The notes beneath the pieces were generated by a model. It did not search any database. It saw only the letters and a list, made by a program, of their open reading frames with translations, and was not told where the DNA came from. A stretch of DNA of 36,234 bases from Opitutales bacterium (GTDB lineage Bacteria; Verrucomicrobiota; Verrucomicrobiia; Opitutales; T3Sed10-336), in NCBI GenBank assembly GCA_007130045.1, contig SLTG01000033.1:1-36234 (forward strand), in the 5' to 3' direction. Shown piece after piece: positions 1-36,234 of this stretch. A program made the translations under genes and the position numbers. How positions within the stretch are numbered: position 1 is the first letter of the stretch; every line of letters starts with the position of its first letter.

Positions 1-1
1 A

Positions 2-130
2 CAAACTCTGGCCGAACGAGGTTGGTCTCGACGCCGTATTGCCAGGGAATTGGACATCGACCGTGGGACGGTCGGCAATCACCTGAAAAATATCCCGCGG
101 GAGGATTCAAACCCAGACGCAATAAGACGT
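2..130 (+). pseudogene. IS21-family transposase (IstA-like) N-terminal fragment, cut by the window edge
   Basis: The frame starting at base 2 reads QTLAERGWSRRRIARELDID followed by RGTVGNHL. This matches the helix-turn-helix start of IS21-type IstA transposases (roughly '..G.S.R.IAR.LGI.R.TV..YL'). After about 40 residues the resemblance stops, and no DDE catalytic core or IstB ATPase follows. The frame stays open to base 400, but the later part is not transposase-like. I read it as a decayed remnant whose beginning lies outside the window. A different HTH recombinase or regulator is possible. Confidence 0.5.
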
Positions 131-482
131 CACGTCTTGACTTTCGACAAAATTCTCACGGGAAGCCACAGAGTCGTCCCGTTAATTTTGCCCGGTGCTG
201 ATCGAAGAAATCCGAATCCGGAACAAAGCGCTCTCGAGACCTGGGTCGCTTACCCAATACCTTCAAAACCATCTCAGGGGGCCTCCTGCAGTCGGCGCGA
301 CACCACGGGAGCTTGGGTGCCTTCAATCGCAAGGTGGATTTCGTCGTGGGCTACGTTCCCCCAGTCCGTCCGACTTGACCCGGAATCGGGAAAACCGTAG
401 ATTGAGATTATGGCGGATCGCTTGAGAGTTAAGAACATCGACTTAGACTTCGCACGGAGACGGGCTCGCTCACGTCGCGAGG

Positions 483-831
483 ATGAAGCTGCCCTGTCTG
501 TCTTCGGGCAATGCGACCGCAAAGGAGCTTCAGCACCGGAACTCCATCCTCCCGGAAGACTTCTGGGAGAAGTCCGAAATCGACTGGAACACCTTTGCCC
601 GTGGAACGAAACCGCGAAGCTAAGGACTACCTCGACCTGCTGGACGAAAACACGGGACTGTTACTCGTCGGCGGCCAAGCGGTTAATCTTTGGGCGGAGA
701 AGTACCAATCGGTGGATCCGTCGATTTTGGAGTTCCAGCCCTTCACCAGTCGCGATGCCGACTTCTACCGGCGAACGCCGAAGATCCATCTCCCTTATCA
801 ACCGCTTGCGACAAGAACCGCCACTTTCTGA
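483..831 (+). pseudogene. Broken AbiEii-like nucleotidyltransferase remnant
   Basis: Two short frames together look like one damaged gene. The first, 483-623, encodes 46 residues ending in WNTFARGTKPRS. The second, read from about 601 in another frame to 831, contains LLLVGGQAVNLWAEKYQ and later PFTSRDADFYRR. The GG.A...W segment followed by an S.D.DF acidic pair is the signature of the AbiEii/AbiGii toxin-type nucleotidyltransferase fold. Family members run well over 200 residues, whereas this one stops soon after the acidic motif. The frame change near 600 and the early stop make an active product unlikely. No partner antitoxin gene is visible. Confidence 0.5.
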
Positions 832-872
832 CTCTGTTTGATCGCGCGGAGGGGCGAGCTGGAAGGTACAAC

Positions 873-913
873 CCAAAGACATCGGTAACCGTTATTCCAA
901 AGACATCGGTTAC
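873..913. repeat. 17-bp direct repeat, two copies 24 bp apart
   Basis: CCAAAGACATCGGTAAC at 873-889 recurs at 897-913 with one change (A to T). The pair sits between the broken nucleotidyltransferase and the PIN toxin gene. It could be a leftover of a transposon end or a regulator site. No transposase lies directly beside it. Confidence 0.5.
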
Positions 914-1029
914 ACTTCAATATGGCGATCACGCCATGGAAGAAGACCGTTCCGGGCGAAGCGACGAGACCGGGCTCGGAGAGAGCCGGACCACCGATGG
1001 ACGACAAGGAGCGATCTGCCGTACTGGTC

Positions 1030-1072
1030 GGGAGGCATTTTGTTTGCCTACGAAAGATACGAAACACACGAA
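1030..1072. repeat. 43-bp dispersed intergenic repeat, copy 1
   Basis: This 43-bp segment matches 2000-2042 at 39 positions; all four differences are transitions. It carries a core of the CACGAAAGGCACGAAACAC type. It lies immediately after the 3' end of the PIN toxin gene. The second copy is in the spacer before tRNA-Cys, exactly 970 bp away. It looks like a small non-coding repeat family. Confidence 0.75.
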
Positions 1073-1075
1073 CTC

Positions 1076-1474
1076 TCATTCCCAAACCGTCACTCCCTCG
1101 GCTTTTGCGGCGGCGGCGAGGTCTTCGTCGAAGCAGACGAAGACAATCTCGGCGAAGAGGCGGCGAGTCTGGAGGAGGGTGAATAGGTGACCGGCATTGG
1201 CGGCGCGGAGACGGTGGCGGACGCCCAAATCGATGACGTCGGCGAGCTTCTCCGATCCTAACTCCTGCCAGTCCGCGGATTCGAACCATTCCCCCAATCG
1301 CCGGACGCGGTCGGGTTGATTCCCGCGTCGCGCGATGGCCAGACGCGCTTCGACGCGCAGCCACTCCCAGGCGAAATGCGGACCCGCGCGGTCCGCGGCG
1401 GTTTGGGCCGCAGGGGTGTGAACCTCCTTGTAAACCAGCGGAAGTATCGCGCTTGTGTCCCAGAACGTGGTCAT
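1076..1474 (-). CDS. PIN-domain (VapC-like) toxin with an altered active-site position
   Basis: This 132-residue protein has the PIN ribonuclease layout: FWDTSAILPL with D6, E42 in the second helix, and a C-terminal CFDEDLAAAAKAEG with D116. VapC-type enzymes bind Mg/Mn through four acidic residues and cleave RNA, often tRNA. The third acidic position, usually Asp in a 'L.A.DALHLA' context, reads RAANAGHLFTLL here, so it appears to be Asn93. The upstream antitoxin gene ends 3 bp before the ATG, so the two are cotranscribed. The fold assignment is firm. Whether the toxin is active is uncertain because of the D-to-N change. Confidence 0.85.
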   Translation of the reverse strand: MTTFWDTSAILPLVYKEVHTPAAQTAADRAGPHFAWEWLRVEARLAIARRGNQPDRVRRLGEWFESADWQELGSEKLADVIDLGVRHRLRAANAGHLFTLLQTRRLFAEIVFVCFDEDLAAAAKAEGVTVWE

Positions 1475-1477
1475 CGG

Positions 1478-1813
1478 TCAGTAGTCACGACCGCCGCGAA
1501 TCAAATCGATCGTCTTTATGTCGGTCCGTCCATCCGGGGCCACGGGCGGCTCGCCAAAGATTTCCCGCATCGGTCGCGGACGCCTGGTTGGCACCGTAAT
1601 CCGGATCCCGAGCTCCTTCGCCTTCTTCAGAAGCCGTTCCCGCTCATCGAGCCACTTGCGGTCCTCAACCGCCCCGGCTGCGTCCGCGGGCAAGGAGGAT
1701 AGTATCGCGACCGGTTTGTCCCGATCACATATCGTGATCGATTCGCCCGTCTCGCGCACACGGCGCAGGTACTTGCTCAGGTGATTCTTCAAGTCTGCCG
1801 TTTTGACTCGCAT
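1478..1813 (-). CDS. Phd/YefM-family antitoxin
   Basis: This is a 111-residue protein. Its N-terminal half (MRVKTADLKNHLSKYLRRV, then E-G-I-CDRDKPVAIL) matches the Phd/YefM DNA-binding fold, which represses its own operon and supplies a C-terminal tail that blocks the toxin. The C-terminal half is charged and proline-rich (residues about 70-111), as expected of a flexible toxin-binding tail. It lies 3 bp upstream of the PIN gene on the same strand, the usual antitoxin-first order. At 111 residues it is somewhat longer than the typical 80-90. Autoregulation is inferred from the family; no operator was identified. Confidence 0.85.
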   Translation of the reverse strand: MRVKTADLKNHLSKYLRRVRETGESITICDRDKPVAILSSLPADAAGAVEDRKWLDERERLLKKAKELGIRITVPTRRPRPMREIFGEPPVAPDGRTDIKTIDLIRGGRDY

Positions 1814-2128
1814 AACATGGCCAAGTTCGCCTAGGATTATGGCTATGTCAAGTTAATCCCCGCCATTCGCCGATCCGTCGTTGGTCTGTATAGGGATGGG
1901 GAAGCTGGCGGGAGCCTGTGAAGATGGGCGGAGGCGTCGGGATGGGGGCGGCGATCAAGACCGGTGACAGCTGACATTCCTGTCTGCGAAGTCTTGCCCG
2001 GGAGGCGTTTTGTTTGCCCACGAAAGGCACGAAACACACGAAAAGGGGAGAGTGCGGGCCTGCGTCTTGTCCAATTGGCGTTTGCTTTTCGGAAGGAATC
2101 CGCCAGCATCTGTTTCAGCGCCGAATTG
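1814..2128. other. Spacer without a convincing gene between the Phd antitoxin and tRNA-Cys
   Basis: About 315 bp. It contains the promoter region of the leftward toxin-antitoxin pair and the second 43-bp dispersed repeat (2000-2042). The frames that cross it lack recognisable family features and overlap the repeat, so I do not call a protein. Confidence 0.6.
2000..2042. repeat. 43-bp dispersed intergenic repeat, copy 2
   Basis: Second copy of the repeat at 1030-1072, same orientation, 39 of 43 positions identical. It lies about 90 bp upstream of tRNA-Cys. The same element beside two different genes argues for a dispersed non-coding family, not a feature of one operon. Confidence 0.75.
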
Positions 2129-2202
2129 GCACTTGTGGCGAAGTGGCCTAACGCGGAGGTCTGCAAAACCTCTATTCGCGGGTTCGAATCCCGCCAAGTG
2201 CT
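2129..2202 (+). tRNA. tRNA-Cys (anticodon GCA)
   Basis: A complete cloverleaf can be drawn by hand. The acceptor stem GCACTTG (2129-2135) pairs over all 7 bp with CAAGTGC (2195-2201). A short D stem GCG/CGC is present. The anticodon stem GAGGT/ACCTC encloses loop CTGCAAA with anticodon GCA at 2163-2165. The T stem GCGGG/CCCGC encloses TTCGAAT. Position 73 is T (2202), the U73 expected as a cysteine identity element. The next bases are CCG, so the terminal CCA is not fully encoded and would have to be added by the CCA-adding enzyme. Confidence 0.95.
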
Positions 2203-2264
2203 CCGGTTCCCGGAGAATGGTATCTTTCCGGATTGGGTTGTGCCCTGTATATGATTGAAGAACC

Positions 2265-2621
2265 ATGATTGTTGTTTACATCTATAACAAGTGCTCGACC
2301 TGCCGGAAGGCGATTGGATGGTTGCGGGAGCGGGGAATTGTTTTTGATGAACGGCCGATCCGGGAGACCCCGCCTTCGGAGGAGGAACTGCGAATTGTGC
2401 TGGGGACTTATGACGGAAACATCCGCCGGTTGTTCAACACTTCCGGGCAGGATTACCGGCGGCTTGGGCTCAAGGAGCGGCTGCCGGAGATGGAGGAGGC
2501 CGAGGCGCTGCGGTTGTTGGCGGCGAACGTAAACCTGGTACGGCGTCCGTTTCTGCTCGCCGGAGGAAAAGGGAGCGCCGGATTCAAGGAGGAGGAGTGG
2601 ACGGCGTTGGTCGAGTCATGA
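2265..2621 (+). CDS. ArsC/Spx-family thioredoxin-fold reductase-like protein
   Basis: This 118-residue protein is full length for the ArsC/Spx/YffB family. The N-terminal YIYNKCSTCRKA segment has the C10-x-x-C13 pair of the Spx and YffB branches. VRRPFLL around residues 92-98 matches the conserved R-P segment near the ArsC active site. Members are arsenate reductases, Spx-type regulators, or reductases of unknown substrate. No other ars gene is nearby, so an arsenic role is not supported by context. The ATG is preceded by a weak GAAG ribosome-binding site. The gene lies 62 bp downstream of tRNA-Cys and converges with the next toxin-antitoxin pair. Confidence 0.85.
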   Translation: MIVVYIYNKCSTCRKAIGWLRERGIVFDERPIRETPPSEEELRIVLGTYDGNIRRLFNTSGQDYRRLGLKERLPEMEEAEALRLLAANVNLVRRPFLLAGGKGSAGFKEEEWTALVES

Positions 2622-2631
2622 TCAAGGTGTA

Positions 2632-3039
2632 TCAGGCTTTGGTTTTCGGATAATAACGGACGCGGGGCAGGTCTTTAAAGTGATCGTCTTGCGTCCAGAG
2701 CGTGGCTTTGTGAGCGAGAGCGACCGCGTAAATCAACGAATCGGCGAGCGGGAGTTTGTGTTTGATGAAAAGGTCGGCCGCCGCCACGGCGATCTCTTCG
2801 TCGATGGAAACGACGATTCCGGACCGCATCGATTGGGTGACCGTGTCCGCCATTTCGCGGGTGCGTTGTTTGAGGACGACCTTGCGAACCTCGGCGATGA
2901 CGATGGCCGGAACGATCAATTCGGGGAGTTTTTTCAGGACCGGAGCGAAATGCCGGGTGTTTGGGCCGTCGTCCAAACACTCGATCCAGCCCGATGAATC
3001 CAGGAGGTCGAGCCGGGCGGACTTGGCTTGTTTGGTCAC
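2632..3039 (-). CDS. PIN-domain (VapC-like) toxin
   Basis: This is a 135-residue PIN ribonuclease with the full acidic set: D14 in LLDSSGWIE, E50 in IVIAEVRKV, D100 in PLADSLIYAVA and D118/D119 in LWTQDDHF. It is expected to be a metal-dependent RNase toxin held in check by the AbrB-type protein encoded just upstream. It starts with GTG, and that GTGA overlaps the antitoxin stop by 4 bp, a classic coupled arrangement. Unlike the PIN gene at 1076-1474, all catalytic positions look intact. The RNA target cannot be told from the sequence. Confidence 0.88.
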   Translation of the reverse strand: MTKQAKSARLDLLDSSGWIECLDDGPNTRHFAPVLKKLPELIVPAIVIAEVRKVVLKQRTREMADTVTQSMRSGIVVSIDEEIAVAAADLFIKHKLPLADSLIYAVALAHKATLWTQDDHFKDLPRVRYYPKTKA

Positions 3040-3251
3040 AGTTCCCGATCCTCCTCACGCTCGAATTCCAGCGGCTCGCCCTTTTTCTTCAAGTAGCCGA
3101 TCAGTTGGTCGGGCGACAGGATTGGACGCAGCTCGATGCCGCCCCCTTTTTCGGTGACCTGGAGTTTCTGGCCGGGTTTGAGGGCAAGCTTTCGCCGAAC
3201 ATCCTTCGGGATGACGATTTGGAATTTGGGTGATATTGTTGAAGTTGTCAT
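3036..3251 (-). CDS. AbrB/MazE-type (VapB-like) antitoxin
   Basis: This 71-residue protein is counted from the ATG at 3251, giving MTTSTISPKFQIVIPKDVRR. The 'S.K.Q.VIPK.VR..L.L..G..L' pattern is the swapped-hairpin SpoVT/AbrB DNA-binding domain found in VapB and MazE antitoxins. The C-terminal third (LIGYLKKKGEPLEFEREED) is charged and would bind the toxin. An in-frame start seven codons upstream (3272) is possible, but the extra MLRYFIG does not fit the family. The stop codon overlaps the toxin's GTG start. Autorepression of the pair is expected from the family. Confidence 0.87.
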   Translation of the reverse strand: MTTSTISPKFQIVIPKDVRRKLALKPGQKLQVTEKGGGIELRPILSPDQLIGYLKKKGEPLEFEREEDREL

Positions 3252-3399
3252 ACCGATGAAATATCGCAACACGAATAGGAATTCGCAAGATTATTGATCA
3301 CAGGAGGAAAGCGGCGGGATCGTCGGTCGCGTCGGGTGGTGGTCGGTGCATTCCGGGAGGGCGGACTGGCGGCGGCTCAGCCCGAGGACGTTCGCCCAT

Positions 3400-3436
3400 G
3401 ACGGAGTTCCGCATCAAACTTTCGGGATCCTCCGTC
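3400..3436 (-). terminator. Hairpin at the end of the tonB/ATP-grasp operon
   Basis: GACGGAG at 3400-3406 and CTCCGTC at 3430-3436 form a 7-bp stem that ends in the M20 peptidase stop codon. No run of T follows on the minus strand, so intrinsic termination is uncertain. It may instead protect the 3' end of the transcript. Confidence 0.3.
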
Positions 3437-4574
3437 ACAAAGCCAGCCTCAGCTTGTGCTCCAGATATCTTTCGTAGATGCGGTGGAAGCGGAGCATCGA
3501 CGCGATATCGATCCATTCGTCGGGGGCGTGCAGGTTGCCGGACAACGGGCGGGACATAAGAACGGGGATTCCCAGGGCGCAGATGAATCGTGCGTCGCTG
3601 CCGCCGTGGCCGCGGACAAACCGGGCCGGCTCGCCGGTAATTTCTTCGGTGATTTTCCGGTAGGTCTCGTCCGGGGAGAGGTGGGTGGGTTCGGCGCCGA
3701 TCAGGGTTGTGGTTTCGATGTCGACACCGAGGATTTCGTTGACGAATTGCGCCATTTCCGCAACCGTGTGAGGTGCCGGGAATCGTATGTCCAGGATGGC
3801 TTCGGCTTCGGCGGGAATGGCGTTGACGCTTTGATTGGGAGTGCCGATCAGGGTCACCGTGCAGGTCGGATGCCAGTGGTCTTCCGCGTTGTCGGGCGGC
3901 CAGGCGGCGTCGAAACCTTCTTTCAGCGCAACGAGGCGCGCGATAAGAATCTCAATGGGATTTATTCCCGCCCACGGTCGAGCGCCGTGCGCCGGCCTGC
4001 CGGTGCTGTGCGTCCGCATGTGCAGGATCCCTTTTTCTTCAATGGCGATCCGGTTCAGCGAACCGGCATCGGGGATCATCGCGAGTCCGCAGCGAACACC
4101 GGCGTCATTGAACAGGTAACCGACTCCGTGTTCCCCGCCGGATTCCTCGTCGGCCGTTACCGCCATCCCGAGCGAAGCGCCGGGGTGAAGGGTGTGGACG
4201 TGACGGAAGATTTCCAGCATGATCGCAAGAGGACCCTTCATGTCCGCCGCCCCCGGCCCGTAGATCCTTCCGTTCTCGAGGCGCGAACGGAAGAGCGCCG
4301 GATCGGTGTGGGCGACGACGTCAAGATGACCGCAAAGGAGAACCTCCGGATGGGCGCATCCGCGCGGCGCGGCGATGACGGATGGGATGTCATTTTTGCT
4401 GTACTCGCGGATCTCCACGGTATCCAATGCGTCGAGATGGTTCTTGATGAACTCGTAGCAGCGCTGCCGGTCTTCCGGGCGTGCCGCGCTGCTTGGCATC
4501 AGGATGAGGTCGCGCGTCAGCGAGACCAGACGCTGCTTGAGCCGTTCGCTTTCGGTGGAATCAGTCGCGGTCAT
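3435..4574 (-). CDS. M20-family metallopeptidase (ArgE/DapE/carboxypeptidase G2-like)
   Basis: This 379-residue protein is full length for M20 enzymes, which use two zinc ions to cleave peptide or acyl-amide bonds at a free carboxylate. Visible motifs are LLCGHLDVV (H83, D85), GPGAADMKG (bridging D111), TADEESGG (catalytic E143, metal E144), PDA (D169) and a C-terminal HAPDEW zinc histidine. A typical dimerisation 'lid' lies between. No signal peptide is present, so it is cytosolic. Its ATG overlaps the end of the ATP-grasp gene by 14 bp, implying translational coupling. The substrate cannot be named: amino-acid deacylation (ArgE/DapE) is possible, but the coupling suggests trimming or recycling of the ligase product. 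No M20-dedicated biosynthetic operon surrounds it. Confidence 0.85.
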   Translation of the reverse strand: MTATDSTESERLKQRLVSLTRDLILMPSSAARPEDRQRCYEFIKNHLDALDTVEIREYSKNDIPSVIAAPRGCAHPEVLLCGHLDVVAHTDPALFRSRLENGRIYGPGAADMKGPLAIMLEIFRHVHTLHPGASLGMAVTADEESGGEHGVGYLFNDAGVRCGLAMIPDAGSLNRIAIEEKGILHMRTHSTGRPAHGARPWAGINPIEILIARLVALKEGFDAAWPPDNAEDHWHPTCTVTLIGTPNQSVNAIPAEAEAILDIRFPAPHTVAEMAQFVNEILGVDIETTTLIGAEPTHLSPDETYRKITEEITGEPARFVRGHGGSDARFICALGIPVLMSRPLSGNLHAPDEWIDIASMLRFHRIYERYLEHKLRLAL

Positions 4575-5937
4575 AATTCCAGGTCATGGCAGGGTGGCGG
4601 CGGATGAGATGGAACGCCGATTCCACGTCGTCGCGGTTCCGGCCCAGGGCTAGCAATTGAGCCTTGGCGACCACACCTTCGTCGTTTGCGTTGAAGTTAA
4701 CCGGAAGCACGCCGGATTCGTTTCCGGGCCGGTAAAGGATGCCCAGGGATTCGAGCTCGTTCAGGATTGCGTCGCTCTTCCGCGGCGTGGTGAACATTAC
4801 GTTGCGCATGATCCAGGCGCCGCGTGGAACGAACCGACGTGCAAGAATGGCGGGATAGGTGGCGCCGGTAACGCGGGCATTGATCTCGCAGAGCCGAATT
4901 TCGATTTTTCCGTCGCGCCTGACCATGTGGAAGTCGGCGCTGGCCGTGCCGCGATAACCGATCCCGTGCAGCCACCGTCCCCCGACTTCCGCCTGTTGAA
5001 GCAACTCGCGGGTGACCTGGGGCGCGCCCTGCAGGAAGGGGGGTGGCGCCTGGTTGCCTTCGTGGACGCTTTCCGCGTTCAGGAATTGGGCCGTGATGTC
5101 GTAAAGGTGGAGCCGGTTGTCGTGGACGAACATCTGGACGCTGGGCGATCCGAGTACTTCAATACCTTCGAGCGAGTCATCGAGCCATCCCTCGACGAGG
5201 CAGGGGCCTTCGAAGAACAGGTAGTCCGGAATCCCGGAGGGAGCGGAGACATCGAGTTTCCTCATGCCGACCCCGGACGCGCCGATTTGCGCCTTAACGA
5301 CCGCGTACCGGTAACCCCAGTCGTTAAGGATTTGAAGGCAGCGCGGAACGTCCGACGGTGATTCCGCAACGACAGTGTCGAACGAAGGCAGTCCCGCCTC
5401 CGCAAGATGCCGGTGCAGGAGGAGTTTGTTGTTTCCGCATTTGCTGCCCTCGACTGACGAGATCAATTTCTTGTCCGTGAGTTCGGCGGTGTGTGCAAGA
5501 AGCTCATCTGTGACGAAGCCGTCCATCCAGATGGAGGGATGGCTCTTGATCGTTTTGAGGACATTTTCCAAGACGGCTGATGTCGCGCCTTCCCGGCGTG
5601 CCGCGTAATCCGCATGCGGCAGAATTTCGATCTCCGGGAGGTTTAACCCGAGGTCTTCCTGAAAATACCGCCATAACCTCGCGTCCGGTTCCCGTTCGAG
5701 GGTGAGGAGGTTCCGGCCGCCCGCGAAGACCATATTGACAATCGGCACCAGGCGCCCGCCGTACGTTTCGAGCGCTCCGACTTCTTCGCGCAGTGTTTCA
5801 GTTTCCAGTTCGTTTCCGAAAAAAAGGGACAGCAAGTTTGCGACGAATACTGCCTCGCGATCCCAGAGCTCGGGAAGTTCGCCGGGCGCTTCGCGCACTT
5901 CCATGAAGGTGGATTTGGCCTTGTTTGATTCGACCAT
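4561..5937 (-). CDS. ATP-grasp ligase with pre-ATP-grasp domain, PGM1-like (putative peptide ligase)
   Basis: This is a 458-residue protein counted from ATG 5937. The N-terminal part (about 60-165) has GGRLVPIVNMVFAGG and resembles the pre-ATP-grasp domain of PGM1, the ligase that joins peptides in pheganomycin synthesis. The ATP-grasp core shows the nucleotide lysine and glycine loop VVKAQIGASGVGM (213-225), an E-G pair in CLVEGW (246-251) and the metal-binding EINAR (351-355). The tail (GVLPVNFNANDEG and on) resembles the PGM1 C-terminal region. Such enzymes activate a carboxylate as acyl phosphate and join it to an amine. It starts 16 bp after the TPR gene and overlaps the M20 peptidase. 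ATG 5904 is an alternative start; neither has a clear ribosome-binding site. The substrate is unknown. Confidence 0.75.
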   Translation of the reverse strand: MVESNKAKSTFMEVREAPGELPELWDREAVFVANLLSLFFGNELETETLREEVGALETYGGRLVPIVNMVFAGGRNLLTLEREPDARLWRYFQEDLGLNLPEIEILPHADYAARREGATSAVLENVLKTIKSHPSIWMDGFVTDELLAHTAELTDKKLISSVEGSKCGNNKLLLHRHLAEAGLPSFDTVVAESPSDVPRCLQILNDWGYRYAVVKAQIGASGVGMRKLDVSAPSGIPDYLFFEGPCLVEGWLDDSLEGIEVLGSPSVQMFVHDNRLHLYDITAQFLNAESVHEGNQAPPPFLQGAPQVTRELLQQAEVGGRWLHGIGYRGTASADFHMVRRDGKIEIRLCEINARVTGATYPAILARRFVPRGAWIMRNVMFTTPRKSDAILNELESLGILYRPGNESGVLPVNFNANDEGVVAKAQLLALGRNRDDVESAFHLIRRHPAMTWNYDRD

Positions 5938-5953
5938 GGTCGGGTGGCATTGA

Positions 5954-7390
5954 TTATCGGCCGCGCAGGATGTCCACGATCCGCTCGAGGTAACGTGCCA
6001 CGTTTTCGCGCGGGCGGATCTGCTGTGAACGGCGCAGGAGTTCGGCCGCGCGTTCGAGATGATTTTCGCGCACCAGGAACTCCGCGTGTCTGAGGTAAGC
6101 TTCCGCTTCGTTTCCGGGCGCGCGCGCAGCCCGTTCGAAAAGCAACTCCGCACGTTCCCGATCTCCCTGCTCGCCGTAATGGCGTGCGAGGAGGATGAGT
6201 GACGCGCCGTCCAAGGGATCTTCCTCCACGACGCGTTCCAGGAGTCGGATCGCTTCGTCTTCGTCTCCGGCGTGAAGTTGGATCCGGGCGCGCAGACGCG
6301 TGAGCTCGAGTCCGACATCTTCCAGCGCGTCCGCTTCGTAGCGCCGCTCAATCTCAGCGAGGAGCGTCGAAGCTTCATCCCAGGCGTATCGCCCGGTCAT
6401 GTTGCGCGCGGCGCGAACCGCGCGGGAAATCTGAACGGGCGGATCGCGGTCAATGGCCTCCAGGTAAACTTCGGTGGCGAGCCCGGGCAACTCTTCGCTC
6501 AGATAAATATCACCGAGGGTGGCCAGGCTTTGGGCGGTGGCCCCGTTCAGACGTCGGACGAGTTCGTAGTTGACAGCGGCGCGTCGCGGTTGGTCCATGC
6601 CGAGAAACGCGTTCGCCTGGTACAGGTAGTATTCCGGGCGCTCCGGGGCATCCGTGATGAGTTCTTCGAGAATTGAGTTCGCCTCGCCATAACGATCCTG
6701 GGCGAGCAACACCTGCGCGGCGCCCAGCCGCCATTGAAGGTTCTCCGGATCGTGCAGAAGCGCTTGGCGGTAGGCGCTCTCCGCGGAATGGAAACGCTCG
6801 ATGTTCAGGTAACTGAGACCGAGAAGCCCGTAAGTGTTCCCGTCGAAGCCGCCGAGTTCGATCGTCCGAGTAAAGCCTCGCGCGGCGGCCGAAAACTCGC
6901 CCTCCCGTACCCGGATCATCGCGAGGTTCTTGTGGGCGCGCATGAAGTTGGGGAATTTATCGAGTGCGGTCTCATAATGAAGCGCGGCTTCGTCCGTTTC
7001 ATCGAGTTGAAAGTAAAGATTCCCGAGCACAAAATCGAGGGCCGCGCTGGAGTCGGCGGTAAGCGCCGCTTCCAGGCGTTCGATCGCAAGGCGCGGATCC
7101 TCTTGGATGAGTTCGATCAGCTCGGCCAGGAAGTTCTGTTCGTCGCGCGTGATCGTCGGCTCGATGTCCGTGGCGAAACCGTACGTCCCCATGAAGCTTT
7201 CGACAAAAGCCGGGTCCGTCCAGAACTCGCGTCCGGGAATTCCGTCGCCGTCCTGGCTAAACGCGACCGTTGCCGTGAACGTCAGGATTCCGAGCGCCGC
7301 GCCGGCGAGGATTCCGATGCATCGCCGTCGGGCGGATGTTGATCGAGTCTCATCCAGGGATGTATCCGATTTGTTATGACAATATTTCAC
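5954..7390 (-). CDS. TPR-repeat periplasmic protein of a TonB/TtpC system
   Basis: This is a 478-residue protein beginning at GTG. A basic stretch (TSARRR) and hydrophobic segment (residues about 24-44, ending near VAFSQDG) form a signal peptide, so the rest is periplasmic. From about residue 90 to the end it is a run of tetratricopeptide repeats, recognisable by the W/LG..Y...A...Y..AL..P spacing, for example ALDFVLGNLYFQLDETDEAA and AHKNLAMIRVREGEFSAAAR. TPR proteins of this size commonly close operons of DUF3450, TtpC, ExbB, ExbD and TonB genes and are thought to scaffold the energy-transduction complex. The gene begins 7 bp after the tonB stop. No Shine-Dalgarno sequence is visible. Confidence 0.85.
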   Translation of the reverse strand: MKYCHNKSDTSLDETRSTSARRRCIGILAGAALGILTFTATVAFSQDGDGIPGREFWTDPAFVESFMGTYGFATDIEPTITRDEQNFLAELIELIQEDPRLAIERLEAALTADSSAALDFVLGNLYFQLDETDEAALHYETALDKFPNFMRAHKNLAMIRVREGEFSAAARGFTRTIELGGFDGNTYGLLGLSYLNIERFHSAESAYRQALLHDPENLQWRLGAAQVLLAQDRYGEANSILEELITDAPERPEYYLYQANAFLGMDQPRRAAVNYELVRRLNGATAQSLATLGDIYLSEELPGLATEVYLEAIDRDPPVQISRAVRAARNMTGRYAWDEASTLLAEIERRYEADALEDVGLELTRLRARIQLHAGDEDEAIRLLERVVEEDPLDGASLILLARHYGEQGDRERAELLFERAARAPGNEAEAYLRHAEFLVRENHLERAAELLRRSQQIRPRENVARYLERIVDILRGR

Positions 7391-7397
7391 GGTCGTA

Positions 7398-8069
7398 TCA
7401 ATCGAGTCTGAATTCGACGGGGGTGCGCACCAGGGTTGGCACGGGTTCTCCGTCTCTCACTCCGGGTTCGAACCTCCACTGTCTTACGGCGTCGAGGGCG
7501 GGACGCTCGAACTCGCGATGTGTCGAGTCCTCGACGCGCGCGTCTCTCACGCGTCCGGTTTCGTCGATGACAAAAAGCAGTGTCACGGATCCCGAGATCC
7601 GGTTCCTGCGCATCGAGTACGGATACACGGGCGGCGGACGGCTGACCGCGGTCGGGACGCGGTCGAGCTCGGACACTTCGAATGCGCCGAAACCAGCGAC
7701 GGTGTCGGCCCTGAGATTGAATCCGAAATGGAAATCGGCGCGCAACGCGTCTCCCGCGGCCGGCTCGAGTGCCAGCTCGAGTTGGTCGAATTCGATCGGC
7801 TCGATCTCCCGCTCCGGCGCGGGAGGAATTTCATCGGGCGCGTCCTCCGGTTCGCCCGGCGGAGACGGCGGTGCTTCCGGCGGGGGAGGCGGCGGAGGAG
7901 GGTCGGCGAGATCGACGCGGGCGGGCGCCTCATCGATGGGGACCTCCCTTCCCGTAAAGATTTGTGTCAGCGGAAGAATGAGAAAGACAAGCAGGGTGAG
8001 CCCAATCGCGCACATGATCACCGCGAATCGGTGACTGACAGTGCTCGGAGGATGGTAAACGCGTTTCAA
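7398..8069 (-). CDS. tonB: Energy transducer TonB
   Basis: This is a 223-residue protein. A single membrane anchor (about residues 15-38, FAVIMCAIGLTLLVFLILPL) is followed by a periplasm-spanning proline-rich segment (DPPPPPPPPEAPPSPPGEP and on). The C-terminal TonB fold contains RPPPVYPYSMRR, GSVTLLFVIDETGRV, ALDAVRQWRFEPGV and a closing TPVEFRL. TonB carries proton-motive energy from ExbB/ExbD to outer-membrane receptors. The frame opens with TTG at 8069. An ATG at 8015, just before the anchor, is an alternative and has a GGTGA sequence upstream. It follows exbD by 62 bp, the largest gap in the operon, so a separate promoter is possible. Confidence 0.92.
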   Translation of the reverse strand: MKRVYHPPSTVSHRFAVIMCAIGLTLLVFLILPLTQIFTGREVPIDEAPARVDLADPPPPPPPPEAPPSPPGEPEDAPDEIPPAPEREIEPIEFDQLELALEPAAGDALRADFHFGFNLRADTVAGFGAFEVSELDRVPTAVSRPPPVYPYSMRRNRISGSVTLLFVIDETGRVRDARVEDSTHREFERPALDAVRQWRFEPGVRDGEPVPTLVRTPVEFRLD

Positions 8070-8131
8070 GGAGAGTTGGACTTATGTGGTTGGTTGCCGA
8101 TGCGGATAAAACATAGCACATTCACGAAAAA

Positions 8132-8536
8132 TCACGGGTGATCGGCGGCGATACTGATATCGTCGGCGCCGCCGAGTTTCGCCTGGTCGATCACGCGCAC
8201 GACAACTCCTGCGGCCGCGTTTTCGTCGACCTGGAGGATGACCGGAAGCCTCTCCTGCTGAACGAGCCTGCGGACGACCGGACGAACTCCGCTCACTCCG
8301 ATCTCTTCATTCCCGTAGACGACCTCGCCGGAGGCGGTGATTGCTATCAGGATACTTTGCCGGTCGAGATCGGCGGCTGACGCGGCCTCGGGGCGTTGGA
8401 CGTCGACGCCGGTTTCTTCGACAAAAACGGTTGTGACGATGAAAAAGATCAACAGGATGAACACCATGTCGATCAACGGAGAGATGTTGATGTCGGCGGT
8501 TTCGCTGTCCCGTGAGAGCGTTCGACGACTTATCAT
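8132..8536 (-). CDS. exbD: ExbD/TolR-family biopolymer transport protein
   Basis: This is a 134-residue protein with one N-terminal membrane helix. The segment INISPLIDMVFILLIFFIVT contains the conserved membrane Asp (in LIDMVF) that carries protons in ExbD/TolR. The periplasmic domain (about 45-134) ends with the usual VQVDENAAAG.VVRVIDQAKLGGA pattern. It works with ExbB to power TonB. The start overlaps the exbB stop (ATGA), and a strong AGGAGG lies 10 nt upstream inside exbB, one of the few clear ribosome-binding sites in this window. Confidence 0.93.
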   Translation of the reverse strand: MISRRTLSRDSETADINISPLIDMVFILLIFFIVTTVFVEETGVDVQRPEAASAADLDRQSILIAITASGEVVYGNEEIGVSGVRPVVRRLVQQERLPVILQVDENAAAGVVVRVIDQAKLGGADDISIAADHP

Positions 8537-9150
8537 GAGGCCAACTCCTCCTTTTGAGAACGCTTGTGGAATGCCTGCATCGTCAGGCTTTCGAGTCCGG
8601 CGAGGAAAGCGGAATATTCGTTGCGGCGCCGGCGCACGGTCGAGGCCATGAAGTATCCGGGAATCGCAATGAGGAGACCGGTTTTGGTTGTGATCAGGGC
8701 CGTCGATACTCCCGAGGCCACCATATCGATGACCCGGCCTCCGCCTTCCGCCATGGCGTCGAAAGTGGAGATCATGCCGAGCACGGTCCCGAGCAAGCCG
8801 AGGAGCGGCGCGGCGGTGGTGAGGACGACAAGGAAGAAAAGGCGCCGGTCGATCTTCGGAAGCACGGCGAGGCGGACTTCCTCAAAGCGGTTGCGGATTT
8901 CCTGAAGGGAGGAAACATCGTCCTGCGAGTAGCGGATGATTTCGCCGACCGGGCCGAACGCGGATTCGGTGTTCCGTATCCAGCGGTTGCAGGTCTCAGG
9001 ATTCATCCGTTGGTACTCGCTGCGGTTAAACGTGAAGAACAGATCGGCGGCGAACGCGTACATAAAGATCGCGAGCAGGGCGAGGGGGATCATGACCCAG
9101 CCTCCGTCACCCCAGATCCGGGCTGTTTCCTGGAAAAAAAATTCAAGCAT
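8533..9150 (-). CDS. exbB: ExbB/MotA/TolQ-family proton channel protein
   Basis: This is a 205-residue protein with three membrane helices. One is near residues 18-38 (GGWVMIPLALLAIFMYAFA). The second contains FLVVLTTAAPLLGLLGTVLG, the conserved channel helix. The third is near ALITTKTGLLIAIPGYFMAS. It forms the pentameric proton channel that surrounds ExbD and drives TonB. It is the second MotA/TolQ-type protein in the operon, shorter than the TtpC-like protein before it. Its ATG overlaps the end of that gene by 8 bp. Confidence 0.92.
   Translation of the reverse strand: MLEFFFQETARIWGDGGWVMIPLALLAIFMYAFAADLFFTFNRSEYQRMNPETCNRWIRNTESAFGPVGEIIRYSQDDVSSLQEIRNRFEEVRLAVLPKIDRRLFFLVVLTTAAPLLGLLGTVLGMISTFDAMAEGGGRVIDMVASGVSTALITTKTGLLIAIPGYFMASTVRRRRNEYSAFLAGLESLTMQAFHKRSQKEELAS
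8547..8552 (-). promoter_or_regulatory. Strong Shine-Dalgarno sequence for exbD
   Basis: AGGAGG on the minus strand, inside the exbB coding region, 10 nt before the exbD ATG. It supports the 8536 start. Most neighbouring genes lack such a site, so ExbD translation may be set independently of ExbB. Confidence 0.8.
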
Positions 9151-10549
9151 CTTTCGCCGTTTCGCGGACGGAGAGTCCGTTAATGAATCCGATGGAGGTT
9201 TGCTCCATGTTGGAAATGACTCCCTTGCTTTTTCGCGAGAGAAGCGCGTGGACGATCAGCGCCGGGACAGCGACCATCAATCCGAACTGTGTGGTGATGA
9301 GGGCTTCGGAGATGCCGCCCGACAGGGTCTGAGCATCGCCGGTGCCGAAGAGGGTGATGAGCTGGAAGGTCTGAATCATTCCCGTCACCGTGCCCAGCAG
9401 TCCCAGGAGCGGCGCCGTCGCGGCCGTCAGGGCGATCAAAGGCATCAATCGGTCCAGCTTTGGTTGGGTGCGGAGAATCTTTTCATACATGACCTCTTCG
9501 ACCAGCTCCCTCCCCTCGTGTGCGTGGGAGACCGCCTCGCGGAGCATCTCGCCGACCGGCCCGCGGGACTTTTCGGCGCGGCTTTTCGCCTCCCTGGTCT
9601 CTCCCCGCCTGACCGCTTCGAGTATGCGCTGCAATTCGTCCGGGGGCAGCGGCGACATCCCGGCGATTTCTTTCCATTTGTATAGGCCGACGAGAAGGGC
9701 GATCGCAGCGAGGAGGAGGATCGGGACCATTACGGGACCGCCTTGACGAATGTGTCCCCAGACGGATTTCCGCGCTTCTTCGCGCCGGATCGCCATTCCT
9801 TCCGTGGGATCGACCGGCAGGTAGCCCTCTCCGGTCTCCATCAGTGCCGGAATGTCCTGTCGAAATGCGGACGGAAGCGGGTAGATGAAGGGTTGAAGCG
9901 ATCCCTGGCGAAGGATCGCGAGGCCTCCGTGCCCGGTGTCTTTACCTTGGAACACGGCGACCGGGCCGACCAGGGCAAAGGTTCCATCGCGCAGCGCGCC
10001 GTCGGCCCGGAGAGCGCGTCCGGGAAAAACGTGTCCGCCGGCGACGTTGCCAAGGCGTTCGGCGGCGCGGTCGAGCATATCGAAGCGCGCCTCGAACCCT
10101 TCAACCCGAGGTTCCTGCGCGTCGTCTTCGCGAATTTGACGCAGAGAGTCGCGGAAGTGCGGGAGTTCGGCGATGTGGAGCCGCGCTTCGAAAGCCTCGA
10201 GATAGTCATCGATCAGGTTTTTGAAGTAGGCGAGTTGATTCCGGCGTTGCTGCGCTTCGTCCTGCAGTCGCCGCGCTTCAGCTTCGCGGTTGTCGCGGAG
10301 CCTTGCCATGCGTTCGTATTCGCGTCGCTGCTCCGCGAGCCGGGCTTCCAGTTCGTTGAGGCGACGGGCCAATGGAATTTTTTCCTCAGCGATCCGTTCC
10401 CTGACCGAGGAAAGCTCTTCCAGAGCACTGTCGAGATCATAGCGGACCCGGTCCGATACGGCGTCGAGGCCGGCTGGCTGAGCGGATGCGGCCAGCGAGA
10501 AGCCGGAGAGGCCGAGCACGATCAGATTTAAGAAAAATGCGCGCGGCAT
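9143..10549 (-). CDS. TtpC-like MotA/TolQ/ExbB protein with periplasmic coiled-coil N-terminus
   Basis: This is a 468-residue protein. A signal peptide (MPRAFFLNLIVLGLSGFSLAASAQ) leads into a long coiled coil (about 30-130, rich in E/R, for example RRLNELEARLAEQRREYERM). A globular periplasmic part follows, then three membrane helices (VPILLLAAIALLVGLY; LIALTAATAPLLGLLG; ALITTQFGLMVAVPALIVHA) of the ExbB/TolQ type. This is the architecture of TtpC, the extra component of Vibrio TonB2 systems. It begins 3 bp after the DUF3450 gene and overlaps exbB. It probably links the inner-membrane motor to periplasmic partners. Confidence 0.88.
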   Translation of the reverse strand: MPRAFFLNLIVLGLSGFSLAASAQPAGLDAVSDRVRYDLDSALEELSSVRERIAEEKIPLARRLNELEARLAEQRREYERMARLRDNREAEARRLQDEAQQRRNQLAYFKNLIDDYLEAFEARLHIAELPHFRDSLRQIREDDAQEPRVEGFEARFDMLDRAAERLGNVAGGHVFPGRALRADGALRDGTFALVGPVAVFQGKDTGHGGLAILRQGSLQPFIYPLPSAFRQDIPALMETGEGYLPVDPTEGMAIRREEARKSVWGHIRQGGPVMVPILLLAAIALLVGLYKWKEIAGMSPLPPDELQRILEAVRRGETREAKSRAEKSRGPVGEMLREAVSHAHEGRELVEEVMYEKILRTQPKLDRLMPLIALTAATAPLLGLLGTVTGMIQTFQLITLFGTGDAQTLSGGISEALITTQFGLMVAVPALIVHALLSRKSKGVISNMEQTSIGFINGLSVRETAKDA

Positions 10550-10552
10550 GGC

Positions 10553-11323
10553 TCAGCGGTTTTGGATGGCGACGGGCAGCCGGATGAATTCAGGAGCGGT
10601 TTCGAGGTCGTAAACGGCGAACGCCCGGCGAATCGAGGCTGCCGCGTCGTTGCGCGGGGTCCATTCCCATCCGTCGTCACCCGGACTTCCGATCCCGGCG
10701 CGGTTGCCTTCCGAACTCAAATAGTAGGCCTGACCCAGCCCGATGTAGAGAACCCGAACCTCGGTTTCGTCGCCGTCCAGCGAAACAAATTCCCGGACCG
10801 CGCGGATGTTCTCCTGGAATCGGTCGGCTTCGCCAAGAAAACCGACCATGGCCTGCGCACGCTGGGCAAGGGGAGCGGCGGGAACGTTGTTTTCGCCCGG
10901 TTCCCGGCGGGCAAGAAGCGGACGCGTGCGGTCGCGGAGCGGTTCGGGAAAGGAAGCGAAGAGGCCGGGAAGTGCGCGTTCGGTCCGGCCGATGCGGTGT
11001 TCGACGGTGTTTGTGATTTCGAGCAGAGCTTCGTTCTGTTCGCCGAGACGGCTCAGTTCCATCTCGGCCGCGGCGGATTCCTCTTCCGTCAGTTCAATGT
11101 CGTCTGCGAGCCGGGAAAGTTCCCGTTCGATGAGTTCAATCGTTTTTTCCAGTCCTTCCCGTTCCGTCCGCCACTGGGTTTCCTCTTCAGAAATCAGTTT
11201 CCGGGTCTCAATCAATCGGTCGAGCGACGAGCGGACCTCGTTGCCGGAGCTTTGGAGCGGGACGGCTAACAACGCGGCGAACAGAAGGGCGGAGGCGAAT
11301 GAGAATTGAATAAGAAAAGTCAT
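10553..11323 (-). CDS. DUF3450 periplasmic protein, first gene of the TonB operon
   Basis: This 256-residue protein is counted from ATG 11323, which gives a good signal peptide (FLIQFSFASALLFAALLAVP). An upstream in-frame extension to 11404 lacks signal character and was not used. Residues about 35-120 form a long coiled coil (RLIETRKLISEEETQWRTER, then repeated E/L heptads). The C-terminal part has YIGLGQAYYLSSEG and GWEWTPR, typical of DUF3450. The family is regularly encoded next to TtpC-type ExbB proteins and is thought to belong to the TonB2 complex. The exact role is unknown. The operon's promoter should lie in 11324-11600, between this gene and the oppositely oriented next gene. Confidence 0.85.
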   Translation of the reverse strand: MTFLIQFSFASALLFAALLAVPLQSSGNEVRSSLDRLIETRKLISEEETQWRTEREGLEKTIELIERELSRLADDIELTEEESAAAEMELSRLGEQNEALLEITNTVEHRIGRTERALPGLFASFPEPLRDRTRPLLARREPGENNVPAAPLAQRAQAMVGFLGEADRFQENIRAVREFVSLDGDETEVRVLYIGLGQAYYLSSEGNRAGIGSPGDDGWEWTPRNDAAASIRRAFAVYDLETAPEFIRLPVAIQNR

Positions 11324-11601
11324 GAATGGCAGGAATTGATACTCGTTCTCAATAAAAATGATGAGTGCTGAGAATTCGCAAGAAGAAAATCGGGAGCTCG
11401 CCATCGATCGAACTCTGATTTCCGCTGAAACGGTGACGACAACGATTGGGTTCGGGATTTGTACCGCAAGCGGACAGGGGATATAACGCGGTGACGATGG
11501 CGCGGCAATAAACGCGAATAGGGAGCCTCAGAGGTGGAGTACCATGGATCTCGACCGTCAATCGCTGCGGTTTTGTTTTGAGATCCTGCGGGCAGTCGTT
11601 T

Positions 11602-12279
11602 ATGACCAAACTCACAATGAAAGTACTTGTAATCGGAGCTCATGGAAAAACGGGACTGCGCGTTGTTCGGCGCCTGAGGGAAGGAGGACATGATCCGCTG
11701 GCGATGATCCGCACCCCCGAACAGAGGAAGGTCTTTGATGAATTGGGTGTTTCGACGGTTCTCGGCGATCTGGAATACCCGATCGATCACGCCGTGCGCG
11801 GGTGTGATGCAGTCATCTTCGCCGCAGGCTCCGGGTCGAAGACCGGCAAGGACAAGACGGTCCTCGTCGACCACCTCGGCGCGATCCGCTCGATGGTCGC
11901 CGCAGCGATGAACGGCGCCAAGCGCTACGTTATGCTGTCGTCGTTTCGATCGGGCACGAACAGCGACTCGCCGATCAAGCATTATAACCGGGCAAAGGGC
12001 CGGGCCGACGAGTTTCTTCGGACGATGCACGAGGTCATGGAGGACGCACTGGATTGGACGATTGTCTGTCCCGGCGGTCTAACGGAGGACGAGGCCACCG
12101 AACAGGTGTCCGTTAGCCTGGTGACCGGCGTCGAGCCCGAAGGATCGAGCAAAACCTCGCGCGAGAACCTGGCGGCCGTCCTTGTCGCTTCGCTCGACCA
12201 GCCGGCGACGGTGGGGAAGACGTTCACGCTGTTTGAAGGCGACACGCCGATTCGGGAGGCGTTGCGGTCGCTGGGTTGA
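11602..12279 (+). CDS. NAD(P)-binding atypical short-chain dehydrogenase (NmrA/YwnB-like)
   Basis: This is a 225-residue protein. MKVLVIGAHGKTGLRVVRRL carries the Rossmann G-x-x-G-x-x-G motif at its start. VSTVLGDLEYP and CDAVIFAAGSG are the next strands, and YVMLSSFRSG takes the place of the catalytic-Ser strand. There is no Y-x-x-x-K dyad in the classical place, though KHYNRAKGRADEFLR supplies a similar Tyr/Lys helix. Members are NAD(P)H-dependent reductases, epimerase-like proteins or redox sensors, with undefined substrates. The start may be ATG 11602 or 11617 (directly before KVLVIG); neither has a clear ribosome-binding site. It is divergent from the DUF3450-tonB operon. Confidence 0.8.
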   Translation: MTKLTMKVLVIGAHGKTGLRVVRRLREGGHDPLAMIRTPEQRKVFDELGVSTVLGDLEYPIDHAVRGCDAVIFAAGSGSKTGKDKTVLVDHLGAIRSMVAAAMNGAKRYVMLSSFRSGTNSDSPIKHYNRAKGRADEFLRTMHEVMEDALDWTIVCPGGLTEDEATEQVSVSLVTGVEPEGSSKTSRENLAAVLVASLDQPATVGKTFTLFEGDTPIREALRSLG

Positions 12280-12490
12280 TATTCAAGGAACAATGTGGTC
12301 TTCGATCGGCCGGCGTATTCCTGTTCGGGAAGATCAACCCGGCGCGTTCAGGGGACTCGGAAAACACCGGGAACATCCAAATTCAAAACCAGCTTTTGGT
12401 ACCGGCTCCGCCGGGTTGGGTTTGTTAGCGGAGAGGAGGGCGTGGGAGGCGTTCTTTCCCGCCGCTTTTTGGAAAGCAGGCTTGGCGGAA

Positions 12491-12506
12491 GCGCTTCGAA
12501 AAGCGC
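12491..12506 (-). terminator. Hairpin downstream of tmRNA
   Basis: GCGCTT and AAGCGC form a perfect 6-bp stem with a 4-base loop, 10 bp past the tmRNA 3' end on the minus strand. No T-run follows immediately, so this may be a processing or weak termination signal. Confidence 0.3.
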
Positions 12507-12513
12507 GCCCTGA

Positions 12514-12868
<355 letters not shown>

Positions 12869-12881
12869 ATGAATTTGTTGA

Positions 12882-12900
12882 AGAGAGATGTGGTCTCTCT
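12882..12900. promoter_or_regulatory. Palindrome upstream of tmRNA
   Basis: AGAGAGA, five bases (TGTGG), then TCTCTCT form a perfect 7-bp inverted repeat at about -14 to -32 relative to the tmRNA 5' end, where RNA polymerase would bind. It could be an operator or a chance palindrome. Confidence 0.3.
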
Positions 12901-13112
12901 CAAAGAACAGCAATTCCAAACGAAACCGGATCGGACCGGAGAACGTTTGGGATCAAACACAATATATGGGTGGTTCTCCGGGAAAATCAAGCGGGGATGT
13001 GAGGATTTATGAAGGTTGGGGAATATGAGATATGAGAGGTGACTTCCAGGGGCGGGGGGCGAGGAGAGTGGGCGGGTGTCGCGGAGGGCGCGGTGAGGTG
13101 TGGGGGGATTTT

Positions 13113-13359
13113 GGCCGGTGCGTGAGTATGGGGGGGAGGGGGGTGCGGGACAGAGCACGGGAAGCGTCTGCGAGCAGACACGCCACGGGGACCCTGTCCT
13201 TACGGACATGCCTACGGAGGGAGCGGATAGGGCGACGTTTGGGAGTGCGGGAAGAGTGTAGGCCGGTGCGTGAGCACCGGGGTGTGCGGGGACACACCAC
13301 CGGGAAGCGTCTGCAAGCTAGAGACGCCACGGGGACCCTGTCCTTACGGACATGCCTAC
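13113..13359. repeat. Degenerate tandem repeat (about 145 bp unit) with hairpins
   Basis: Two copies of a module are visible. GGCCGGTGCGTGAG at 13113 recurs at 13261. A longer block at 13158-13215 recurs at 13301-13359, where almost all bases agree from the CGGGAAGCGTCTGC start to the CATGCCTAC end. Each block contains a stem near GTCTGC/GCAGAC (perfect in copy 1, degraded in copy 2) and a second stem TGTCC/GGACA closing on TTAC. The block layout suggests a small mobile or palindromic repeat element inserted twice, or a local duplication. Confidence 0.75.
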
Positions 13360-13447
13360 TTGGGTTCTGCCGAAATACTGAAGCACCGACCCACCGACGC
13401 ACTGCCTGCCGACGCACTGTCGCACCGGTAAACCGCCCCACCGGTAA

Positions 13448-14434
13448 TCAAGTCGGGAGGAGGCCGGCGACGGCGGCTTTTTCCTCTTTGAGCTCGTTGA
13501 TGGTCGCTTCGATCTTTTCCTTGCTGAAGTCGTTGAGGGGGACGTCCTGGACGATTTCCCATTTGCCGCCGTCGCTGCGGATGGGGAAGGAGGAGATCAG
13601 GCCTTCTTCGACACCGTAGCTGCCGTCGGAGCAGACCGCGACGCTGAAGTAGTCTTCGGCGGGGGTCGGGCGGCTGAGGGCCTGGACGGTGTCGATCGCC
13701 GCGTTGGCGGCGGATGCGGCGGACGAGGCGCCGCGGGCCTTGATGATTGCGGCTCCGCGCTGCTGTACGGTCGGGATGAAGGTGTCCTTGAACCAGGATT
13801 CGTCGGTGATGACTTCGGGGGCGGGTTTGCCGCCGATCCGTGTGTTATAGAAATCCGGATACATCGTCGAGGAGTGGTTGCCCCAGACGGCGAGGCGGGA
13901 GACGTCGGTCACGTCGACTCCGGCTTTCTGCGCGAGCTGCGTCTTGGCGCGGTTCTCGTCGAGCTTGGTCATCGCGAACCATCGGTCGGCGGGGATGTCG
14001 CGGGCGTTGTTCATCGCGATCAGGCAATTGGTGTTGCACGGGTTGCCGACGACGAGAATGCGAACGTCGGAAGCCGCGTTTTTGGCGATTGCCTGTCCCT
14101 GTCCGGTGAAAATTTTGCCGTTGATGTTGAGCAGGTCCTTGCGCTCCATGCCCTGCTTGCGCGGCACACTTCCGACGAGCAACGCCCAGTTTACCCCGGT
14201 GAATCCCTCGTCGAGGTCGGTGGTCGGGGTGATTTTTTTAAGGAGCGGGAAGGCGCAGTCATCCAACTCCATGACAACGCCCTTCAGCGCGTCCATGGCC
14301 GGCGGGATCTCGATGAGACTCAACTCGACCGGCTGGTCGTCTCCGAAGACGGATCCGGAGGCGATTCTGAACAGAAGGGAGTAGCCGATTTGTCCGGCGG
14401 CCCCCGTGACGGCGATGCGAATGGGAGATTTCAT
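13448..14434 (-). CDS. mdh: Malate dehydrogenase (NAD-dependent)
   Basis: This 328-residue protein oxidises malate to oxaloacetate in the TCA cycle. The Rossmann motif is [18 protein letters not shown] (residues 10-27). The substrate-binding arginines lie in [14 protein letters not shown] (R92, R98). [11 protein letters not shown] (158-168) and the catalytic [10 protein letters not shown] (H187) are the LDH/MDH family's proton-relay elements. The sequence belongs to the longer 'cytosolic-type' MDH subgroup that many bacteria use. It is divergent from argH, with 102 bp between the two start codons. No Shine-Dalgarno sequence precedes the ATG. Confidence 0.96.
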
Positions 14435-14536
14435 GGTAGTTTAATAAATCCGGATAATCCGAGTCCGGTCAATGCCGAAGTCACCGCTTTTTTGGCGTTG
14501 CCCGAATCGGCTTGGTTGGCAATAATCCGGAGCTTT

Positions 14537-15949
14537 ATGGCAAACGACCAACATGCGACCTGGGGCGGCCGGTTTTCCGAGGAACCCGCGGAACTGATGT
14601 TGAAGTTCAGCGAATCGGTTTCGTTCGACAGCCGCTTGGCGCTTTACGATTTGCGGGTCAACCGCGCTCATTCCGCGATGCTGTGCAAGGTCGGGATCCT
14701 GAGTGACGAGGAGCGCGACGCCATTCACGCCGGCCTTGACCGCCTGGAAAACGACATCCGCAACGGAAAGGTCGAGTGGGACATCCGCTATGAGGACGTT
14801 CACATGAACCTGGAGCAGATCCTGACCCGGGACGTGCCGGCCGCCGCGAAACTGCACACCGCACGCAGCAGGAACGACCAGATCGCCACGGACATGCGGT
14901 TGTACTTCAAGGACGTGTGTCGTGCGATAGACGAAAGGCTGGCGGTGCTTTTGAACGTGCTCGTCGAGATTGCGGAGAGGGAGCGCGAAGTGCTGCTGCC
15001 CGGATACACTCACCTCCAGCGCGCGCAACCGGTGTCGGTGGCTCACCATCTGCTGGCGTACGCTGAAATGTTTTCACGCGACCGGGTTCGTTTCGCCGCG
15101 GCGGCTGATGCGGCGAACGTTTGTCCGCTTGGTTCGGGCGCGCTGGCGGGCACGACCCTGCCGATCGACCGCGAGTTTGCGGCCGAGCAGTTGGGATTCG
15201 TCGATGCGGACGGGAAACCGCGTGTGACACGCAACAGCATGGACGCCATCAGCGACCGGGACCTGTTTCTGGACTTTGCCCAGGCGTGTGCGGTTTGCGG
15301 GGTGCATTTCTCCCGTGTGGCCGAGGACATGATTCTCTGGAGCACCAGGGAGTTCGGGTTCGTCGAGTTGCCGGACGCCTTCTGCACGGGCTCCAGCCTG
15401 ATGCCCCAAAAGAAGAATCCCGACGCGATGGAGCTGTTGCGGGGGAAGGCGGCGCGGCTCCAGGGAAACCTGCAGACGCTCTTCACGATGGTGAAGGGCC
15501 TGCCGCTGACCTATAACCGGGATCTCCAGGAGGACAAACCGCCGGTGTTCGACAGCGGGGACCAGGTATCGATCTGCCTGGAAGTGCTTGCCGGGGCGCT
15601 CGGCGGGATGAAGGTCAAAGCGGAAACCTGCCGGAAGGCCGTTTCGGACCCGTTGTTGCTTGTGACCGACGTGGTGGATTATCTCGTGCGCAAAGACGTG
15701 CCGTTTCGCGAGGCTCACCATCTCGCGGGGAAGCTTGTCCGAATGGCAGAAGTGGAGAACGTGGCGATCGACCGGCTGCCCTTCGATCGCGTGAAGTCGT
15801 TGCATGATTCTTTCGATGAGGATTGGGCGGCGGTATTCGACCTGGAGCGGGCGATGGAAAAGCGCACCGGTGCGGGCATGCCGGGCAGGGAAGCGGTTGA
15901 GTCGGAAGTAAGGGATTGGCGGGAGCGGCTCGATCACGGCGAGTCATGA
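14537..15949 (+). CDS. argH: Argininosuccinate lyase
   Basis: This 470-residue protein cleaves argininosuccinate to arginine and fumarate, the last step of arginine synthesis. The start [17 protein letters not shown] is the family's usual N-terminus, and GGAG lies 4 nt before the ATG. The signature loop [12 protein letters not shown] is at about residues 285-296 and carries the catalytic serine. [17 protein letters not shown] (about 115-131) and [20 protein letters not shown] are the other two conserved regions of the fumarase/aspartase superfamily. The reading frame continues open far upstream into mdh, but the ATG at 14537 is the right start. Length is normal. No other arg gene is adjacent. 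Confidence 0.96.
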
Positions 15950-15969
15950 GGTTTCTCACATTCACGCCT

Positions 15970-15998
15970 TCCGCGAAGAATTTGGCAAGATTCGCGGA
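15970..15998 (+). terminator. Hairpin downstream of argH
   Basis: TCCGCGAA (15970-15977) and TTCGCGGA (15991-15998) make a perfect 8-bp stem 20 bp after the argH stop. No T-run follows, so it may be a weak terminator or an mRNA-stabilising stem. Confidence 0.4.
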
Positions 15999-16095
15999 GC
16001 GTGCGGACGCATGGTGTGACATTTTGACTGATGTTCAGGCGGGGAATTTCATCGCGCCGGAGCCTGCAGGGAACAAGTAAATAGAGAGCGGTAAC

Positions 16096-16533
16096 ATGGT
16101 ATTCAGGATCTGCAAGCGTTTCACGGTCGAATGCGGCCACATCCTTTCAAAACATTCCGGCCAGTGCAGATTTCCTCACGGCCATTCCCTGGGAATAGAG
16201 ATTGTGATCGAGTCGGACCAATTGGATCAGAACGACATGGTCTGCGACCTGAAGACATTGAAAGATGCGGTACACGACGCTGTCGGCAGGCTGGACCATG
16301 CGTTTTGCATCAATTCCGCGGAAGCGGGGTTTGAAGAATTGAAGCGCCGGTACGGGGACCGTTTGGTCGAGTTCAAGGAAATGGATCCCACAATCGAAGT
16401 GCTTGCGAAGACCTTGTTCGACGAGGTGGAAACCCGGCTCGGATGGAGCAGCATTTTTCCCGCCGGCTTGCGGGTGGTACGGGTCCGCGTCGCCGAGACC
16501 GAGAACTCATGGGCCGAATGCTGCCGCGGGTGA
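16096..16533 (+). CDS. queD: 6-pyruvoyl-tetrahydropterin synthase / QueD-family protein
   Basis: This is a 145-residue protein. Zinc ligands are H15 in VECGHILSKH and H28/H30 in CRFPHGH, and the catalytic cysteine is C24, giving the C-x3-HGH motif of 6-carboxy-tetrahydropterin synthase (QueD) and PTPS enzymes. QueD converts dihydroneopterin triphosphate to 6-carboxy-tetrahydropterin, the first committed step to queuosine. The end AETENSWAECC carries the substrate-binding Glu. At 145 residues it is slightly longer than the typical 120. No queC or queE is adjacent, so queuosine versus another pterin role rests on the family alone. It is convergent with the helicase gene. Confidence 0.85.
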   Translation: MVFRICKRFTVECGHILSKHSGQCRFPHGHSLGIEIVIESDQLDQNDMVCDLKTLKDAVHDAVGRLDHAFCINSAEAGFEELKRRYGDRLVEFKEMDPTIEVLAKTLFDEVETRLGWSSIFPAGLRVVRVRVAETENSWAECCRG

Positions 16534-16622
16534 ACCGCGCGCCGGAAACACACCCCGCTCCGCGTGTCCGGGCGAGGCGTGTCTCTCAGATCGCCTGGGG
16601 ATTTGCTCGCGGTAGGAGCCGT

Positions 16623-17897
16623 CTATGAAGAAATGGGTCGACGGTTCCGCTGCTGCGGTGAGCGACGCCCGCGAAACGTGCGTTTCTTCCCGCCCGGCTG
16701 ACGCGCGGGAGCCGCCTTTGTTTGAGTATACCTTCCGGCGATGTGGCCCGCGCAGAGATCGTGTCCGGAGTACACTTCGATTTCCTGGCGAAGAAACTTT
16801 TCGATGCCCCGAAGTGAGTCGAAGTCCTCGTCGCCACAAAACATGATCGCTCGTCCCGAAGCACCCGCGCGTGCGGTCCTCCCGATGCGGTGAACGTAGG
16901 ACTCCGCCTCGGCGGGCGGATCGAAATTGATCACGAGAGAGATGTCTTTGACGTCGATGCCGCGGGCGGCGACGTCCGTCGCCACGAGTACTCGGCTTCG
17001 TCCGGCGCGGAAACGGTCGAGGGTCTTTTGGCGCGCGGTTTGCGACTTGTTGCCGTGAATCGCATCCGCACGGATTCCGTCGCGGCTGAGATTGCGTGCG
17101 AGTTTGTCGGCGCCGTGCTTGGTCCTGCTGAACACGAGAGTCAGGCCATTGTTTTCCGCTTCCCGCTCCAGCAGGGAGGAAAGCATTTCGCGTTTGTCGG
17201 CCTTGCGCACGAAGCAAACGGAGTGGTCGATGTTGTCCGCAGTTCGCGTCGATTCGGACGAGACGTTGATTTCCACTTCATCGGTCAGCATGGACTCGGC
17301 CACGCGGTTCACTTCGGGGGACATCGTGGCTGAGAAGAAGAGGGTTTGCCGTTCTTTGGGCAGTTCCCGGACGACGCGACGAATGTCGTGGATGAAGCCC
17401 ATGTCCAGCATTCGGTCGGCTTCGTCGAGAACGAAGACCTCCACGTTCCGCAGGTTGATGTGTCCCTGCTCGAAGAGATCGAGCAGGCGGCCCGGTGTGG
17501 CGACGAGAACGTCGAGCCCGTTTTGCAGCGCTTTGACCTGGGGACCCTGTCCCACGCCGCCGTAAACGGCAGCCAGGCGAATGCTGATGTGCTTACCGTA
17601 TTTACGGAAACTGTCAGCGACCTGGACGCCCAACTCCCGGGTGGGCGTGAGAATCAGCGAACGCACCTCGCCGCGCTTCAGGCGGCGCGGGTTTTCGTGC
17701 AACCGATGGAGAATGGGGAGCGCGAAAGCGGCCGTTTTTCCGGTTCCTGTTTGCGCGCATCCACGGAGATCCCTTCCTTCGATAAGGCGGGGGATTGCTT
17801 CCGCCTGGATGGGCGAAGGAATGGTGTACTCGGAATCGCGCAATGCGCGTTGGAGGGGAAGCGCCAGAGGCAATTCCCCGAAGGATGTAATCGACAT
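16623..17897 (-). CDS. DEAD-box ATP-dependent RNA helicase
   Basis: This 424-residue protein is counted from ATG 17897 (MSITSFGELPLALPLQRAL). The Q motif (F6 and IPSPIQ) is followed by Walker A AQTGTGKT (48-55), PTREL, DEAD in VLDEADRMLDMGF (158-161), SAT (189-191), and ARGIDVKDISLVINFD and HRIGRTARAG in the second RecA domain. After about residue 380 a basic tail (GGKKRTFRGRRSPQQRNRRP) probably binds RNA. It resembles the RhlE subgroup, which remodels RNA in ribosome assembly, decay or cold growth. The open frame extends 44 codons upstream without family similarity. Confidence 0.93.
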   Translation of the reverse strand: MSITSFGELPLALPLQRALRDSEYTIPSPIQAEAIPRLIEGRDLRGCAQTGTGKTAAFALPILHRLHENPRRLKRGEVRSLILTPTRELGVQVADSFRKYGKHISIRLAAVYGGVGQGPQVKALQNGLDVLVATPGRLLDLFEQGHINLRNVEVFVLDEADRMLDMGFIHDIRRVVRELPKERQTLFFSATMSPEVNRVAESMLTDEVEINVSSESTRTADNIDHSVCFVRKADKREMLSSLLEREAENNGLTLVFSRTKHGADKLARNLSRDGIRADAIHGNKSQTARQKTLDRFRAGRSRVLVATDVAARGIDVKDISLVINFDPPAEAESYVHRIGRTARAGASGRAIMFCGDEDFDSLRGIEKFLRQEIEVYSGHDLCAGHIAGRYTQTKAAPARQPGGKKRTFRGRRSPQQRNRRPISS

Positions 17898-18124
17898 AAC
17901 TGTATTTTTCTTGGTCTGCTCCGCGTTTGGCGGGCTTAAGGATCGATGAGATTTCGGTAATTCCGGGACAAATCTCTCATCGATCAAGACCAGGCCTGGC
18001 AGTGAACCAGGCGCCTCCTTATGAGACAAAACACCTGCTGCGGACCGTGTGAACGGTTCGCTTCACCTGCATGCAACATGAGCGGTTAATTCGCGAGCGC
18101 AAGCCCAAATCCGAGTTTCTTTAC

Positions 18125-20011
18125 TTATCTGAGCCAGTGGACCCGGTGGAACAGGCGGGAGGCGCCGTTTGAAGGAAGGTGGAATTCGCCGGTTGAGGAG
18201 GTCGGCTGAACGACGCGTCCGGTCGGTTGCCAGGTTTCCAGGTCCGCCGATTCGAAAAGTTCGTAAACGTGGTAGGGTTGCGCTTCGAAACGGAGAAACT
18301 CTTGATCGAACTCTGAAACCCTGAAGCGGGAGTTTCCCAACGGGTGCGTTCCAAGGAGGAACTCCTGCAGGTTGGTTAAACCGTCTCCGTCGGGATCGTC
18401 GTGCGGTCCTGAAAAACCCGGGGTCGGAGAGGCGGAGCCGAAATGCTCCTCGGCCCAACTGTCTGGCAGCCCGTTGGCGTGCGAGTCGAGGAGGAATTGG
18501 ATCACGCGGACCTGGGCCGGCGCGGATTGATGCCTGCCGTCGTCGAAGCGGACGAATACGCGCTCATGGAATTCGTTATCCTCCGGGTGGAATCCGTCCG
18601 AGTCCCAGAACGCGCCGTCCGCCGTAAAAGCGAGCACGTCTCCCGAACGGGTGAACTCGCCGTTCGTTGAGGTCGGATGGAGAAGTTCGGCGGTCAGTTC
18701 ATCCGCGTACAGACTGTGCCCGCGAAGCGTGATCTCGTTGACCTCCGGGTTCTGCAGCGGCGTGTGGCTCGTCACGATCCTCATGTATCGGTCGAATCCG
18801 AAAGGCGGCGGCGTTTCCGCGGGATGAACGGTTTCGATCACGTCTTTGTCCCACTGAGCGAGTGTCGCACCGCGATCGTCGCCGTGAATTTGATAAAACA
18901 TGATTGCTTCCCGCAGGTACGGATCGCTTTCATTTTGAACCTCGCTCGAGTGCGCCAGCCCGAGTGCGTGCCCGATCTCATGACAGAGCGTGGCTTCAAA
19001 GGTGTTGAGGTTCTGCAGCGAGGTGGCGGTGTGATTGATCACGACATACCCGCGTGTGACCCGATGAAACCCCACCCCGTCGATCGTCGCTCCGCTGCCT
19101 CCATCGTCGAATCCAGGCTCCCACGTGTAAACGTGCCCTCCGATTCCAAGCACGCCCGATGCAACGACGTCGTAAGAATCGTGTAATTGGATACGCAAGC
19201 GGCCGTCGTCCAGGTTTTCTTCGGACCCATACACGCTGGCTGCTTCGCCAAACGACTCGATTCCTTCGAACTGAAACGTGGCCGAAGAGACCTCCGACCA
19301 TGCGGCAAGGGCGTTTTCGACCGCCTGGATCGCTTCGGCCTCGGAGATCCCCTGCGGAAGTGCGTCGGCGTCAACGAGGTAATGGATCGGTTCTCCCCGG
19401 TCGGGGATGATCGAGCGGCGTGGCGGAAGGAACAGGCCCATGGGGTCTCCGGATAACGGGACTGCGTGGGAATGATCCTGAAGGAAATCATTGTTATCTT
19501 CCGCTTCGAATTTTCCCAGATCGATACCTTCCGCCGGCGAGGGATACAGGCTCCTCATCCGCTGCAATACGCCGGGCTCGGCAGCGGAGTTCAGGTGACG
19601 GGGTTCGGAATCGGAAACGATCGGCGCGCCGTCGGGTCCGGCAACGGTGCTGAAGTGTCCTGCCTGATGGCGTGCGAGAAAAAACAGTCGATCTTCTCCG
19701 GGCTTCAGTTCGGGCATTCCGGTGACGGTTTCCCCCGCTTCCTCCAAGTGTCCTCCCCGGTAGTGGAGAGTCACCCGAGACGGAGTTCGTCCCTTGAATA
19801 CTTCGGTGATCCGGATTGTGGCCTTCGTATGGACAAGGTTGTCGCGACTTCGATACGACACGACCGATTCCACCGTTCCGCGACAGACGGCGTGGGCGAG
19901 TTGGGTCCGTTCTTCGTGGGAAAGCGGTTCCACCGATGCCGCGAAGAGGGCGGAGGAATTGAGTGAGAAGCTGGCGATCGGCAGGCACAAGAGTAACGAA
20001 ATTGCACGCAT
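18125..20011 (-). CDS. Secreted metzincin (matrixin-like) metalloprotease with calcium-binding repeat
   Basis: This is a 628-residue protein counted from ATG 20011, which begins with a signal peptide (RAISLLLCLPIASFSLNSS). Residues 40-120 form an uncharacterised N-terminal domain (VCRGTVESVVSYRSRDNL). The catalytic domain includes the zinc motif HEIGHALGLAH at 344-354 and a likely Met-turn at AIMFYQIHG (M371), as in matrixins. At 539-552, DPDGDGLTNLQEFL is a thrombospondin-type-3/EF-hand-like calcium loop. The last 70 residues match a verrucomicrobial tail. It is expected to be exported and to degrade protein outside the cell. It is in a single-gene unit. Confidence 0.85.
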   Translation of the reverse strand: MRAISLLLCLPIASFSLNSSALFAASVEPLSHEERTQLAHAVCRGTVESVVSYRSRDNLVHTKATIRITEVFKGRTPSRVTLHYRGGHLEEAGETVTGMPELKPGEDRLFFLARHQAGHFSTVAGPDGAPIVSDSEPRHLNSAAEPGVLQRMRSLYPSPAEGIDLGKFEAEDNNDFLQDHSHAVPLSGDPMGLFLPPRRSIIPDRGEPIHYLVDADALPQGISEAEAIQAVENALAAWSEVSSATFQFEGIESFGEAASVYGSEENLDDGRLRIQLHDSYDVVASGVLGIGGHVYTWEPGFDDGGSGATIDGVGFHRVTRGYVVINHTATSLQNLNTFEATLCHEIGHALGLAHSSEVQNESDPYLREAIMFYQIHGDDRGATLAQWDKDVIETVHPAETPPPFGFDRYMRIVTSHTPLQNPEVNEITLRGHSLYADELTAELLHPTSTNGEFTRSGDVLAFTADGAFWDSDGFHPEDNEFHERVFVRFDDGRHQSAPAQVRVIQFLLDSHANGLPDSWAEEHFGSASPTPGFSGPHDDPDGDGLTNLQEFLLGTHPLGNSRFRVSEFDQEFLRFEAQPYHVYELFESADLETWQPTGRVVQPTSSTGEFHLPSNGASRLFHRVHWLR

Positions 20012-20165
20012 GGCGATAGGATCACCGTTTATTGGCGTGATTGTCAAAATCGAACCGAACGACGCACAGTCTCGTTTGCAATTGACCTTTTGAGAATGCG
20101 GTTTTTGGGTGGAACCGGAATTGGATGCCGGGTATCGGGTAGCCTGTTCGATTTGTTCCGGAACG

Positions 20166-20465
20166 ATGATCACTCTCGACGAAAACCGCCAGACCCGCGA
20201 AAGTGTTCGTCCTTACATGAAGCAAGCCCCGTGCGTGTTTTCGGAACCGTTGAGCGATCGGATCGGTTGCGGGGTTTGTCTTAAGTTCGAAAACCTTCGC
20301 CGGACCGGTTCGTTCAAGGAGCCGGGCGCCGGGGGCCTCCCTTCGTGCGTGATCTCCGCGACCGCTGGAAACCACGGGCAGGCTCGCGTTTCATGCCACA
20401 CAGTCGGTGAAGCAAAGAGGGAGTTGAAGGAATGGCAATGCGGCGATACGAGCCGCGCTGAATAG
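20166..20465 (+). pseudogene. Threonine dehydratase N-terminal remnant
   Basis: The frame from ATG 20166 begins MITLDENRQTRESVRPYMKQ and continues with SDRIGCGVCLKFENLRRTGS and FKEPGAG. This is the N-terminus of PLP-dependent threonine dehydratase, including the SFKxRGA lysine segment. The text then jumps to CVISATAGNHGQ, the segment expected about 20 residues further on, and the frame soon stops at about 100 residues instead of 320-400. A deletion has removed the intervening bases, and the rest of the gene is missing. Proline replaces the usual Arg after FKE. I regard it as a broken copy. Confidence 0.75.
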
Positions 20466-20475
20466 GATTTTGATT

Positions 20476-21633
20476 ATGGAGAGAGCAACTGCGAAGAAAG
20501 AGACCCTGGCGCTGGTCCTGAGCGGAGGCGGCGCCCGCAATGCTTATCACGCCGGGTTTCTTGCCGAGGTGGCGCGTATGCACCCGCGGTTGTCGTTTGA
20601 CATTCTCACCGGCGCTTCGGCTGGCACGATCAATCTGGCCCATATGGCTGCCAGCCCGAAGCCGTTTCCGGAAACGATGGAACATCTCGTCGGAATCTGG
20701 TCGCGTATTGAAGTCGAGGATGTATTCGATGTGAACATTGGCTCATTGGCCGGTCATTTCGGGCGGTGGGGAATGCGGTTGGTTTCGGGACGTCGGGGGA
20801 AATTCAAAGGGCCGGAGGGAATGGTGGATGCGAAACCCCTCTGGAGCCTTCTGAACCGGGAGCTGAAAACCGACCGCGGCCCGGTCGAGGGGATCAGGGA
20901 AAACATCGAACGAGGGGCGCTTCAGGCGATCGCTGTCGCTGCCACGAGCTACACGACCGGCCGTTCGGTGAGCTTTGTCCAGGGGCAGGACATCGAGAAC
21001 TGGGAAAGGGCCAACCGGCACAGCATGGAGGTTGATATTGGCGTCGAACACATCATGGCTTCCACGGCGCTCCCGTTTTTCTTTCCAGCGGTCCGGGTTG
21101 GCGACGCCTGGTATGGCGACGGCGGTATCCGGATGAACGCGCCCCTTGCCCCCGCCGTCCACCTTGGCGCCGACCGCATCCTGGCGGTTTCGACCCGGTT
21201 TCCGCGCTCGGCGGAAGATGCGGAGCGAAACCGGTCTTCGGGGTATCCGCCGCCCGCCCAGATCCTGAGCACGCTCTTTAACGCGATCTTTCTCGATATG
21301 TTTGACTACGACGCGATCCAATTGGAACGAATCAACCGGCTTGTGCGGGATATGCCGAAAGCCCTGCGCGGATCGTTGCGCCCGGTGAAACTGCTCGTGA
21401 TACGCCCATCCCAGGATCTCGGGAGGCTGACCAATGAATACGAACCCCGCCTCCCGCGCGCCTTCCGTTTCTTCACACGCGGACTTGGAACCGCGGAAAC
21501 GCGGAACAACGACGCTCTGAGCCTCATTTTCTTCCAGCACGATTACCTCTCGAGAATCATGGAGATCGGGCGCGCCGACGCCCGAGCCAACAGCGAAGCG
21601 TTGGCCGAATTCTTCGACGGGAGTTCCTCCTGA
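20476..21633 (+). CDS. Patatin-like phospholipase
   Basis: This is a 385-residue protein counted from ATG 20476. AGGA at 20464-20467 is well placed 8 nt upstream. The oxyanion motif is LSGGGARNAYHAGFL (15-29). The nucleophile S48 lies in TGASAGTIN (45-53), and D215 in WYGDGGIRMNAPL completes the Ser-Asp dyad. Such enzymes cleave acyl chains from phospholipids or other lipids. There is no signal peptide, so it is cytoplasmic or membrane-associated. Its stop shares bases with the photolyase start (TGATG), so the two genes are translated together. Confidence 0.9.
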   Translation: MERATAKKETLALVLSGGGARNAYHAGFLAEVARMHPRLSFDILTGASAGTINLAHMAASPKPFPETMEHLVGIWSRIEVEDVFDVNIGSLAGHFGRWGMRLVSGRRGKFKGPEGMVDAKPLWSLLNRELKTDRGPVEGIRENIERGALQAIAVAATSYTTGRSVSFVQGQDIENWERANRHSMEVDIGVEHIMASTALPFFFPAVRVGDAWYGDGGIRMNAPLAPAVHLGADRILAVSTRFPRSAEDAERNRSSGYPPPAQILSTLFNAIFLDMFDYDAIQLERINRLVRDMPKALRGSLRPVKLLVIRPSQDLGRLTNEYEPRLPRAFRFFTRGLGTAETRNNDALSLIFFQHDYLSRIMEIGRADARANSEALAEFFDGSSS

Positions 21634-23087
21634 TGGCGGAAAAGGACTCACCGATTTTGGTCTGGTTTCGCCTCGACCTTCGGCTCGACGACAACCCCGC
21701 GCTTTGCCGCGCCGTGGAAAGCGGGAAGCCTGTCGTTCCGGTTTTTATCTGGTCGCCCGAAGACGATGGGAACTGGCCGCCGGGAGGCGCGTCCCGCTGG
21801 TGGCTTCACCATTCCCTGGCGAGCCTGGCGGGTTCCCTGCCGCAGCGAGGGTCGCGATTGATTTTCCGGGTAGGGAGCGCGGCCGGAATTCTCGACGACC
21901 TGGTGCGCGAGACAGGCGCGTCCGCCGTGTATTGGAACCGCCGGTACGAGCCGGACCTGGTGAATCGCGACGCCCGGATCAAGAAAATGCTTCGCGGGCA
22001 AAACGTCGAGGTGATGAGTCACAACGGCAACCTTCTCTTCGAGCCGCACGCCACCAGGAACAAAGCGGGCGGCCCGTTCAAAGTATTCAGCCCGTTCTGG
22101 AAGCATTGCAGCCAACGGGAAGTCGGCGATCCGTTCACGATCGGCGACCGGCGGATCCCTTCACCCGCGAAGTGGCCCGGTTCGGTTCGGCTGGAGGATC
22201 TCAGCCTGCTGCCGACAGTTGATTGGGCGGCTGAGTTTCCGGCGTGGTGGACTCCCGGCGAATCGGAGGCGCGGCGACGCCTCGACGATTTCCTGTCCGG
22301 TCCGGTTGGGGATTACAGCGAAGAACGAAATTATCCCGCGCGAGACGGTGTGTCGCGCCTTTCACCGCATCTCCATTTTGGCGAGATCGGTCCGCGACGT
22401 CTATTCGCCGGGGCACAAGGGAAGTTGAAGCGAGCGCGTTCAGGTTCAGGTCGGGCCGGTATTTCGAAATTTCTCGCCGAAGTCGGATGGCGGGAGTTCG
22501 CCCATCACCTCTTGTATCATTATCCCGATACGAGTGAAAACCCGCTTAGGCCGGAGTTTTCCCGATTCCCCTGGCGGCGGGACAGGGCGAGTCTCACCGC
22601 GTGGCGCAAGGGAGAGACGGGCTATCCGATCGTCGACGCGGGGATGCGGCAGCTTTGGCGCACGGGCTGGATGCACAACCGTGTCCGGATGATTGCGGGC
22701 TCGTTCCTGGTCAAGGACCTGTTGCTGCCATGGAGGGAGGGAGCCCGGTGGTTCTGGGACACGCTCGTCGATGCGGATCTCGCGAGCAATACCCTGGGAT
22801 GGCAATGGGTTGCCGGATGCGGCGCCGACGCGGCCCCATACTTTCGCGTATTCAATCCCGTGCTGCAGGGAAAGAAGTTCGATGTCGATGGCGATTACAT
22901 CAGGCAGTGGATCCCCGAGTTGAAGGAACTGCCCGGTAAATGGATACACTGTCCCTGGGACGCGCCGAAGGACGTGCTCGACGCGGCGGGGATCTTGCCG
23001 GGGAAAACTTATCCAACCCCGATAATCGATCACCATGAGGCGCGCCTCCGCGCGCTGCGTGCATTTGAGACGATCAAAAAGCTTTAG
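21633..23087 (+). CDS. phr: Deoxyribodipyrimidine photolyase (class I CPD)
   Basis: This is a 484-residue flavoprotein. The N-terminal antenna domain has LVWFRLDLRLDDNPALCRAV (9-28). The FAD domain has YPIVDAGMRQLWRTGWMHNR and the long signature WQWVAGCGADAAPYFRVFNP, near the C-terminus. It repairs UV-induced pyrimidine dimers with blue light. Length and motifs match class I enzymes such as E. coli PhrB. It overlaps the patatin stop by one base. A hairpin at 23086-23100 follows its stop. Confidence 0.95.
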   Translation: MAEKDSPILVWFRLDLRLDDNPALCRAVESGKPVVPVFIWSPEDDGNWPPGGASRWWLHHSLASLAGSLPQRGSRLIFRVGSAAGILDDLVRETGASAVYWNRRYEPDLVNRDARIKKMLRGQNVEVMSHNGNLLFEPHATRNKAGGPFKVFSPFWKHCSQREVGDPFTIGDRRIPSPAKWPGSVRLEDLSLLPTVDWAAEFPAWWTPGESEARRRLDDFLSGPVGDYSEERNYPARDGVSRLSPHLHFGEIGPRRLFAGAQGKLKRARSGSGRAGISKFLAEVGWREFAHHLLYHYPDTSENPLRPEFSRFPWRRDRASLTAWRKGETGYPIVDAGMRQLWRTGWMHNRVRMIAGSFLVKDLLLPWREGARWFWDTLVDADLASNTLGWQWVAGCGADAAPYFRVFNPVLQGKKFDVDGDYIRQWIPELKELPGKWIHCPWDAPKDVLDAAGILPGKTYPTPIIDHHEARLRALRAFETIKKL

Positions 23088-23100
23088 CCCGAATCGGGCT
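23086..23100 (+). terminator. Hairpin at the end of the patatin-photolyase operon
   Basis: AGCCCG, three bases, then CGGGCT form a perfect 6-bp GC-rich stem at the photolyase stop. A T-run is absent, so termination strength is doubtful. Confidence 0.35.
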
Positions 23101-23396
23101 CGGTTGAGGCGCCGGCTCGGAGTAGCTTTTAGGCTTCTCCCGGCAGGCACGGGACTTCGCCTAATGCTCAGCGGATGCCTGAGCGATACGCCGGAAGAGT
23201 GTCCTTATTTCAGCATAACCGTGCCATACGAAATATCCGGTATGTCCATGATTCAGGCGGATTAGCCTTCCGGGCGCGATCCTCGCGGGCGGTGGAGAAA
23301 AGAAATCAGTATTTTGGGCTCGCGCGCGCACCGCGCGACGTTTTGAAATTGTTGTCGGCCGGAGCATCGGTTCCTCAATCCGGCTTATGTATCGTT
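23101..23396. other. Gene-free spacer before the N-acetylhexosamine-kinase-like gene
   Basis: About 300 bp. The downstream reading frame is open through most of it, but nothing before ATG 23397 matches the kinase family. A stem GCTCAG/CTGAGC lies near 23168-23186. I assume the promoter is here. Confidence 0.5.
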
Positions 23397-24521
23397 ATGA
23401 ATCGAAAGAGATTGAAAGCCGGTTGCTTGGAGCGGGTGGGGAGCCATTTTGGTCTGCGCGGAGACTTCGCCGAAGGCACTTCCTGGGGTTCCGGGCACAT
23501 CAACGACACTTTTTGTGTGGCGTACGATCAGGCGGGGAAACGGGTTCGCTATATCCATCAACGCCTGAACACCGAGGTTTTTGGCGATCCGGCGGCGTTG
23601 ATGCGGAACGTCGAACGGGTCTGTGACCACATCGCGGGAAAGACGGCGCGGGCCGCGTCTAAAGAAGGGGAGCTTCGACGCGCGCTCAGGTTGATCAGGG
23701 CCCGAGACGGAAATCCGTTCTGGGTGGATGCCGCGGGAGACTGCTGGCGGACGTTCGCGTACATCGAAGGGGCGATCACCCGGGACGTAATCAAAACCGT
23801 CGACGAGGCGCACGAGGTAGCCAAGGAATTCGGACGTTTCCAGGCGATGTTGAGCGATTTTCCTGTGGACGGGCTTGTGGAAATCATTCCCGATTTCCAT
23901 AATACCCGAAAACGTTTGGAAGCGCTCAAAAGCGTGATAGAAGACGATCCCGTCGGTCGGGTCTCCCGTGCGGGATTTGAGATTGATTTTGTGATATCGC
24001 GTGAACCTCTCGCCCGAATTCTGCTTGATCTGTACGATTCCGGAGATATTCCGCTGCGGATTACTCACAATGATACGAAGTCGAACAATGTCCTGCTTGA
24101 CGCGCGTACGGGTGAGGGAATTTGTGTGATTGATCTGGATACGGTGATGCCGGGGTGTTCGCTTTACGACTTTGGAGACCTGGTTCGCACGGCGGTGAGC
24201 CCGACCGTTGAGGACGAGCGTGATCTGGACAAAATTCGAGTGCGTCCGGGAATCTTTGAAGCGTTGGCTCAAGGATTCTTCTCCACCGCCGGAGCCTTTC
24301 TTAACGATATCGAGCGTGATCACATGGTGATGGCGGGAATGGTGATCTCCTATGAGTCGGGAATCCGTTTTCTCACGGATTTTATCGGCGGAGATCATTA
24401 CTTTAAGACAACGCGGGACGATCAGAATCTTGACCGTTGCCGGGCGCAGTTTGCCCTTGTGCGCAGCCTGGGAAAGCAGGAGCGTGAATTGCGAGCGATC
24501 GTGGCGCGGCTTCACGGTTGA
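23397..24521 (+). CDS. Phosphotransferase-family kinase, N-acetylhexosamine 1-kinase (NahK)-like
   Basis: This is a 374-residue protein counted from ATG 23397. The kinase-like fold has a GSGHINDTF loop (31-39) that replaces the usual P-loop. The catalytic loop ITHNDTKSNNVLLD (D226) and the metal motif CVIDLDTVMPG (D246, D248) are characteristic of aminoglycoside-phosphotransferase-like sugar kinases, and of NahK, which phosphorylates N-acetylgalactosamine or N-acetylglucosamine at C1. The length and the absence of a signal peptide fit NahK. It sits before the polysaccharide island, so amino-sugar use is plausible. The exact sugar is not proven by sequence alone. Confidence 0.75.
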   Translation: MNRKRLKAGCLERVGSHFGLRGDFAEGTSWGSGHINDTFCVAYDQAGKRVRYIHQRLNTEVFGDPAALMRNVERVCDHIAGKTARAASKEGELRRALRLIRARDGNPFWVDAAGDCWRTFAYIEGAITRDVIKTVDEAHEVAKEFGRFQAMLSDFPVDGLVEIIPDFHNTRKRLEALKSVIEDDPVGRVSRAGFEIDFVISREPLARILLDLYDSGDIPLRITHNDTKSNNVLLDARTGEGICVIDLDTVMPGCSLYDFGDLVRTAVSPTVEDERDLDKIRVRPGIFEALAQGFFSTAGAFLNDIERDHMVMAGMVISYESGIRFLTDFIGGDHYFKTTRDDQNLDRCRAQFALVRSLGKQERELRAIVARLHG

Positions 24522-24526
24522 TCCGG

Positions 24527-25348
24527 ATGGCGTTTCCATTGCCAATTCGCGAGAATCTTTCCTACGGTATCGGACTGGTCATCTGGGCAGGCGTCTTGGT
24601 TTTCTATGTTCATTTCCATCAAAGTGAAGACTGGTCTGAGTATATCGAAGCGGCAGTCCTGGAGTATTATGAAGCCATCCATCTCGTCCAGACAGGGACA
24701 TGGACGGAGATTGCGGCCCTGCGGCGTTGGAAGTTGCTTACCTTGTTTCCAAAGTATCTTGTGTTCACGCTGCCCTCATTGATGGCGTTTTTCCTGTGGG
24801 GCTTCGCGGCGGCGAGAGGTGTTACGGCCGGTGGATTGCGAGATTTCATCGTTTCCCGGGCAGGAATAAAAGGATTCATGATTTTGTTGATCGCCGGAAT
24901 GCTCTTTAACCTGGGGACGACTCTTGTCTGGATGTTCGAATCCGGAATGCCGCGGAATCCGGGCCTCGCACAATTTCTGACGGTTTTATTCTATCACAGC
25001 GGCGTACCTTTGCTCATGTTCGCCTATCTGACAGGGCTTGCGATCTGGTGGGGCGAGGGCGCCGGTTCGTTCATCCGGAAAGGGTTGTCCGCGGTCGGAC
25101 GGACCGCGCTCAGCAACTACCTGTTTCAGACGATTGTTGGAACGACGTTGTTTTACGGATACGGATTCGCGATGTATGGCCGCTTCGGGATTGCCTGGAT
25201 TCCGGTGGTTGCGGTTGCAATCTTTGCCGTCCAAATGATTCTATCCCGATGCTGGATCGCCCGTTTCCGGTTCGGTCCGGCCGAATATCTTTGGCGTTAT
25301 CTGACGTATCGGGGTTTTCGTTTCACACGCAGTAACGGGAAGGAATGA
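24527..25348 (+). CDS. Short DUF418 (YeiB-family) membrane protein, N-terminus apparently missing
   Basis: This is a 273-residue protein from ATG 24527; a TTG at 24518 overlapping the kinase stop is another possible start. About five or six membrane helices are visible. The C-terminal block SAVGRTALSNYLFQTIVGTT, then YGFAMYGRFG and the tail RFRFGPAEYLWRYLTYRGF are the DUF418 signature. YeiB-type proteins normally have 380-430 residues with an N-terminal acyltransferase-like half that begins 'LD.LRG'. That half is absent here, and no in-frame copy lies upstream. It is either a reduced DUF418 protein or a 5'-truncated gene fused to the kinase operon. Function unknown. Confidence 0.75.
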   Translation: MAFPLPIRENLSYGIGLVIWAGVLVFYVHFHQSEDWSEYIEAAVLEYYEAIHLVQTGTWTEIAALRRWKLLTLFPKYLVFTLPSLMAFFLWGFAAARGVTAGGLRDFIVSRAGIKGFMILLIAGMLFNLGTTLVWMFESGMPRNPGLAQFLTVLFYHSGVPLLMFAYLTGLAIWWGEGAGSFIRKGLSAVGRTALSNYLFQTIVGTTLFYGYGFAMYGRFGIAWIPVVAVAIFAVQMILSRCWIARFRFGPAEYLWRYLTYRGFRFTRSNGKE

Positions 25349-25581
25349 AGGTGAGTTCCCGTTCGCCGCGGTTGACCGCCTGCAGTATGACCAGCCGTCC
25401 GGGGAAATTCCCTCAGGACGGGCGATAAGCCCTCCCGCAACGCTGCGTTCCTCCGCTTCGACGGAGCCTGCGGATTTGAAAATTATAGGCCGGGTTGATT
25501 GCGGCGATCCCAGCCTGTCCGAGTTGCCGGCCTTGAATGATCATGACGCTTGTCACGCCCGAAGAATACGCCAAGCCTGCC

Positions 25582-25610
25582 GGCTCTGAGTCGAGCCAAA
25601 ACCCTTTTTT
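25582..25610 (+). terminator. Possible intrinsic terminator after the DUF418 gene
   Basis: GGCTC (25582-25586) and GAGCC (25593-25597) form a 5-bp stem. A T6 run follows at 25605-25610 after an 8-base gap. The short stem and gap make it weak. It overlaps the repeat shared with 29078-29102. Confidence 0.35.
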
Positions 25611-25625
25611 CCGGTTGCGTTCCGG
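25600..25625 (+). repeat. Flanking repeat copy A, upstream of the BNR_4 gene
   Basis: 26 bases (AACCC, a T6 run, CCGG, then TGCGTTCCGG) closely match 25 bases on the minus strand at 29078-29102, with four substitutions and one gap. The two copies are in opposite orientation and bracket the BNR_4 gene. Confidence 0.5.
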
Positions 25626-25702
25626 GGGAGATGGACTAACTTCCGCTCTGATGGGTTGGGACGGCGGCGATACGCCTGGGTGGTTACAATAAAGAGACTA
25701 TT

Positions 25703-28700
25703 ATGAAAAGCCCAAACATTAAGTTACTCATCATAGCGTTCGGCATGTCGTGGAGCAGTGAACTGCTGCTTCCGGGCCGGGATGACGGAACGAATCCCGC
25801 AGGGCTTCTGTTCGATCAGGCTGAACTCGTCTATCAACATGAATTCACCAAGACCGGCCGCGTTTCCGACGGTTCCGACCGGGCACAAGATGGACAACCT
25901 CGATTCGCCGGTCCGATGGAAGCGAGGGGGCTTACTCATAATAATTATCAGTATGTAACTTACTATGAAGCCAACGGTACTATTGTAATCGAAAGGCGAA
26001 ATCTGGATGAACCCGATGTTTGGGAGAAATCAGTCGTGCAGGGCTACCGGGTAGTATCCCGGAATCGCCACAATAAACTGGCGATCGGAATTTCATCTGG
26101 CGACGGAGTGATTCATTTAGCTTTCGATCATCACAATACCCCGACCTTCAATTACGCGAGAACGGCGGTAGGGGTGGCTGAAAATCCGGAGGAGGTCGTC
26201 TGGGATGACGATGTCTTTCAACTTCTTCCAAACCTGGGGTTGGAGGATGTGGACGCATGGGGAGTCACCTATCCTTTATTTATCCCGATTGAGGCCAGCG
26301 GGGATATGATCGTCTACTGGAGATCCGGTGGCGCTCGCAACGGAGAGATGAATCTGGCTCATTATTCGAGCACGGCGCATGAGTGGAGTTTCATCGCTCA
26401 AATAAGTTCGAGTTATGGATTCTACAACGGAATCCACGGGAGTAGAGGACCATATGTTGACGGCTTCATTCCCGACTCCGAGGGGAATATTCATGTGGCC
26501 TGGATTTGGAGGGAAGATTTCCCCCAAAGGGGAGATCATCCGTTGCGAGAACAGGGTATCGATTATCGCTATGGAAACCACGGTTTGTTTTATGCGGTTT
26601 CGAGGGATGGAGGATTTGAGTGGTTTGATAATTGGGGGGAACAAGTGGCCGATACCCGAAAGGGAGAAAAAATGTCGATTGATAATGTGAAGAAACCGGT
26701 TGAAGTCACCATGGATCGAGAACCGAGCAACATGGGAAATAGGTCCGCTATAGATCCGAAGACGGGCGACTTTCATATGATGCATAGACATTACAGGGCA
26801 GGCACACGGCGTTTTGCCCTGCACCATTATGTCAGGTCCGGAAGCGGGGAGTGGTCAAAGAAAGTTGTGGACATTCCCGGAACAAAGATCTATTTCCATG
26901 ACGACTGGCTCTTTCTTCTCGCAAGCGGGGGGGTATTTGTGGCGGAACGAAGCGATGGGTTTAAGGAGTGGAGGAGCATACCCTTCCGAGAATTTTTGGG
27001 AGACAGCTGGAATTGGTTCGATACGAGCCGATTTGGTGAAGGTATTGTCTCAGTCTTGAGGCATCGAAATCCGGAAGATCTCGGGGAACCAACGCCCATT
27101 GAGATATTTGACTTCAAGTTATGGGATGGCGAATACGATCCGAACCAACCGGGTCCCGGCGTTCCGGATCCTTACTTCGGGGCGAATCTGTCGGCCAATC
27201 TATCGGACGTCCATCATCTCCGCTACGATTTCGGCACCAACTTCGACCCTCCGGTGGTGAGGTATAATGCGAGCAGTGATGGGGGGGTCGGTACTCATGG
27301 AAACAGTGAGGCTCGTAATGCGAGAAGTCCGATTCACGGATTCGAGCTGCCCGTGTTCGAGGACTTTAATGGCATCCATAGCGGAACCTACACGGTTACT
27401 CTGGCGGGGGATGCGAATAGTCCGAATTGGAATGCGCAACTTTACCTGTTCAAGCCTGGGATTTCCCCTCCGGATGTTGAGCGTCCCGAGGATATTTTCT
27501 GGGCGAACTCCGCGGAGAATATCCGCGGGTTGGTTCGCACGGTCGATCTCGGCGCCATCACGCCTCAGACGGAAGCCGGGACGATTGGCATCACCCTTAC
27601 CAGTGAAATGCTCGAAGGGTTTTATGATGAAAAGGGGATTCCGGTTTCCGAGGGAGGAAAGATCTGGTTTCGTCTGAGTGAGGGCAGGGAACCTTCGGTC
27701 GTTAGCCGGTACGAGACCGTTTCGGACCCTGCCTCTCCGAATGCTCCTTCCTTTACGGTCACGACGTTCAAGGAAAATATTGAAACGATTCCGGCCGCGT
27801 TGACTGACACGAATCACATGTTGTATGACAACAACGACTCAACAGCGACGTATTTAACAAACTCAAATGGCCAGCTGGGCGGCTCGGGCGCCGGCGGAAA
27901 CATGGTGAGGGGACCCATCCAGGGATTCACATTGCCCGTCCTGACCGGCCCCCCGGAGAGTGCGATCTACGAATACACGATTACGGATCAAAATGCCCAG
28001 CCGTTGTGGAATGGGCATATTTACATTTTCAATCCGGATGTCACTCCGTCAGCCGAGGCGCCCGATGCCGTGTGGTGGGCGAACTCACAGGAGGACGACC
28101 GAGGACTCGTTCGCACGGTGTCGCTCGGCTCCATCAATCCCGGTGTCGGTGTCGCAAACCCGGAAACCATCAGAGTCAACCTCACCAGCGAGATGCTGGA
28201 TGATTTCTATGATGCTGACGGGAATCCGGTCTCAGCGGAAGGAAAGATCTGGTTTCGTCTGAGTCCGGGCAAGCTCCCTGTGCCGGGGTGGAACTTTAAC
28301 GTTCAACGGTACAATACCAGCGCGGACTCCGCCAGATTGACGGTGATCCAGGGTCTCCGTCACGAGACGGAAGGTTTTGCGGATTGGGTGCGGGAAAAGG
28401 TTCCGAAAGGTTTTGATCAATCGTTTGCCGGAAGCGCGATCGGGGACGGTATCGCGAATGGAATCAAATTCGCCTTCGGTCTCGATCCGATGACGACGGT
28501 AAGGTTGGAGGATTTATTGTCAACGGGCCGTGACGAGGCGGGGCGATTGACGATTACTTATCGGGTGAATCTGGACCGCGAAGGCGTCAGCGTGAAGCCT
28601 GAAGTTGCGCTGACTCTTGGCTTGGAAGAATGGTTCCGGGAGAAAACCGGGGATAATGATCCCTATGTCTCGATTGGGCCTGGAACGCTCATCGAAGGCA

Positions 28701-28795
28701 ATATTCGCGAGTTTACCGCCACCTCGATGAATATCGATGAAACTTCCAGTGCTTTTATGCGGGTTTCCGTCGAATTGTGCAGCCCACCGGAATAA
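25703..28795 (+). CDS. BNR_4 (beta-propeller) protein with duplicated C-terminal modules; putative polysaccharide lyase or hydrolase
   Basis: This is a 1030-residue protein with a weak N-terminal signal (IKLLIIAFGMSWSS). Residues about 30-490 are a BNR_4-type beta-propeller with blade motifs such as VIHLAFDHHNTPTFNYART and RYGNHGLFYAVSRDGGFEWF. BNR_4 includes ulvan lyases of PL24/PL25. A two-histidine DHHN segment is suggestive of their active site but not proof. Residues about 507-660 and 706-854 are two copies of one module (both contain NSEEnirGLVRTV / NSQEDDRGLVRTV and KIWFRLS), which may bind sugar. The tail FAGSAIGDGIANGIKFAFGL is a verrucomicrobial C-terminal module. The gene is A+T-rich compared with its neighbours. 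It probably attacks an acidic polysaccharide outside the cell. Confidence 0.8.
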   Translation: MKSPNIKLLIIAFGMSWSSELLLPGRDDGTNPAGLLFDQAELVYQHEFTKTGRVSDGSDRAQDGQPRFAGPMEARGLTHNNYQYVTYYEANGTIVIERRNLDEPDVWEKSVVQGYRVVSRNRHNKLAIGISSGDGVIHLAFDHHNTPTFNYARTAVGVAENPEEVVWDDDVFQLLPNLGLEDVDAWGVTYPLFIPIEASGDMIVYWRSGGARNGEMNLAHYSSTAHEWSFIAQISSSYGFYNGIHGSRGPYVDGFIPDSEGNIHVAWIWREDFPQRGDHPLREQGIDYRYGNHGLFYAVSRDGGFEWFDNWGEQVADTRKGEKMSIDNVKKPVEVTMDREPSNMGNRSAIDPKTGDFHMMHRHYRAGTRRFALHHYVRSGSGEWSKKVVDIPGTKIYFHDDWLFLLASGGVFVAERSDGFKEWRSIPFREFLGDSWNWFDTSRFGEGIVSVLRHRNPEDLGEPTPIEIFDFKLWDGEYDPNQPGPGVPDPYFGANLSANLSDVHHLRYDFGTNFDPPVVRYNASSDGGVGTHGNSEARNARSPIHGFELPVFEDFNGIHSGTYTVTLAGDANSPNWNAQLYLFKPGISPPDVERPEDIFWANSAENIRGLVRTVDLGAITPQTEAGTIGITLTSEMLEGFYDEKGIPVSEGGKIWFRLSEGREPSVVSRYETVSDPASPNAPSFTVTTFKENIETIPAALTDTNHMLYDNNDSTATYLTNSNGQLGGSGAGGNMVRGPIQGFTLPVLTGPPESAIYEYTITDQNAQPLWNGHIYIFNPDVTPSAEAPDAVWWANSQEDDRGLVRTVSLGSINPGVGVANPETIRVNLTSEMLDDFYDADGNPVSAEGKIWFRLSPGKLPVPGWNFNVQRYNTSADSARLTVIQGLRHETEGFADWVREKVPKGFDQSFAGSAIGDGIANGIKFAFGLDPMTTVRLEDLLSTGRDEAGRLTITYRVNLDREGVSVKPEVALTLGLEEWFREKTGDNDPYVSIGPGTLIEGNIREFTATSMNIDETSSAFMRVSVELCSPPE

Positions 28796-29140
28796 CAAAT
28801 AAAATAGGGATTACCATTAAAGGAAACACAAGAACGGGCAATTATCATTCTTTCCGTGTTGATTTCGCAAATAATCACTTCCATTTTCTTTTGCACAAGC
28901 CGCGGAGATCCGGGTTCCTCGGATGATTCGAACGCCGGGGCGAGTTTGCCTATCCGTCATTTATATCGATCCACGTCGAGGGAGATATGATCGTATGCCG
29001 GAGGACCGGAGGCGCTGTCCTTGGAGAGATGAATTGGGTTATTATCCCAGTCCGGAATACCCGACAATCCCGGAGCGCCGGAGCGCAGCCGATAAAAAGG
29101 TTCTTGACTCTCCGGGGCTTTTCCGTTCGGGTGCGGTCCC
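28796..29140. other. Spacer between the BNR_4 and DUF5060 genes
   Basis: About 345 bp. It holds repeat copy B at 29078-29102. Open frames show no family features. The promoter of the DUF5060 gene is likely here, but no clear -10/-35 pair could be picked. Confidence 0.5.
29078..29102 (-). repeat. Flanking repeat copy B, downstream of the BNR_4 gene
   Basis: Minus-strand match to 25600-25625 with four substitutions and one gap. Around it, the minus-strand translation reads FYRLRSGAPGLSG, close to FFRLRSGGDGLTS from copy A on the plus strand, so similarity may extend further than 26 bases. Confidence 0.5.
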
Positions 29141-31288
29141 ATGAAACTCGTCGAACCTCTAAACTCGCTTAACAGTCCTGTCGGCTTCCGCGCCTTATTG
29201 CCTTTCATCACCGCTGTGGTGATATTGGCATTGCCGCAGCCAGCACAAGGAAATGAAAGAACATATAACGGGACGCCGATAGGAGAAGAGGTGTTGTTTC
29301 CGTCTCCAAGAAATTTGGGAACAAACTCGGAAGTGACGGGGGACCTGCGACAGTGGCACAAAATCACACTAACAATTGATGGGCCTCGAGCCAGCCAATA
29401 CGGACAAACATTGCTGGCGTTTAATCAATCAAGCGGCGATTTGCGTCTTGATGTCAGACGCAATGCAGGGCCACCGGGACGTCTCGGTTATATGCACCCA
29501 AATCCATATCTGGATTATCGCATGACCGTAACATTCACTCACGAATCGGGCAACCCGGTTTATCATGTTCCCGGTTACTTCGCAGCCGATGGAAACGCCG
29601 CTGAAACCGGAGCCACCTCCGGCAACAAGTGGCGCGCGCATCTTTCACCGGACAAACCCGGCACATGGAACTGGGAGGTGTCATTTGTGGCGGGTGTTGA
29701 TATTTCCATTGAGCCGGATAGAGAAGGCCCTCCATACCGGCCTTATGACGGCATGAAGGGATCTTTCCAAATAGAAGATTCTGATAAAAGTTTTCCGGAT
29801 TTCAGAGCGAGGGGCAGGCTTACGTATGTTGGGGAACGGTATCTCCAATTCAAAGGTAATGATGAGTATTTTCTGAAGGCGGGGACCGATGCTCCCGAAA
29901 CACTCCTGGCTTACACCGATTTCGACGGCACAATTACAATGCATGCGCCCGATCAAAGGGGCTGGATCGGCCCGGCCGACGGGCACGGTTTGCATGAGTA
30001 CGCTCCTCACAAGCAGGACTGGCGCGAGGGCGATCCAACATGGAGAGGGGTCAAGGGGCGCGGATTGATTGGGGCCATTAATTATCTATCGTCCAAAGGC
30101 ATGAATGCCATGTCTTTCATTCCCCATACAGCGGGCGGCGACGGGGAAAACGTTTGGCCGTGGGTTTCAAGAAACGAAAGGCTCAATTACGATGTTTCGA
30201 AGCTGGATCAGTGGGAAATCGTGTTTGAGCACGCGCAACGCATGGGGTTGTTTCTCCATTTCAAGCTTCAGGAACAGGAAAACGATTCCGGTTGGCCTTT
30301 CCGTTCCGGCCTCAGCCCGAATTCAATAGTTCCCGAAGCCATGGATAGAGGAACATTGGGCCGGGAACGGATGTTATTCACTCGAGAGTTTATCGCCCGC
30401 TTTGGGCATCACCTTGCATTGAACTGGAATCTGGGCGAGGAGACTCAGATGAAACCGGAGAATATCCAGGAGTGGTCAAGATACTTTGAACGGATGGACC
30501 CATACAACCATCATATGGTTATCCATACAACCGGTTCATGGGGCGCTCATAGGCGAGTCTATTCATCTCTCACCGGCGATCAATCCGGACTAACGGGGCC
30601 GAGTATGCAAACGCGTAATTATAGGGACGCCCATGCCTTTACTCTGCGTTGGATAAAAGAGTCCCGTGAAGCGGGTAAGCCCTGGGCGGTTTCTTATGAC
30701 GAGCAAGGAAACGGTTGGTGGGGTGTTCCTGCCGATCCGGGATTTGAGGATTGGGATGCCGATCTTGACTTTGAAACAATGAATATTGGCGGCACAGGCG
30801 CGATAGCGACTATACATGAGATTCGCAAGTATGAGATGTGGGGCCATTTTATGGCCGGCGGCTTTGGGGTAGAGTTATATTTCGGGTACAGGTCTCCCCA
30901 TAATGACCTTAATGCCGAAGACTTCAGAAGCAGGGAGCAAAGCTGGAATTACGCCCGTTATATATTGGAGTTTTTCCGGAATAACGATATTCCTTATTGG
31001 GAAATGGAGAATTACAACGCTTTGATCGGGAATCTTAAAGACGATAACAGCAAGTATTGTTTTGCGAAACCAGGGGAAGTTTATCTGGTCTATTTGCCGG
31101 AAGGCGGTACCACCCGTCTTGATCTGACGGATGCTACAGGAGAATTCAGTGTAAAATGGTATGATCCCCGCAATGGTGGCGACCTGCAAACTGGAAGCCA
31201 CGATTCAGTAACAGGAGACGGTGTTGTTGATTTGGGTTTGCCGCCGTCAGATCAAAGCGAAGATTGGTTGGTAGTTGTCAGCAGGTGA
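29141..31288 (+). CDS. DUF5060-domain glycoside hydrolase (apiosidase-like barrel)
   Basis: This is a 715-residue secreted protein with a hydrophobic N-terminal signal (FRALLPFITAVVILALP, residues about 17-33). Residues about 65-215 are the DUF5060 beta-sandwich (VTFTHESGNPVYHVPGYFAA; APGTW-like SPDKPGTWNWEVSF). From about 230 a (beta/alpha)8 barrel follows. Likely acid/base E433 lies in NWNLGEETQ and nucleophile E521 in SYDEQGNGW, in the places expected of clan GH-A-like enzymes. The C-terminal 90 residues are a small beta domain (VYLVYLPEGGTTRLDLTD), as in DUF4038-type enzymes. Substrate unknown. It is A+T-rich like the gene before it. No Shine-Dalgarno sequence is visible at the ATG. Confidence 0.8.
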   Translation: MKLVEPLNSLNSPVGFRALLPFITAVVILALPQPAQGNERTYNGTPIGEEVLFPSPRNLGTNSEVTGDLRQWHKITLTIDGPRASQYGQTLLAFNQSSGDLRLDVRRNAGPPGRLGYMHPNPYLDYRMTVTFTHESGNPVYHVPGYFAADGNAAETGATSGNKWRAHLSPDKPGTWNWEVSFVAGVDISIEPDREGPPYRPYDGMKGSFQIEDSDKSFPDFRARGRLTYVGERYLQFKGNDEYFLKAGTDAPETLLAYTDFDGTITMHAPDQRGWIGPADGHGLHEYAPHKQDWREGDPTWRGVKGRGLIGAINYLSSKGMNAMSFIPHTAGGDGENVWPWVSRNERLNYDVSKLDQWEIVFEHAQRMGLFLHFKLQEQENDSGWPFRSGLSPNSIVPEAMDRGTLGRERMLFTREFIARFGHHLALNWNLGEETQMKPENIQEWSRYFERMDPYNHHMVIHTTGSWGAHRRVYSSLTGDQSGLTGPSMQTRNYRDAHAFTLRWIKESREAGKPWAVSYDEQGNGWWGVPADPGFEDWDADLDFETMNIGGTGAIATIHEIRKYEMWGHFMAGGFGVELYFGYRSPHNDLNAEDFRSREQSWNYARYILEFFRNNDIPYWEMENYNALIGNLKDDNSKYCFAKPGEVYLVYLPEGGTTRLDLTDATGEFSVKWYDPRNGGDLQTGSHDSVTGDGVVDLGLPPSDQSEDWLVVVSR

Positions 31289-31469
31289 TTCGGTTTATCG
31301 TTAATCGCTCCGGGTTCAACTCCTCGCAGCTTGCTTTGTTCCCGATCTTAAGTTTGGAGATCTGAAATCTCAAGAATTACGGTGCTTGGCCCGTGGGTTC
31401 TCGCTTGTTCCCGCTTCCGGCAGCCGTCCGTTCAGCAGGTCAGCATCGGTACTCTACAAATATTGTCTT

Positions 31470-34277
31470 ATGCACTCTCCCTCAATCTCTTCCGCAAGCC
31501 GCACTTCAGCATCGACTGGTGCGCATCCGGCCGGCTCCTCCCGGCACGATTCCCTCATGACGGCTTCGGAGGGGGCGCCCACCTCGTCCGTCTTGCCTGT
31601 CCATACGACGGGGGCGTCGCTCGCCGGGGATGGTGGGGTCGCTATCCTGCGGGACGCGGAAGATACCGTCGTCGACTCTCCGGTTGCCGATTGGGCTCTC
31701 GGAATGCTGCGGACGGCGCTCCTTGCCCACGGCGCGACTGTGCGTGAGATCGAGAGCCTTGATGAAGCGCGACGGGAGGATTTCGTCATCGTCGCGACCG
31801 GCTTCGATTCCACTTTTGCACAAACCCTCCTGCAAACCGAGAACATCACTGCGGCCGCCGAGGCCGAGGCTCTGGTGCTGGCTGACGGAACGATGCAAGG
31901 GCGCGGCGTCCTGCTCGCTGCCGGCGCCGACCCGCGGGGCCTGGGCTATGCACTCACCGAACTGGCCGATCGCGTGGATTGTCATGGTGCGAATCGCGAG
32001 GCGCTGGAGTTTCCGCGCCCGGTTTTCGAGCGACCCGCCAGCCGCGTGCGCAGTATAATGCGCGGCTTCAACTCCGAAGAGGAAGACAAGACGTGGTTTT
32101 ACGATCTGGACTACTGGCGCGCCTACCTGGACCTCCTCGCCACGAGCCGGATCAACCGGCTAAACTTCACGACCGGGATGGGTTACAATTTCGCGGTCGG
32201 CATTATCGACGGCTATTTTCTGTTTCCGTTTCCTTTTCTTTTCACCGTGCCGGGTTATGACGTGCGGGTAAAGGGGCTGTCCCCGTCCGAACGCGACCGC
32301 AACCTCGCGACAATCCGCTTCGTCGGGGAAGAATGCGCCCGCCGGGCGATCGACTTTCAATTTGGCATCTGGACTCTTGCGCATGAGTGGGCGCGAAGCC
32401 CTCGTGCGACCCACCGGATCGAAGGTCTCACCGAGGAGATGCACCCCGCGTACTGCCGCGATGCACTTGCTCTCCTGTTGGACGAGGTGCCAACCATTAC
32501 CGGCGTAACTTTCCGGGTCCACGAGGAAAGCGGTATCCCGCGGGGCCGAGAGAATTTTTGGGAAACGTTGTTCGGCGGAATCGCCCGGTGCGGTCGGCGT
32601 ATCGAGATCGACATGCATTCCAAGAGCATGTCACCCGAGACCCTCGAACTCGCGCTGGCGACCGGCCAGCGGGTTGTCATATCCCCGAAGTATGGCGGCG
32701 AACAACAGCCATTGCCCTACCACCAGGCGTCCATCCGCCGCCGCGAGCGTGCGGGCCCGGGGGCGGTGAAGGATGCCGGCTCCGGGGTGCTGGAGGGTGA
32801 CCGGGGTTTCACCCGTTATGGTTATGCGGATTCACTGGCAGAGAATCGTTCGTGGGAGGTGATTTACCGCATCTGGCCGGGTACCCAGCGTTTTCTGCTC
32901 TCGGGAGATCCGGTGCTTTGCGCCGGCTACGGCCGACACGCAGCCTTTTGCGACGCCGGCGGCATCGAGTTGAGCGAGCCACTGTACTTCAAGGGACGCC
33001 GCGGTTCGGGCCTGCCCGGAGGGCGCCTCGCCTACGCCGACGCGTCGCTGGAGCCGGCGCGGGATTTCGAGAAGTACGCTGGCTTCTACCGCTTGTGGGG
33101 ACGGTTCGGGTACAATCCCGATACCGATCCGGAAGTGGGGCGGCGCCATCTGCGGCGGGAGTTCGGGGCGGCGGCGGAGGCCGTGGAGGCGGCCCTGGCG
33201 CCGGTGAGCCGCGTTCTGCCGCTCATCACCACCGCGCACCTGCCTTCGGCGAGTTGCGTGCGCTATTGGCCGGAGATCTATACGGACGTCCCAATCGCCG
33301 AGAGCATCCGATCCGCGATCAATTTCGACACTCTCAGCCCGAAAGTCTTCGGCAACATTAGCCCTCTCGATCCGCAGCTCTTTCAATCGCCGGATGAATG
33401 CGCGGAGGCGCTGCTCTACGGCCCGGTGACCGGCAAGTACACCCCCCTCGAGGTCGCCCGATGGCTGGAGGGACAGGCCGGGGCGTCCGAAGGTGCACTC
33501 GAGCGGGCGCGTGCCGGTCTTGGGGAAGGGGTCCGCGCTCCGGCGTTTCGCCGGATCGAGGAGGACGTGCGCATTTTGATCGGCATCGCCCGTTTCTTCT
33601 CGGGCAAGCTGCAGGCCGCCGTGCTATGGCGCGTCCATATGAATTCCGGGAATCGCGAGGCCGGCGCCCGTGCGATCGCACTCTACGAGGAGGCCCGCGA
33701 TGCGTGGGCCGCTATGGCGGAGCGCGCCGCCGGCGTTTACCGCGAATCGATCACCTATGGCTCAGGCGCCGCGACATCCGGACATTGGGTGGATCGCATA
33801 CCGGCTTTCGATGCGGATCTGGCCGAGATGCGGCGGCTTTTTGAGCGGACGGCCTATCCGTCGGATGATTTGCACGGAGATCCTTCGGCCCGCGTGATGC
33901 AAAGCATTACATCGGGGATCGTCCGGCCCTCGCTCCGGGTCGAGCACGAACCGGCGGCGGAGTTTGAGCCGAACCGGGAGCATCCGATCACCGTGCGCGT
34001 CGAGCGACCCGGTGTCGAACGGGTTTTCGTGCATTATCGAGCAGTCAATCACGCCGACGGGTGGGAGCGGATTGAGTTGTCCCGCCGCGACGGCGCCTTT
34101 CATGGCACGATCTCGACTCACGTCACCGCCCGGCGCTTCCCGCTACAGTATTACTTCGAAATCTTTCCGGATCAGGTTACGGCCACGTTGTTCCCGGGGT
34201 TGCGGGATGACTTGACGAACACCCCTTATTTCGTGGTGAGGAGGGCGGGCGAGGAACGCCGATTCCCCGATAGTTGA
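31470..34277 (+). CDS. Large putative glycoside hydrolase with GH67/GH20-like N-terminal region
   Basis: A roughly 935-residue protein; the true start is uncertain (TTG 31386, ATG 31470 or ATG 31557, none with a ribosome-binding site). The segment VLLAAGADPRGLGYALTELA resembles the small alpha/beta domain that precedes the barrel in GH67 alpha-glucuronidases and GH20 hexosaminidases. Next comes a barrel-like region from SIMRGFNSEEEDKTWFYDLD through FVIVATG/FRVHEESGIPRGRENFW and IDMHSKSMSPETLELAL. The C-terminal 110 residues form an Ig-like sandwich (VFVHYRAVNHADGWERIELS). I recognise no defined family with confidence. GC and codon use return to the genome's usual level here, unlike the two genes before it. 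Confidence 0.6.
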   Translation: MHSPSISSASRTSASTGAHPAGSSRHDSLMTASEGAPTSSVLPVHTTGASLAGDGGVAILRDAEDTVVDSPVADWALGMLRTALLAHGATVREIESLDEARREDFVIVATGFDSTFAQTLLQTENITAAAEAEALVLADGTMQGRGVLLAAGADPRGLGYALTELADRVDCHGANREALEFPRPVFERPASRVRSIMRGFNSEEEDKTWFYDLDYWRAYLDLLATSRINRLNFTTGMGYNFAVGIIDGYFLFPFPFLFTVPGYDVRVKGLSPSERDRNLATIRFVGEECARRAIDFQFGIWTLAHEWARSPRATHRIEGLTEEMHPAYCRDALALLLDEVPTITGVTFRVHEESGIPRGRENFWETLFGGIARCGRRIEIDMHSKSMSPETLELALATGQRVVISPKYGGEQQPLPYHQASIRRRERAGPGAVKDAGSGVLEGDRGFTRYGYADSLAENRSWEVIYRIWPGTQRFLLSGDPVLCAGYGRHAAFCDAGGIELSEPLYFKGRRGSGLPGGRLAYADASLEPARDFEKYAGFYRLWGRFGYNPDTDPEVGRRHLRREFGAAAEAVEAALAPVSRVLPLITTAHLPSASCVRYWPEIYTDVPIAESIRSAINFDTLSPKVFGNISPLDPQLFQSPDECAEALLYGPVTGKYTPLEVARWLEGQAGASEGALERARAGLGEGVRAPAFRRIEEDVRILIGIARFFSGKLQAAVLWRVHMNSGNREAGARAIALYEEARDAWAAMAERAAGVYRESITYGSGAATSGHWVDRIPAFDADLAEMRRLFERTAYPSDDLHGDPSARVMQSITSGIVRPSLRVEHEPAAEFEPNREHPITVRVERPGVERVFVHYRAVNHADGWERIELSRRDGAFHGTISTHVTARRFPLQYYFEIFPDQVTATLFPGLRDDLTNTPYFVVRRAGEERRFPDS

Positions 34278-34411
34278 CCTTAATTCTCCAACAATACCAC
34301 AGTCACCCGTCTCCGGTTTCCGGAACCCATGCGGAGGTTTCGACGGTCCGGGCACCGTGCCCACCTCGATCTACGGCGAGGCTATGGCGCGCCTTCATTC
34401 GCGTTTATAAA

Positions 34412-35929
34412 TTAATGCCGGAAGACGCTGGGACCGTCTCGAGGTACGGTTGGTTTTTCACTGCGATAGGCGGGCGGGAGGTTGTCAAGGGCGCCGTCGA
34501 GGGATGGTGGATCCTGAAACAGGAGGCCGTCGTCGGGGTCGGCAGGGGGATGAGCGATGGGATATCGCCGCCATTTTCCGTTATCCACCGCTTGAGTGAA
34601 GCCGTCCCTGGTTAACCGCGCTATTAACCGGTCGCGCAATTTATCCAATACCTGGGCGTAGTTGGTGTCCGAAGAGAGATCGGCGGACTCGAATTCTCCC
34701 TCTCTCAGATCAAACAGCCATTCCTTTTGATCGGGGGCCGAATGAATGTATTTGAAGCGGCCATCGGTGATCATGTACAGACCGTGAGAGCCTTCGTGAT
34801 ATTGAGAAAACGCGGTCCGGTCGTCGGGCGGATCGCGGAGCAAATCAACTACGCTCCGGGACGTCTCGTATGCGGGCGGTTCATCCGAGCCGGCTGCCTG
34901 GAGAAACGTTGGCCAGAGGTCCAGCAGGCTAATCGGGGTCGAGCAGGCTGTTTCCGCAGGAACATGGCCGGGCCAGCGCACGATGAATGGAACCCGGGCC
35001 GCCTGATCAAGCATGCATCGCTTTCCGAATGAGCCGTAGTCTCCCAGCAGTTCGCCGTGATCGGAGCTGAAGACGATCAAGGTGTTGTCCGCTTCAGGAC
35101 CGAGGGCGTCGAGTATGCGGCCGACGTTGAAATCGATGAAGGAAATGCAGGAGTAATACGCGGCGCGCATGGTGCGCAGGAGGAACCGGTCCGTTCCGGC
35201 GTCCTTGTATTTGTAGCGGTTCTGGACCCGGTTCCAGAATGTAAGCAACTCTTCGGAGTTCTCCGGCACAAAGGGATGCGGCATGTCGGGGCAGCGGTAG
35301 AGCTTGTTCCAGGGGAACGGACTTTCAAAGGGCGGATGCGGTTTGATGAAGCTGCTCCAAAGAAAGAACGGCTTTTCCGCATTGCGGCGTTTCAGGAAAT
35401 CTATCGATCGGTCGGCCACCCAGTGGGATTCATGAAGGTGCGCGGGCAGTTGGGAAGGTTGAGGAATGTAATAATATTCGCTCCTGATGCCATGGGGTTC
35501 GAGGACGTGACCATATCCGTTCTTGTGCAGGAATTCGTGAAAGTCATTGCCATCCGCTTTCGTCTCTTCGGAGATGTCACGCGATTCAAACCCCCACATC
35601 TTTAGATGATCCGGCGTGAAATGCATTTTGCCGACCCCGTGGGTTTGGTAACCGCTATCGCGGAGGTGTTCAATGAAACTGGGATACTCGCGAAGCATCG
35701 GAGCATTATCCGCGCATCCGGTGATATGTGGCGGACATCCGGAGGCGACCGCCGCCCGCGCGGGCACACAGACGGGGGAGGGGGTGTAGCAGCGGGTGAA
35801 TGTTGTTCCGTCCTGAACCAACCGGTCGAGGACGGGCGTGCGAATGTCGGAATTACCATGAGCCCTGATCGCATCGAAGCGGTGCTGGTCGGTGAAGAGG
35901 AAGAGAATGTTCGGGCGGTCTGGTGTCAT
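34412..35929 (-). CDS. S1-family sulfatase
   Basis: This 505-residue protein starts with NILFLFTDQHRFDAIRAHGN (metal D14). The active-site motif SPVCVPARAA has C54-x-P-x-R58, the sequence that is oxidised to formylglycine, followed by GYQTHGVGKMHF. FSSDHGELLGDYGSFGK completes the metal site. It removes sulfate esters, typically from sulfated polysaccharides. No signal peptide is visible, so it may be cytosolic or exported by an unrecognised route. The CxPxR type requires a separate formylglycine-generating enzyme or an anaerobic maturase, neither of which is in the window. It is convergent with the preceding gene. Confidence 0.95.
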   Translation of the reverse strand: MTPDRPNILFLFTDQHRFDAIRAHGNSDIRTPVLDRLVQDGTTFTRCYTPSPVCVPARAAVASGCPPHITGCADNAPMLREYPSFIEHLRDSGYQTHGVGKMHFTPDHLKMWGFESRDISEETKADGNDFHEFLHKNGYGHVLEPHGIRSEYYYIPQPSQLPAHLHESHWVADRSIDFLKRRNAEKPFFLWSSFIKPHPPFESPFPWNKLYRCPDMPHPFVPENSEELLTFWNRVQNRYKYKDAGTDRFLLRTMRAAYYSCISFIDFNVGRILDALGPEADNTLIVFSSDHGELLGDYGSFGKRCMLDQAARVPFIVRWPGHVPAETACSTPISLLDLWPTFLQAAGSDEPPAYETSRSVVDLLRDPPDDRTAFSQYHEGSHGLYMITDGRFKYIHSAPDQKEWLFDLREGEFESADLSSDTNYAQVLDKLRDRLIARLTRDGFTQAVDNGKWRRYPIAHPPADPDDGLLFQDPPSLDGALDNLPPAYRSEKPTVPRDGPSVFRH

Positions 35930-36119
35930 GAGTCTTAATGAATTCGGGCGGTACGGTGTGCTGAGTCCTTATGGAGCCGACTTTCGTCTCATGGCCTTTC
36001 AGGAGACAATCCTCGAGACGCGCAGCCGGCTTGTCTGCATTCCATTATTCGTGGAGAAGCATGCTTCCCTTATTATCGTAAATTAGGTCGCGGTTCGCAC
36101 ATGGCAAGGTTTTTTTAAG

Positions 36120-36185
36120 GGTGGTTTCCCCTTGTTCGGTCAGTTATGACCGGATCTTGGAAGAAACAACAAAAAGGAAACCACC
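36120..36185. promoter_or_regulatory. Nested inverted repeats spanning a ribosome-binding site at the right edge
   Basis: GGTGGTTTCC (36120-36129) and GGAAACCACC (36176-36185) are a perfect 10-bp inverted repeat. Inside, CGGTCA (36137-36142) and TGACCG (36147-36152) form a second 6-bp stem around GTTA. The downstream arm contains the AGGA that would serve the TTG at 36187. If folded in RNA, the outer stem would hide that site. It could instead be the end of an insertion sequence. Confidence 0.45.
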
Positions 36186-36186
36186 G

Positions 36187-36234
36187 TTGAAAACAGATAC
36201 CTATAAAAACGTCCCGGGACAAGAAGATTCCGGT
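36187..36234 (+). CDS. Start of an unidentified reading frame, cut off by the window edge
   Basis: A TTG at 36187 with AGGA 8 nt upstream opens 16 codons reading LKTDTYKNVPGQEDSG up to the edge. Nothing in 16 residues identifies a family. It could be a transposase or another gene; the real start may also lie elsewhere. Confidence 0.3.
   Translation, partial: MKTDTYKNVPGQEDSG

Follow-up and report, generated by a model that had tools for sequence, protein, structure and literature searches.

At the end of a TonB-type operon in an Opitutales bacterium, a gene for a PGM1-like ATP-grasp ligase is followed by a gene for an M20-family metallopeptidase, and the question arises whether a peptide-forming and a peptide-cleaving enzyme in this place serve the TonB motor or make up a unit of their own. 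The stretch of DNA analysed as a whole, here called the window, comprises 36,234 nucleotides. The ligase gene was delimited by translation (4561-5937, minus strand; ATG start at 5937, stop codon ending at 4561) and encodes 458 amino acids. The peptidase gene, assigned by Pfam (3435-4574, minus strand), encodes 379 amino acids and carries a zinc ligand of the dipeptidase type (Asp). The start of the M20 gene lies 14 nt inside the ligase gene, and the sequence of the resulting translational overlap (4561-4574, minus strand) is ATGACCGCGACTGA. On the other side, the stop codon of a TPR gene at 5954 leaves a gap of 16 bp before the ligase. This arrangement had been described in a first-pass annotation of the locus, and coordinates and sequence agree with it; the motifs that it listed (VVKAQIGASGVGM, EINAR, GHLDVV and TADEESGG) were all found in the translations, and its run of eight same-strand genes is right, with Pfam giving DUF3450, MotA/ExbB (twice), ExbD, TonB_C, TPR and Peptidase_M20. 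An overlap of 14 nt of the type ATGACCG...TGA/TAA occurs in 8 of the 15 ligase-M20 junctions examined, and most of the remaining ones have a gap of a few to about 20 bp. The region is flanked by one RNA gene on each side, namely tRNA-Cys (2129-2204) and tmRNA (12514-12868, tag GNEEQLPMAA). Toxin-antitoxin-like genes are also present in the window: one set (2632-3254) encodes a PIN protein and a MazE-type antitoxin, another (1478-1813) a Phd/YefM antitoxin beside a small ORF. A similar PIN/antitoxin pair is found upstream of the ligase at one other locus (L034).

As for the TonB operon, the six genes upstream of the ligase encode a TtpD-like protein recognised by its TPR matches (5954-7390, minus strand) and, according to Pfam, TonB, ExbD, ExbB, a TtpC-like long ExbB and a TtpB-like DUF3450 protein (7398-11404, minus strand). 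They match, in order and domain content, the Vibrio TonB2 operon ttpB2-ttpC2-exbB2-exbD2-tonB2-ttpD2, which ends in the TPR gene ttpD2 (PMC6957404) and of which the ligase and the M20 peptidase are not members. Since the six genes thus represent a complete operon of a known type, the ligase and M20 genes are two extra genes behind it, and we treat the TonB genes as neighbours outside the module. TonB genes adjoin the pair in only two of 16 loci, i.e. in the window and in a relative of the same genus (L006), where the TPR gene and the ligase are separated by a ytoQ gene; they are absent in the other 14. In another genome of the same genus (G001), the pair is located near a gamma-glutamyltransferase gene and the TonB operon on another contig. 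Similarly, in G006 the TonB operon is followed by a different gene, and a separate contig carries the pair. None of the 12 other positive genomes tested has a DUF3450 gene near the pair, and in genomes consisting of a single contig the two are 439 kb (G164) and 2.5 Mb (G299) apart. Of 19 genomes tested, 18 had DUF3450 genes, whether or not they contained the pair, and outside the window and L006 these genes were always located away from it. Because the pair lies mostly away from TonB operons, its tie to the TonB motor, as proposed by the first-pass annotation, is incidental when judged by the refuting criterion which that annotation itself had set, and its place beside the operon is a local accident.

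The two genes themselves are tightly coupled. In searches over relatives, the class and the phylum, amounting to 16 loci in total, the full-length ligase was detected in 14 further genomes and in one Kiritimatiellae MAG, which, judging by its isolate name, presumably comes from soda-lake sediment. An M20 gene directly follows the ligase gene in all 16 loci, which supports the functional ligase-peptidase pair assumed at first sight. Among 384 genomes of the class, seven contained the full-length ligase and eight the M20 subfamily, including all of the seven, leaving a single genome with the M20 subfamily and no ligase. Members of this subfamily score 520-630 bits, whereas no ordinary M20 in these genomes exceeds 106. 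The distance matrices of ligase and M20 are correlated (r 0.81, with 0 of 10000 permutations as high), shared ancestry contributing to this value too. The pairing is thus far beyond chance, and the pair is a real module whose two genes stay together across scattered genomes of the verrucomicrobial type. Six more genomes gave weak profile matches and were not counted: two of these proteins resemble succinyl-CoA ligase beta subunits, and the others look like different ATP-grasp proteins.

No third gene recurred beside the pair in the 16 loci except among close relatives, and no small ORF that could encode a precursor or carrier recurred within 1.5 kb of the pair beyond close relatives. In L008, the gene immediately ahead of the ligase encodes a gamma-glutamyltransferase (L008:6902-8707, co-directional, 21-bp gap), and another such gene is found close to the ligase in L007 (L007:342-2222, divergent). 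As a partner of the pair, gamma-glutamyltransferase was rejected, being found in two of 16 loci only.

The relationship of the ligase to PGM1 is visible mainly through its relatives. The window protein alone has no Pfam match (none to PreAtp-grasp PF18604 at E 1) and matches PGM1 (3wvq) weakly in phmmer (E 0.009). PreAtp-grasp was matched by 10 of 16 relatives (best 1.3e-5), with one relative reaching 28.9 bits in the genome scan (cut-off 27.5) and 26.0 as a single protein; ATP-grasp_3 was matched by eight (best 3.3e-6). A match to PGM1_C (PF18105) was confined to one relative, L032, with an E value of 0.06 and under the cut-off. Profiles of other ATP-grasp ligases were matched as well: a RimK-family profile matched 16 of 16 family members (best 8e-9), the window ligase scoring 14.3 bits and hence below the cut-off of 143.4 for RimK family TIGR00768, and the BesA glutamate-ligase model NF042917 matched one of 16 (E 0.014). 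The ATP-grasp core residues K171, K215, E351, N353 and R355 are invariant in 16 of 16 relatives, and the motif E-x-N-x-R-x-T-G-x-T is common to the ligase and PGM1. A structure model built from two sequences was poor (mean pLDDT 45.7), for which reason the fold matches obtained with it are taken as supporting only. In Foldseek, each of its 16 best matches was a ligase of the PGM1 type (E 2e-10 to 2e-7). In VIA-align, the top rank went to 3wvq (Z 11.3, rmsd 8.6 over 263 residues); carbamoyl phosphate synthetase scored almost as high, and BesA (8yi6) reached Z 9.6. The PGM1 relatedness named in the first-pass annotation is distant, the sequence matches being weak and the top rank of PGM1-type ligases coming from a poor model; "PGM1-like" is a well-supported lead that holds at the superfamily level, and strict membership is not claimed.

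We also noted that the ligase ends in Arg-Asp (window 4561-4572) in essentially all 16 relatives, one of which has a further Arg. The idea that these residues are forced by the gene overlap was rejected, as they are present also at loci where the genes do not overlap; they are therefore a feature of the protein.

Assignment of the second protein was straightforward, both M20 domains being confirmed over cut-off (Peptidase_M20 PF01546, 91.4 bits; M20_dimer PF07687, 55.3 bits). The zinc ligands H83, D111, E144, D169 and H349 and the catalytic E143 are invariant. D169, the third zinc ligand, is invariant in 15 of 15 ligase-linked M20s, and DapE has Glu at the aligned position. According to Lindner et al., as cited in a review (PMC6271292), Asp as third zinc ligand marks aminopeptidases and dipeptidases, and Glu marks aminoacylases and carboxypeptidases. 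From Asp169 and this rule, the M20 enzyme is predicted to be a dipeptidase, i.e. to belong to the dipeptidase/aminopeptidase class. In overall sequence it is nearer to 2rb7, its closest solved relative and itself uncharacterised, and to DapE, though it stays far under the DapE and ArgE cut-offs. The best score against the equivalog set of DapE, ArgE and LysK was 167.7 (cut-off 381), with 101.7 for ArgE (cut-off 297.7) and 54.9 for LysK (cut-off 363). By inspection of the sequences, no signal peptide was apparent in either the ligase or the M20 protein.

Two M20 genes of this kind without a ligase, one in G150 and one at a second locus in G195, lie divergently next to two transglutaminase-like genes (L046:5935-9042 and L047:7797-10831). 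In the tree, these ligase-less M20s are sister to those linked M20s that come from the same family (support 99/97), and they retain the zinc site. Only five positions that are invariant in the 15 linked M20s are altered in both ligase-less sisters: H46, H185, R199, R329 and R342. H185 is replaced by Q, R199 by A, R329 by L and R342 by S. R342 precedes the zinc ligand H349 by seven residues; R199 follows the conserved H196 by three. This pattern, based on one evolutionary event and two sequences, suggests that H185, R199, R329 and R342 form a pocket recognising the product of the ligase. As three Arg and one His of the M20 enzyme track the presence of the ligase, this product is probably acidic.

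A conserved pair with intact catalytic residues in both enzymes, no fixed third gene and independence of TonB is directly established, and on balance we consider it probable that the two genes constitute a stand-alone cytosolic module for synthesis and hydrolysis of one small, probably acidic peptide. ATP-grasp ligases use ATP to activate a carboxylate as acyl-phosphate, which is then joined to an amine, with release of ADP. Acting in this manner, the ligase would activate the carboxylate of an amino-acid-like substrate and join it to the amine of a second substrate, yielding a small peptide and ADP. The M20 enzyme, co-translated with the ligase and of dipeptidase class, would then hydrolyse the ligase's own product, allowing the cell to set the pool size or to recover the building blocks. 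We infer that this product is what the M20 enzyme cleaves, and that it resides in the cytosol; alternatively, the M20 substrate could be a precursor or a later derivative of it. A compatible solute, a storage compound or a protected metabolite are candidates for its use. Co-expressing a synthetase with a hydrolase that undoes its work would be futile unless the two were regulated, and no regulation was seen. A more specific version, which we put forward tentatively and hold to be somewhat short of an even chance, is an undescribed two-gene system of Verrucomicrobiota-type bacteria, in which one specific acidic dipeptide or amino-acid conjugate, serving as a compatible solute, for storage or for signalling, would be formed by a PGM1-like synthetase dedicated to it and degraded by a matching M20 dipeptidase. 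No description of the pair was found in the literature searched, the coverage of which was partial.

The main rival to such a synthesis-and-hydrolysis module is a protecting-group pathway, in which the ligase would tag an intermediate with an amino acid (e.g. Glu), enzymes encoded elsewhere would process the conjugate and the M20 enzyme would remove the tag, as in the LysW/LysX/LysK route or gamma-glutamyl pathways. The RimK-family profile matched by all 16 ligases, the resemblance to BesA in one member's model match and in the structural ranking, and the gamma-glutamyltransferase genes by the ligase in L008 and L007 are all in line with it. However, no gene for processing of an intermediate and no carrier protein recurs beside the pair, and 14 of 16 loci have no gamma-glutamyltransferase gene there; we regard this pathway as rather unlikely. 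The position of PGM1 among the closest solved relatives of the ligase might also point to a ribosomal peptide, modified as by PGM1 in pheganomycin synthesis and trimmed by the M20 enzyme. This we consider quite improbable, as neither a conserved small ORF nor a biosynthetic cluster accompanies the pair in unrelated genomes and M20 enzymes chiefly handle short substrates.

The remaining two explanations concern the context of the pair. Its sporadic spread as a compact two-gene unit would fit mobile conflict systems, with the ligase producing a toxic peptide that the M20 enzyme destroys, or with the pair acting as a defence system. This is very improbable: PADLOC gave no match for the pair, searches of plasmids and viral contigs gave none either, and no toxic partner or exporter recurs beside it. 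Finally, the reading of the first-pass annotation, in which a peptide ligand is secreted and recycled with the help of TonB, was founded on the position of the pair 16 bp behind a TonB2-type operon in the window, and the pair indeed follows closely in L006 as well. As 14 of the 16 loci lack TonB genes next to the pair, and DUF3450 is on other contigs or as far as 2.5 Mb off, such coupling is extremely improbable, and the notion of a ligand that is secreted and taken up again through a TonB receptor is unsupported for a pair that lies mostly away from TonB and has no apparent signal peptides.

A synthesis-and-hydrolysis module of this kind would matter in two respects. The pair points to a small peptide metabolite so far not looked for, built by a ligase type that is known mainly from actinobacterial natural products. 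Furthermore, the hydrolase of the pair, with those of its residues that depend on the ligase, would predict the chemistry of the product, offering a direct route to finding it.

An ATP-grasp ligase and a metallopeptidase acting on one dipeptide are familiar from carnosine synthase and carnosinase and from NAGGN, the genes of which, asnO and ngg among them, are clustered in Pseudomonas and the pathway of which involves an M42 peptidase as well as a glutamine amidotransferase. The ligases of both pairs belong to subfamilies that differ from the ligase described here. As for the hydrolase, PepV and the carnosinase CN2 have Asp as the third zinc ligand, as does the M20 enzyme. BesA, the propargylglycine-glutamate ligase, shares a related ATP-grasp fold and a weak profile match in a single family member; in contrast to its setting, no bes pathway genes were seen near the ligase-M20 pair. 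Ketomemicin clusters use an ATP-grasp peptide ligase to build pseudopeptides with neither a ribosome nor an NRPS (PMC11943689). That enzyme, KtmD, is by description also a ligase joining small building blocks, but it belongs to a six-gene cluster with no peptidase named in its gene list (PMC11943689), compared with the two-gene pair found here. Close parallels are PGM1 of pheganomycin synthesis (3wvq/3wvr) and a Streptomyces ATP-grasp peptide ligase (8ynd/8ynq), which appear to have the same Pre-ATP-grasp plus ATP-grasp architecture, have the shared E-x-N-x-R-x-T-G-x-T motif and are the top fold matches. Identity to these enzymes is low (16-21%), and in contrast to them the ligase described here has no precursor gene, lies outside a natural-product cluster and is always accompanied by an M20 peptidase.
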